64,000 nt of DNA, taken from Tenrec ecaudatus. Taxonomy: Eukaryota; Chordata; Mammalia; Afrosoricida; Tenrecidae. Below, piece after piece: positions 1-64,000 of the stretch (within the stretch, counting starts at the first letter, position 1; every line of letters starts with the position of its first letter). Location: contig NC_134536.1 in NCBI RefSeq assembly GCF_050624435.1, positions 5,894,758-5,958,757 of the forward strand, in the 5' to 3' direction. The notes under the pieces are model-generated. The model was given only the letters and a program-made list of their open reading frames with translations. It was not told where the DNA came from and made no database searches. The translations under genes and the position numbers were made by a program.

Positions 1-195
1 TCCACATCCTTATATATAAAAATATATTTACATATGTACATGCCTGTATTTAGACCTGTATAAATGCCCTTTACCTCCTAGCTCTTTCCTCTATTTCCTT
101 TTACTTTCCTCTTGTTCCACTATCATGTTCCGCCTTCAATAGAGTTTCAGTAATTCCTCTCAGTTACATTGCATTTGGTCACACCTTACCAGGCC
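1..195 (-). mobile_element. L1 3' region fragment (older copy)
   Basis: Matches the L1 segment seen again at about 2680-2870 (ATATTTACATATGTACATG, CTCTTTCCTCTATTTCCTT). It breaks off at ACCAGG, where another L1 3' end begins, so the second L1 probably inserted here. It enters the window truncated. Confidence 0.75.
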
Positions 196-1045
196 TTTAT
201 TGAAGGCTCTTACAGCTCTTATAAAAATCATACATCAATTGTATCGAGTACATTTATACATATGTTGCCATCCATTTCAAAATGTTTTCTTTCTGTTTAA
301 GCCCTTGTTATCAGTTCCTCTTTCTTCCCATCCTTACCCCACCCTCCCACCCTCATGGACCCATGATGAATTATAAATTTTTATTATTTTCATATCTTAC
401 ACCACCTGGTGTCCCACTTTACTCTTTTATGCCCCCCTGGGGATAGGGTGGGAGAAGGGGGTGGAATTATATGTCATTGTAGTCTGTTCCCCATTTCTCC
501 GCCTTTTATCCCCACCTACCCCTTACCCTCATGGTATTCCTACTCCCATTAGTGTTTCTAAGGTTTTATCTGTCCTGGATTCCATGTGTGGAGAGCTCTT
601 ATCAGTACCTGTGTACATGCGCTGGTCTAGCCAGATTGTAAGGTAGAATTGGGGTCATGATAGTGGGGAGGAGGAAGCATTAAAGAACTAGAGGAATATC
701 GTGTGTCCCGTAGGTGCTGTGCTGCCCCCTGGCTGCCTCAGTCTTTCCTTGCGACCCTCTGTGAGGGAATGTCCCATTGTCTACAGATAGCCTTTTGATC
801 TCCCCTCCTGCCCCATGTGGGTTGATGTAATTTTTGTTAGGGGTCTTCTGATGCCTGATACCTTATCCTGTCTATGCCTCATGATCAAATAGGCTGGTGC
901 TTCTTCCATGTCGGCTTTGTTGCTTCCCTAATTAGATGGCCACTTGGTTAGCTTGAAGCCTTTAAGACCCCAGATGATATATCTTTTGATGGCCAGGCAC
1001 CATCATCTTACTACATCATATTTGGTCATTCACTCATTTTGATAT
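196..1045 (-). mobile_element. L1 3' end, older subfamily
   Basis: Reverse complement of an L1 3' UTR: TTTATTGAAGGCTCTTACAG at its 3' end, then CATACATCAATTGTATCGAG, GTAAGGTAGAATTGGGGTCATG and one copy of the ATGCCTGATACC to AGACCCCAG module. Truncated at about 1045. More diverged than the copies at 1425 and 45727. Confidence 0.85.
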
Positions 1046-1120
1046 ACAAGGGGGCTTGAACAAGTTAAAAATTCATGGAAAAATTCCATTTTTCCACAAA
1101 CTTTTTGAACCCCTCTCCTG
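1046..1120. mobile_element. Short mariner-like inverted-repeat element
   Basis: About 75 bp with imperfect inverted ends: AGGGGGCTTGAACAAGTT at left and a right end whose complement reads AGGGGTTCAAAAAGTTTGTGG. This resembles a palindromic mariner MITE next to TA-rich flanks. It is short, so the family is uncertain. Confidence 0.5.
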
Positions 1121-1424
1121 TTTTTCAATTTTATGTTGTCCTAAGTCTTGGTATTATCAATGTTTACAGGATAAGGATACTATTAGTGTTGTTCTTAGTA
1201 TAAAACTATTAAAACCATGTAAGTATTTTTCATATTCATATTAATAATCAGACAGTATTTTTGACACATCTTTATTAAGGATACACATGATATTGAAAAT
1301 ATATCTTTTACTTAGGTGGGTTGGATCATTGTCTTAATTTGATACATATATCTGTGGATGAATCTTACTAGTTGCTGGAAAGAAAGAGGTTCAGTATAAT
1401 TTTACTCTTCCTCTTTATTTTTTA
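1121..1424. other. Unassigned AT-rich intron
   Basis: No gene, RNA or recognised repeat was seen here. Confidence 0.5.
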
Positions 1425-3328
1425 AAACATTTTATTAGGGGATCATACAACTCTTATCATAATCCATACATATCCATACATCAATTGTATAAAGCGCATC
1501 TGTACATTCTTTGCCCTAATCATTTTCAAAGCATTTGCTCTCCACTTAAGACCTTTGCATCAGGTCCTCTTTTTTCCCATCCCTCTCTGCTTCCCCCTCC
1601 CTCATGAGCCCGTGATAATTTATAAATTATTATTTTGTCATATCTTGCCCTATCCGGCATCTCCCTTCACCCCCTTTTCTGTTGTCCATCCCCCAGGGAG
1701 GAGGTCACTTGTAGATCCTTGTAATCGGTTCCCTCTTTCCAACATACTCACCCTCTACTCTCCCAGTATCGCCCCTCACACCCCTGGTCCTGAAGTTATC
1801 ATACACTCTGGATTCCCTGTGCCTCCAGCTCCTATATGCACCAGTGTACAACCTCTGCTCTATCCAGACTTGCAAGGTAGAATTCGGATCATGGTAGTTG
1901 GGGGAGAGGAAGCATTTAGGATCTGGGGGAAAGCTGTATTCTTCATCGGTGCTACATCGCACCCTGACTGACTCATCTCCTCCCCTAGACCCCTCTGTGA
2001 GGGGATCTCCAGTGGCCGACAAATGGGCTTTGGGTCTCCACTCTGCACTTCCCCCTTCATTCACTATGGTAAGATTTTTTTTTTTGATGATGCCTTATAC
2101 CTGATCCCTTTGACACCTCATGATCGCACAGGCTGGTGTGCTTCTTCCATGTGGGCTTTGTTACTTCTGAGCTAGATGGCCGCTTGTTTATTGTCAAGCC
2201 TTTAAGACCCCAGACACTATCTATTTTGACAGCTGGGCACCATCAGCTTTCTTCGCCACATTTGCTTATGCACTCATTTGTCCTCGGCGATCGTATCGTG
2301 GAGGTGTGCAGCCAATGATATGATTTTTTGTTCTTTGATGCCTGATAACTGATCCCTTCGGGACCACGTGATCACACAGGCTGGTGTGTTCTTCCATGTG
2401 GGCTTTGTTGCTTCTGAGCTAGATGGCCGCTTGTTTACCTTCAAGCCTTTAAGACCCCAGACGCTATCTCTTTTGATAGCCAGGCACCATCAGCTTTCTT
2501 CACCACATTTACTTGTTCACCCACTTTGGCTTCAGCAATTGTGTCGGGAAGGTGAGCATCATAGAATGCCAATTTAATAGAAGAAAGTATTCATGCATTG
2601 AGGGAGTGCTTGAGTAGAGGCTCAAGGTCCTTTCGCCACCTTAATACTAAACCTATAACTATAGACACATAGATCTATTTCCCCATCCTCATATATATAT
2701 ATTTGCATGTACATGTCTTTCTAGACCTCTGTAAATGCCCTTTGTCTTCTAGCTCTTTCCTCTATTTCCCTTGACTTTCCTCCTGCCCCACTATCATGCT
2801 CCGTCCCCACCCGGGTTACAGCTATACCTCTTCTTTACGTTACCTTACCCTTGATCATTCCCTACCAGGTTGCCACTGCCCCCTCACCACCAATTTGTAT
2901 CCCATGTTGTTCCCTTGTCCCTGGGTTAGTTAACACCACTTCCTTACCCCCCACCTCCCCTTATCTGAAGTCCCTGGAACTGTCGGTCCCATTGTTTTTC
3001 CTCCAGATAGTTCATCCAGCCTGTCTTATTTAGACAGACCTGTGGAGATAATAACATGCACAAAACAAGACAGAGGAAAACAAAGCAATAGTATACAACA
3101 TAACAGCAAACCACTGACAAAGAACAAAACAAAACACACCAAGAAAGAAAAGCTTAGTTCAAGGACCTTTTGTTGGTCTTTAGGAGTGTTTTCCAGTCCA
3201 GTCTGTTGGGGCACCACGCCAAAGTCCACTTTCAGCATTCCCTGGGGACCTTGATCCCACCACACGGAGGCAAAGCACTGGGGAGTGCAGTGGAACAGCA
3301 AGGGAATGGAGCTGCAAGGTCTTCTCTA
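1425..3328 (-). mobile_element. L1 3' end with tandemly doubled 3' UTR module
   Basis: Reverse-strand L1, 3' end at TTTTATTAGGGGATCATACA. Order from the 3' end: polypyrimidine block, GCAAGGTAGAATTCGGATCATG, two copies of a module of about 245 bp (2089-2336 and 2337-2575), then a region shared with 47040-47710, 5'-truncated near 3328. Open frames on either strand here (up to 138 codons) come from the low-complexity UTR and are not genes. Confidence 0.88.
2089..2575 (-). repeat. Tandem duplication inside L1 3' UTR
   Basis: Two adjacent units. Each starts GATGCCT and carries CAGGCTGGTGTG, CTTCCATGTGGGCTTTGTT, GAGCTAGATGGCCGCTTG, TTTAAGACCCCAGAC and GGCACCATCAGCTTTCTTC. The same pair is present at 46464-46950, while the older L1 at 196-1045 shows one unit. 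Confidence 0.85.
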
Positions 3329-4544
3329 TTGTAGCTGTAAACGCTTATTCTAATGGAAGAGTACATGGGGCTTTATTGTAGTAACAACACTTCATCTTTA
3401 AATTGTCTTCACTTTTATACTTTGCCCAAAACTACTTAGTAATTCATTCTTACAAATGTTCTTGTTATCTGTCCATTGATAACTCAATTAAGTACACCTT
3501 TAATTTTATTGAAAGGAAATAATTTGCAAGTGCCTTTTTAGAAAGTACTCATATAGAATCATTCACCTTAATTTCTGGGAAATATATCTCACAGAATACC
3601 AAGGTTTTTTATACTCACTATGAATTATTCTTGCTATCCTTCCATTGAGAGGGATTTTATTCAATCTGATACATCTAGGAAAGGTTGGGAAATTGAAATA
3701 TTATGTATCACAGTGCTTTTCTTGCCAGTAAAATATTTATGATGAAGTGTTTGTATCTCTAAGTGTGTTTTTAATTTTTTTCAAAAATCCTGGAAGTTGT
3801 TTATATCATTAATTCAATTTATGAGAAAATTAAGTTTTACCGAATCAGTCAGTAAGACCTAATTGGTCAGAAATAAAATGGGCTCTTCTGAGTCCCTTTG
3901 CTAACTTTAGACTTTTATACTGCATGGAGCAAGTGGGTGAGCGGGCATATGGATGAAAAATGAGGTCATGAATGGGCAGTCCCCCTCAGCGTCCCAGATC
4001 ACTCTCACAGAGGTGCTCTCCTGAAGCTCTTCTGCAGAGGCATGGGCTCTTTGGTGTTACTGAGGGGGCTGTAAGAGCTGATGTTGTTAAATGACCTTTT
4101 CCTTCCTCTTGTTAGTCTTCAGTCTGTTTCTGATTTCCTGACATCTCCAGATGACGAAAATGGCACTGTTCCTGTCGCAAGCATCACCTTAGTGCGAAGG
4201 AAGTGAAGCTCTACAGTGGGATGATGGGACCTTAATAGAAGAGACTCCACTCACCAATGGGTCATGCGCGGGCTTTTTTGACACCCTGAGATGATGCTTA
4301 CACCAGGAGTTGCTTTATAGAATGGGAGGGTGACTCTGAAGAGATGGTAAGACGGGGTTCTGTTACGATGTGTCATCTACAACCATGCATCAAGTTCATC
4401 GGTGCTAAATATGGGTGCAGGGGGGACAGGAGATAGAGAGATGGCCTTCCATGGGCAAGTCTTTCATTTGCCCAGTCGGACACACAGTACAAGATGGATA
4501 GCACCCATATGAGGGAGGGAGGGCTGTTAAGAACCTAGTCCCTG
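3329..4544. other. Unassigned intron
   Basis: AT-rich to about 3900, then of mixed composition. Short open frames only. No repeat, exon or RNA gene recognised. Confidence 0.5.
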
Positions 4545-4710
4545 GTTCCTGTGCTAGTCCTTGTAAATCTTGGCTCAACCACATTTCCTATGTGCGCATC
4601 TGTTTCTTAATTTTTAAAGTAGGCATAGTAAAGGCTGTCCCAATTACCTTTCAGTGCTGTTCTTAAGATTAACCAAGATAATTTCTGTAAGAGCATCATT
4701 ATCAGGATTC
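4545..4710 (+). repeat. MIR-like ancient SINE
   Basis: Diverged MIR pattern: a CTTGGCTCAACCACATTTCC segment, CATCTGTTTCTTAATTTTTA, a GATTAACCAAGATAATTTCT segment and GTAAGAGCAT in the usual order. Ancient and weak. Confidence 0.55.
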
Positions 4711-4825
4711 TAAAGTCACTTGAGATCAATTACATTGTACTATAAAGCGTAATGAAATAGAGCTCCATCTGGAGAATCCCTCTTATTAAAGGAAAATAGG
4801 AGGTACACAGTTTAGTTACCCAGGC

Positions 4826-6290
4826 GTTGTTAGGTGCCATCGAGCTGCTTCTGACTCATAGAGACCCTAAGTGCAACAGAACCAAACAGTGCCCGGTCCT
4901 GCACCACATGTGCAGTTCTTGCCATCTGTCCTTGGACTCTTGTCGCAGCCACTGGGTCAGCCCATCTCATTGTCACTCCATCTCACTGAGCATCTTCTTC
5001 TGTAATGCAGATCCTCTGCTTTACCAAGAATGGTGCTCTTCTCCAGAGACTGGTCTCCTGGTAACATGCCCAAAGTGTGTGAGACAAAGTCTGTCTACTT
5101 CGTTTCTCAAGAGCATTTTGACTGTTCTTTTTCAAAGACAGATTTGTCTATTTTCCTGGCTGTCCATGATATAGTTAATATTATTTACCAACACCATATT
5201 TCAAAAGGCATCAGCTATTTTGGGGTCTTCCTTATTTATTGTCCAGCTTTCACATGCTTATGTGACTGTTTGGAATATCATGGCTTGGCTTGGCTTGGCC
5301 CTCAAGGTCACATCTCTGTTATACTTTAAATAACCTTTTGTGGTAGATTTGCCCAATGCAGTATGCTGTTTTATTTCTTGTTTGCTTCTTCCATGGGGGT
5401 TGGTTATGGATACAAGTAACATGAAATCCTCTACACCATCAAAAAAAATCTATTACTTATTGGTCTAGTTGTGAGGATTTTGTTTTCTTTATGTTGAAGT
5501 ATAATCCATACTGAAGGCTGTAGTCTTAGATCTTCAGTACTTCAAGTCTTCTTTGTTTTCTTTAAGCAAGGTTGTATCAAATACATATCCCTGGTTGCTA
5601 AAGAATCTTCTTCCAATCCTGATGCTGCATTGTCCGACACATAGTCCAGTTTCTCCGATGCTTTACAGAGAGCACAGATTGAATAAGTAAGGTGAAAAGA
5701 TACAACCCTGACACACACCTTTTCTGACTTTAAACCACCTAGTATATCCCCTTGGGAGAAAGAGGAGGCTTCCCATTCCCATACTGATTTAATATTAGAA
5801 ACCCACAGAGACAGTTTTTCTCTGTCCTACAGGGTCAGTATGAGTCAAAATGACCCAATGGCAGTGCGTTCGGTTTGGGAATTTTAGTTCAGCTCTCAGG
5901 ACTGCTGCTTGGTCGTGTACAAGTTTCACATGAGCACAATGACAAGTGTTCTGAAATTCCAGTTCTTCATCATGTGATTCATAATTTGTTAGCATCTACA
6001 CAGTCAAAAACTTTGCATAGCATTTTATTGAAAACACAGATTAACAGCTTTCTGGCATTTCTGGTGATTCCCTGGTGATGTAGTGAGTTGCCTGCAGAGA
6101 AATTTTATTTGTTTGTGATATCAATAATATGTTTGGTCAATTTCTTCATTCTGTTGGATCTCCTTTCTTTGGAGTGGATCCTATATACATCTCTTCCAGT
6201 TAGTTGGCTTGGTAGCTGTTTTACAGATTTCTTGGCATGTAGGCCAGTGAGTGCTTTAAGCTGTGCACCCACTATCACAGGATATGTAAT
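4826..6290 (-). mobile_element. RTE LINE, 3' third, reverse strand
   Basis: Starts with the complement of the RTE 3' terminus (GTTGTTAGGTGCCATCGAGC, GACTCATAGAGACCCTAA). It then runs through the C-terminal region and the RT domain (complement of the GGATTGGAAGAAGATTC-type segment near 5605, TATCACAAACAAATAAAATT near 6107). About 1.46 kb, many stops and frame changes, with an AfroSINE at 5757-5880 inside. The RT YADD region is badly eroded. Confidence 0.88.
5757..5880 (+). mobile_element. Truncated AfroSINE inside RTE
   Basis: Carries the SINE body and tail only: GAGAAAGAGGAGGCTTCCC, GAAACCCACAGAGACAGTTT and GTCAGTATGAGTCAAAATGA. The tRNA-like head is missing. RTE sequence flanks both sides. 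Confidence 0.75.
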
Positions 6291-6704
6291 TGGGTGCTGA
6301 CAATTTGGGGTCCTCTCCCCCGGGGGGAACACTGGGGACGTTGTACCCTGATGCTGGCCTTCATTGTTAATGAGTAGTCAACCATTAAGCACATCATTAT
6401 AACCTTCTATGAAGGTGTCTCCCAGCTCTGTGGTTTTCCATCCTTGCTCTTTACCTTTGGCCTTCAACAACCAAGGCTACGTAGGGTCTCACCCTAGTCC
6501 TACCCACAGTCGCACTCTTTGATGTTTGTCGAGCCCGATGCATAGGTAAACATGTCTCTCGCTCATCTGCTACATTGGAAAGCATTAGTCCTTCAAACAC
6601 TTTTAGCCCCATTCTCTGCTCTCCTTTTGTGACTAATTATATGTCAGTATTAGACTCTTTGGTATCGTTACATTGTAGGCTCTGAGATTTGGTCTTAAAA
6701 AAAT
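6291..6704. other. Unassigned intron
   Basis: Nothing recognised, apart from TCTCCCCCGGGGGGA, a short palindrome-like run near 6320. Confidence 0.45.
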
Positions 6705-6712
6705 ATCTCATG

Positions 6713-7305
6713 TGATCCCCTCATAGAGGGGTTTAGGAGAGGAGATGGGTCAGTCAGGGTGCGATGTAGTACTGATGAAGAACACAGTTTCCCCCCAGAT
6801 TCTGGATGCTTCCTCCCCCCAACTACCATGATCCGAATTCTACCTTGCAGGACTGGATAGGGCAGAGGTTGTACACTAGTGCATATAGGAGCTGGAGGCA
6901 CAGGGAATCCAGGGTGGATGATACCTTCAGGACCAGGGGTGTGAGGGGCGATGTTGGGAGAGTGGAGGGTGAGTGGGTTGGAAAGGGGGAGCTGATTACA
7001 GGGATCCACATGTGACCTCCTCCCTGGCAGATGGACGGCAGGGAAGAGGGGGAAGGGAGACTCCGGATAGGGCAAAATATGACAAAATAACAATCTATAA
7101 ATTATCAAGGGCTCGTGAGGGAGGGGGGAGTGGGGAGGAAAGGGGAAAAAAAAGAGGACCTGATGCAAAGGGCTTAAGTGGAGAGCAAATGCTTTGAAAA
7201 TGGTTAGGCCAAAGAATGTACGGATGTGCTTTTTGCAATTGATGTATGTATATGTATGGATTGTGATAAGAGTTGTATGAGGCCCTAATAAAATGTAAAA
7301 AAAAA
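6713..7305 (+). mobile_element. 5'-truncated L1 3' end with target-site duplication
   Basis: Sense L1 3' UTR beginning TGATCCCCTCATAGAGGGG and ending AATAAA (7287-7292) plus a poly(A) run. ATCTCATG occurs directly before (6705-6712) and after (7306-7313) the element, within A-rich context, and is read as the target duplication. It is truncated inside the UTR, so it carries no ORF. Close in sequence to the L1 copies at 1425 and 45727, hence a fairly recent insertion. Confidence 0.9.
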
Positions 7306-7313
7306 ATCTCATG

Positions 7314-7639
7314 TTAGCATTCCTTACTAGTAGTTTGCCCTGCCATGTTCCATCAGATATTAAATCTACTCAATGATTTATTTATTGCATATTTTGTCTT
7401 TTTTAGTTACAGAGTCTCTGTTCAAGTTAAATTAAAATAATTTCTTCTCATCTACTTATCCATCTTGCATATCCGTGCCTTGCAAACAGACTCGTGTTTT
7501 ACCTCCCTGGAAACAGTTATAAAAACCGCTTTGAAAAATTCTGTCTGCTGGCTCCCAAAACGGAGTGGTCTCAGAGTTTATCTCGGTTGATTTTCTGCCC
7601 TCCTGAAAACCTGTACTGATTTCCGGTTTTGTCTCACGT
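7314..7639. other. Unassigned intron
   Basis: No gene or repeat recognised. Confidence 0.45.
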
Positions 7640-7745
7640 TGGGTTAAGTGCCATTGTGCCGGGTCCGACTCCCAGCGACCCTCTGTGCAGCAGAGTGAAT
7701 CACTATGCCGCCCTGCACCATCCTCGTCTTCCTGCGCGTCACCCC
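7640..7745 (-). mobile_element. RTE 3'-terminal fragment
   Basis: Reads GTTGGGTTAAGTGCCATTG, CCGACTCCCAGCGACCCTCT, then CCCTGCACCATCCTCGTC, the complement of the RTE tail. Diverged and short. Confidence 0.7.
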
Positions 7746-8317
7746 GGACAGGATCCGTGTGATGTATTGCCAATCCTGCGCTCTGCCACTTTCCCATTTT
7801 CCTCTCATGACAGCTGTCAATTTTGTTAGAAAACATTTGGGGCGGGGGGTTGGGGTGGAGGGTACGGCTTGAATTCAAAAAAACAAAACAAAAACAAGGT
7901 TCTTCCTTTAGCAGTTCTGTTTATAGTTCAGATGTTTGTTTTTTAAATAAGCCAACTTTTTATTAATGACATTTTTAGATTTAGAGAAAACTATAAATAT
8001 AATTCAGAGTTATGATGTACCCCATACCTGGTTTTCCTTATTTCTATCATCATTCATTATTATAATACATTTTTGCAATTAACCAGTTTAAATGCAATGT
8101 TAAGATCCATACTGTATTGGTATTTCTTTAGATGCTACCGAATGCCCTTTTGCTCTTCAAGGACCGCCATTCATGACCACCCTCGGGACTCAGGATTCAC
8201 GCTCCCCCTGCTCAAGCCGACCTTGTTTCCTGACCTGAGCTGCTTTGAGCTTATTGTGCACCTTCATCATTCTGGGGTCGGCCAGAGATATAGAGAGAAT
8301 TTTCTTTTGGTGGATTG
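7746..8317. other. Unassigned intron, possible old L1 fragment
   Basis: The segment 7935-8110 (TTTTTATTAATGACATTTTT onward) resembles an ancient L1 3' UTR in antisense but is too diverged to assign. Nothing else seen. Confidence 0.35.
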
Positions 8318-8525
8318 AGGATCCCTGGTAGTGTAGTGGCTATGCCTTGGGCTGCTAACCGCAAGGTCAGCAGTTCAAAACCACCAGCTGCTGCACCGAA
8401 GATGGGACTTTCTACTCTCTCAAAGAGTCACAGCCTCAGGATCCCACAGGGTTGTTCTATCCTGTCCTATGGGGTTTCCAAGAGTCAGAATCAACTGGCT
8501 GGCAGCAAGGTTTTCTTTTCAAGTT
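8318..8525 (+). mobile_element. AfroSINE, near full length
   Basis: The tRNA-like head has recognisable boxes (TAGTGGCTATGCCTTGGGC, GGTCAGCAGTTCAAAACC). The body GACTTTCTACTCTCTCAAAG follows, then the RTE-like tail AGAGTCAGAATCAACTGGC and a T-rich end. Confidence 0.88.
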
Positions 8526-9384
8526 CCCTGGATTATTTTTGTCTTCCTGGGATTTCCTTCTCTCCCCTAAGGGTACAAGACTGTCTCAGACTCAAAGTTC
8601 TGCCTCCCCAGGCCGTGCTCATGTGGCTGCGTCTGCCCACAGGCTCAGAGCTGTGCAAACAGACCCTGGCTTCACGGAGGGTCACTCTTGCTAGTCTCTT
8701 CCTGAGAAGAACCCCCTTCTTTTGTTCACCCTGAAGTGCCTGCAAGGGCCTGTGCTTTCCATCAAGTACAGACTCGGCAGTCCTTTTCTGCAGGAGATGT
8801 GACAGGCTGTCGTAGTACATAGCTGTTATGGAAGCCGACGCCTGGCCGCTGCTTCATACTGTGGTGCTGGGGGGCGGGCGAAGGGGGTAGATGCTAAATG
8901 AGGCTCCTGCCATACAGACTGTGCCAGAAATCTAGGATCAGGAGTTATGCAGGCAGTTAATACAGGATGCTAGCAGACAGCATATAATCAAGGTCTAAGT
9001 TATGTGATACAAGAATAGTTTTTTAAAAATAGTAACAGCTAATTATAACCTGGGTCCTTATAGCAACATGCTGAAGGCTCAATTGCTTATGTAAGGTCAC
9101 TTACCATTGAGCTTTGATTCCAAAAACTCAGTCAAAGTCTAGAGTTTGTGTTCTTAAACATGATTCCTGGGAGCATGGGACTAGATGACTGAGTGTTCAC
9201 TACATTCCTGCAGCAGTGCAGTAGGTAGGACTCAAAATAATGGTACATCTTTTGACTTTGTTCTGAAAAACAAAACAAAAAATATAGAGAGGGTAAAATC
9301 CTTCCATCTTTGGTTGCAACGGAGTGCATTTTCCCAGTGGTCTCCTCTCTGGTGGCCTATCCAATAGCTAGCTTCTCCAGCTTC
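8526..9384. other. Unassigned intron
   Basis: Mixed composition. Short open frames have no recognisable domain. Confidence 0.45.
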
Positions 9385-9447
9385 ATGTTCTCCAATTGCT
9401 CATGTGCAAGTTCAAGTTGAAGCAGAAGAAATCAAAACAAGTCGAAA

Positions 9448-9630
9448 ACAAAAACCAAACCCAGTGCTATGGATTGGAGTCTGACTCATAGCAACTCTAG
9501 AAAGTGCATCTGAGGTTGTAAATCCTTAAGGAAGCAGGCAGCCTCATCTGCCTCCTACAGAGTGTCTTGTGGGTCTGAACCAGTACTCCCGGTTGGCCAC
9601 TTAAGGTCTAATCCACAGGTCCACTAAAAC
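9448..9630 (-). mobile_element. AfroSINE inside the RTE
   Basis: Reverse-strand SINE starting with an A-rich tail complement and CCAAACCCAGTGC, then the GACTCATAGCAACTCT tail motif and a degraded tRNA-like head. RTE sequence continues on both sides, so it inserted later. Confidence 0.8.
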
Positions 9631-9828
9631 TCTAAAACAAGTTCCTGGGAGCCACATTATGTCCTAAGTATGTATATACCACCTGAATTTAGAGGCTGAA
9701 TTGAGACTCAAAGACCAGAAATGTTGTGGGATCACTTCAAGAACATCATGCACGAAGAAAGAAAAGGCAAAGTCACTGTCAGAAGACACTATGAAACTTG
9801 TTCTTGAATGTAGTGTAGTTAACACGCA

Positions 9829-9831
<3 letters not shown>

Positions 9832-9865
<34 letters not shown>
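9832..9865. repeat. (GT)17 microsatellite
   Basis: Uninterrupted GT dinucleotides, lying within RTE sequence. Confidence 0.97.
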
Positions 9866-9866
<1 letters not shown>

Positions 9867-10103
9867 AGGGTGTGGCAGAGACGATGGATGAAATGATGGA
9901 ACTAAGGGGCAACTCAAGAAGACAAAGTAAATTATAATTAAATGTGCAAAGACCTAGAACTAGAAAACCAAAGGGGAACAGCCCTTGAATTTTTTCTAGC
10001 TAAAAAGGCCTGAAGAAAGAAAGAAAAAATAAAGTCTCAAGTTGCAATACTGAGGGATTCTCTGCAACATATGGAATGACGTGGAAAACATGAAAAGAAG
10101 ATG

Positions 10104-12330
10104 CGAGTCTGTCGTCACTGTTACTGGGTTGTGTGCACTCTGCCTGCTGCTGCACTTCTGTCTAGCCACTCTGCTTGCCCTGAGATGCTTGTGGACCTCA
10201 GCAAGTGGCCTGGACCCTCGAACCTGAAGGAAGTAGATGAACATCCACAGCAGGTCAAACACGGTGTGGCAGAAGTGCTGATTCCCACTCAGATGAAGGA
10301 CCACCATCACATGAGATGGCCTAAATTCAGGTAAGCTCTACACTTTGGTCCTGACAGACTGAGATGCACCCAGCAGGGAGGACCCCGAATTCAGGGAATG
10401 GCATGATTTTCTAGTGGTCAACATGAAGGGCAACGGCACCAGCAGTGGCACGGTCCTCCGATTATGTGGACTCTGCTGCCCAAGGGCACAAACATCAACT
10501 GCTATGTCTGACTTGTCTGCGAGCAGGACAGGCCTCTGAAGTGTGATGAACTCATTCTTAGAAACCAATCTGGAGACACGGAGGCAAATTCAAGGTGGCA
10601 TCTTTCCAAAAAAGAAGTACAAGCTCAAATTCCCCCATTGCTGGCATATGCTACCAGGTAAATGGGACCACTATGTGCCCCAGCTCTATGAGCAGCTGTT
10701 GGGGAAGCAGGAACATGGGGGCATGAAGACTGGTCCTGAGGTGCCAGTGATGTTCTCAAATTCAGTGACCCATCTGGAGTTCTCCTCTTCCCAGTTCCGG
10801 GTCCCATTCCTTCTCATAGGTGAGACATGAAAAGTCAGAGAGTGGTTTAGCTAAAGTGACTTTCCCTTCATAATTATAGCTCACATGTCCCTATTTATGT
10901 TATGATCAAATTTGAACTCCATTTGGGGTGATGTTTTGGTATCCTTGATAAGCCTGCCATAGGTAGGTTTCTTGTGCCTTGTGGAACATGTGGGATTAAT
11001 AAGGTCACCGTTTGATTGGAAGGCAAAGAGATAAATGGCTCATCAAGCCCCACCCCTCTCTTTCTTGCTCTCTTGTGATTGGACCAGCATGCTGTTGATT
11101 TAGCTAGTTCTCTGCCTCAACTTGTGAGATATACTACCTGTGGGACAGCCAACCCGTCGATCATATTGCTAGAGCTTGAGGTTCCTTTGAGACCCGTTTC
11201 ACCACACTGCTGGTGTATACGTTGCTTGAGCTTTAGGCTGTTGGATCCTGCATTGCTTGAGTTTAATATCCCATCTGGCCCTACTTTGCTAAGCTGCTGA
11301 GCTGCTTACCCGCCCTGCTGTTTGCTGCCTATGGCCAGACTGCCGGCATTGCCCTTGAACTTGAACCTAGTAGCCCTCTTGAGTTGAAGGACATCAGTAT
11401 ATTAACAGTTCCACAGAAGTGAGTTGACCTGAGTTCTCTGTACTGCTGTTTGGACTAATTAGTTGTTATATTCCTTCATTCTGTATATATCTATATTCTT
11501 ATATGTCTGGGTTAACTAGGTAAACAAATTCATAGGCACTCATATGTGTATAGAAAGAGCTTTATATATAAGAGAAATTGAATATTGAGAAAACATCCCA
11601 TCCCACTCAGATCAAGTCCATAAATCCAATATTAATTAGCCCATATGTCTGATACCAATCTATAAAGTTCTCTCTAGACTCACACAACGCATGCAATGGT
11701 GCTGAATGCAGGAAGATCACAGGCCAGTGGGTGGAAAGTCTTGTGGATCCAGTGGCAGTGGAAGCATCTCAGTGCTGGCAGGGGTCTCCATGTGGCGTCT
11801 CCAGCTCAGGGCACTAGTGTAGTTCCATGTGTCTTGTCAGCTGCAATGCCTCCCAGGGAGTGAGCATGTGTCCTGCCTCCAACAAGCTATTTATCTCCTT
11901 AGCGCTTCCAAATGAGGTCATCAAGCTATGACCTGACTGACAGGCTACAACTCCACCTCTTCATTGTTAAGTCTCAAATTGACAAGAGATTATGTAACTA
12001 CCACAAGGCCCAACAAATTGTTCCTTATAAAAATAGCAATTTAAAGGATAAAATCAAAATAAAATCCAGATTAAAAGCCCAAATCTAGTGGTAGAACAAG
12101 GGATAACTCTTACAAGCAGACATACTTTCAGGTGCTGAGGCCCTGCTGTTCAGACTAGCGCAAGTACTGTGGGAGAGGTTATCCAGGGCTCCTTAAGTCC
12201 ATGCTTGTCACATTGGTTCCTCTTCTCTGGGGTCAGTAGAGCTGCTCTGGAGTTGCTGAACGTTGTGTTAGTTTTTGCTGTTTCCTTATCGTGAATAAAA
12301 ATAGAAACAATGAATGGGCTGATAAAAAAG
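10104..12330 (+). pseudogene. PEBP1: Processed pseudogene of PEBP1 (RKIP), split by an LTR insertion
   Basis: PEBP1 is a 187-residue cytosolic phosphatidylethanolamine-binding protein and Raf kinase inhibitor. The copy is intronless. ATG at 10185 starts [19 protein letters not shown], close to human MPVDLSKWSGPLSLQEVDE. Later segments match [44 protein letters not shown] and VPKLYEQLSGK, but in shifting frames. It is dead: the reading frame is lost after about residue 24, a Trp codon has become TGA near 10312, further stops follow, and the normal stop reads CAG near 10719. The 3' UTR is recognisable at 10740-10954 (including a stretch like GATCAAATTTGAACT) and again at 12011-12325, ending in a GAATAAAAATAGAAAC signal region and an A-rich tail. 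An insertion of about 1.05 kb separates the two parts. It lies inside an RTE LINE whose sequence resumes at about 12335, with an imperfect A-rich target duplication (about 10093-10103 and 12324-12339). Confidence 0.9.
10955..12005 (+). mobile_element. LTR-bearing insertion in the PEBP1 retrocopy
   Basis: A block of about 1.05 kb interrupts the PEBP1 3' UTR. It begins TG and ends CA and is flanked by AAGCC (10950-10954) and AGGCC (12006-12010), a near-match 5-bp target duplication. Its last 502 bp (11504-12005) is the same LTR-like repeat seen at 32375-32858 and 50510-51002. The first 550 bp is not in those copies; it may be a remnant of internal sequence or a second element. The 5-bp duplication suggests an ERVL/MaLR-like family. 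It is an old fossil. Confidence 0.65.
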
Positions 12331-12459
12331 AATAATAGGAAAGGAATATACAGACTCACTGTACCAAAAATGATTGGTCCATGTTCCACCATTTCAGAAA
12401 GGAACACCTGATGAAGCACTGATGCTATTAAAGAAAGACTCCCCCCCCCAAAGTTTTCA

Positions 12460-12665
12460 GGAGCTCTGGTGGTGTAGTGATTATGCACTCAGCTGGTAGC
12501 TACAAGGTCAGCACTTTGAAACCACTAGCCAGCTCCAAGGGAGAAACACAAGGCTCTCTACTTCCATGAAGAGTTACAGCCTCAGGGGCAGTTCTACCCT
12601 GTCCTATAGTCAGTCTGCCCTGTTGCTATGAGTCAGAATTGGTTCAATGGTAGAGTTTGGGGTGG
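12460..12665 (+). mobile_element. AfroSINE
   Basis: Head GGAGCTCTGGTGGTGTAGTG, box GGTCAGCACTTTGAAACC, body AGGCTCTCTACTTCCATG, tail TTGCTATGAGTCAGAATTGG. Marks the 3' limit of the interrupted RTE before it. Confidence 0.85.
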
Positions 12666-13689
12666 GGGTGGGGTGGGGATTGTTGAACTTTTCATCAGTA
12701 GAATCCCATGATCAACTCCTAATACATCACACCTCTTTAACGAGTAGTGTAAATTATGAATGCAAGAAATAGGGTGAAAAAAATATTTGACTTCCTGATC
12801 ACTTACTCACTGTAAACTATGTGATTGGAAGCAACTTATTTCTACCTTGTTTTTCAAGTGGTTTCAGATTCTTGGACAGGATTTCTTAAGTAGCTGTACG
12901 GCAGAGATATTGTGAGCGAATCATATCACTTAATAAGTGTAGGGACGGGTTCTAGGAATTAAAAACAATTCCAGGGAAGCCATGTGACACTGGTAAAAGA
13001 AGGAGTTGGAAAGTCCAGTGAGAATGAGACTTTGAATAAGAATATGATGTAAAATCATGTAAATTAACATTTACTATGAAGATATAGTCAATTGCATATG
13101 AACTATAAGCCTGTGTGTTAGTTAAGGCAATCCTGGCTAATAAGCTTAGTGATGATAAGAATAAAGGAACAAAAGAAAAAATAGAGTCCTACGGATGAGA
13201 GAGTGTTCCCACCCTGCTACCACCTCCAGTCATGATTCCTCTGCTGAGGAAGGATCAGGGTGGATGTCAGGGAGGCAGCCAGGACCTTGAAACAGTCTCA
13301 GCCATGAATGAATGACTCTAGTCGTTCTTGTTTGAGGATGTCCGAAGTCTAGCCAGGTAGCACCAAGACCTTGAAAGGATCAACCATGTCCCAGCAGTGC
13401 CTTCCCTGCCCCCTCCCAGGTCCCTCCTTGTCGTCTGAATCACCCAAACCACCAGGATAGGGATGACTCCCTGCCATCTGTCTACCAACTCATCATGTTG
13501 TGGGAAAAAAATGTATCAAACCCAGTATGGATATCGGTCATTGTTTCTGGTGTGATAGCAGGTCTCATTAAAGCCACACTTTCATCCTACCCTTAAATGT
13601 CTCATAAAATGGAAGCAGGTCAGTTACTATCATTTCCCTTATCCCAGGAGAGGTTTCCGTCTGCCATGAGGAGGAGCCAGCACTTGGGA
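12666..13689. other. Unassigned intron
   Basis: A G-rich run at 12658-12680, then AT-rich intron to 13190 and GC-richer sequence to 13690. Nothing recognised. Confidence 0.45.
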
Positions 13690-13765
13690 AGGAGCCCCAG
13701 GGCATAGTGATTAAGCATTAGGCTGTTAACACGTGGCCAGAAGTGCAAACCACCAGCTGATCCAA
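13690..13765 (+). mobile_element. AfroSINE head fragment
   Basis: tRNA-like 5' part only: GGAGCCCCAGGGCATAGTGA, TTAGGCTGTTAACACG and AAACCACCAGCTGATCCA. Confidence 0.6.
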
Positions 13766-14007
13766 CATCTCTGCCTGGGCCCCAGTGTGGCTGGTGGGCT
13801 CCCCAGCATGACCCATGTGGGTCTGCTGCCAATCTCTTAGGTGGCTGCTCATCTGTCTCCGGGGCCTCCATGTAAACAGCAGGTCTCGACACAGGCTGCC
13901 AGAGCTGAGTCCTGTTCAAGACCCTCTGCCCACTCTCACGCAGCATGGTGTGCGGTCCCTGACTAGTCTGTAACCGGGAGCCGATGAGAAGCTTTGTGTT
14001 CCCAGGT

Positions 14008-14212
14008 GCTCTATATGGGTAGCATAGTGAGTTAGGGGAGGGGCTGCTAACCACACTGTCAGCAATTTGAAACCACCGGCTGCTCAGGGGGAGAGAGATG
14101 AGGCTTTTTGCTCTCAGCAAGAGTGTCCTGCTCAGAAACCCACAGGAGCAGTTCTAGTCTGCCCTACAGGGTCACTATACGCAGGACGTGACTCAATGGC
14201 AATGCGTTTATT
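14008..14212 (+). mobile_element. AfroSINE
   Basis: Head AGCATAGTGAGTTAGGGGAG, GCAATTTGAAACCACCGGCT, body GAGATGAGGCTTTTTGCTC, GAAACCCACAGGAGCAGTTC, tail GGGTCACTATACGCAGG. Confidence 0.82.
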
Positions 14213-14324
14213 TTACTCTTTCCCCAAATGGCCAATACTGCCCCCTAGGGAGTGCCGGGATCATCCTAGAGAGGAGGTGGGCGGCGGGGGACGGGGGGCG
14301 GACATGGGGGGTGAAAGTGAGTAA

Positions 14325-14530
14325 ACTCAAGCGCTCACTGCCATGAAGTCATTCTAGCTCATAGCGACTCTGTAGGACAGACTGGAGCTGTCCTTGTGGG
14401 TTTCTGAGACTGTGACTCTCCAAGATTAGAGAGCCTCATCTTTCTCTCCCGGAGTTGATCCTGGACTTGAACTGCTGACCTTGTGGTTCACAGTCTGACA
14501 ACAACCCTCTGTACCACCAGGGCTCCTGGA
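14325..14530 (-). mobile_element. AfroSINE, reverse strand
   Basis: Tail complement AGCTCATAGCGACTCTGTAG, body complement AGCCTCATCTTTCTCTCCC, head complement GACCTTGTGGTTCACAG, ending TACCACCAGGGCTCCTGG. Nearly full length, 400 bp upstream of PRKN exon 2. Confidence 0.87.
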
Positions 14531-14639
14531 TTATGGGCTCTAGTACACATGTGTTTCATGGCTTGGGGGCTGCTGACACCTCTCTTTTCTACAAACGAGG
14601 CTCTAGGCAAGATAAGTTTGGGGAACTTATGCTCTACAC

Positions 14640-14745
14640 CAAAGCCTTTTAAACTGTGGGCCACGGTTCCATGTGGGGCACCTCACTGAATGTGAGGATT
14701 ACAAAAATGTTTGCAAGAGGAAACGGTTTATAAGTGCACACGACC
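14640..14745. repeat. Possible Charlie-type hAT fragment
   Basis: TTTTAAACTGTGGGCCACGG resembles the subterminal sequence of Charlie-family hAT elements. No matching second end was found. Confidence 0.3.
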
Positions 14746-14928
14746 CCAAATTAATTCAACATCAATCGCGTTTCAAACCCAAGGTGTTTTTGGCAGTGCT
14801 TGTCCACACTGCAAACATCTTGGGGCATGAGGGTGGCAGGTAGAAACCGTTTACGAAGCCCATCCCTGGGAGTGTGTGCGGGCCCAGTGGGCTCCAATAG
14901 GCTGCTCACTTGCTTTTATCTGGTTCAG

Positions 14929-15092
14929 TGTTCGTCAGGTTCAACTCCAGCCATGGCTTTCCCGTGGAGGTCCATCAGGACACCAGCATCTCCCAGCTCA
15001 AGGAGGCGGTTGCCAAGCGACAGGGGGTTCCGGCTGACCAGCTGCGAGTGATCTTCGCCGGGAAGGAGCTTCGGAACGAGTGGACTCTGCAG
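14929..15092 (+). CDS. PRKN: PRKN (parkin) exon 2, ubiquitin-like domain
   Basis: Parkin is a cytosolic RBR-type E3 ubiquitin ligase that, once activated by PINK1 on damaged mitochondria, tags outer-membrane proteins for mitophagy. This exon encodes residues 3-57 of its N-terminal ubiquitin-like domain ([15 protein letters not shown] to [10 protein letters not shown]). Length is 164 bp, equal to human exon 2 (c.8-171). It begins in phase with a split Val codon (exon 1 supplies ATG ATA G), follows a pyrimidine-rich tract ending in CAG at 14926-14928, and ends CAG before GTGAGT at 15093. The Ile44 patch, Lys27, Arg33, Arg42 and Lys48 are kept. Against the human protein as I remember it the changes are D18H, S19Q, F24S, V29A, D53E and V56L. 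An upstream in-frame ATG at 14910 is intronic and not the start. No stop or indel. Identity is very secure. Confidence 0.97.
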
Positions 15093-15297
15093 GTGAGTGT
15101 TCCCAAGTGACCACCTTCTAGAATTGGGCCAGCACCCTGGCTCCTGCCTTGTCTGCAGTCAGTCTGACATTCACGCCCAAGATCTGATAGAATAAGCAGT
15201 GGCTGGGGAATCCTTGAACTTTACTCCTCTCTGCCTCATTAATTCTGACCTTCTTAATTATGCATGAAAGCTGCAAGCAGGCTGGGCTAGAAGAGCA

Positions 15298-15300
<3 letters not shown>

Positions 15301-15361
<61 letters not shown>
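15301..15361. repeat. (GA)30 microsatellite near PRKN exon 2
   Basis: Pure GA dinucleotides from 15301, about 208 bp downstream of the exon 2 donor. Its complement gives a spurious run of Ser-Leu codons. Confidence 0.98.
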
Positions 15362-15362
<1 letters not shown>

Positions 15363-17604
15363 ACGAAAATCAACTGGGCTCGGTGGATAAATGTTTACCG
15401 ACTGTAAGGCACAGACTGTGCAATTGCTGGGTCTCTTCGATTTCCACCTCACCCATTCCATCTGAATCTTAATGAAGAAGGATTGGAATAAATGGTTCCA
15501 AACCAGGCCACCCCAGTCAGTGTGAGGGGAGGGATTCATTACCCAAGTGTGACCCCTGGAGGCTCCTTGAAGCTCTGCTGGGTATCTACCACCCAGCATC
15601 CGAGGACAGCTGTGCTCCGAAACTGCTCCAAGGTCCGGGATGCCCAGGGTGGGCTCAGAGTCACACATGTGTCATTTCGAAGCTGGCAGAGAGCAGGAGC
15701 AGGCACAACAGACAGACATGTGCAGATGTCATTTCTCCGAGGGTCAGCTTGGCTGGGTCTGTTTCCTCAGAATCGGATATAACACAGAAGTTATGAAGCA
15801 GGCAGTGGCCCCTCACCCATTGTCCATCACACCTGCTCCTAATCCAATCAGAACCTGGCATGTTGCTCCTCTGGGCGCACTGTGTGGCACATGGCTGTGG
15901 GCAGGAGGTAGGGAGCCATCGGTACACAGCCTGCAAGGAACGGAACCCAGCAAGTGCCACTCAGCATTCACTACAGAAGCCTCCACACACTTGGTGCCTT
16001 CAACAGTGGGACAAGTGACTCAGGGAGCCTACAAACACCCCTCCCCCTTCTGCACCAGCTCAGATTCATGGAGGGTGACCTCGTGTCTGTCTGCATAGCT
16101 GACCCTCAGTACTTACCTTCCATCCCAGTCTCTTCTGGGTTATCCTATGGCTTTGTGAAAGGCCTTTGGAATTGGGGGCATGAAGGAAGAGACTGAAAGG
16201 CACACTGTCCTCATCACCCCCTGCCGGCAGTGGCACATGGACTCCCTGTGCACAAACTGCAGAGCTTGAATTTAGGGCAGTTTGTGTTCATAAGGCAAGT
16301 GTGTGTGCTAAAAAAAATGTTTTGATTGATTGATTTTTAGTTCAGCAAACTATAAAGCTTCTGTAAAGCTTCTTTGGCTGTACTTGCCAACTTCTCGATC
16401 CAAGAATGTTCTGGCACAAATAAATGATTGTAAAGCCTATGACCTTACGCCAACCATCTGATACGTGACTAGAACATTCAGGTTCTAGAGCAGAGGTGAG
16501 GAACGTCCATCTATGGGCCATGTAAGGCCTTCTGCACCTTTCCTACCAGCTAACCATACACGTGACCAAAGAGAAGCAAACCCTGCCATAGAGAGGAGGA
16601 TGCATAGAGATGGAGAGCCCTTGGGGTTCAATCAGAAGAATGATGTGTTTCTGTCTGTGACGAGAGTGGAAACCTGCAGGTTGATAATACCTGTGGCGAT
16701 ACCTGGGAGGCCACTGGGCATTTCCGGCTGGAGCTTTGAGGGCTCGTCTCACAATTAAGGACAGTGTGCATAGAGGTACACACTGCAGCTCCTTGCTAAG
16801 GTGTCCTTGCTACGGGGCAGCATGGAGAGCGAGCTAGGGGAAGGATGTAAGCAAGTGGAGAGGCCAGCAAAGAAGGTCGCATTTCTTCCACTGACGTTTC
16901 TGAGGCTATCTGGTAGACCCCTGATTCTAGGGACAAAGGGTGAATAATAAGATTTCCTGTCGTGACAATTTAATAAAGGGACTAGCTAATAAAAGAGGAA
17001 AGCCAGTAAGTCACGATGCTTTGTGTGAAAGGGGAAGGGACAAATAGACAGGAACTGGTAAGGATCACGTGTGTTGTGAAGAGGTGGAGGAAGGTTGGGA
17101 GAATCAGCTTTTTGGTTTGGTGAGTTTGGTGACTGAGGAGACCTTCGGGGCTGTCGACCAGTCCGGCAGCTGGCCACCTGACCACAGGGGTAAGCTCTGA
17201 GCAAGGGAACAGGAACACAGGATGTTCAGAGCACAGACAGACAGCTTGCTACAAACGTGGGGGAGAGGCAGAGATAGGGCTGTTCACTGGAGAAGTAGCA
17301 CGTCCACACCACGTTGTACTACTTTTTCTAGCCATTGACTGCAGGCAGGGCTGCTTGCTACCATTTAAATAGTTTGTAAATAGGATTTTTTATTCTGACT
17401 TTTTCTTCACTTAACATTATATCATAAGCTTATTTCTTGGTATATAACTTTCAGCTCCAATTCTCAAGGTGATACCCGATTATATATTACTACCATATTC
17501 ACTATTCCACATTTCAAATCCAGCCAAAATGTTTTCTGAAAATGTGTGTGCTGCCTATTTAGAGAGTAACTTATGTGTGTCGCTATCCTGTCCATCATTC
17601 ATTC
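15362..17604. other. Unassigned intron 2 sequence
   Basis: Largely unique-looking sequence. At 16493 CAGAGGTGAGGAACGTCC resembles an old hAT end, but no partner end was found. 17360-17530 resembles an ancient L1 tail but is too diverged to call. Confidence 0.4.
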
Positions 17605-17768
17605 AGGGTCATCCACCTTGCTCATTGGTAAGATGGGAATAGTAATAGTACTTACCTTGTTGGAATTTTTGAGGTGTAAATGTGTTAATTAAGCAAAACT
17701 CATAGAATAGAATATGACATATGGCAAGTACTATAGAAATTTTAGCAATTACCACCACCACTATCATC
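17605..17768 (+). repeat. MIR ancient SINE
   Basis: Follows MIR order: TCATTGGTAAGATGGGAATA, GTAATAGTACTTACCTTG, GTGTAAATGTGTTAATTAAG and GGCAAGTACTATAGAAATTT, then a TCA-rich run at 17764-17779. Confidence 0.7.
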
Positions 17769-17779
17769 ATCATCATCAG

Positions 17780-18804
17780 GCAGGCATCAACCTCAATAAA
17801 CCAGGACTCTTACAGTGAATCATGACAAGTGGGCTTGCAATAAGGAGTTAACACAATAATAATGTCATAAGGATTCTACTGGAACAAAAACATATGAGCA
17901 TGTGTTTGACACGTGAAACTTTATAGAATGTTTTAACTATTTTGATTAAAGTGAAAACCCAGACCTGTCGTGTTTAGAAAAGAGTCATCATGGTCTCATT
18001 GTTTTAAAAGATAATCTCTGAAACCAGTTATCCACATCACACTCTTTGTCAGCAGCAAATGAGAAAGAGCTATACATTATTTTCCTACATTATAACTAGT
18101 GCTCTCTAGATGTTTTCATCCTTTTTCTTCTATCTATATAAGAATATATAATAAAATATTAATCTTTGACATATTATTTACAACAGAGTGATGTCTTCTC
18201 TTTATAAAGGGCTCTTGTCTGTTCTTGTAACAGGATTCAGGATTTGTTCAAATGATGGGCAACCCTGTCTTCTAATACTCAGATCTAACATACTACCCAT
18301 CAGCATACCTAAAATCACCTTATGTAACTTCTAATTCATTATTCGGGCTTAGACAGGGAAAGCAACAATTCAAATATAGCTGAATATGAGGTTGCTATGA
18401 GTCGGAATTGACTTGAGGCTGTTGGCATACTAAAACTGGTGAGCGTTATAGTTAGACTACCTTGTAAGTTAATAGGTACTTAATTGAAGAAATTGCGCTC
18501 AGACGCATTAGAGTGATGATTGTGCAACTCTTCTTGATTGATTGAACTATTGAGTTTCATGATATGGGAATTTCATGCCGATGAGAATGCTGTGAGAAAA
18601 CTAAAATAAAAACAAGTTTAAAACAGAAAACATCAAGTGAAACGCTTAAATAGGCAGATTCTGGAAGCTGTGAGTGGCACTGAGAAATAAAAGGGAAAGG
18701 ACAGATTTTTTTTTTTTAATAACAGGGACTTGAGAATTTCTGTAGGGTTTTAGTTGATTGACCTGGTTTGTATTATTTTTATTGTTACCAATATAGGTTT
18801 ATTA
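17780..18804. other. Unassigned AT-rich intron
   Basis: Only a SINE tail scrap is seen (GGTTGCTATGAGTCGGAATT near 18388). Confidence 0.45.
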
Positions 18805-18995
18805 AGGAACCCGGGAGCTACAATAGTTATGCATTCATCTACTAGCCTAAAGATTTATGGTTCAAACCCACCCATTGGCCCTGCAAGAAAAATACCTGCC
18901 AATTGCAATCATAAAAATGCGAGCAAAGAAACCTTCTAGGGCAGGTCTGCTTCATCATGTAGGATCATGGTGGGTCAGAATGGACAGGTATATGT
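18805..18995 (+). mobile_element. Diverged AfroSINE
   Basis: Head GGAACCCGGGAGCTACAATA, box ATGGTTCAAACCCACCC; degraded body and tail near 18970 (GTGGGTCAGAATGGACAGG). Confidence 0.6.
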
Positions 18996-20272
18996 TAACC
19001 CAGAGAGGAGAAACTTGGATATACTTAAATCTCCGTCCCTGAGAAATGACTCTATTCATGGTATCTTTGTAATGATGGGCTTAACTTACAAACTAGAAGA
19101 CGGCCTGTGATTATTCCATTTGCAAAGGAATATTCCATTTTATAAAATGATTCACCAGGATAACCATACATGCCTTTGAACAAATATTTAATTGTGTGTG
19201 TACACATTTAGCAACTCATTTTATAAAATAGGTCATTCTTATAGTATTAAAGGATGTTAGTTTATTGCTCCCATCTCTTCGATGCCTTTTAATACAAAGT
19301 CTGAGAGCAGAGGACCAGGGACATTTAGATTTGAAAGCCTTAAGTGGTAAATGTGAGAGAAACACAAATTACAGAGAGAGGCCCACTTATTAAATTAGCT
19401 ATGCTTTTAGTGACACATATGATAGCAGTATTTTAAAATCTGTGACTAGTGACAAATGCCTCTGCCTGACAAGGTAAGCCACTTGCAGTGCCCTGCCATC
19501 GGTAAGACAACACACCTGTTACAGTCAGGAACATAGATGGTGCCCGTCACATTGAGAGTCACCATGGGGAGATCTGAAACTTTACAAAGCTGTACAGAGA
19601 CACTATGTCCCTGGCCTATATCCATAACCACTGCTTATATGTTATCCAAATTCCAAAAATGTTGACATTAAAAAAAGTTTTTAAATGTTTTTTCCAACAT
19701 TATCATGTGTCTTTGAATATACTTATATATATATTTACATGTATCTTCCTTTTTTATTAGTTGAGATTTAGTAAATATATCATATCATTCTCTATTTCAT
19801 TCACATCAAGTAGAATTGTACCATTGCTACCACAATCAACTTCCAACCAATCTTTCCCTACATGGTCTCCTTGACCTCGTTATCCCTTGGGATGAAGGAG
19901 CTTCAAAACGTCATTGAAAAGTTCTGTGGTTGCTTACCTCCATTTTACCATGAACTTTTAGAAGCCCTCTCATAGATACTGTTTGTACAAACTGAAAGGA
20001 CACAGGTGCAAATACCAGCAGACTCCTTGCCGGTGGGGCCGGGTGCCATCATAGATAACCAGGCCTCTCTTCCAAGCAGCCCTTGAGTGGGTGTGAGCCT
20101 CCCGGTTCTTTGTTTACTTACTAGTGAAGTGATATGACCACACGGCTTATCACACACAACGGGGGGCTTTTAAGAATAAAGAGAGAAAGAATCTTGGAAC
20201 CTCAAGAAGGAACAATGAGCCCAGTAGAGATGACCAGTGAGCACGGTAACTTTCACGTCTAACCACTGCATC
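18996..20272. other. Unassigned intron
   Basis: AT-rich. 19660-19880 resembles an old L1 3' UTR in antisense (GCTACCACAATCAACTTCC) at low confidence. Confidence 0.35.
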
Positions 20273-20455
20273 ACCAGGCCCCCAATAGTTCTGCTAGGTT
20301 TCTGTGGGCTGCTAATTGCAAGGGCATTGGTTCAAATCCATTGGCTGCTCCACAGGAGAAAAGTGAGGTTTGCTGCTTCTGTTAAAAGCCAATGTCAGAA
20401 CCCTGCTCAGGATTACAGCGAGTCAAAATGGTCTTTGTGGAAGTGGGTTAGACTT
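20273..20455 (+). mobile_element. Diverged AfroSINE
   Basis: GGGCTGCTAATTGCAAGGGC, GGTTCAAATCCATTGGCTGC, then a degraded body and tail ACAGCGAGTCAAAATGG. Confidence 0.65.
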
Positions 20456-21421
20456 TGTTTATAATTCTGCTATTGTATCTTTTTCCTAGTTGACCAGTTG
20501 TTCTTTCTCTATATCGTAATGAATATATTAGCACTTATAATTTTATAATTCATGTATTTTCCATGAATACTACCAGATTGTCTTCTATTTTATTATCATT
20601 GTCAGTTCAAGTATACAGGCAGGCATTGAAGAAACACATTTTTCCCCCTCCTCCTGGAACTGTTGTTAGATTTCAGTTCAGTGTTTTAGGTACTTGGAAA
20701 TTGGCGGATTGTTTTCATGGAAAGATTTTCTTGCAGACAAAACTATTACTGAGGACAGAGGCTGATGCTGTGGGGTTAGTAGGTGAACTTGCAGGGCGGC
20801 TGTTATGTGGCGAGAGCGCTCCTTCAGGAAGAACCTTGCTTGGTCAGCTTATCCCTCCTTGTTTGTGTCCCACACCGACAATATCGGCGTCACCCATCCC
20901 TGCATTGTCCAGACCCCTCAGAAATGGAGTTTTACAGCCCAAAGGAAGACTTGCCATTTCAGAGTCCAGCAGCCATAGCACACATTGTTGAGGATTGCCA
21001 CAGACATGCGTAGACCCGCACACAACAACAACAACCACACAGTTGAGATACTATTTACTGCTAAGGAGCTGAAGCCGCATATCCTGTAAGTGTGCTGAGC
21101 CCTGGTCTCAGGCACTCCCACGCTCCTCTGACCCTGGTTCCCAAGGCAGTGTGTGAGTGACTCTTGAAACCAACCCCCCAAATCAGAGCAGAGGATGCAT
21201 TTAATTAGTGCTCATAATGTGGAGGCCTGTCTCATAGGAAGCCTGACAAATGAAAGAGAAGACGTTACACACCGTGCAAATCTTATTACTATTCACTGAA
21301 GCCCCGGTTTCAGTATTCTGTTCTGTTGTCTGTTATTGGCTCAGATTCCAGCATACCAATTGACCTGATTCTGCAGAAGAAAACACAGTCATCACTGTTT
21401 AAGGGAAGGCTGAGGAGACTA

Positions 21422-21424
<3 letters not shown>
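20456..21424. other. Unassigned intron
   Basis: Contains a 142-codon open frame (20563-20991) with no recognisable domain; treated as chance. Confidence 0.45.

Positions 21425-21467
<43 letters not shown>
21425..21467. repeat. (GT)21 microsatellite
   Basis: Uninterrupted GT dinucleotides. Confidence 0.97.
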
Positions 21468-21468
<1 letters not shown>

Positions 21469-21789
21469 ATCTATTACATTATTCATCCCCAAAGCATCTA
21501 AATCAAAAGACATTCTCTGGCCTGATCCCACCTTTGCCTCTTTCACTCTTACCAAATAACGGAGGGTAGATCTGGGCCATGCCTGGGATTACTGTCAGGT
21601 AGCAATTAAGGGTTTCCTATTAAAAAGTCCTTTTAAGCTTATGCACCGAGATTATCTGTGGCTGATCAAAATGTGACATGCCCTCATCTGGGTTTTCTCT
21701 CAGCTGGTATGTGCCATGCCAGCATGCTAGTTTTATACTCTTCTGAATGGGCGTGGTTTTCATGGGGCTCAAGTCCTTACACACCATTA

Positions 21790-22102
21790 CTGCGGTTTAT
21801 GCCCTTGAATCTGCTGACTCATAGTGACCCCGTGCACACTAGGATGAAGCACTGCCCTGACCTGCGCCATCCCCACAACTGTTGTATTTGCATCCATTGT
21901 CCCTGCCACTGTGTCCGTCCGTCTCCTTGAGGGACTTCCTCTACTTCTGCCTCTACATCTACCAGGCATGATGCCCTTTTCCAGGGACTGGTCCCTCTCG
22001 ATATTCAAATTCACTGCCATCTAGTCGATGCCAACGTGTGTCCAAAGTATGTGAGACGAAGTCTTGCATCTTGCCACTAAGGAGCATTCTGGCAGATGTT
22101 CA
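21790..22102 (-). mobile_element. RTE 3' end with embedded SINE scrap
   Basis: Complement of the RTE 3' end: CTGACTCATAGTGACCCCGT, AAGCACTGCCCTGACCTGC, TCCAGGGACTGGTCCCTC, AAGTATGTGAGACGAAGTC. Between the last two lies a short AfroSINE tail (22005-22032) that RTE lacks. Confidence 0.85.
22005..22032 (-). repeat. 28-bp AfroSINE tail scrap inside RTE
   Basis: CAAATTCACTGCCATCTAGT followed by CGATGCC matches the SINE 3' tail complement. RTE sequence resumes at once with GTGTCCAAAGTATGTGAG. Confidence 0.7.
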
Positions 22103-22107
22103 AAAGT

Positions 22108-22290
22108 CACTCACTGCCATCAGGTTGATGCTGACTCATAGCAACCCCATGGCACAGGTTGGAAATGGCCCTTTGAGTTTCTGAGACTGTGTCTGTGAAT
22201 GGGGGCGGAAAGCCCTGTCCTTCTCATGTGGAGCATCTGCAGGTTTCAAACTGCTGACCTTTTGTATAGCTGCCTCCCCTCATAACCAAG
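22108..22290 (-). mobile_element. AfroSINE, reverse strand
   Basis: TCACTGCCATCAGGTTGATG, CTGACTCATAGCAACCCCAT, TTTCAAACTGCTGACCTTTT in reverse SINE order. Head end eroded. Confidence 0.82.
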
Positions 22291-22737
22291 TGAACATCTG
22301 GTGAAAATTAACATGGGTCACGTCAATGCTGCCATCCTCACCCTCTGAAGGCACCGAAGAGAGGCTTGGAGGCTGGTCTTCAGCCACGTGCCACTGCCCA
22401 GGTTGCAGAGGCTCTTCTGAATTGCGGTCACTCTTCCTGGTCTGTGGTGCGAGCGCCTGGCTGGTAAACTTAGTGTCAGTCTTGGGCTCTCCTGTTCATT
22501 ATATTTGTGGATTATTTTTAAGAGTATCTCAACCCTTTGTACTTAAGAACCACCGCGCAGGCAAACGCACGGTGATTTGGGGAATGCAATTCTTGGAAAG
22601 CAGCTATCACGTCTGTGTACACTGCAGGGTACCAGAGCAGGCTCTGCTTCACATTTCACTCTGCTGTGGACTGTCCCCAGCCCAGCAGTCAGTTTGGCCA
22701 TTGTGACATCAGAAATGTCAGTCCCCTGGGAGTTGTA

Positions 22738-22915
22738 AAAATAGTTCTATTGACATATAATTCACAGCGTAAAATTCAATAGCTCCAACATATTAAAAAG
22801 AGCTGTGCAGTCATCACCACAATTTGAGAGCTTTTTCTTCTTTCTTGTGCTCATCAGCACCCCCGCCCCCATCCACCCGTCTCTATAGATTTACCTATCC
22901 TGGATTTCGTATACA
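22738..22915 (-). repeat. Old L1M 3' UTR fragment
   Basis: ATTGACATATAATTCACAGC, GCTGTGCAGTCATCACCACA and AGATTTACCTATCCTGG follow the order of an ancient mammalian L1M 3' end read in antisense. Confidence 0.75.
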
Positions 22916-23131
22916 GAAAACATACCCCAAACCAAACAAAAACTAACAATAACATTGTAAAACAGAGAAAAATCTCAATTGAAAAGAAAGTAGACAATAT
23001 TGAAAAGTTATAACAAATTTTAAAAAGGTCCAAAGGGGTCAAATGATAAAGTGTTCAATTTTAACCTTATTACATAGGCATTAATCCACATTCCAATGCA
23101 TTCTGCAAGATAGCAGGTCTATGGTCGGGGT
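22916..23131. other. Unassigned AT-rich intron
   Basis: Short A-rich tracts only. Confidence 0.4.
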
Positions 23132-23230
23132 ATTCACTGGAGGCTTAACTGCATGGGCCCCCTGCAAATAGACTTGGCACTGTCACTGTCATCCAAAGCC
23201 TTCTGCAAACTGGAGACTCAGAATTGAAGC
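23132..23230. repeat. Unclassified dispersed repeat, copy 1
   Basis: Shares TGGAGGCTTAA and CACTGTCACTGTCATCCA with CTTCTGCAAACTG in the same order and spacing with 49636-49734. Family not recognised. Confidence 0.6.
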
Positions 23231-24463
23231 TCGCATACAATTCCCTCCTCCATTCTTAGAGTTTGTCATTTACAATCCTTGAATCACACACACAGTCTAG
23301 TACGCTTCTTCAACGTGGACTTAGCTTGTTTTAAGACAAACATTTAAAAACCCAGGGATGTACTGTGTAGACTAATTGGGCCAAGGAGCTCTCCTTGTGA
23401 AACGAATCCACTTCTGGCACAGGAGAGTGACATGATGGCTGATGCACGACACCTCTGGTGCTGAAGTGTTGGAGCACATCACGTACTCGTGGCCCAATAT
23501 GGGGGCTTCTGGGCACTCAGTACAGATGTTCCCGGCATGTCCCTGTTCGTTTTTATGGTCCTCAGTGTTTCCAAGGGAACTGGATCTGCGTGTCTGCATT
23601 CCGTTCATGCATAATTCAGCAAAACGTTGTTCAGAAATGGGAGAAAATGCAAACCAAAAATGTGACTCAGATCATTCTCCTGCTGTTTAAAACCTGGGCA
23701 GAGGAAGCAAGAACCTGCTGAGGCAGGTAGGATATGCCTCCTTGGTTTAACTCCGTTTGCCAGTCTCTGTGGCAAATATTTCCATTTTGAACAATTGAGA
23801 TGCCCACTATGTTGTTGTTGCTGTTGTTAGTTACTACAGAGTCCCCGCCAACTCTTTGTACCCTAATGGCAGAAGAGCCTTGTGTTGGCCTGCCGTGTCC
23901 CATCTGCACCACCCTCCCTGTGTTTCAGCCTCTCATTGTGGCTTTGAGCCTCTGGCCCTGGTGTAGAAGCCTCAGCTCCTTGTCATTTGCTCACCAAAGA
24001 AGGGTTTTATAGTGTCACCCACGTGTAGGCATAGGGAAGCTTCTGGGTGTAATGGAAAAACTAGCAATTCAAGGATGCCAACGCTTGGTGAAGCCATTTA
24101 GCCAGGATCTCCTTCAGCATTTCAAAGAACGACTCTGACGTCCGCCCCGCTTGGTGGGGCCCAGTTGGGTCATTTCTGCAGACTTACATTCTCTCCCCGC
24201 TTCATTGGAAATCGTCACAGGGGTGTGCATTTCCTCACAGGGCTATTTTGATCATGACATTAAATTTAAGCTACTGAAACCTACACATATAGTGCACGTT
24301 TTGTGACAGGTGTGAGGGCTCAATGATAATATTAGCCATTATTAATTTAACCCGGGGAAACACTCACAAACATAAAGCTAATCCTTTGATTTCTAGTGTG
24401 TCCTAGCTTCAGCCTAGAAACCTGCTCTGTTTTAAACTGCTCCAAAAGGGACCGCATGCCCCG
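23231..24463. other. Unassigned intron, possible RTE-tail scrap
   Basis: GTTGTTGTTGCTGTTGTTAG at 23812 and GTTGGCCTGCCGTGTCCCAT nearby could be a badly eroded reverse RTE 3' end (23812-23960). No gene seen. Confidence 0.35.
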
Positions 24464-24645
24464 TGGCACCCTGGTGGCACAGTGATTATCCATTGGGCTG
24501 TGATCTCCAAGGTCAGCAGTTCAAAAGAAGATGGGGCTTTCTATTCCCATCAACAGTCAGTCTTGGAAACTCACAGGGACAGTTCTCCCCTGCCCCATGG
24601 AGCTGTTCTGCGTTCGCATTGACTTGATGGCGGTGAGTGAATTCC
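24464..24645 (+). mobile_element. AfroSINE
   Basis: GGCACCCTGGTGGCACAGTG, AAGGTCAGCAGTTCAAAAG, GGGGCTTTCTATTCCCATC, and tail GCATTGACTTGATGGCGGTG. Confidence 0.85.
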
Positions 24646-25294
24646 TGTGGCATGTCGGCCAGCCCATGCTCAGGCTGTCTACAAAGTGCCGGGGTCTGGA
24701 CCACCCCGTCAGAGCTGCTGCTGCGATTTCATTCTCCCCATCAACGGCTTTCTTAAGACAAGGGCACAGCCCACCCGGGTAGAGTGCGTGCTGCTCCTTC
24801 CTTCGACGAATAGATGTGCGTCTGCGCAATTGGCCTGGAGGATTGGCTGCCAAAATTGGTTTAAGGCAGCATGCACAGTAGTGCGAGATGGCTCCTGGGA
24901 GTTCTGTGAGCCACTGGCATGTAAAGTCAAGGGCAAGAGCGTCTGCAATCACACAGAGGAGGAAGCACATCCCGTGACCCACTTAGTGATTAATTTCTGG
25001 CTTCGTTAATGTCTGTGTTGTGGAAGCACTATATTTCCATAATCCATCATCTTGTAGTCCATTTACAGCTCATGGTGCGGTTCTGTCCCTGTAGTTTAAT
25101 GCAGTGTCTGCTCACGGGCCTGTGCCCGCGGGCCTGTTTGTGGTAAGAGCCTTAAAAGGAAAGGGTGGGTTTCTGATGTCACAGGTGTCGTCTGTGGTTT
25201 ATATCATGAAATGCTGGTGTTTGACAGCTGGTGGTTTATATCATGAACAGCAGGTGTTTGACAGCCTCTCAAACAGAAAAATGGCCATTGTCAG
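24646..25294. other. Unassigned intron with a short direct repeat
   Basis: GGTTTATATCATGAA recurs at 25197 and 25231, each followed by a GTGTTTGACAGC-type segment (unit of about 34 bp). Otherwise no gene or repeat seen. Confidence 0.5.
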
Positions 25295-25465
25295 ACTTCC
25301 TGACATGGGGAAGCACTGGGCTGCTGACCGCATAGTTGGCAGTTCAAATCCCCCAGCTGCTCCAGGGAGAAAAACTAAGCTGTCTGCTCCTGTAAAGACT
25401 GACAGTCTTGTAAAGTCTATATTGGATCCCGTGAGTCAGAATCGACGAGGTGGATGGGTTTGTGG
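25295..25465 (+). mobile_element. AfroSINE
   Basis: GAAGCACTGGGCTGCTGACC, GGCAGTTCAAATCCCCCAGC, tail CGTGAGTCAGAATCGACGAG. First of three SINEs in a row. Confidence 0.8.
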
Positions 25466-25469
25466 GTCA

Positions 25470-25655
25470 AAGAACCCCTGGTGGCCAATGGTTCAATGTT
25501 TGGCTGTGAAACAAAAGATCATTGGTTCAAATCCTCCAGCTGCTCCATGGGTCTGTGAAGTTTACAGTCATGGAAAACCCCCATAGGGCAGTTCTACTTT
25601 GTTCTGTAAGGCAGCTGGGAGTCAGGATCATCCCCATGGAATGGGACGTAGACCA
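25470..25655 (+). mobile_element. AfroSINE
   Basis: AGAACCCCTGGTGGCCAATG, TTGGTTCAAATCCTCCAGCT, GTTCTACTTTGTTCTG, tail GGGAGTCAGGATCATCC. Confidence 0.75.
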
Positions 25656-25689
25656 CTATTGGAAATGGCAAAGTCTACACTCCGAGTCT

Positions 25690-25887
25690 TTGGGTTACAG
25701 AGAGCCAGCCATGTTGGCAAGGGGGTTTCATGGCAGACTCTTAACCTCAAGGTCACCTGCCACTCCTCAGGAGAAAAATGAGACTTTACTCTTTCTAAGA
25801 GTTATAGTCTCAGAAACCACAGGGGAAATTCTACCCTGTCCCAAAAGGTTGCTGTAAGTCAGAATCCATTTGATGGCAGTACTTTGC
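25690..25887 (+). mobile_element. AfroSINE
   Basis: GACTCTTAACCTCAAGGTCA, GAGAAAAATGAGACTTTACT, tail GCTGTAAGTCAGAATCCATT. The head is diverged. Confidence 0.72.
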
Positions 25888-26339
25888 TTCCCCAAGTCCA
25901 AGGTTGTGGGTAAGAGGACAGAACTGAATTGTCAACTTGGAGCTCCATGCTCCAGTACTAACAAAGAACAGAGCAGACGGCAAAACTCCCTCATCAGGTA
26001 ACGTTTAGAATAGACACCATGTTCCTAAAGTGAGGTTGGTTGAAGAGTCTAAATGGCAAACCGTAATAGAACTGCATGGAGGGAGGTGCCTCGGACGTTG
26101 AATTTGATTGCAGTGCTTGCTCATTTATAATGTCTCCGATTGGCAATCTTGATTCCCTGCACAAGTCAAATTTCCATTACATGCTGAAGAGGAAGGAATG
26201 GTGTATATCCTCAGGGCAGAATTCAGAGGGCAAGGATGTATTTGTAATTGTTATCACAAAATGCTTCAGGAATGCAAAGAACATGGAAATCATATACGAA
26301 AAACAACAGTGCCCGTCACCAGCTTAAGGCTAACAGGAG
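25888..26339. other. Unassigned intron
   Basis: No gene or repeat recognised. Confidence 0.45.
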
Positions 26340-26555
26340 AACACTGCTCCTTACAGCTGTTATCAGGGGAGACCAGTCCCTGGCAAAGGGCATCATGGTA
26401 GGTAAAGTAGAGGAACCATGGAAGTGAGGAAGCCTCTCAATGAGATGGATTGGCACCTTGGCTGCAACAATGGGCTCAGCACATTTGTGAGGACAGTACA
26501 GGACCTATGTTGTGCATAGGGCCACTATGGGTGGGAACTGACCAAATGACACCTT
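26340..26555 (+). mobile_element. RTE 3' end, sense
   Basis: GTTATCAGGGGAGACCAGTC, AATGAGATGGATTGGCACC, GCTGCAACAATGGGCTCAG, and terminal GGGCCACTATGGGTGGGAAC. Confidence 0.85.
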
Positions 26556-27414
26556 ATAAAAACAGCAAAGCTAAAGTCCTAAATTCCTTTCTCTCTGGTT
26601 CTGTGTCATGCCTCTTCTTCTTCAGACTATCACTCTCATCCTGAGTTTGTAATTTATCATTCTCTTCCATTGTTCTATACCTTTTTATGTAATAATCAAT
26701 CCATAAATATTATGAGATACTAATATCTTTCTTTAAAAAGTAACCTTTAACTACATTATATTCCACCTACCTTAGGTAACTCTGCCTTTTTATTCAATGT
26801 CATTTTGATATGAGCCGTGCTGATGAGTGTAGCTTGCAGCATGTATGTGCATTAGTGAAGTGCATGCCTGTAGTATGAGGAACGTGTCAGCACATGCTCC
26901 CTCTCACACTGCTGGGAACTCCAGTGGTTGCTAACTGTTAGTGTCACACATAATACTTGCACTGAACAGCCTGAAGCCAGGCTTTGAGCCTGCAAGCAGG
27001 GATCCCTCTAGCTGGGCCCCTTGTGGTGAGAGTTTTTGGGGGAAGGGTGTGTGCACCTCTGACCATGCTAGATACACGAAAAATTGCTCTGCTGTGTGGC
27101 CATCACACTTACCACTTTCCCTGTTGGCATCCAGTTGATTCTGGTTCAAAGCCACCCCTTGTGGTCCACCTACTAGTCAAGGTTAGTATTTTCAGACTTA
27201 CTCAGTTTCACAACCTGACCGGTGTCAGGTTTTATATGAACATAGATGTAGCTTACATTTTTTGATCATGCATCTTGTCATATTTATTTCTTCTTCTGAG
27301 TACTCATTGTATTTTACAAGTTTTCCAATGGGACGTGTCTTTTTTACGTCTATTTCTACTTAATAAATGCATCTTAAATACTAACAGTTATATGTATGGT
27401 ATAGTGTATGTTGT
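26556..27414. other. Unassigned intron
   Basis: AT-rich intron with no recognised gene or repeat. Confidence 0.4.
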
Positions 27415-27598
27415 TGTTGTTAGGGGCCATTGAGTAGGATACGACCTATAGAGACCCTGTGCACAACAGAACGAAACACTGCCCGGCCCTGCCCCATCCT
27501 CACAATTATTTTCGTGCTTGCGCCCATTGTTATAGACACTGTGTCAGTCTACCTCACTGAAGGCTTTGCTCTTTTTCACTGCCCCTCCACTTTATATA
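27415..27598 (-). mobile_element. RTE 3' terminus, reverse strand
   Basis: GTTGTTAGGGGCCATTGAGT, ACAGAACGAAACACTGCCC, GCCCATTGTTATAGACACTG. Ends where a TATA-rich stretch begins. Confidence 0.87.
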
Positions 27599-28198
27599 AC
27601 ATATATAACCAAATATCATATATAGTTTATTATATAGTAGTTATAAATATTGTATACAATACTATATTGTATATAAGTTAAGTTATATTACATATAATTT
27701 TATGTATCTATTATTGAGGATATATATACATATAAATTTCAAAAAACAAAATCCACCCCAATGTATGTAGAAGAGACCAATCTTTCAGTTCTATTTTAGA
27801 CAGTTACTGTGTGTGTAACAACTTCTGCCTTAATCTATAAATCTTAATGTAACTTTTCTTTTATGGAATGATGTCCCTGAGTCTAATTTTAGAAATATTT
27901 CTATGTTATGATAGGATGGTTTTTTAAAGATACTTTTTTTCTAATAGTTTTAGTTTTCAAATATAAGTCTGGCCTGATTGGAGCGCATCTTTTCTGAATG
28001 ATACATGAAAAAGATACCCTTTAAAAGTTTTTTCATGAGGAATCTTTTCGTCGTCATGCTCACGATGGAGTATCCCTGTCACGTCACACACCCTTGACAT
28101 CGAGCCTGTTTCCATGCACGCCTCGACCGACTTCCGTGCCCTCCTTCCCTCAGGTTTCTTTTGGTGCTCCTGCCACCAGTGCCTCTTTGTCTTGGTTA
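27599..28198. other. AT-rich intron
   Basis: 27599-27740 is TA-rich low complexity. No gene seen. Confidence 0.5.
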
Positions 28199-28557
28199 TG
28201 CTGTTGTTGTCAGGTGCCATCGACTTGGTTCTGACCCACAGCGACCCTGTGCACAACAGAACAAAGCACCACATGGACCTGCATGACCACACGATCGTGG
28301 CCAACCCCGAGCCCATTGTTGCAGCCACCGTGTCAGTCCAGCTCATTTATGTCCTTCCTCTTTTTCACGGCCTCCCGACCCACTCTACGGAGCATGAGGT
28401 CCCGCTCCAGGGACTGGTCTCTCCTGACTGCGTGTCCAACGTAGGTCAAATGAAGTCTTCCCATCCTTGCCCCGAAGGAGCACTCTGCCCTTACTTCTTC
28501 TAAGACAAATTTGTTTATCCTTTTGGCTGCTCATGTTATTTTCAGTATTCTTCTTTG
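28199..28557 (-). mobile_element. RTE 3' end, reverse strand
   Basis: TGTTGTTGTCAGGTGCCATC, CACAGCGACCCTGTGCACAA, GCTCCAGGGACTGGTCTC, CTTCTTCTAAGACAAATTTG. About 360 bp from the LINE's 3' end. Confidence 0.88.
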
Positions 28558-29705
28558 TTATCGTGGATTTTTCATTCTTGATAGCTGACAGGGCATTCCA
28601 TACTACACGTCTTGTTCTTCATGGGGACCCTCGGCTTATTTTACTAATTGCCTGTAAGAGAATGCTAAATTGAAGGTAATTTTCTTGCAGACTTTGAAGA
28701 TCCAGAATGCCATGTCTATTTTTAATATGGATACAATTTCCTTCTGTATAATTGTAGTTCTTTTGTAGGCAATCTGTTGTTCTCTGGCTGCATTAAAAGC
28801 CTTCTTTTATGTTTGATACCAGACATTATCAATACAATCTGGTTAGTTGTTAACTTTATTTCATTATCCACTATGAATCCCATATCAGAAAATTCCCATC
28901 GTCCATTCTTTCTGGAAAATTATCCTTAGTATATCTTCAAGTATTGGCTCTCTTCCCTTCTCTTCAGCCTCTAGTTCTGGAACATTAATTGGGGGCGAGC
29001 TGGACTTTCAAAACCTGGATATTCTATGCATTTGCCATCTGTTTCATATTTTGCATTTCTTGGTTTCTATTCCTGCATTCTGGATCACTTAAACATTACA
29101 TGTCATTTGTACTTAATTGTGTGCACAGTTTTGACTACTTGATTTTCGTTTCAAAGAATGTTTGCGCTGTTTGTGGATATGCTCCTTGTTTCCTTGCACA
29201 GGCTGACTGCTTTGGGTGGAACTCTGCCTGCTTTCTGCTCAGAGTCCTCCTGTCAGCTCTGTGAGCACTTCAAACGTGCTCCAGATTTCATGGTTTTGAT
29301 TCAAAATCTTGTGACAAAGGTCTTTGGTGTCAGATCCCAAGAGTGACTGGATGTCCACACTCTGCCCCATGGAAGGTGATGTTAAGCTATGGAATGAAAC
29401 TTGTGGTCCTGAGAGATTTAGGCTCTGGACTCCTCCCTGGCTCACACTGAAAGCATCTCTTCACCATAGTTTTAAGTCTGAGAAACACCCAAACTTTCTC
29501 CACCAGTGTGAAAAGACCTTTTATGTGCATGTCTCAGCTTTGAGCAAAACAGACAATGCAAGTAACATAAATGTGGCTGAAATCAGACATCACATTCTCA
29601 CATTTTACTGGAAATCCTCCTCGTTTTGTAGCTCTTTCTGTTCATACCTTTTCAATCTTTTTTGACATTACTTTATACACACAGGTGCCCATGTGTCCTT
29701 TAATG
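28558..29705. other. Unassigned intron, possible old L1 piece
   Basis: AT-rich pyrimidine-biased sequence; 28880-29120 has the look of an ancient LINE 3' region. No domain found in any open frame. Confidence 0.3.
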
Positions 29706-29987
29706 GAGTTACCTCACTTCTGTTTTCCGTGGGGGAGAACAGATGTACTGTGGACTGCCAGAGGAACTAACAAATCTGCCTTAGAATACAGCCAGAATGT
29801 GTCTACAGCCATACCAGCCCAAATGCGCCCGATCTCGTCTGATATCATAAGCTAAGTTGGGTTGGGCCTGGTTAGTACTTGGATGGGAGAATACAGCCAG
29901 AATGTTCCTTAGAGTAAACTTTACCTCTTGTACCTTGAACACTTGATCAGGTGGGACCAGTCCCTGGAGAAGGGGCATCATGCTTGG
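29706..29987 (+). mobile_element. RTE fragment carrying a 5S rRNA insertion
   Basis: Sense RTE: GTGGACTGCCAGAGGAACTA, then after the 5S insert TTCCTTAGAGTAAACTTTAC, GTGGGACCAGTCCCTGGAGA and GCATCATGCTTGGTG. It stops at the LTR-like block starting 29988. Confidence 0.85.
29801..29890 (+). pseudogene. 3'-truncated 5S rRNA retropseudogene
   Basis: Positions 1-90 of the 121-nt 5S rRNA, from GTCTACAGCC through GCGCCCGATCTCGTCTGAT and GGTTAGTACTTGGATGGGAG. About 11 of 90 bases differ from the human 5S sequence as I recall it. It stops inside the C-box of the internal Pol III promoter and lacks the last 31 nt and any terminator, so it is not a working gene. It is flanked by a perfect 17-bp direct repeat GAATACAGCCAGAATGT (29784-29800 and 29889-29905), the second copy overlapping its last GA. 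There is no poly(A) tail, as in tailless retropseudogenes made by LINE machinery. Confidence 0.93.
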
Positions 29988-30440
29988 TGTGGTAGATGAT
30001 TTGTTGTTGAGTAGACACTCCTCGCTAGGAGTGGAGTCAAACCTGTCAATCAAGTGGTAGTTTGATGACACCTCCTTGGAGGTATGGCCTGTTGTATAAG
30101 CGTGAAGGACTCTGGGAACTGCCTATCTCTCCACCCCTCAGCCTTCCTGCCTTCTGGAACTCTGTCTGCCTCAAGGAGTAGCCCCCATGTGGGCCATCTG
30201 GCCCCGAGAACTGCCGCCAGTCTGCCACGTTCCCACCACCCTTGGATCCATGTGACTCGGCACCCACTAGGCTGGGATCTACCTGCATTCCTGCATCATC
30301 TGTCTGTGTTGCTGGCATGTGGCTATGTGTGTCTGAAGAGGTACTGATGGGCTAGCATTGGACTTATGGGCTTGACTTGGACCGGGCTGGGATGCCCAGC
30401 CCTGATTGTGAGGACACTGCCAGACTAACCTAGAATCACC
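29988..30440 (-). mobile_element. Diverged LTR-like repeat
   Basis: Starts TGTGGTAG like the reversed LTR at 32375. It shares GTGGAGTCAAACCTGTCAAT and GACTTGGACCGGGCTGGGAT with that family, but the middle differs. Its far end is not clear. An old fossil, perhaps a sister subfamily. Confidence 0.5.
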
Positions 30441-30524
30441 GTGAGGTGGATTCAACTCAAGGGTACCCACACACCAAGAGCACCTCCATGTACTAGTTGT
30501 TACAATACACATGTCACTGTCCAG

Positions 30525-30722
30525 CTAGGAGCCAGGGCGGTGTAGGGGGTTACATGTTGTTCTGCTAACCGCAAGATCCACAGTTCTAAATCACTAGCTG
30601 CTCCTTGGGAGAAAGACGAGGCTTTCTACTCCCATAGAAATGGACCGTTTCAGAAACCCACTGGCGAATTTCCGCTCTGTCCTGTGGAGTCCCTATGAGT
30701 CAGAACCAACTTGATTGAAGGT
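30525..30722 (+). mobile_element. AfroSINE
   Basis: AGCCAGGGCGGTGTAGGGGG, TTCTGCTAACCGCAAGATCC, GAGGCTTTCTACTCCCATAG, tail CCTATGAGTCAGAACCAACT. Confidence 0.87.
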
Positions 30723-30840
30723 GAATGTGTGCGTGTGTGTTAAGAGAAAGAGAGCATGTCTAACAAGACATCCTGAAGTTGTATAATGAAAAGCAGGGAT
30801 GAATGAATGTAGTATTTGCCCTAATGTATCGTGTCTGACA

Positions 30841-30842
<2 letters not shown>

Positions 30843-30871
<29 letters not shown>
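30843..30871. repeat. (CA)14 microsatellite
   Basis: Uninterrupted AC dinucleotides. Confidence 0.96.
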
Positions 30872-30873
<2 letters not shown>

Positions 30874-31054
30874 GTAAAAACAACTTTTTAAAAGAAAACC
30901 TAAGTAATGGTGCATACTCAATGCCAGTTTTTTTACAGACAAATACAGGAAGTGCAGAAGTATCAGAGTAGAAGTTGACATTCACCAGAAAACTGCTACC
31001 ACATTGAAACAGCACTAGGTGCCATCCACGTTATGGGAAAGTCCTAGACTGAGC

Positions 31055-31130
31055 ATGGTTGGGAAGAAAGGCCTGGCAATCGGCTTCTGAAACTCGCTGA
31101 TGAAAATCCCATGAACTCTCCCCAATGGAG
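31055..31130 (+). mobile_element. Possible RTE 5'-region scrap
   Basis: GAAAGGCCTGGCAATCGGCT followed by a CTGATGAAAATCCCATGAAC match is like the 5' region of the RTE element in sense. Short and isolated. Confidence 0.45.
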
Positions 31131-31886
31131 GCGTCACCACTCGAGAGCCCATTGGACTAGCCCAGACCACAAACAGCACAGCCAAAGAGCTGCCCAGGCA
31201 TGGCTGTGCACCGCATGAACAAACAGGGGCACACCAGAAGGTTCTGGCTTCAACATGGTGAAACTCATTCACGAAGTCAAGATTGGACCAGATCCTTTGG
31301 CCCCGTGCCTTTCGATGCCACCTCGAAAGAGCATGGTTTACCGAGCTCTGTTTTGTTGTCGAATCTGAGCGCCTCTCCAGACAGAGAGGAGGGGAACATT
31401 TTAGATGGAAGAAACCCGTGACTGCACGGCTGCTGGGATGACGCCATTTGCTCTTCTAGCATGCGGATGGGAGTGTGGTCTCTTTATCTGCAGTTTTGTT
31501 TGATCATTATGACTAAATAAGGCTTGCTTTTCATTTTATGTCCATTTCTCTTCACGCATTACTTTGTTCCCTTTATTGCACTCTAATGCTAGAGTAACTC
31601 CTTTTAAGGGAGCACTTTAAAATGTGTCTACAATTTGCTGAAAACATAAATGAAAATGCATTTAATCTATATTAAGCTGAATCTGAATACATAAAAATAT
31701 AGCTGTCCAAATGTGAGGCTCATTAATGAACACAGTCAAAGAAGATTGCTCCCTCACCCTGAACACATTCAGTTATTGAGAATCACACATGTACAAATAC
31801 ATTAGAAAGGCCCCACGCTGAGTTGAACTGGCTGTCAAGAGAGAATTAGAAACTTCCTCTTAAGCAAGTGAATGAAAGAAACATGA
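31131..31886. other. Unassigned intron
   Basis: No gene or repeat recognised. Confidence 0.4.
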
Positions 31887-32056
31887 AAACACAAGTGCCG
31901 AGCAGGAGATTTCAAAGGGCAGCCTGAAAAAACAAAGTCAAGTGCTTTAGCCAAATGTGCAAAGACCTGGAGTTACAAAAATAAAGAGAAGAAAATGTTA
32001 GGCCTTTCCTATGCTGAAAAGATAGAAAGAGAAAGAAAGAAAAAGAAAAATCAAGT

Positions 32057-33630
32057 TACCACATTGAAAAGTTTGGGTGGCAGAATCCCGGAGAACCTGC
32101 GCTCGGGTCAAGAGATAGTTGTGAAAACAGAACAAGGAGTGCTGCCTGCGCTAAATTTAGAACGTGTCCACAAGAGACACTTGTGCAAATAGAACAAGGA
32201 ATACTGTGTGGCTTAAAACCAGGAAAGGTGTGCAACGGGGCTATATCCAATCACCATACTTATTTAATCTAAATGCTGAGCAAATAATCAGAGGATCTGG
32301 TTTATGTGAAGAAGAATATGGTATTAGGATTGGAGGAAGGCTTATTAACCACCTGAAGTATGCAGATGACACAATGTGGTAGTTACATAATCTGCTGTCA
32401 ATTTGAGACTACAGAGTGAAGGGGTGGAGTTTAGCTTGTCAATCAGGTCACAGTTTGATAACCTCATTTGGAGCTCACTGGAGAAGAGACATATACACTC
32501 ACTCCTGCGAGACATTCCTTCTTCCAAGACACATGGAGCTACACTAGATCCCTGGAGTTGGAGGAGCCACATGGAGCCCCCTGCCAGCACTGAGATGTTT
32601 CCTTTGCCACTGGATCCACAAGACTTTTCACCCACTGGCCTGTGATCTTTTTGGATTCAACATCATTGCATGTGTTGCATGAGTCTGAAGAGGAATTTAT
32701 AGACTGGTATTGGACATCTGGGCTAATATCAAACTTATAGATTTGAACTGGTCTGGGCTGGGATGCTTCCTTAATGTGCAATTGCTCTTGGATAGAAAGT
32801 TCTCTTTCATACACATGCAAGTGTCTATGAGTTTGTTCTCTAGTTATCCAGACTAACACACAAAACCTTGTTTGCTGAAAGCAAAAAGATCTGGAGGCAC
32901 TTGCTGATGAAGATGCAGAATTGCAGCCTGCAGTATGGATTGCAACTAAATGTAAAGAAAACCCAAAATCTTTACAAGCTGAACCAATAGGTGACATCAT
33001 GATAAATGGAGAAAAGGTTGAAGTTGTCGAGGATTTGTCCTGCTTGGGTCCACAATCAATGCTCCTGGAAGCCGCGGTCAAGAGATCAAAAGATAAGATG
33101 CATTAGGTAAATCTGATGCACAAGACCTCTTTAGAGTATTGAAAAGCAATGATATCACTTTTAACGCTAAGGTGTGCCTGACCCAAGCCATGATATTTTC
33201 AATTGCTCCCTACGCGTGTGGAGATTGGACATTGAATAAAGAAAAACCAAAGGAGAATCGGTGCACTTGAATTGTGGTGTTGGAGAAGAATATTGAAAGC
33301 ACCGTGGACTGCTAATAGGACAAGCCATTTGGTTTTGGAAGAAGTAAGGCCAGAGTGCACCTTAGAGGCAAGGATGGAAAGACTTTGTGTTATGTACTTT
33401 GGACATGTTCGAAGACATCTTTTCTTGGTGAAGGACATCATGTTTGGTAAAATGGAGGGGTGTTAAAAGGAAGAACCTCAAGGCGATGGATTGACACCAT
33501 GGTTGTAACACTGGGCTCAAGCTTGGGAACGATTGTAAGAATGGTGAAGGACTGGGCAGGGCTTTGTTTGGCCACGTATAAGGTTACTATGAGTTGGAAC
33601 TGACTCAACGGCACCTAACAACAACAATGG
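32057..33630 (+). mobile_element. Younger 5'-truncated RTE LINE with RT YADD motif
   Basis: Encodes, in sense, the RT segment KGVQRGYIQSPYLFNLNAEQ up to the catalytic YADD (32359-32370). After the LTR it resumes LFAESKKIWRHL-like sequence, then the thumb and C-terminal region (LELWCWRRI-type, MYFGHVRR). It ends with GAGTTGGAACTGACTCAACG and GCACCTAACAACAACAA at 33630. The segment CAAGAGA(T/C)A to GAACAAGGA occurs twice (about 32109-32139 and 32172-32202), a local duplication. Several stops and frame shifts; not functional. Confidence 0.83.
32375..32858 (-). mobile_element. Solo LTR with perfect 5-bp target duplication
   Basis: 484 bp, TG...CA ends (TGTGGTAGTTACATAATCTG at the left of the plus strand, CCAGACTAACA at the right). 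CACAA lies directly on both sides (32370-32374 and 32859-32863). It sits just after the RT YADD codons of the younger RTE. The 5-bp duplication fits an ERVL/MaLR-like family. No internal sequence; an old solo LTR, younger than the RTE. Confidence 0.88.
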
Positions 33631-34995
33631 TAGAATATTAAAGGATTCAAGAAACATCAAAAGAAGATGGAAGAGATATACAGAATCGTATCAAAATAAC
33701 TGAGAGACATTCAATCATTTCAGTACATAACATATGACCATGAACCAGTGGTGCTGAAGAAAGAAGTCCAGACAGCCCTGCAAGCCCTCATCACAAACAA
33801 GTCACCAGGTATTGTGAGAATGCCAAGTGAGATGTTCCAACAACTGCAGGAGATCAATATGTGGAAACTTTCCAACTATAGTTAACTTTTGCTAAAAATA
33901 GTTAGAAAAACAGTTGCAGTGGTACATTGACCAGAAACTGTCAGATACTGGAGCTGATTCAGAGGAGGATATAAACAAGGAATATCGTTGCTAATATCGC
34001 CTGGATCTTGGTTGAAAGCAGAGAATGGCAGAAAGACGCTTACCTCTGTTTTATTGACTATGCATAACATTCTACTATATGAATACTTATAAATTTTGGA
34101 TAATGTGAAGAATAGCACTTAATTGTGCTCATGATAAATCTGTACATAGGACAAAAGCAAGTGTTTTTGATAGAACAAGGGGAATACTGAGTGGTTAAAA
34201 TGAGGGAGGATATACCGCAGATTCATATTCTTTCACCATACTTATTGAATCTGTATATTGAAGAAATAGAGAAGTTAGACTCTATGAAGAAGACGTGGCT
34301 ACACGAGTGGAGGAAGACCCATGAACAACTGACTATTCAGACACACACTTGCTTAATGTGATGAAGACCTGCGTATGACACTGGAAGGATTGCAGTCTTC
34401 AATATGATTACAATTCGACATAAAGAAAATAAAAATATAACTTGTCCAGTAAGCAACATCATACGAAATGTAGATAAGACTGACATTGTCAAAGATTTCT
34501 CTTTACTTACTTCCCCAACCAACGCTCAGGAAAGCAGCAAACAATCAAGCAGCCTAATGCCCCGGGACAGTCTTCTGCCTCTTCACGAGGTACGAAAGCA
34601 GCGATGTGTCTTTGAAGACTGGCTGAGGTGTGCCTGGCTCCGGGCAGGGTGTTTTAGTCGCCTCACAGGCAGGTGAAAGCTGGACCGTGAATGAGGACGT
34701 TTGCAGACCTGCTGCCTCTGAATTACTCTGCTGGCACAGAGCTATTGCATATACCGTGGACTTCCAAAGGAGCCGCACGTCAGTCTTGGAAGAAGGACAG
34801 GCAGAATGCTTCGCAGCAGCAAGGATGACAAGACATCAGCCTAAATCCTTGGACTTGTTCTCAGGAGGGACTTGCTCCCAGAAAAGGACATCATGCTTGG
34901 TAGAGTAGAGAGAATCCCTCTCCAACAAAGGGCTCACACATCACCACAACTGGACGATCGTGCAAGGCCAGGGACTTGGTGTCACGTAGGCATGT

Positions 34996-35170
34996 TGTTC
35001 TGATGTACAGGGGCCTGTTCTGCTGTATGTGAGCTTGTTCTCTTAGCGACTTGCTCTTGTGCGTGGGCTGGCTCCACTGTATGTGGGTTGTTCTGTCATA
35101 CACAGGCTGATTCTGTTGTCTGTGGGGTGGCTCTGCTGCATCCGGGGTTGACCTCTTATACATGGGGGTC
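34996..35170 (+). repeat. Diverged 20-bp minisatellite
   Basis: About nine units of roughly 20 bp built on TGTTCTGCTGTATGTGGGCT, with units of 16 to 20 bp. It lies where the older RTE's 3' tail would be. The following GTCACTGTGAGTTGACGT looks like the RTE terminal motif. Confidence 0.75.
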
Positions 35171-35199
35171 ACTGTGAGTTGACGTTGTGAGACTTCGCC

Positions 35200-36209
35200 C
35201 AACAAATAGAATTAAGCATTCAAAAAGTATTTTCAGATATGCCTAAGTCAGAGTTTTATTTGTTCCCCAAACACTTTCTTTGTCTATTCTTATTTAGAGT
35301 GTTGAAGATTTTGCTCAGTTGTGAGTGGATTTGTTATCTGGATTAGACTGAAGGTTAATCAGGTCAAAATGTACAAGTCTCTGTTCTAAAATTAATCATC
35401 AAAATCTTTCATCTTTAGATGCCTGCTAGGTTCCTACTGAAATTTAGTTATTCCTCTGGAGGGAATACCCTCAAGCAGGTAACGAAGTTTTCATTTCAGG
35501 TGCGCATTTATTAGGTGCACATTTGCTTCTAACAGGGGCCAAGGAATTTGAATATGCAGCGATTTTTTCCAAGTCTTTTGGGATACTTTGTGCCTAGCAT
35601 AGTAAAAGCCATGTGATCATTTTATTATGTCTGACCTGGTCTTATCATTTCATTGTCTTGGCCCAAGTTACTGTGTTTGTTCTTCTGAAGTTAATGGCAA
35701 TAGTCATTCCGTGGTAGAATTCTGGCCTTCTTTGTGGGAGATGGGGTCAGATTCTCAGCCAGGGAACCTCATGCAGAGCCAGCATCTGTCAGTCAGTGGA
35801 GTTTTGTGTGTTACTATGATGTTGCACAGGTTTCGAAGGAGTTTCCTGACTTAAATGGACTAGGAAGAAACTCTATGGATCACAAAGGTTCAGTCTATGA
35901 CCTAGCACAGAGATGGTACCCTACCGGGAAGGGTGTCTTTCTTTTATGGCCATGGGGCAGGATCCAACTCAACAGTGTCGGATGATAACAATCTGGGTTT
36001 GCCATGGGGTGTGGGCATTAAGCATAGTGGGTAAGAAGACCAAGTGGTTCACTAGCAGACTGCTGGCACAGAGTCCCCACTCTGTCATCTGTGGTCCATG
36101 AGATGTTAGACAAGTTAGTTAAATATTCTGCCGCCTTCATCTGTTTACCCTGTGCGCCTTGATAAGGCAGGAATCATCATCTCTGCCTTTCATGGTGTGG
36201 TCAGGGTTG
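35200..36209. other. Unassigned intron, weak SINE and MIR hints
   Basis: 35870-35985 may be a worn SINE (CATGGGGCAGGATCCAACTC); 36100-36175 may be a MIR scrap (GACAAGTTAGTTAAATATTC). No gene seen. Confidence 0.35.
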
Positions 36210-36405
36210 GGGTGGATTAGTCTTGAGTTGTTGACCCAGGTTCCACAGTTTGAACCCACCAGCCTTTCCACGGGAGCATGATGAGGCTTTCAGCTCCTGT
36301 AAAGATTCTTGACCTTGAAAACCCAAAGAAGCAGACCTCCTTTGTTCTATGGGGTCACTAAGAGTTAAAATCAACTTGATAGCAGTGAGTTTGGGTTTTG
36401 GTTTC
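36210..36405 (+). mobile_element. AfroSINE
   Basis: CAGTTTGAACCCACCAGCCT, GATGAGGCTTTCAGCTCCTG, tail GTCACTAAGAGTTAAAATCA and CTTGATAGCAGTGAGTTTGG. Confidence 0.82.
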
Positions 36406-36914
36406 TTTGTTTCATGTGTGTGTTTTGATCGTTGTTGATGTGTTTTATTTGGTTGTTGTTTGTCATGGTAAATAACATTTGCAAAGCACCTTAACAGAGC
36501 ATGGCTCAAGCTAGGCATTCATGTATGTAACTCTTACTTCTGCCCCACGCGAGTGCTGTGAGGAGACATTTTGTAGAATACATTTGTTAAGTGAGTATCT
36601 TGCCTCTCACAGTTACAAGTTATTCACTGGTGGGGAGTCCCTTCAGGGTGCAAACAGTTCATCTCAAGGCTCTTGAACGAGGCACCTTGAATGGGGAGAC
36701 ATTCTGAAGGGGCACAGCCTTGACCACACATAGAGGACAGTGCCACTCTGTACACAAGGGACTGCCATGTGTCAGAATGGCCTTGTCGGCAACTTAACAG
36801 CAGGTGCAAAGGCTATCTACAACCTAATATGTTCAAAATCTGACACACTTGGACCTGATCTGATGCTAGACCAGCTCTCAGAAACAGAACTGAGCTAAGG
36901 CATACTGAGTAGAC
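36406..36914. other. Unassigned intron, possible worn SINE
   Basis: 36625-36800 has a tail-like CCATGTGTCAGAATGGCCTT but no clear head. No gene seen. Confidence 0.35.
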
Positions 36915-37134
36915 CAGGGGTCCTCAAACTTTTAAAACAGAGGTCAGTTCACTGTCCCTCAGACCCATTGTGGGGCCAGACTATAGTTAAAAAAAAAAAC
37001 TATGAACAAATACCTATGCACACTGCACATATCTTATTTTGAAGTAAAGCACAAAATGGGGCAAAACCATGTGGCAATCCAGATAAATGTCCTCAGCCCC
37101 ATGTGGCCCATGGGCCGTAGTTTGAGGACACCTG
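36915..37134. mobile_element. Nonautonomous hAT transposon (OposCharlie-like)
   Basis: 220 bp with terminal inverted repeats CAGGGGTCCTCAAACT (left) and AGTTTGAGGACACCTG (right), one mismatch in 16. Flanks GAGTAGAC (36907-36914) and GGCTAGAC (37135-37142) match at 6 of 8, the 8-bp duplication typical of hAT. The interior has GTTCACTGTCCCTCAGACC and CACTGCACATATCTTATTTT. No transposase. The ends resemble OposCharlie1, a family reported as horizontally transferred among several tetrapods including tenrec; that name is from memory. Confidence 0.85.
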
Positions 37135-37209
37135 GGCTAGACACTCCCCTGCACAGTGGTTTGAAGTATAGGGATGAATATGGAGGCTGGAGGAAGGTTC
37201 CATGAGGAC

Positions 37210-37625
37210 TGAAGTCATGGATCAATCCCCTTTTCTCCTTGAGTTTGCCCTGGTAGGCTGGTGTGGCCTTCTCATGTGGGTTCTGTGAACTTCCTCTCTT
37301 CCTCCTTGGAGGAGGGCCACAATCTTGCTCTGCTTCACCTTCCTGTTGAGGAGCCTCACCAGCACTGACATGCTTCCACTGCCACTGGATCCACAAGACT
37401 TTTCACCCACTGGCCTGTGATCTTCCTGCATTTAGCATCATTGCATGTGCTGCATGAGTCTGAAGAGAAATGTATAGACTAGTATCAGACACATGGGCTA
37501 ATATTGGGCTTATGGACTTGATCTGGACTGGGCTGGACGTTTTCTTAATATACAATTATTTTTTTATATTAAGCTCTTTCTTATACACATATGAGTGTCT
37601 CTGGGTTTGTTTCTCTGGTCTAACA
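37210..37625 (-). mobile_element. LTR fragment, same family
   Basis: Shares CACTGGATCCACAAGACTTT, CACCCACTGGCCTGTGATCT, GCATGAGTCTGAAGAGAAAT and CACATATGAGTGTCTCTGGG with the LTRs at 32375 and 50510, ending TCTAACA. Its other end differs, so the left border is approximate. An old fossil. Confidence 0.75.
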
Positions 37626-37651
37626 CAAACCACCATCCCTTTATTCATGAA

Positions 37652-37860
37652 AGAAAAACTCCAAACTCATTGCTATAGAGTTGCTTCTGACTCATAATGA
37701 CCCTACAAGACAGAGCAGAACTGCCCCTGTGGGTTTCCACGGCTGTATATGTTTGCAGTAGAAAGCCTTGTCTTTTTCCCTCAGAACCACTGCTGGTTTA
37801 GAACTGGTGACCTTGAAGGTAGCAGCCCAATGTACAACCAGTTTGCCACCAGGACTCCGC
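37652..37860 (-). mobile_element. AfroSINE, reverse strand
   Basis: CCAAACTCATTGCTATAGAG, TTCTGACTCATAATGACCCT, AGAAAGCCTTGTCTTTTTCC, AACTGGTGACCTTGAAGG, ending TTGCCACCAGGACTCC. Confidence 0.88.
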
Positions 37861-38249
37861 ATCTTGGCCCCAGGCATGACTAAAAACAGCCAAGGCTTTT
37901 CGTTCAGTCATTAGCAAACTTCCTTCTGAACTCTTAAAATCACAGGCACAAGCTAAATCTGTTTATTAGAACATCCAGTCCATGACTGTAAAAAACAAAA
38001 CACAACATTGGGAATTAACTTAGTGGTACTTTCCCCTCATTTTCCTACCTCCTCCAGCTGGGGTCCTCTGTGTCTGAAACCCCGAATGTGGATGGAAGCC
38101 AAGGGAGTAGGGGGGGAGATGTCTGTAGATCACTGTACAAATAACACATGTCTGAAAGATCTGAATTTCATAAGAAACATGGATTGATTTTCTAACTTAA
38201 AAAAAGTAAAGTATCAGAGGACCCCAGTGCCAAAAATACAAAGGTGGAC
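37861..38249. other. Unassigned intron
   Basis: No gene or repeat recognised. Confidence 0.4.
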
Positions 38250-38605
38250 TTTGTTGCTGTTGTTGTTGTTAAGTGCTTTCCCATCAGCTCCCACTTATAG
38301 CGACTCTGTCTGCAGCAGAAGGAAACACTGCCCGGTCTACCGCATCCTCACGGTCCTTACTGTGTTCAAGCCCATTCAGTCCACCCCACCAAGGGTGATC
38401 TGCTTTATTGCTGGCCGTCTGCCTTATAAAGCATGATGTCTTTTTCCAGGGACGGCTCTCTTCTGCTAATGGGTGGAAGGTACAAGAGATGAAGTCTTCC
38501 CATCGTCCCTTCTAAGAAACAATCTGCTTTTACTTCTTCCAAGACAGTTTCGCTTGTGTTTCTGGTGGTCCGTGGCACATTCAGCGCTCTTGGCCAACAG
38601 ATGCA
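38250..38605 (-). mobile_element. RTE 3' end, reverse strand
   Basis: GTTGCTGTTGTTGTTGTTAA, TATAGCGACTCTGTCTGCAG, GAAACACTGCCCGGTCTACC, GCATGATGTCTTTTTCCAGG, CTTCTTCCAAGACAGTTTCG. Confidence 0.87.
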
Positions 38606-38769
38606 TTCAAATGCATGGCTCCTCCTCTGTCTTCCTTAGTCCTGAACCAGCTTTTGCCTACCTGTGTGGTGACTGAAAACACCAGGGCTTGGGTCCGACA
38701 CACCTCAGGCTTTGTTCACGAGACAGCATATGAGCTAGTTCTTATGCCTGCTGAGAATTGGTAATGGCT

Positions 38770-39300
38770 TTATTGAGATATAGTTCACATGCCATCCAAT
38801 TTTCCCATGGAAAGTGGGCAATTCCATGGCTTTTTGTCACTCCTCAGAGTTGTACAGCCATCACCAAAATTCAGTTCAGGGCATTTTTCATTATCCCTTA
38901 GATGTTACCTCCCTGCACTGCTCCTCCCCAGCTCCTGGGGACCGTTTTCTGTCTCTCCAGATTTGCCTCATCTGTGCATCCATATAATTGTGAAATTGCA
39001 CTGATGGGGCTCATGCGAAATGCAGTTCTTGGTGTCTGGCTTATTGCACACAAATGGAAGGCTTTTCAGGGTTCTTCCATATTGGTGTCAGTACTCCCTC
39101 CCCTCTTATTGTCTTTTAATATTCTGTTTTAGGAGGATATCACATTTTAGTTCTATGTTCATCAGTCCATATGTATCTGGGGTGTTTCGTTCTGGGGGTA
39201 TGATAAGTAATGCTGCTATGAACATTCGTGCACATGCTTTTTGTTTGGTTTGCTTTTACATAGGCAGACATTTACTGTGTGTGTGTGTACATGGGGCTGG
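38770..39300 (-). repeat. Old L1M 3' UTR fragment
   Basis: Reads TTTATTGAGATATAGTTCAC, GTTGTACAGCCATCACCAAA, CTCCAGATTTGCCTCATCTG, TGCTGCTATGAACATTCGTG, the antisense of an ancient L1M 3' region shared by all placental mammals. Confidence 0.88.
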
Positions 39301-40914
39301 AGTTATGGAACCTTAGGATGACTCTACATCTCATCACGTGATCAATAAACAGATAGATGCCTTTCCAAATGCCTGCTGATATTGAGATTTTATTTTGTTT
39401 CATATCAATAACTTGACATTCACCGAGTGGTGAGCAGTCTACTAGTTAAGGTATGTAAGGTATATCTTATTTAAGAAATATAAGAAAGCACATACATGGA
39501 TAGATAAATAGATAGATGTAGATATACGAACACCCACACACACCTCCTATGTATTTTGGAGTGAGGGGTGGCTGTTAGCATCAGACTACCCACGGTGCAA
39601 ATGCTAACTCCTTGACTCTAAACTGAAGACCCATAAACACTGGTGGAAGCACTGGCCATAAACGTTGAAGGGCATACTCTGGGAGAAATGCTGCTGTCAG
39701 GAGGAGGCCCCAAGACTGTGCATATGTTTCCTTGGAGCACACTTTGATTCCAAAGAACATCATCTGACCCAAAGTGCTGGAACAACTTGTAGTTTTAAAT
39801 GCAAGGTTTTTGCTCATTAAAGTGGGCCCTAACCCCTCCTGGTTGGAAAATGGCATCTCAGTTAGACCTCTTCCACAGAACAAACATTTCCCTGCAAGCC
39901 AGGCACGCTTCTCCCTCCAGCCTGGTCCTAAACTCCCACAACCTGAGATGGTGTAATTGGTCTGGCTTGTTACACACTGTGTGGATCCCCTTAGAGAAAT
40001 CAGGGCAGCTGATCCGAGGTGAAGCAGCTGATGTAAACGCATGATCAATATCTCGTATCAAAAAAGACGTGCGATGGAAGACAGAAAGGATTGCATTGCT
40101 TGGATTTAGAATTTGACTTGCTTTCCTTTGGACTTATGGATGAGGGTAGGGATCATTCATTAACTTGTACTAGTCCAGGTCGCTTCTGGCACAAGAAGGG
40201 CAACATTTGCCCCGCATTTTGTGAAAATTCATAAATGCACAGATTCTTCGCTGTTTCTTTAACATTGTTTGCGTCTATTACCCTGAGCTGTTTGATTTTC
40301 TTCACAGCCTGCATCTGTTTAATTCCAATTACACACATGTCTCCTGGACTGTAATTTCTCCCAGCTGTTAGGGTACTGGCGTGCACGGTCTGCCTGTTGA
40401 AACCAGCTGCTAGAGTATGGGCTGCATTGGATTTTGCTCCAAGACTGGACCCTGCATGTCAAAGGAGGTTTCCACCCTTTCATTGGAATTCTTTTCGTGG
40501 ATTATTGAGCTGGTCTATTTAAGTGTCTTTTTAAAGCTTTTTCATCTCTTATGTGCAGACTCTTTGGGTGACATGCATTTACTTAAATTGCCCTTTGCGA
40601 TCTAGGAAGTGCACCCGGGATGCTTGGTGGGAATTTCAAGCATGCTGCTCAACTGGCCCAGACTAAGGAGAAACATCATTAAAAATAAGACCGGAAAGCA
40701 AAAGCTGGGCAGATCTAGGAATATAGGAAATCGTTTTGTTTGTTTGTTTGTTTGTTTCTGTCTGCCTAAAGAAAAGAAAACCTTGAAATGAAATCATTGA
40801 AACATTGATGGATATAACATCCCACAAACCCCACACGCACAAGCATACACACTGGCAGCAGGGCTTCACAGAAGGTCCCCTGTGCTTCCCACCAAGGACA
40901 CTGACTTTGCTGCT
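39301..40914. other. Unassigned intron
   Basis: 39480-39545 is a loose GATA/CA-rich stretch and 40734-40757 a (TTTG)n run. Open frames to 155 codons lack recognisable domains. No gene called. Confidence 0.45.
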
Positions 40915-41097
40915 TTTAAAGCACTCACTACCATGCATAATGACCCTGGAGGATGGGGTAGAACTGCCCTTGTGGGTTTTCCAGACTGTGGCTCTGTGGG
41001 AAGAGAAAGCCTCATCTTTCTCCCTAGAAGCAGCTGGTGGTTTCCAACTATTGACCTTCCACTTGGCAACCCAATGCATAACCACTATCCCACCGGT
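40915..41097 (-). mobile_element. AfroSINE, reverse strand
   Basis: CACTCACTACCATGCATAAT, GTAGAACTGCCCTTGTGGGT, CATCTTTCTCCCTAGAAGCA, GCATAACCACTATCCCACC. Confidence 0.85.
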
Positions 41098-41739
41098 ACA
41101 TCACTGTGAAATGAGAAGGAAGCAAATGATGGAGAGAGAAGGCTTCAACTGCAGGTGGAAGCGGAATGCTCTTGTTCATCCAAGTTGAATAAAGCATTAT
41201 CAGAGCAGTTCTTCCCACCTCATTGAATGGCACACTCCCTCGAAGCAAGGATGGTCCTTCATGGTGCTGTGCGGTGAAAAGCACAGGAGGGGGTGGGAAT
41301 TGAAGTGAATATTTTAAAAACGAGGAAAATGGGGTAGCAATGGCAAGCCAGTCATGCCACTCAGCAACCTTAACCTGGCTGCAGGCACAGTGATGGTGGA
41401 AACGTGGAGCAAGGGTGATTGGCTGAAATATCCACAGGGAGCGGCTTGGTATCTGAGAAAGTATGATGCCGGGTATCAGATCTGGGACAGTGGTATGTCT
41501 TTGGGGAAAGTAAGGGCCTCACCCCCTACTCAACAGCACTGGTTTCTTCAATGTTGGTGCCAACAAACAAGGGGCACTTGACAACGTCTCCACTGGAAAG
41601 CTGTCCATTTTCAGTGTCATTTGTGAGGGTCCTCCATTGGTAAGAATAGAGTCTGGTGGTGATGTGACTTCAGAGTCAGGATGCTAACTTCAGAGTCAGT
41701 TGTTTAAACCCCACTAAATAAATGACAACCACACACGTG
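41098..41739. other. Unassigned intron
   Basis: 41645-41715 may be a SINE head scrap (GAGTCTGGTGGTGATGTGAC). 41350-41600 not assigned. Confidence 0.4.
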
Positions 41740-42895
41740 GATCTTGCTGAAGAGAAGACCAAGGAATCAAACCGAGTACGTCTGTGGGAAGAGACTAAGG
41801 AGAAACTCAATCCCCACAGCCAAAATAAGGCCGGAGGCCAACTGCGGAACAGACTACCCATTGCTCATGTGCAAGTTCAGGTGGAAGCTGAACAAAAGGA
41901 AAGCAGATTCATGGGAGCTAAAGTATGAACCTGAATTCAACCCACCTAAGCTTGAAGACTATTTCAAGCGTGGGTTTGACACATTGAACATTAATGACTA
42001 AGAACCAGTTGGGTTGTGGGACGACATCAAGGATATCCTACATGAAGAAAGCAAAAGGTCAATAAGAAGACAGGAAAGAAAGAAAAGGCCAGGTGGAGTG
42101 CCAGGAGAGACTCTAAAACTTACTCTTCAATGGAGAGCAGCTAAAACAAAAGGAGGAAATGATGATGTGAAAGAGCAGAGCAGAAAATTTGGAAACCCCA
42201 AGTAAAGCTGTGTAATAAAATGCACAAATGCCTGGAGTCAGAAAACCAAAAGAACATGCTCAGCACAGCCCCACGCAGAAACTGAACGGAAGAAAAGGAT
42301 AAGGCTCCAGGTGCAATATTAAGGCATCCTCTAGGGTGACTAGAATTCAGAATTCACTCAAGAACCGTGCTTTCATTTTGTTTTTATAATCACAACAAGA
42401 AAGCAGCAAAGGAAGATGGAAAGGATACGCTGCCACTGTGCCAAAATAACTCATTGGCAGTCAACCTTGGTACAGGCTGGCTAATGGTCGAGGATCAGTG
42501 GTATTGAAGAAAGAGGTCCAAACCTCACAGAAAGGCATTGTTGGAAAACAAGGTTCCAAGAATTGATGGACTGCCAACTGAAATGTTTCAAACCCCCGAT
42601 GAGGCTCGGGAAGCACTCAGGTAGACAGCTTACCTGAACAACAACTGGAAGAGATTTCTATCTGTGCCCATTCCAAAGAAAGGATCCAACAGGATGTGGA
42701 AACTATTGGACCCTATTATTAGGAGAGCAGCCAAACAGAGACAGGTCCTCGACGAGCTGGACGGACACAGTGGCTGCAGCAATGGGCTCCAGCACAGGGA
42801 CAGTCGTGAGGATGCGCAGGCCCAGGCAGTGTTTCGTTCTCTTGTGATTAAGGTCACTTGGAGTAAGAAATGACTCATTTCAATGGCACCTAGCA
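41740..42895 (+). mobile_element. Internally deleted RTE LINE
   Basis: Sense RTE: ATTGCTCATGTGCAAGTTCA, GACGACATCAAGGATATCCT, GTGCACAAATGCCTGGAGT-like linker, AGCAAAGGAAGATGGAAAGG and a TTCCAAGAATTGATGG match (42553), reaching the start of RT. Near 42715-42750 it jumps directly to the 3' end (GGACACAGTGGCTGCAGCAA, CAGGCAGTGTTTCGTTCTCT, CAATGGCACCTAGCATG). The RT core and C-terminal half are missing, about 1 kb or more. Confidence 0.88.
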
Positions 42896-43079
42896 TGTTC
42901 TAATATGTAGGTATGGAGATACAGAGATGCACACAAAGAGTTTGTGGGAAACTTCCTTTATCTGTTCATTTCCATTTTCTCAGGACTTTCTGAAGCCCTG
43001 TCATATACATGTCTCAGTCTCACTGCTGTCCCTGGATTCTGGCTCCCTGACCCTCTTGCACAAGTAGACTCGCTCCTGG

Positions 43080-43191
43080 AGGTTCTCGGAGACTACCATC
43101 CTTGAGAGGAGCACCGAGGCTCCTTCTCCCACAGATCAGCTGTTGGGTTTGAACCACTGACGCTGGTCCTTGCACCCCAGTGTTTGACGCA

Positions 43192-43193
<2 letters not shown>
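43080..43193 (-). mobile_element. AfroSINE fragment, reverse strand
   Basis: GAGGCTCCTTCTCCCACAGA, GGGTTTGAACCACTGACGCT. Head and body only, next to the GT run. Confidence 0.65.

Positions 43194-43236
<43 letters not shown>
43194..43236. repeat. (GT)21 microsatellite
   Basis: Uninterrupted GT dinucleotides. Confidence 0.97.
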
Positions 43237-43238
<2 letters not shown>

Positions 43239-44419
43239 CTACACTTTCTAGTCCACTCTCCCATTTTATTGTATAGCACGACATTGTTTGAGGATGCTGA
43301 CTTTTATGAGGTGGGCAACCAAATCATGAACAGGTCAGATTTGCCCGTCCTGACCTCTCGCGGAAGCAGCTTAAGATGAGATGGCAGTCCTGGGCCTATA
43401 GGAAGCCTTGCATGTTGAAGTTAATATTACAGAGTCACAGGTGTGGTTCCTTCCTACAGCCATCAGGTCTCAGCTGGGAAGGCTGGTTCACCATTCCCTG
43501 AGAGGGACCACGCCTGAGGACCCAATCTTATGTCTTGCTGGCACCTCCCCACTGACCCCAGGCAGCATATCTAAAGGCTAGCTTCAGACTAAATCAGACA
43601 GCGCCGGTAGATGACATTCTAGCTCCGTCCCATTAGACAAGAAACACAGCGAGGGGACTGCAGTCGAAATACTAAAATGTGACCTTACCTCATAAATGGG
43701 GGGAAACAAATCAGAGGCGTGAGCAAGCAAGACTTGTTTGGGGCCAATATAGGCAGGAGATTTAGGGCACCGTCTGACGAGTGACACACAAGAGGAAGGA
43801 GCTCCAGCCCCAAAGGCAGCGGGGCCTTTGTGCCTCTGTCCTCACTTCATTGTGTCAAATGCCTGGCTGGTCAGTGAGTCACGGTCCAGGCAGCTGATTA
43901 ACTCCAGCCTGCTGCTGTCCTGACTCGTTTTGCATCCCTTTCCAGAGACCCTCTGGTCTCTTCTCCCCGCAGAGCTGAGACTCTCCAGAGCAGCCCCGCG
44001 CATAAATCATGACCTGGCGCCAGCCGCGTGTCACCCTCGCTGCAGCTCACTCGGCTTCTTCATTTGTCCTGACTCCCAGGTAGCGAGGGCTTCTTAGGCA
44101 AACTCCCAACGGACTGTGGAAACAGGCTTTGCAGTTTAGTTTTTCTCTTCCGCCCATTTCGTCACCAGGTGGGCTGTGCATGAGACCAACTTCCCCTCTT
44201 CTTTGCCCACCACCCCTGAACATGCACACGGAAGGAACGTGTTTTGCTCGAGAGACCAAGTGCTCCAGCCATCCTCTCCTTAATCTAGACTGTGTGTCAC
44301 ACGTGCTGTACTCACTATACGACCCGCCTCACCTTATAGGGCCGAGGTCAGAAATCGCCAGTCCCTTCTCCGCTGAAGCTTTTAAAAATGTGCCCCCTAA
44401 AGCCAGCTGACCTTTTCTC
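43237..44419. other. Repeat-free intron with a GC-richer core
   Basis: The longest stretch here without recognised repeats. 43840-44100 is GC-richer, with a TGAGTCA AP-1-type site at about 43877 and CpG-containing segments near 44000-44040. No exon or open frame of note. Confidence 0.4.
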
Positions 44420-44545
44420 AGTCCTGGAATGTCTGCTCCCATAAAGGATTTCAGTCTCAGAAGCCCACAGGGACCCTTCTCTCCAGGGTCGCTGTGAGTC
44501 AGCATCGACTCAATGGCAGTGAGTTGTGGGTTTGGGGTTTAAATA
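44420..44545 (+). mobile_element. AfroSINE 3' part
   Basis: TCTGCTCCCATAAAGGATTT, GAAGCCCACAGGGACCCTTC, tail GTCGCTGTGAGTCAGCATCG then ACTCAATGGCAGTGAG. The head is lost. Confidence 0.82.
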
Positions 44546-44589
44546 ATGTCTGTGTGTTTGTGTCATCCGTTCATGCAGATATAATCTGA

Positions 44590-44765
44590 GGATGGCAAAC
44601 CCAGGCAACGCACTGACAGGTTTGATTCCCACTCGTAGCAGGCTTCTGCCAGGTTTGTGAGGCTGCAAATCCTAGGGGAACAGACAGCCTTGTCTTTCTC
44701 CAGAGGAGGCACTGGTGGGCTTGAACCACCAACCCTGAGATTGGAAAACCAAGGCTTAATGTGTA
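44590..44765 (-). mobile_element. AfroSINE, reverse strand
   Basis: GATGGCAAACCCAGGCAACG, TGATTCCCACTCGTAGCAGG, GCCTTGTCTTTCTCCAGAGG, GGCTTGAACCACCAACCC. Confidence 0.75.
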
Positions 44766-44914
44766 TGTCCTGTCTGAGAACAGTGGTCAGGTTCCCTGCT
44801 CTCAAGCTCCAGCTTTTCCCTATTGGGCAGAAATACATGGTGGGCAGTAACGAGAAAGCCAAAGAAAGCAAATCCCCTGCCCTGGGTGTGCTTCAAGCTC
44901 ATGGTATTCTTTAC

Positions 44915-45045
44915 AGAGGATAGAACTGCCCCAGAGTGGGGTTGGGGGATGGGGTTCCAGACTGGCATCTTTATAGAAGCAGTCTGCGCATATCCCTCCC
45001 CCAGAGTAGCTGGTGGGTCAGCAGCACAGTGTGTCACTGCTTCAT
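44915..45045 (-). mobile_element. Possible AfroSINE fragment
   Basis: GAGGATAGAACTGCCCCAGA and AGTAGCTGGTGGGTCAGCAG hint at a reverse SINE. Weak. Confidence 0.4.
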
Positions 45046-45593
45046 GTGTCATGATAAACAGCGAGGAGTGGGAAAGGGCCACTTGTTACAACCCTGTTGA
45101 AAACACTTAGAAAGGAGGATGGATGGGCCCTCTTCTTGCTGGAAGCCCTTAGGAAGCAAGACAGAGTCAGCCTGGAAGTGACCTCCCCAGTGGTTTCTGT
45201 GCTCAGTGTCTGGGTACAAGCCTATTGTCAGGAGCATATAACATATTTTCATTCTTGGGATGCAGGGGGAAGGGGATATGAATGAACTGTGGGTACCACA
45301 CTACAACCCCTTCCCCGTGGACCACACTCACTGTATTTGGGTCTACCACTCACTAACTCCTCTAATCCTCTAGACAGGACATGCCCTTCTTCGACTCTGA
45401 CCTAGACTCTCTCTCCTTGCAGCTGTGTGCCCGACCTCCAGGAAGGGTCTTGTCACCTCATGCCCTGCGCTTTTCTGCTAGGATATCCTGGCTCTAGGTT
45501 CTAGTCGCTGACAGTCACTAGTAGCCGGCACCAGGAAGTTGCTGTCCACAGGTTCAGTTTCCCATTCTGTTGTTTTTATTTTGTTTGTTTTAA
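45046..45593. other. Unassigned intron
   Basis: No gene or repeat recognised. Confidence 0.4.
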
Positions 45594-45692
45594 ACGTTTT
45601 ATTAGGGGCTCATACAACTCTTATCACAGTCCATACATATACATACATCAATTGTATAAAGCACATCTGTACATTCTTTGCCCTAATCATTT
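45594..45692 (-). mobile_element. L1 3'-terminal fragment
   Basis: TTTTATTAGGGGCTCATACA through CACATCTGTACATTCTTTGC. Cut off by the T/C-rich tail of the next L1. Confidence 0.88.
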
Positions 45693-46373
45693 TCTTTTCT
45701 TTCTTTCTTTTTTTTCCCTTTTCTTTTTTTACATTTTATTAGGGACTCATACAACTCTTATCACAATCCATACATATACATACATCAATTGTATAAAGCA
45801 CATTTGCACATTCCCTGCCCCAATCATTCTCAAAGCTTTTGCTCTCCACTTAAGCCCTTTGCATCAGGTCCTCTTTTTTTTCCCCTCCCCACCCGCTCCC
45901 CCCTCCCTCATGTGCCCTTTGTAATTTATACATCGTTATTTTGTCATATCTTGCTCTATCCGGAGTCTCCCTTCCCCGCCTTCTCTGCCGTCCCTCTCCC
46001 AGGGAGGAGGTCACATGTGGATCCCTGTAATCAGTTCCCCCTTTCCAACCCACTCACCCTACACTCTCCCAGCATCGCCCCTCACACCCTTGGTCCTGAA
46101 GGTATCATCCACCCTGGATTCCCTGTGCCTCCAGCCCTCATATGTACCAGTGTACAACCTCTGCCCTATCCAGCCCTGCAAGGTAGAATCCGGATCATGG
46201 TAGTTGGGGGGAGGAAGCATCCAGGATCTGGGGGAAAGTTGTGCTCTTCGTCGGTACTACCTTGCACCCTGACTGACCCATCTCCTCTCCTAAACCCCTC
46301 TATGAGGGGATCTCCAGTGGCCGACACTTGGGCCTTGGGTCTCCACTCTGCACTTCCCCCTTCATTCAATGTG

Positions 46374-46375
<2 letters not shown>

Positions 46376-46416
<41 letters not shown>

Positions 46417-46440
46417 TACATATATATACATATATATACA
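46376..46440. repeat. TA-rich microsatellite in L1 3' UTR
   Basis: A TA run followed by ACACATATATACATATATA-type repeats. The other L1 copies have only a short T-run at this point, so the expansion is specific to this copy. Confidence 0.9.
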
Positions 46441-46463
46441 CATGTTCTTTTTTATTTTTGCAT

Positions 46464-46950
46464 GATGCCTTATACCTGGTCCCCTTGGCACCTCGTGATT
46501 GCACTGGCCGGTGTGCTTCTTCCATGTGGGCTTTTTTGCTTCTGAGCTAGATGGCCACTTGTTTATCTTCAAGCCTTTAAGACCCCAGACACTATCTCTT
46601 TTGATATCCGGGCACCATCCGCTTTCTTCGCCACATTTGCTTATGCACCCATTTGTCTTCAGCGATCCTATCATGGAGGTGTGCAGCCAATGATATGATG
46701 ATTTTTTTTTCTTTGATGCCTGATAACTGATCCCTTTGGGATCACTCGCTCACTCAGGCTGGTGTGTTCTTCCATGTGGGCTTTGTTGCTTCTGAGCTAG
46801 ATGGCCGCTTGTTTATCTTCAAGCCTTTAAGACCCCAGTCACTATCTCTTTTGATAGCCGGGCACCATCAGCTTTCTTCACCACATTTATTTGTTCACCC
46901 ACTTTGGCTTCAGCAGTTGTGTCGGGAGAGTGAGCATCATAGAGTACCAA
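46464..46950 (-). repeat. Tandem duplication inside L1 3' UTR (second copy)
   Basis: Same two-unit arrangement as 2089-2575, each unit beginning GATGCCT. Confidence 0.85.
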
Positions 46951-47900
46951 TTTAATAAACGAAAGTATTCATGCATTGAGGGAGTGCTTGAGTAGAGGCC
47001 CAAGGTCCTTCCGCCACCTTAATATTAAACCTATAAATGTAGACAATTAGATCTATTTCCCCATCCTCGTATATATGTTTGCATGTACACGTCTTTGTCT
47101 AGACCTCCATAAATGTCCCTTGACTCCCAGCTCCTTCCTCCCTCTCCCTTGACTTTCCTCCTGCCCCACCACCGTGCTCCGTCCCCACCTGGGCTACAGC
47201 TATACCTCTTCTCTACGCAACCTTACCCTTGATCGTTCCCCATGAGGCCTGTCACTCCCCCCTCACTACCATTTTGGTCCCATGTTGTGCCCTTGTCCCT
47301 GTGTTTATTAACACCACTTCCTTACCCTCCGCCCCCTCCCCCACCCAGATCTGTCTGTCCCCCCGAAACTGTCTGTCCTATTGTTTTTCCTCCAGATAGT
47401 TCATCCAGCCTGTCCTATTCAGACAGACCTGTGGAGACACTAGCATGCATGAAAACAAGACAGAGGAAAACAAAGCAACAGTATACAACCAGACAATAAA
47501 ACAACGAAAACAAACCACTGACAAAGAACAAAACAAAACACTTCACAAAAGAAAGGCTTGTAGTTCCTTCAAGGATCGTTTGCTGGCCCTTAGGAGCGTT
47601 TTCCAGTCCAGTCTGTTGGGGCACAACACCCTGGCCCCAAAGTCCACTTTCAGCATTCCCTGGGGACCTTGCCACTCCATTCCCTTGCTGTTCCACTGCA
47701 CTCCCCCAGTGCTTTGCCTCGGTGTGGTGGGATCAGGTCAGGTGCAATTCCCACATTGTGTCTCCGGTGCTGTCCCCTGTATCGCCCTTAGTCACTGAGG
47801 GGCATCATGTCTCATAGTAGGGCCAGCCATGTTGTTCTCTCTGTGGACTGGCTGCTCTACTCAGGAATATCATCATCACGGCCTAGTGGGCCAGGCCCAT

Positions 47901-48757
47901 TCTGTTTTTATACCAAGGACAACCTCCTCCTTCCAGAAGCAGCCCAATCTCTCCTAACACAGAATGCACTCATCTCATCTGTGAACCAAAGAATGTTCAC
48001 ACTGTCTTTCCAGGAAGTGACCTTGTTCCCCAGCTCAATCTGCACCGTAATTGAAAGCCCAGGGACTCCCCGAGTCCAAACTGGCGCCTGGCTAACAGAT
48101 GGAAGTCTCCAATTCCATCAACGATTTCTGTGCTTCCAAGTCATGCGAGGGCAGTGGGAGGTAAGGGACCAGGGACCAGAGGAGGTTGGAATAAAGATGG
48201 CAGGCAGAGTTGAAAACGTTTCAGGGTGTGTCTTGTGTGCTATGTGTCATGCCCTCATCATGACTGAGATTAAGGAGGATAACAGAAGGGGGAGTTGATT
48301 CCAAATTTTAATTGTGTTTGAAAAAAAGTTTTTAAGTCTTAGGTCATGATGTGCCTCTTTCTTCATGGTCTCAATTTTTTAGACTTTTAAATTTTTTTGG
48401 ATTTTTTTCTTGCAGGTGGTACTTAAATAACAGTGGTGATCCAAGTGGAATGCTTATTAACTCAGCCTTATTTTCACTTCTGTGATTTATCACATGCAAT
48501 GTACAGTTGACAACTGTCATCTCAAACAATATTGTATTCCTCCCAGCGGTAGAAGGAAAAATAAAACAACACAACAACAGCCAAACAACTACCTAACATC
48601 TGTTACAGGATGTTAAGCTTAATCTTTAAAATCCTTGTTTCTTATGCCATCTTATTTAAACAGCCCCTCAACAAAATAAAGACAATTTGTTAGTGACTAA
48701 GAATCATTACCCTGGCATAAGAATCACATGTACCCCAAGGTTTGTTCATTTGGTTTT
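47901..48757. other. Unassigned intron
   Basis: No gene or repeat recognised beyond the L1 edge. Confidence 0.4.
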
Positions 48758-48970
48758 TGTTGGCGTCTCTAGGTAGCATCAACAGTTAAGTGATCCGCTA
48801 CCAATCAGAAGCTAAGTGGTTCAGATGCACCCAGAGAGCCTCAGAAGCTAGGCTTGGCCATCTAATTGCAAACCGCCACAGCCCTTGATAGCCCTAAGGA
48901 TCAGTGTACCACCCTGACCAACAGGCCTGCGTTCCCCTGAGTTGGAATCAGCTCAACAGTAATGGGTAGT
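48758..48970 (+). mobile_element. Diverged AfroSINE
   Basis: GTCTCTAGGTAGCATCAACA, AAGTGGTTCAGATGCACCCA, tail CTGAGTTGGAATCAGCTCAA. Confidence 0.6.
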
Positions 48971-49080
48971 TTTGATATCATTCTGTTAATGCATGCATGC
49001 TTGTTTGTTTGTTATGCTTTGGGTAGCCTAATGGTGTCATTTATATTTGTTTCCCAGCACATTTTTTTCTGCATTACTAG

Positions 49081-49082
49081 AT

Positions 49083-49116
<34 letters not shown>
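49081..49116. repeat. (GATA)8 microsatellite
   Basis: ATAG repeats from 49083. Confidence 0.95.
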
Positions 49117-49141
49117 TAATCGCCATGTGATTTTTACTTTC

Positions 49142-49628
49142 TGTTACCGGGTACAAAAGAGACCTCCATGTCAAATATAGTTTAAGGAGAACATTTATTA
49201 AGCCTTAGATGGGACAAAGACAAGGACATATCATTTGGATGAGGCAGGAGGCCAAAATGGCACCCCAAGATTCACAGTCATGATGCTACTTAAATAAGTC
49301 ATGGAGCACAGGAAACTCGCAACTTCCTGATTGGTGGCAGAGCAATCTATCGCAGTTAAAGGTGGTACTAGAGAAGCGGAACAGGGCCATGGTAGGGACA
49401 CATACACTGTGTTAAAGAGAGGAGCTTACAAGATTGCTCCAGTCCTTTTCAGCCAAGGCAGTCGGGGCATGACTGACAGGGCATGCCTCACGACTGAGAC
49501 CCCTAGTACTATCCATCAAGGACACACCCAGACCCATCTCTGAGCTGACTGGAGAGGGATGGAGGTAATCCACTTTCTAAGGCACTGTGCCAGAGGGCAA
49601 GATTTTCTCCTTTCTTGGTTAAGTATCA
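49142..49628 (-). mobile_element. Possible LTR of another family
   Basis: Begins TGTTACCGGGTAC and ends near TATCACA, so TG...CA on either strand. On the minus strand an AATAAA-type signal (TAATAAATG, complement at about 49196) lies about 55 bp before the end, as in an LTR. No target duplication seen. An old fossil if real. Confidence 0.4.
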
Positions 49629-49635
49629 CAGAGCG

Positions 49636-49734
49636 TTCAATGGAGGCTTAATCTATGTGGGGGCAATTCATACAAATTTAGGGCTGTCACTGTCATCCAT
49701 AGCCTTCTGCAAACTGAAGGCTCAGATTTTAAAC
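49636..49734. repeat. Unclassified dispersed repeat, copy 2
   Basis: TTCAATGGAGGCTTAATC, CTGTCACTGTCATCCATAGC, CTTCTGCAAACTGAAGGCTC match 23132-23230. It lies between the possible LTR and an RTE 3' end. Confidence 0.6.
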
Positions 49735-49735
49735 T

Positions 49736-49985
49736 CCTTAGAGGCAAGGATGGTAAGACTTTGTCGTATATTCTTGTGACATGTTGTCAGGAGAGTCCAG
49801 TGTCTGGAGGAAGACATTACGATTGATGAAGTAGCAGTGAAAACAAAGACCCTTAATGAGATGGATTGATGCCATGCTGCAACAGTGGGCTCAAGTACAG
49901 GATCAATGGTGAGGATGGTGCAGGACCCGGTGGTGTCTCATTCTGTTGCACATAAAGTTGCTATAGAATGGAACCTACTTGGTTA
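49736..49985 (+). mobile_element. RTE 3' end, sense
   Basis: TCCTTAGAGGCAAGGATGGT, TTAATGAGATGGATTGATGC, GCAACAGTGGGCTCAAGTAC, and terminal AGTTGCTATAGAATGGAACC. Confidence 0.86.
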
Positions 49986-50067
49986 CACAGCAATACTTGT
50001 GAACATCATTGAAAGATAAATGTTTTAAAAACAAATGTTCTAATATTTCCCTTAACACCAAACACAA

Positions 50068-50248
50068 AAATGGAAAGCAAACCCATTGCCATTGAGTTGA
50101 TTCTGACACATAGCAACCTTATTTAGGATTTCTGAAATCACACATCACTATGAGAGCAGACAACCTCAACTTTCTCTCCAGGGTGTGGTTAGTGGGTTTG
50201 AACTGCCTGCCTTGTGGTTAGCAGACCATTGCTTAGAGGCGCCTGCTT
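50068..50248 (-). mobile_element. AfroSINE, reverse strand
   Basis: GCAAACCCATTGCCATTGAG, TTCTGACACATAGCAACCTT, GGGTTTGAACTGCCTGCCTT, ending GCTTAGAGGCGCC. Confidence 0.86.
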
Positions 50249-50354
50249 TAAAATGATAGCTTCTTATAGATAATTATAAGGAAAGCCTGGAAAAGCTTTA
50301 AAAATGTATGCTCCCTTCTGGATATTTCATGTTTTATGATTCAGTAGCTATAAT

Positions 50355-51040
50355 GTCAGGTCAGTATCTACCGCGAAGTCAGCAGTTTGAAACCACCAGC
50401 TGCTCTGCAGGAGAAAAATGAGGCTGTCTACTCCCACAAAGAGTGACATCCTCAGAAGCCCACAGGGGCAGCTCTGTTCTGTCCTATAGGGAGCTATGGG
50501 TTGGCATGGTGTTAGTAAGGGTAGAGTAGAGAAACAAATCCAGAGAAACTCATGAGTGTAAGAAAGAGCTTTATATAAAAGAGCAATTGTATTTTGAGAA
50601 AACATCCCAGCTCAGTGCAGATAACGTCCATAAGCCCTATAGTATCCCATGTGTCCGATATTGGTCCATAAATTCTGCTTTAGACTCACGCAGCACATGT
50701 AATGAAGCTGAATGCAGTAAGATCATAAGCCAGTGGGTAGAAGGTTTTGTGGATCCAGTGGAGGTGGAAGCATCTCAACACTGATGCGGGTTTCCACGTG
50801 TCTCCTTCTGTTCTCTGAGTGTCTCAACAGCTAGAAAGGGAAGGCCGAGACAGAGTGTGTCCCGCCTTCAGGGCAGAAGACAGGAGTTTCCAGAAGCCTC
50901 AGAAGGACACGCCCACACAGAGGCATTATTGGCTATGGCCTGATTGACAGGCTAGACTCCACCCCTTCACTTAAGTTGACAGTGGATTATGTAACTGCCA
51001 CACATGGACTCTTTGGCAGTAAGTTTGATTTGGGTTTTAT
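50355..51040 (+). mobile_element. AfroSINE split by an LTR
   Basis: SINE body 50355-50509 (GTCAGCAGTTTGAAACCACC, ATGAGGCTGTCTACTCCCAC, GTTCTGTCCTATAGGGAGC). The tail resumes after the LTR at 51008 (ACTCTTTGGCAGTAAGTTTG). The 5' head is eroded. Confidence 0.85.
50510..51002 (+). mobile_element. Solo LTR with perfect 5-bp target duplication
   Basis: 493 bp, TGTTAGTAAGGG at the start and CTGCCACA at the end. CATGG is repeated at 50505-50509 and 51003-51007. Contains GAGAAACAAATCCAGAGAAA, GCTTTATATAAAAGAGCAAT and CACCCCTTCACTTAAGTTGA. Same family as 32375-32858 in opposite orientation. Inserted into an AfroSINE, so younger than it. Confidence 0.9.
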
Positions 51041-52649
51041 CTACTGTCCAAATACAAATGGGCTTCAGGAAGTCTGTGAGCGACCGGGATGAAAAGATTT
51101 TGCGTTCTTGCTTGTTCTCCATGAGTTTTTTGAAGCCCTTACATATTAGAAGAATCACATTAGTTTTTTGCTTTGTTTTCCCGCTTTGTTCAGTCTAGCA
51201 GTGTGCTCAGAGGAAGTCCCAGGCCCCTGCCTGGCACCAGTCATCCCCACTCTGCCTCGTCCCAAGTTCCTCCTCTTGAGCCTCCCATTCTGCTGGCTTG
51301 GGCTCCAGACTGCCCTGATTGAATCTTTGTGACAGTCCTCGGCTCTGTGGGACAGGAATGACTGAAGCCAGGCTCCCAGCTCAGCAGTTCCCAGTGCCAG
51401 GGCCCCCAGCTGGAATCAACCTGAGTGTGCTTGGACATGGAATTAAAGGGACCAGGATTCCCGGAACCCTGTAAGTGATGGGGGGGAATAGTCTTCCTAA
51501 TAAGCACCTCTGTTCTCCTCTCCTCTGCATTGGTACACACAGCCCTGAGCTCCTCCAAGACCTGCTTTTGGACAGCCAGCCAAAAGGACCTCTTCCAGCC
51601 AAAGATGGCAGCCCAACCCTGCCTTTCAGGTCAGAGCCCAGGTGGGAAAGGACACCATTCCCTCCTCCTGCTTCTTTCTCTTTCCAGAAGGCAGGCAACA
51701 GGACAGGCTGGGCTCCTCTCCATCTGGACGGTCAGCTGCAGACCCCTGGCAGCTTTTTGGACCCGCTGTTTAGTCTTGAGCTTGTTTCTGGTGAAGCTCC
51801 CAAAGTTTTCCACCTGGGACTCCCTCTGAGGGAAGAATGGGGTCGAGGGGCCATCCTTGCTGATTCAGAGAGGGGGGAAACTGAGAAGAAGAAGAGGGGG
51901 AATAAAAACCTCCTGGGAGGGGTGGGGAGGCCAGAGACAGCCCCTAAACCAATTCATCTCCCACTGAAATGTAAAAGGGAAAGAAAGAAAGAGGACTTTA
52001 TTCTTTGCAAGTGGACTGTGGGAACAGGCACCCCCCAGTGTGAGCTTTCTTTCTCAGAGGCCTGCCAATATTCAGGGGGGCTGAAGGGGGAGAGAAGTCC
52101 TCTGAAATCCGAAGGCAGGATGGTGGGGCTAATCCATTGTTTTCTTCTCATTGGTGATGTTATTTTGTTAGCCATGCTGAGTTCTGGAAGGTTCCTCTAT
52201 TAAAAACTTTTTTTCCCCCACCAGCCGTGGAAAGAAAATCAGCTTATCTTATTTCTTCCTTTTAAAACAGCAGGGTCACTTCTATCCTGTAAAAGGAGAA
52301 TGCCCTGCTGGTTTTGTGTGAGGTGGGTGGTGGCGGTGGGTGTTTTTTTCTTTGGCTCCCATGTGACTGCTGTCCTCTGAAAAGAGGGCTTGATTTGACC
52401 AGCTGCAGGGTGGCTTTTAAAGTCTTCCTTGGGGATCTTCTCCAAGAGCTGTTTGCATGGGTGGTGCCCAGTGAGAAAGCCCTCGTCCTGATAAATCAGC
52501 CCGACATGGCAATGGAAGCCATTGCCCTGATTCTCAAGGGATTAAACAGTGCCTTTGTAACCTGTAATGCGTGTTCGAACAAGCCGCTTGCTGAAGCATT
52601 AGGTTAAATCGGTGGTGTTAGGAAACCCGTGGATCCTCAGGCATTTGCT
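51041..52649. other. Unassigned intron with a 242-codon open frame
   Basis: 51475-52203 (+) is open for 242 codons but shows no motif I recognise, and the region is purine- and pyrimidine-tract rich. I do not call it a gene. No repeat family recognised. Confidence 0.35.
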
Positions 52650-52779
52650 CATTACTCAACCTTCAGACTCTTGCAACTAGGGAGGACAGAGAGCCCCTGT
52701 GGGTTTCCAAGGCTGAGAATGAAAGTCAGAGGACCCTGGAGGAGTGAGGGGACAGAGCTTTGCTTAACAAAGAGCCCAA

Positions 52780-52965
52780 ACCAAACCTAACTCAGTGCCA
52801 CAGAGGTGATCCTAACTCTTGGTGACCCTGTAGGACAGGGTAGAATGGCCCCTGTGCATTTCCTAGACTGGAACTCTTTCCGGGAGTAGAAAGCCCCATC
52901 TTTTATCGCAGAGCGCCTGGTGATTTTGAACTGCTGACCTAGGAATTAGCAGTTCAGGGTGTAAA
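52780..52965 (-). mobile_element. AfroSINE, reverse strand
   Basis: CCAAACCTAACTCAGTGCCA, TGACCCTGTAGGACAGGGTA, GTAGAAAGCCCCATCTTTTA, TTTTGAACTGCTGACC. A partial reverse SINE lies just before (52650-52730). Confidence 0.88.
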
Positions 52966-52969
52966 GAGA

Positions 52970-53125
52970 GCCTCGTCTTTCTCCAAGCCACAGCCTTTTG
53001 GTCAGCAGTTCAATATGTAACCCACTGGATTAAACTCTACAAACTTAAAATCCCAAACTCGCTACCGTTGAGTAGACTTCGACTCATAGCAACCCTACAA
53101 AGCAGGGTAGAACTGCCCCGTGGCT
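52970..53125 (-). mobile_element. Two partial AfroSINEs, reverse strand
   Basis: 52970-53032 is a head part (AGAGCCTCGTCTTTCTCCAA, GTCAGCAGTTCAATATGTAA). 53040-53125 is a tail part (TCGACTCATAGCAACCCTAC, GGGTAGAACTGCCCCGTGG). Confidence 0.72.
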
Positions 53126-53129
53126 CAAA

Positions 53130-53222
53130 GAAGAGGGTGGCCCAGGAGCAGTGTTTCCTTCTATTGAACACGGAGTCGCTGTGAGGCAGAATCAACTGGA
53201 GGGCGCCTACCTCTAGCAACAT
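53130..53222 (+). mobile_element. RTE 3' terminus, sense
   Basis: GCAGTGTTTCCTTCTATTGA, GTCGCTGTGAGGCAGAATCA, ending GGCGCCTACCTCTAGCAACA. Confidence 0.75.
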
Positions 53223-53585
53223 GTCCCAGTTCATTTGCTGTTGGGAACGCTGCTGCGACGACTTTGGGTGTGCATGTGCGTATGTCTGTGTGTGCTATAG
53301 CTCTTACAGCTGAGGGTATATCTCTACATACTTAGGAGCAGGGGTCCTGGTGCATAGCATGCTCCCATCGCTGGCTTCTGAAAGAAGCATCCTCCCATTT
53401 TCCCAGTGGTGCTACTGTTTTGCAGTCCCACTACCAAAGTATAAGAGTTTCCATCTCCACACCGTCTTAGCCCCCATTTGTTTTTCTTTGTTTTGGTTTT
53501 TCATGTTTGATGTCCCATCATTGTCATTATCACTGGGATGAGCAGGTATCTCATTCTAGTATTAATTTGCCTATCTCTAATGGTT

Positions 53586-53720
53586 CATGAGGGAGAAAGA
53601 TGGGACTTTCGACTCCTGTTCACCGTTTTACAGCCTCCGAAGCCCAGAGAGCCAGTTCTACTCTGTCCTACAGGGCTGCTAGGAGTCCGGAGCAACTCGA
53701 TGGTAGTGAGTGAAAGACTA
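53586..53720 (+). mobile_element. AfroSINE in L1M
   Basis: GAGGGAGAAAGATGGGACTT, CCAGTTCTACTCTGTCCTAC, tail GCTAGGAGTCCGGAGCAACT. Head missing. Confidence 0.82.
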
Positions 53721-53727
53721 GTGAGGA

Positions 53728-53920
53728 GTCTCATGGTCCAGCGGACTATGCAGCTGGCTGCCAACCAAAAAGGTCAAGAGTTTGAAAGCACCAGCTGCTC
53801 TACAGGAGAAGACTGAGGCCCGCCATACCCACAGTGTCACAGGCCTCCAAATCCAAAGGGAGCACTTCTAGCCTGTCCCACAGGGTCGCCGTGAGTTGAG
53901 CTGAGCTGCGTTGAGTGATT
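53728..53920 (+). mobile_element. AfroSINE in L1M, second
   Basis: GCAGCTGGCTGCCAACCAAA, AAAGCACCAGCTGCTCTACA, GCCTGTCCCACAGGGTCGCC then GTGAGTTG. Confidence 0.8.
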
Positions 53921-54010
53921 AACAGTTAATAGTGGCAAGTATCTTTACATGTGTTCCTGGATTATCTGAGTGGATGTCTTCCTTGGTCAAGTTCATGTAG
54001 TGTGCTCATT

Positions 54011-54389
54011 TTTAGTTGAATTGTTTCATTTAATTCCATCGATTCACAAATGAAAAAACAAATTTTTATGTGTTTTTTCATTTTTAATTTTCCATTAACT
54101 CCAACGATGAGACAGTTGGCAGATATGTGGTTGCATTTCCTTAACTCTAGCTGTGTGTGTCCTTTGAAGTGAACACTGCTGTTTGGAATACGCTGGGCTG
54201 ATCCCTAATGCTTGCTCAGAGCTCGTTAAAGAGTTATGTAACCAAAACGGGCAAATGCGTCTATGGGCATCACCGTCATGGGATTTGTACCTGGAGTCAA
54301 CCTTCTTTAAAGTGCTCATGCATCTGAGTACATTTCCATACAAAGAGGAGCTTCCGATGCTAGCAGGTTATAACTTAGGATGCGTTGTT
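54011..54389. other. Unassigned intron
   Basis: No gene or repeat recognised. Confidence 0.4.
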
Positions 54390-54600
54390 GAATTGTTGGT
54401 GTTAGGTGACAACGAGGCTCTTTCCTTCTGTGGTGCATAGAAGGAGGCACTGGGGTCCTGTCATTGATGTTTGAGTAAGTGCACTGCTGTGGTTGCCCTG
54501 CCAACCTGCCTCCTAAACGTCCCCGCTCCTTTACAAAGCAGGGCCTCCCTTTCCAGGGACTGGTCTCCCCAGGATTACGCCCCGCCAAAGTATTTGTTGG
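54390..54600 (-). mobile_element. Eroded RTE 3' end, reverse strand
   Basis: GTTGGTGTTAGGTGACAACG and TTCCAGGGACTGGTCTCCCC in the expected order; the middle is degraded. Confidence 0.5.
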
Positions 54601-55484
54601 CGTCTCTGTGCCAGCAGCGTGGTTTTAAATCTGTTTGGAAATGGACTGTCTTTGCTGTGCTCGCGAGGCAGCATTGATTGAGGGTGTATTGAGATAATCT
54701 CTCCTGAGATGTGAAAGAGATGAGACGAGGGAGCAAAGCTGAGCCCGGAAAAAGACAGGCCAAGTCTCATCACCAAGGAGCAGGTGCTCAGAAGGGACAA
54801 GCACCTCCCCCAGAGCCAACAGAGGGAAGGAAGCCGCCGCCTCGAGCCAACAGAGCCCTGCCTTCAGACTCAGGGCCTCGAGTGCGTGTCTGCCTGTGAA
54901 AGACATCTGCCCGCACCCTCTGTTATAGCAGCGCCCCGGAGCTAATGCAGCATGCACCTGCGACCTTTGTATCTGTTGGTTTTCCTTGTTTTCATTTTCT
55001 AGATCTTTATGTTTTTCCTTTCTTGTCCTGGTAGTCTTTGAAATAAAGGGTTGTGTGTGCGTGTGTGCGTGTGCGTGTGTGTGTTCTCTCACTCAATAAC
55101 TAGCTTTTCAATTTACGTGCAGTGTTTTGCTCTTTGGGCCTATGTTCTCCTTGTGGAATCCTGATTTCGCCGTACACGTCCTCTCTTCTGCTCTTAGGCT
55201 CCTATCGTTCACACCTGTGTATTCATGGGTCTGTCTTCCCTTATACCACCTGCTTGTGAGACCCTGTTTTGGTTCCTTGTTTTTTATCAATCCTTGTGGT
55301 AGCAGGACTTTTCATTATCACTATTTTTAATGCAGTCTATGATTTCAGTCTGCATTCACTCTTAAGGCCACAGTTGCTTAAAAGGATCACTTAAGTGGAG
55401 CAGCTAGCAGGTTACTTGTCATTTCTAGGTGTGATCATAAAATGATGTTATGTTGTGTTTTTTCCTTTGAAATTCATATGTGTT
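54601..55484. other. Unassigned intron
   Basis: Contains a GT-rich run at 55053-55084. Nothing else recognised. Confidence 0.45.
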
Positions 55485-55645
55485 GGTCAGTGGTTCAAAA
55501 CCACCAGCCTCGCTGCAGGAGAAAAATGAAGCTTTCTATTCTTATAAAGAGTTATAGTCTCAGAAACCCATGGGGGCAGTTCTACCCTGCCTTGTAGGGT
55601 TGCTTTGAGTCAGAGTCTATTCAATGGTAGCGAGTTTGGATTTGA
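55485..55645 (+). mobile_element. AfroSINE
   Basis: GGTCAGTGGTTCAAAACCAC, GAAGCTTTCTATTCTTATAA, GTTCTACCCTGCCTTG, GCTTTGAGTCAGAGTCTATT. Confidence 0.85.
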
Positions 55646-55654
55646 AGTTTGGAG

Positions 55655-55810
55655 AGTTTAATCCAGTGGGTTACATGTTGGACTGCTGACCAAATGGCTG
55701 TGACTTGGAGAAAGATGAGGCTCTCAGCTCCCAAGAGATTTATAGTCTCACAGATACCAGATAGAATCACTATGAATTGACCTTGACTCAAAAGCATTGG
55801 TTTTGGGTGG
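55655..55810 (+). mobile_element. AfroSINE
   Basis: AATCCAGTGGGTTACATGTT, GACTGCTGACCAAATGGCTG, AGATGAGGCTCTCAGCTCCC, tail ACTATGAATTGACCTTGACT. Confidence 0.78.
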
Positions 55811-55998
55811 GATTTTTATTTATGGAGTTTTCTTGCTCCTTTGAATGAACTTGACATGTTTCTTGAAAAAAATTATTGGCCATAGATGTAGGAATTTATT
55901 TACAAACTCTGTATTTTAATCCATCTGTCTTCCTGTCTACCTTTTATATACCAGTATCCCCTGGTTTTGTTGACTGTAGTTCTGTACAGTGTCTTGAC
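55811..55998 (-). repeat. Old L1 ORF2/3' fragment
   Basis: TTATTGGCCATAGATGTAGG, TATACCAGTATCCCCTGGTT, TTGACTGTAGTTCTGTACAG and GGAAATGTGAGTCCTCCCAC match ancient L1 in antisense. Confidence 0.7.
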
Positions 55999-56024
55999 AT
56001 TAGGAAATGTGAGTCCTCCCACTT

Positions 56025-56025
<1 letters not shown>

Positions 56026-56055
<30 letters not shown>
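56026..56055. repeat. (GT)15 microsatellite
   Basis: Uninterrupted GT dinucleotides. Confidence 0.96.
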
Positions 56056-56059
<4 letters not shown>

Positions 56060-56769
56060 GTGTGGCACATCACCAATCGGTGTGTCATCCTGGTACTATG
56101 GCTCTCTCACCCAAGGCTGCTGCTGGCTTAGAGTCCCTGGCCTGGCAGTGAATCAGTTGCTGGGTGCTTCAACCACTGGGCCACCAGGTCTTCTCCTGGA
56201 GCAGGGGCCCAGGAGATGTGCGGTTTTCATCCCTAGGGGATGTGCTGGCCCACCGTGGTACCTATTCGATGTGGTGGAACGGATTATGCGTCCTTTCTTC
56301 CCTGTTTGGGTGCTTGCCTGCCCTGGGGGCTCTTTCTCCAACTCAAGAATAGAATCAATTTATTTGTGCAGATCTCGGTGCTGACTGATGGAGGGCATTC
56401 CCCCTTAGCGACCCCAATCCAGGTCAGCTTTCATTTCTCCTATTATTCCTTCAGCTATACCCCCTCCCCCAACCCCCCAACCAGGTTTGGCCTTGTTATT
56501 CAGAAATTGAATGGAGGCGTGTTTGGAAACTCTTGCTCTTCTTTCCCAGCACCCCTCCGGAGGTGTGTTGGGTTGTTTGGGGTGGGAGTTGAGCCCTGGC
56601 CTTGATTTCCCTTTCAGCGGCTCCCCTGCGTTCCTCTCCAGCAGTGCCTAAGTTGCGTGCTCTCTGGCCGTTGTGCCTGTTTCTGCTCCAAGGTTTGGTT
56701 TCGTCGTATTTTTTGTGTTGCTGCTTAGGTTGGCAGTTTCGTTCTTAGGAAGATAGGTTGTCACAGCAG
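56056..56769. other. Unassigned intron
   Basis: 56150-56190 resembles a reverse SINE head (CAACCACTGGGCCACCAGG). No gene seen. Confidence 0.35.
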
Positions 56770-56905
56770 TGGTTTCTGTTCAGGGAGAAAGTCGGGCTTC
56801 TGGTCCCGCAAAGAGACGGTCTCAGAAACTCACAGAGGCAGGTCTGCCCTGTCCTGCGCTGAGTCAGCCCCTACTTGATGGCCGTGAGTGTGTTGTGAGG
56901 TTTTC
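56770..56905 (+). mobile_element. AfroSINE
   Basis: GGGAGAAAGTCGGGCTTCTG, CTCAGAAACTCACAGAGGCA, tail CCTACTTGATGGCCGTGAGT. Confidence 0.75.
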
Positions 56906-57649
56906 TTTCATTTTTGTAAACTGCACGCCGTGAATTCTTCGCTACAGTGGGGAGATGCTTTGGGACCGAAAATAAGAGCTGCAGTCCCCACACTGGTCCT
57001 AAAGGAGCAGGTGTTCCTAGGCACTGGCCCGGACAGACAGACAGACGGACGGATGGCTTGGTCTGCCTGTTGCTCCGGTAGCCACAGCGCTCCGGGCTCT
57101 TTGCTTGGAAGTGAAGTGCTTGCGGAGTGAGCGCTCTGCCTGGCTCGCAGTGGTGTGGCTCTCGGCTGCTTTTGCTTGCTTTCCACACACACATTTGAGA
57201 CGCATCCTCGGTGCCGCTTGTAATCTTAACCTCCGCCGTTCTAGCCACATTGGGCGTGGCTGCGTTTGCTAGGTTTACGCGGAAGGGATTGTGCGGGCGA
57301 TGTCCTGAGTCCATCTCTGTTGAGATAGGAAAGAGATTGAACAAGTGAGCTAAGCAGAGGCATGTAAGAGACACGGTGCGACTCATGAGGACCGCCCGGG
57401 AGCAGAAGCTGAAGAGACAAGGACCTTCCCAGGGAGGGGGTGGTGGTGCGGGAGACAGAGACACTCCCCCATAGAGCCAGCACTCTGTATTCAGATAGCT
57501 GTGAAAACATAAATTTCTGCTTGCTAATGTCACCTGCTTGGGGTATTGTTGTTATAGACGCTCTAGCTAATGCTCTATCGTTTTCCTTTGGTGTTTCTGC
57601 ATGGTTTGCTCAAAGGAAGCTAGTTAAAGCCTTATCAGCGTCATTTCCA
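56906..57649. other. Unassigned intron
   Basis: GC-richer in 57000-57260, with no repeat recognised. A 220-codon minus-strand open frame (56871-57533) has no recognisable domain. Confidence 0.4.
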
Positions 57650-57962
57650 AGAATCCTCACAAGCACCATCCGGTTGGAGCCCGCTACTGCAGCCAGGGTG
57701 CCCTCCCTTTCATCATGGGTTTGCCTCTTGCTGGCTGGCCCTCTGCTTTCCAAAGCATGCTGTCTGTCCCAAGGGTTGGCTTTCCTTCCTAAAATGTCCA
57801 AAGCAATCTCCACGAAGTCTCGCCCCCTCACTTCTAAAGGCTATTCTGACTGTACTTCTTCCAAACAGAAATGTTTGTTCTTCTGGCCATCTATAGTATG
57901 CTCCATTTTTTTGTGTGCCAACACTCCTATTAAAATGCGTCAATTCTTATTCAGCCTTCCTT
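57650..57962 (-). mobile_element. RTE 3' region, reverse strand
   Basis: GCATGCTGTCTGTCCCAAGG, ACTGTACTTCTTCCAAACAG, TTTGTTCTTCTGGCCATCTA, GTGTGCCAACACTCCTAT and GCGTCAATTCTTATTCAGCC follow the RTE complement. Confidence 0.85.
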
Positions 57963-57994
57963 TTTAATTGACCAAAAGCATAAGAACAAAACAA

Positions 57995-58175
57995 GGAAAC
58001 AACAATGCATTGTTGCAAGTCAATTCCAACTCTTCATGACGCTAGGATGGAGTATATTTTCCACAGGGTTCCCTGGGCTGTAATCTTTGCAGAATCAGGC
58101 ATGGCTGCTTCTTTCTCCAGGGTGAAGTGCAGACCTTTCTGTTAGCAACTAGATGTGTAACCAATGGGCCACTAG
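57995..58175 (-). mobile_element. AfroSINE, reverse strand
   Basis: AACAATGCATTGTTGCAAGT, CAATTCCAACTCTTCATGAC, GGCTGCTTCTTTCTCCAGGG, TGTAACCAATGGGCCACTAG. Confidence 0.78.
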
Positions 58176-58286
58176 ATCTTCTTTTACCCAAAGATTTTGA
58201 ACCTTAAAATCTTCAAAACAACCCCAGGGTATGGTGGACATTGGCTGTACAAATTTCCATCATTGCCCTCTCTGTACAAAGAGGAA

Positions 58287-58468
58287 GGAGCCCTGTGAGT
58301 GTCGTGGTTACCTATTGGCCTGGGAGGCGCATGGTTAACAGTTTGAAACCAGCAGTCTATCTGCAAAAGAAAGACCTGGCTTTCTACTCCTGCAAACAGT
58401 TACAGTCCCAGGATCCCACAGGGGTCACTAAGAGTCAGCATGAACTTGATAGCAGGAAATTTGGGAGT
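58287..58468 (+). mobile_element. AfroSINE
   Basis: GGAGCCCTGTGAGTGTCGTG, GTTAACAGTTTGAAACCAGC, GGCTTTCTACTCCTGCAAAC, tail GTCACTAAGAGTCAGCATGA. Confidence 0.87.
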
Positions 58469-58547
58469 ACAGAAATGAGCAGATAAGGGTAATCTTAGGA
58501 TCTCTGTGGGGTTTTTACTATTTACTAACAAGTTACACTAAAATCGA

Positions 58548-59295
58548 TGGATCAAAACCAGCCTGTGTGATCATGAGGTGTCAACTGGATCAGATAGCAG
58601 GCATCAAAAGATCCAAAACAAAAAATGATATCTATGTGAAAAACGGGGGTTGGAGTGGAGACTCAAAGCCCATCTGTAGACAATTGGACATCCCCCCCAC
58701 AGAAGGATTACCAGAAAGGGACAATTCAGCCAGGGTGCAGTATAGCATCAAACCATGCAATATTCCTCTAGCCCCTGAATGCTTCCTCCCCACCCAACTA
58801 CCATGACCCAGTTCTACCTTACAAATCTAGCTAGACCGGAGTGTGCACATTGGTACAGACAGGAGATCTTGACACATTGAATTCAGGAGAGATAAAACCC
58901 TCAGAAACAGTAGTGAGAGTAGCGATATCATGCGGGTAGGGGAATGATGGGGAGGGGGCAGAGGAAAGGGGGAGAGAGGGGAAACCAATCCCAAGTTTGG
59001 ATATATAGGCTAACCCCCTAGCGGGAACAATAAAAGAAATTTGGGTGAAGGGAGACAATGTACGGTGTAAGATATGAAATAAAAACAATGATATATAATT
59101 GATCAAGGATTTATGAGGGTGGGTGAATGAGGGAGCAAGGGAGGGAAAAAAAGAGGAGCTGTTACCAAGGACTCAAGTAGAAAGAAAAGGTTTTGGAAAT
59201 GTAGATGTAAACATATGTACAAGTGTGCTTAATACAGTTGAATGATGGATTGTCTTAAAATGTGTAAGAGCCCCCCAATAAAATGATTAATTTAA
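58548..59295 (+). mobile_element. 5'-truncated L1 3' end, older subfamily
   Basis: Sense L1 3' UTR from CCAGCCTGTGTGATCATGAG through ACTACCATGACCCAGTTCTA and a purine-rich block to AATAAA (59277-59282) and an A-rich tail. Resembles the copy at 196-1045 more than the young ones. No sure target duplication. Confidence 0.85.
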
Positions 59296-61009
59296 AAAAA
59301 AGATACAAAAACTGTCATGATCACGTTTTACTTTGCCTCGTTATGTGGGTCAGACATGGTGAACAACCCTTGCTGAGCAGATTTATCCTTCAGTTTCTCA
59401 TGTGAGAGATAGATACCATCATCTGAAGGCCGGACTGGGGCTGCAGGCATTGCTGCCCCAGTGGTAAATCGCATGGAAGGTGAGCTGGTGCTCCCTGTGG
59501 ATTGCGGGCCTTATCTCCTCTCTGTTTGGACCTCCCACAGGACTGCGGCTGTACTGTCCGCCTGGCATAATAGCTGACTACCCTGGAATGAGTGATCCAA
59601 AAGTCCAAGGGCAAAGCTATACTGCTTTCTATGTCCCAGCCTCCGCAGGCACCAGCACTGGTACTACTGCCATATTGTATGCCATCCAGGGCTAGCCAAG
59701 AATCAGCATGAGAAGGGACAGTACAATGGTCTGAGCTGTGCATCATTGAGGGTCATCTTGAAAGCTTCCTCTTGGCAGGAGAGCTCGCTGTGCAATGGTG
59801 AAAGGGCATAGGGGGGCTCTCTGGGGAAATGTATGCCTTCTATGAGGTCGGTAATCTCCTATGTGGACATTTCATTGCCAATGTCTCATCACTGAAAAGA
59901 GGCATTACGGCCAAGATGTAGTATAGAGTGGTCACTTGCCTGTATCCAGATCCTACAGGCCACAAGTGACACGTGGTGTCAAGGTGATTTCCTTAGGAAA
60001 ATGGGACGCCTGTGTTTGGATGACGGTGAGCACAATAACCTCTCCAGGCCGGCGTCATGATTCGCTCTGCATGCTAAGTGCTGGTTTTCACATGGCACCA
60101 GAGAGCTCTCAGTAATTTAGTGATGTGTTCCCTTACACCGAGGCAAAATGAATGCATTTCCCTGGGCGTGCATGCGATAAGGTCTGGGGATGTATCACAA
60201 ATGCCATCTTTTCTACAGGGAAGCCGTTTATCTGTAATGGCACTATGATGGCTTACTTTAAGTGTCCAAAATGCCACTTGCAGAAAAAAATCCAGAAAGG
60301 GCTGCTCCTTGTGGATTGCAGCCGCACGGCCCTGCCTGTAATAGTGACGAGTGAATCCATTACAATCCCACTGAGGAGTCAGTTGACCTTAAACACAATC
60401 GGCATCAGGGGAGCTACTCCCTGATGGAGATCATTTAGAGGAATACATATTTACGTACAGCACCCTAAGCTCTGAAGAAGCAATCCTTCTCTATCATGAT
60501 TGTTTATTGTGGTTCGTCTGAACATTTCCAGGGCAAGTTTCCCACTCAGCAATGTGTCTGCGCTTTGTCTGCTGACACTCTTGACAGGCCCTTGAGTGTA
60601 ACAGTGTGCTGTTCATGTCCTCTTGGTTCCCAACTTCCAGGTGCCCATCTCACCTGGCCCTGCTGCCACTTGGACTTTGTTTTGCTCGTTAATTTGTTGT
60701 GTGTCCTTCTAGTCTCTTGTGGGTGTCTGTTCTAAGAAGTATGTTCCCATGGGTGGTAGAGTTCACTTCCAAGGCCTGTCTACTGATCCCTGAGAGTGGG
60801 TGCAGTTTGAGGTTCGAGGCTATCTAAAGTGATTACAGTTTGAGGTTCGAGGCTGTCCTTGCAAGGATTCCACCTGTCTCTGGTTTTTTATGATTTTGAA
60901 TTTTGTTCTACACTCCCACCCCTGCCACCCTCTGTTCAGGACTTTCCGTCAGGATCCCACAGAAAGGTCAGACATGGGAGCCGGCCACCATTTAATTCTA
61001 CTGGACTCA
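59296..61009. other. Unassigned intron
   Basis: Long stretch without recognised repeats. TTTGAGGTTCGAGGCT occurs twice (60808 and 60839), a short direct repeat with a 31-bp period. Open frames lack known domains. Confidence 0.45.
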
Positions 61010-61145
61010 CAGGGTTCTTGGTGGCACTGCACGTTAGGAGTTGGACTGAGAATCACAAAGGTCAGAGGCTCAACCCCACCACTCATTCTACAAGGTTCAG
61101 ATGAGGCTGCCTGCTCCCATAAAGATTTGCAGCCTCATAAATTCC
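61010..61145 (+). mobile_element. AfroSINE 5' half
   Basis: GGTTCTTGGTGGCACTGCAC, GGTCAGAGGCTCAACCCCAC, GAGGCTGCCTGCTCCCATAA. Tail missing. Confidence 0.72.
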
Positions 61146-61175
61146 TTAAACGTGCCTCTGTGGTAATTAATTAAT

Positions 61176-61371
61176 TAAAAACCCATTGCCCTTGAGCCGA
61201 TTCCCTCTCACAGAGACCCTATAGGATAGAAGACACCTTCCCTGGTGAGTTTCCGAGCCTCTAATTATGTACAGAGTCTGCCCTTGTTTATGTTTCCTCC
61301 AAGGAGCACCCGGTGGTTGTGATCTATTGACCTTGTTGTAGCTATCAGCTCACAGCTCCACCAGGCTCCTT
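61176..61371 (-). mobile_element. AfroSINE, reverse strand
   Basis: AAAACCCATTGCCCTTGAGC, CACAGAGACCCTATAGGATA, GAGCACCCGGTGGTTGTGAT, ending CTCCACCAGGCTCCT. Confidence 0.83.
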
Positions 61372-62025
61372 ACCTCCATGGGAGGATACACTCGGGCTAA
61401 GAGAGACTGTGACCAGTGATTGTCGTCCATTAGTTCCTTGGGTTAATTGTCTTCCTAAGACTTGAATTTTCTTTGCTCTTTTTTGACTCCAGGTGTGGCC
61501 ATTGAATAGTTACTGAGATCCCAGTTGCTATCTCCAAAGTAAGATGTAGAACATAGTATGAATTTGTTAGGCGAGTTGACCTAGATGTCCCTCAAGACTG
61601 TGGTCCGAAGGTCTACTTAGTCCTTCAGTGTGTATGATTATAGCTAAGAGGTCTGCACCACTTGAACTGCTCATATATGCTCTGCTGCGTGTCCCGATGT
61701 GACTGGGAGGTGTTCATTTGGACCGGGTCCTTTTAAAGAGGTAGCAAAGTCCCTCCACACCGGGAAACATGCTCCCCAAGGTGCCCAGGGGCTATTTTAA
61801 TTCCACTGACTCGCATGAGTGACTTGATGGTTTGAGATCTAAAGCCAAAGAAGAAACTTACTGGTTCCTTTCGTTCTTCCTGAAGTATGTTTAACCTTTT
61901 TAAGTAATGTGTAAGAATAGGAAGTCCAAGCAAGGGCTCAAGGTATTACAGGGTAGGAAAACAAAAGCTTTGGTGAGTAACCTCGGAAAAACAGGTTACT
62001 CTTAGCAAATATAAACATATGCCTG
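61372..62025. other. Unassigned intron
   Basis: No gene or repeat recognised. Confidence 0.4.
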
Positions 62026-62505
62026 TGTGAGGCTGGGTTGTCCACTGAGTGAACACCAGTGATACTGACACATGTATAATAAAGAACTCTATATGAAGAA
62101 GACATCCCAGTCCAGTCCATGGGTCCGATGCTACCCAAGACATTCTTCAGACTCATGAAGCCACAGGCTGATGACCCAGAAAGGTGACGTGGGCAGCAGA
62201 GAGCGCACAAGCCATTCGGTAACAGAATGGCGTGCGTTCAAGTTTGGTGGGAGAAGTATGGCAGGGTCCTGACAGTCTCCAGGTCAGTTGCCCTCATGAG
62301 GCCACCCCTGGAGGCAGACACAGAATCCTAGTGAGGAGGAAGGCAAAGAGAAAGAGAGTGGGAGGAGAACTTCTCACTTTCTCCTTTATTAAAAATGCCA
62401 CACCCCCAAGGGGACATCATCAGTCTGTGACTCGATTGACAGGTTGGATTCCACCCCTACACTTTCACACGGGTACAGGTTGACACAAAATATATAACTG
62501 CCACA
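62026..62505 (+). mobile_element. Diverged LTR, same family
   Basis: About 480 bp starting near TGTGAGGCTGGG and ending CTGCCACA. Shares GACATCCCAGTCCAGTCC, TTCAGACTCATGAAGCC, GATTGACAGGTTGGATTCCA and CACAAAATATATAACTGCC with the other LTRs. The middle differs and no clean target duplication is seen. An old fossil. Confidence 0.7.
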
Positions 62506-62554
62506 GTACCTTTCAGCACACTATTGTCCAGAAAGATTTTTAAAGGTTTCTAAG

Positions 62555-62722
62555 TAAGAAACTCATATTGACCCAATAGGACATGGCAGAAATGCCATTG
62601 CAGGTTTCTGAGACTATAATTCACTGTAGGAGGAGAAAGCTTCATCTTCCTCCCCTGGAACAGCCGGTGGTTTCAAACTGTTGACCTTATAGTTATCGGT
62701 CACCATGTAACCACTTAGGAGT
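62555..62722 (-). mobile_element. AfroSINE, reverse strand
   Basis: CATATTGACCCAATAGGACA, AGAAAGCTTCATCTTCCTCC, TTTCAAACTGTTGACCTTAT, CACCATGTAACCACTTAGG. Confidence 0.82.
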
Positions 62723-64000
62723 TGAAATGTATTGGATAGCAGTGTGGGTAAAATATAAAGCTTCGTTCTATATACCCTCTGAGGGGAAAACACAAAAATG
62801 AAAACACTGCCATCAAGTCACTTTCAACTTTTAAATACTTCTGGTAACTAATTACTGCTAAAATGACCATATAATCATGTCTAGATGATAGAAATATGAG
62901 TTAGTAAGCAACCATTATCATTTTATCTAACCTGGGGTAGCTATGTATTTATTACCTGATAAGCAATATAATTACCAGTATATTAAATATTTTAAATGTG
63001 ATGTTTTTGCAAGACATTTTTAAAGGATAATTTTCTAGGTTGTAATAAAGTTGATTATTACCTGGTTGTTGTTTTTTTCCGGGAGAAAAGATTACCACAT
63101 TTATGAAGTGCCTGAGGTCATGAAACTATTTCAATTTAAAAAAAATGTATATCCCAAAATAAATATGCCAGATAAAAATTCAGTTACTTATCTTCACAAT
63201 ACCATGTTGGGTGGCATTTCTAGTAAAGTTGGAACTGATTGTATCAGGTGGGAGTAAAGAAAATGGGGTTCATAGAAGATCAGTTTCATTGTCTCACTGA
63301 TGAATTCACATTTGGAGATTTCATGTAAAGTCTCAAATATCTTCACTTCCCCCTAGCCTCAACTATAACAATTTGTGGTTTAGTTCACCTTATAAGGTGG
63401 CATCGTCCTACAGAAAAGTAGCCAGCATGCTGGACGTTCCTCAAGTCAAAGAAGGACTCCTGTGAAATATGAGTCAGAGATAAGAGGCGGCAGAGAGGAC
63501 TGAGAACTACACATCACACTGTGCAGTCAGGAAACGCAGTGTTGAGTCTGGATCACCGGTGATCCTAACCCACAAAACCAAAAGTCCCCAGTGGCATATT
63601 TTACTCTCTTCAAAGCTCTGCATTTCAGTACAGGTATCTCGGTGGGTAATAGACAAGCAGAGCACATTTTTCTCTGAATTCTGCGCTCTGGGCAAAGATG
63701 GACTGTTCCCCCAAATGATGGGAATTTATTTCCAGGAGCTTAGATGATGGCAACAATATAACACTGGGCTTCGGACCAAGATAAAGCTTACAGTGCTCAT
63801 ATTGATACACCCAACCCACCACAGAATTCCAATCCAAGTTGGACTTGCCAGATCTATGTGCCTGGCACATCTGTAAATAGCACATGAGCTTACTGGAACC
63901 ATAACGTGAATCCACTGTCTTAGACCTGCGCTTAGAGAAGGCTCCATTTAAGTTATCTCACAGAGCTATCATGAGGCCTTTGAAAGCTGGAATGTGAATG
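62723..64000. other. Unassigned intron to window end
   Basis: A SINE tail scrap near 62803 (AACACTGCCATCAAGTCACT). The rest is AT-rich intron with no recognised gene, RNA or repeat. Confidence 0.45.

Follow-up and report, generated by a model that had tools for sequence, protein, structure and literature searches.

A 5S rRNA fragment at positions 29801..29890 of the window, the whole 64,000-nucleotide stretch of DNA analysed here, located at C65:5894758-5958757 in a genome of 3.92 Gb, is very probably a tailless 5S rRNA retropseudogene that was produced by LINE target-primed reverse transcription, most likely that of L1, with priming inside a loop of the RNA. The fragment lies within an older LINE copy between two perfect 18-bp direct repeats, and LINE paralogues elsewhere in the genome are uninterrupted at the same site. 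This copy is real and, within a class that has been described before, ordinary.

Anatomy of the 5S rRNA piece and its flanking repeat

The locus comprises the following features:

29745..29800, + strand: RTE-type LINE portion preceding the insertion on its 5' side, based on genome matches and an alignment of 19 copies
29783..29800, + strand: target-site duplication, copy 1, 18 bp, identical to 29888-29905; 19 LINE paralogues lack 5S at this site
29801..29890, + strand: 5S rRNA retropseudogene, nt 1-90 of 119, 79/90 identical to the 5S array gene of the genome; Rfam, 33 bits
29888..29905, + strand: target-site duplication, copy 2, the first 3 bases of which (AGA) are also 5S nt 88-90
29906..30000, + strand: RTE-type LINE continuation, roughly 90 bases or more, based on alignment of the empty-site join to paralogues

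Positions 29801-29890 were aligned with the 119-nt gene of the 5S array located on C91 in the same genome. The alignment was gapless over nt 1-90, with 88% identity, 11 differences and no indel; four of the 11 differences are at CpG sites and seven are non-CpG changes. The array itself (L002-L008) lies at about 12.94-13.05 Mb with a unit of about 1.7 kb, and the seven genes compared were identical. The Rfam 5S_rRNA model matched 29805-29906 with 33 bits (E 2.8e-5), the gathering score being 38, under which a fragment may fall; no match was returned when the whole window was scanned at gathering thresholds. The possibility that the piece had been copied from a duplicate nearby or of higher similarity was rejected, as the best non-self matches reached 89% and the array genes 88% among the best 40 of 284 candidates scored. 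With 89% as the highest identity in that set, the insert seems to have acquired its changes on its own and not from a variant source.

The 3' truncation of the piece falls in loop D, and nt 87-90 form a tetraloop without base pairs in the fold of the 5S rRNA of this genome, a predicted rather than solved structure. No A-run was detected at the 3' end of the piece, where nt 90 passes directly into the duplication. We found no sign of a function for this copy.

The direct repeat AGAATACAGCCAGAATGT is identical at 18 of 18 positions between the two copies that flank the 5S piece. With up to 3 mismatches allowed, no further site for this 18-mer was found on either strand of the window, and 4 mismatches yielded two places. 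AGA is common to the end of the 5S piece (nt 88-90) and to the start of the 3' repeat copy; therefore the insert proper measures 87 to 90 nt and its boundary cannot be placed more exactly. As a control for chance, we scored 928 mismatched pairings of a 5' with a 3' flank, drawn from 31 5S copies. The direct-repeat score of this locus was 18 vs a best score of 12 among the control pairs. At the non-CpG rate of the insert, the 36 repeat bases should carry about 3 differences, and a complete lack of differences should arise in about 3-5% of cases (our own arithmetic). A perfect repeat beside seven non-CpG changes in 90 insert bases is thus in mild tension, which we attribute to chance because it was the perfect repeat that led to the selection of this locus.

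The initial annotation of this DNA had described the first 90 nt of 5S rRNA, devoid of poly(A) and bounded by a perfect direct repeat of 17 bp from 29784. This reading is supported and, apart from one base, correct: the repeat is perfect, measures 18 bp and starts at 29783.

The uninterrupted target site in a LINE

A genome search using the 100 bases before the insert returned 40 matches including the query itself (best 40 of 140 candidates scored). The LINE is thus matched at least 39 times elsewhere in the genome, with 80-93% identity over the matched parts. Most matches start at about query base 42-53, and the host LINE copy seems to be 5'-truncated, with homology from near 29745. The best-scoring 19 of the 39 other matches listed were used as a paralogue set.

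When the insert and one repeat were removed, the alignment ran at least 5 bases beyond the junction in 15 of the 19 paralogues, as anticipated by the initial annotation for an insertion into a LINE, and the insert-free join extended at least 67 bases beyond the junction in 7 of the 19. Two of the remaining four joins ended 3-4 bases beyond the junction and two before it. When the insert was kept, paralogue alignments either broke into two parts or ended no more than 4 bases from the junction. Furthermore, all 19 paralogues contain a 13-base core of the site where it is expected, with no more than 3 mismatches and without 5S; L047 has a second core match with 3 mismatches located 38 bases upstream. 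The consensus of the 19 fetched copies contains the core once, and the LINE copy of the window matches this consensus at 126 of 146 aligned columns (gaps excluded). That the LINE itself carries the repeat twice, which had been named at the outset as an alternative source of the duplication, was rejected on the basis of these 19 fetched paralogues.

Downstream of the site, the consensus frame, read by eye, encodes LTYFGHVIRRDQSLEKDIMLGKVEG. We take this peptide to be part of an RTE/Bov-B ORF2, hence the RTE label given to the host LINE, and 29906..30000 presumably represents a C-terminal ORF2-like region. A Pfam search with this 25-residue peptide gave no match. Two further 5S copies, L070 and L094 (the latter by eye only), lie in RTE-like sequence, and the target of L070 is located about 20-25 bases upstream of the site of the window in the same LINE segment.

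Truncated 5S copies elsewhere in the genome

A search pattern spanning 5S nt 70-90, in which 2 mismatches at most were allowed, occurred 343 times in the genome, tandem array included, vs once for the reversed-pattern control. Of the 343 places, 100 were listed, and 54 of these 100 are in the array; the first 30 exact non-array places were fetched and include this locus. In at least 59 exact copies of the genome, nt 90 is followed by a base that is not C; 25 of these copies are among the loci analysed and 34 were left out, as were copies with 1-2 mismatches. Local alignments ended at nt 90 in 22 of the 30 places, at nt 91 in 3 and at nt 119 in 2, a sample that cannot show earlier breaks given the nt 70-90 requirement. 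The three places that align otherwise end at 99, end at 105 or carry one internal deletion. The latter is L079, in which nt 1-41 are joined to about nt 69-90 and which has its own flanking repeat with a score of 11. L067 and L077 reach nt 119, with A-rich sequence behind both.

A flanking repeat scoring at least 9 was found at 16 of the 30 places, including this locus, vs 6 of the 928 mismatched flank pairs. Addition of L012, recovered by 5S similarity search, brings this to 17 of 31 copies, leaving 14 without such a repeat. A score of at least 12 was reached by 12 of the 31 copies vs 1 of the 928 control pairs. In 14 of the 17 repeat-bearing copies, the repeat starts within the 5S end itself, in its final 3-4 nucleotides. 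These counts retain L068 and L069, which are one duplicated event counted twice in both the 30 and the 31, L062, whose duplication is less sure as it lies in a local tandem repeat, and L071 and L076, which match 5S only at nt 68-91 and nt 41-90, respectively.

A second sample of nine places was anchored at the 5' end, using one CpG-decayed form of that end, and was blind to the 3' end. Seven of these copies are truncated, with ends at 23, 35, 42, 42, 88, 91 and 92, and two are full-length (nt 119) with A-tails, one of them being L010 again. A duplication was seen by eye in 5 of the 7 truncated copies; a sixth copy, L096, has a weak one of about 6 letters, and none is visible in L095.

Class membership, priming and enzyme

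The class of tailless retropseudogenes is documented by Noll et al. (2015; PMC5322556), whose human 5S examples number 555, and by Schmitz et al. (2004) as cited therein. The sections of Noll et al. used here report breaks mostly in loops, a target complementary to the RNA end, internal priming by L1 as the favored route, and low abundance in elephant. They delimit the class by a 5' end missing at most 5 nt, a 3' truncation of at least 10 nt, a duplication of 8-35 nt with at least 70% identity, and an identity to the source RNA above 69%. Further traits of the class are the lack of an oligo(A) tail, a breakpoint in a loop or single-stranded region, and a target complementary to the RNA end over 2-18 nt. 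The copy in the window begins with the first nucleotide of 5S, breaks off at nt 87-90 of 119 in bases unpaired in the predicted fold, carries an 18-nt duplication with 100% identity, is 88% identical to its source (79/90), lacks an oligo(A) tail and overlaps its target by the 3 nt AGA. Compared with the tailless 5S group as presented in those sections, it is likewise 5'-complete and 3'-truncated, with duplication, loop break and target complementarity and without oligo(A). We saw no structural difference, the copy of the window being in an afrotherian-like genome and within an RTE.

In human 5S/LINE-1 chimeras, the 5S segment is reported to be truncated at 46 and 90, in loops C and D, with target-site duplications in 20 of 27 cases (PMC13174262, in part). 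The piece described here shares the truncation at nt 90 in loop D; however, it stands alone with no L1 joined to it. Full-length 5S retropseudogenes of this genome (L001, L010, which is also L091, and L097) derive from the same source RNA and show direct repeats by eye at their flanks, but they reach nt 119 and carry an A-tail, whereas the copy of the window does neither. Taken alone, this copy is a molecular fossil of little consequence, with modest use as a presence/absence marker in phylogeny. It also belongs to a set of at least 59 exact-match copies in the genome from which the LINE enzyme that primes on the 5S loop could be identified.

Whereas the anatomy, the uninterrupted paralogous site, the shared AGA and the recurrence of such anatomy at other loci were observed, we infer the enzyme and the order of the biochemical steps as follows. 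A LINE endonuclease, most likely that of L1, would have nicked the older RTE copy between CTT and AGAATA, and the freed DNA end TCT-3' would have annealed to loop D of the 5S rRNA at AGA (nt 88-90) instead of to a poly(A) tail. Reverse transcription would then have proceeded from AGA up to the 5' terminus of the RNA, a second-strand cut at a distance of 15-18 bp would have generated the duplication, and private mutations would have been gathered by the copy afterwards.

Alternatively, an enzymatic cut in loop D could have yielded a 90-nt 5S RNA that was subsequently copied, rather than priming having occurred internally on intact 5S rRNA. The recurrence of the breakpoint at one loop among 5S copies agrees with this route, and targeted processing has been raised for 5S fragments, in the case of position 46 (PMC13174262, in part). 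However, such truncated RNAs were sought in human libraries and none were found, according to the sections of Noll et al. used here (PMC5322556), and the AGA common to the target and the 5S end in most cases suits either route. We therefore regard a prior cut as unlikely.

We favor L1 over other enzymes because the insertion site is CTT|AGAATA, because three full-length 5S copies carry A-tails at TT|AAGA or CT|AAGA sites, and because published work links the occurrence of the class to L1 (PMC5322556, in part). The site agrees only partly with the target motif TT/WAAAAWW. In a set of 13 target sites with the cut set by us at AGA (slightly outside the scored repeat in L060 and L080, and with L079, a 14th site with overlap, left out), T occurs at -1 in six and at -2 in six, with no G at either position, a pattern that is only weakly L1-like. 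These 13 sites are too thin a sample to separate L1 from RTE.

The same event could instead have been carried out by RTE (Bov-B-like) machinery. The host looks afrotherian judging by its repeats. RTE is the dominant system in afrotherians according to the consulted parts of Noll et al. (PMC5322556). Furthermore, T is frequent at -8 (8/13) and -6 (7/13) upstream of the cut, loosely resembling a T-stretch that is reported to lie about ten bases upstream in plant RTE and, in closely similar form, in Bov-B (PMC13295347, in part). Against this, CTT|AGAATA is close to the L1 motif, L001, L010/L091 and L097 are full-length with A-tails at TT|AAGA or CT|AAGA by eye, as are L1 products, and the tailless class tracks L1 activity across vertebrates (PMC5322556, in part). 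An RTE origin of this copy is thus improbable, and the broader proposal that RTE rather than L1 made the loop-D-truncated 5S copies of this genome is slightly more doubtful still; if true, it would break the stated strict link of tailless retropseudogenes to L1.

Membership in a 5S-derived SINE family, with a tail lost or too diverged to be seen, was an alternative named in the initial annotation. Vertebrate 5S-derived SINEs exist (references in PMC13174262, in part), and many 5S copies of this genome stop at the same nucleotide. However, such a family implies many copies with a common 3' module, and comparison of 200-base 3' flanks revealed no common tail among the 31 copies. Other 5S copies end at 23, 35, 42 or 119, and most of the 17 repeat-bearing copies have a repeat that begins directly at the 5S end. 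Only three pairs of 3' flanks matched: L068/L069, which are one duplicated region, L070 and this locus, which share a LINE segment, and L061/L066, which match over 27 bases at different distances. On this sample of 31 copies we rejected a 5S SINE family, which is highly improbable. Just as remote is a chance 18-bp repeat, or double-strand break repair that captured 5S RNA or DNA: endonuclease-independent capture is known in principle, but the score of 18 vs a maximum of 12 in 928 controls rules against a chance repeat, and the same anatomy recurs at many 5S loci of the genome.

The tailless 5S copy shares the window with other repeats. A SINE-like piece at 30540-30715 seems to resemble AfroSINE, which hints at an afrotherian host. 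Self-comparison of the window revealed a long repeat with several copies on both strands, 64-92% alike (229-1039, 1408-3253, 6714-7306, 45714-47671 and 58557-59303), three of which carry open frames with the common peptide LQGRIRIMVVGG. By eye, the same long repeat flanks the 5S copies L087 and L088. Some 5' flanks of 5S copies also match one another, as do those of L087 and L088 over 140 columns, both of which lie within one repeat.
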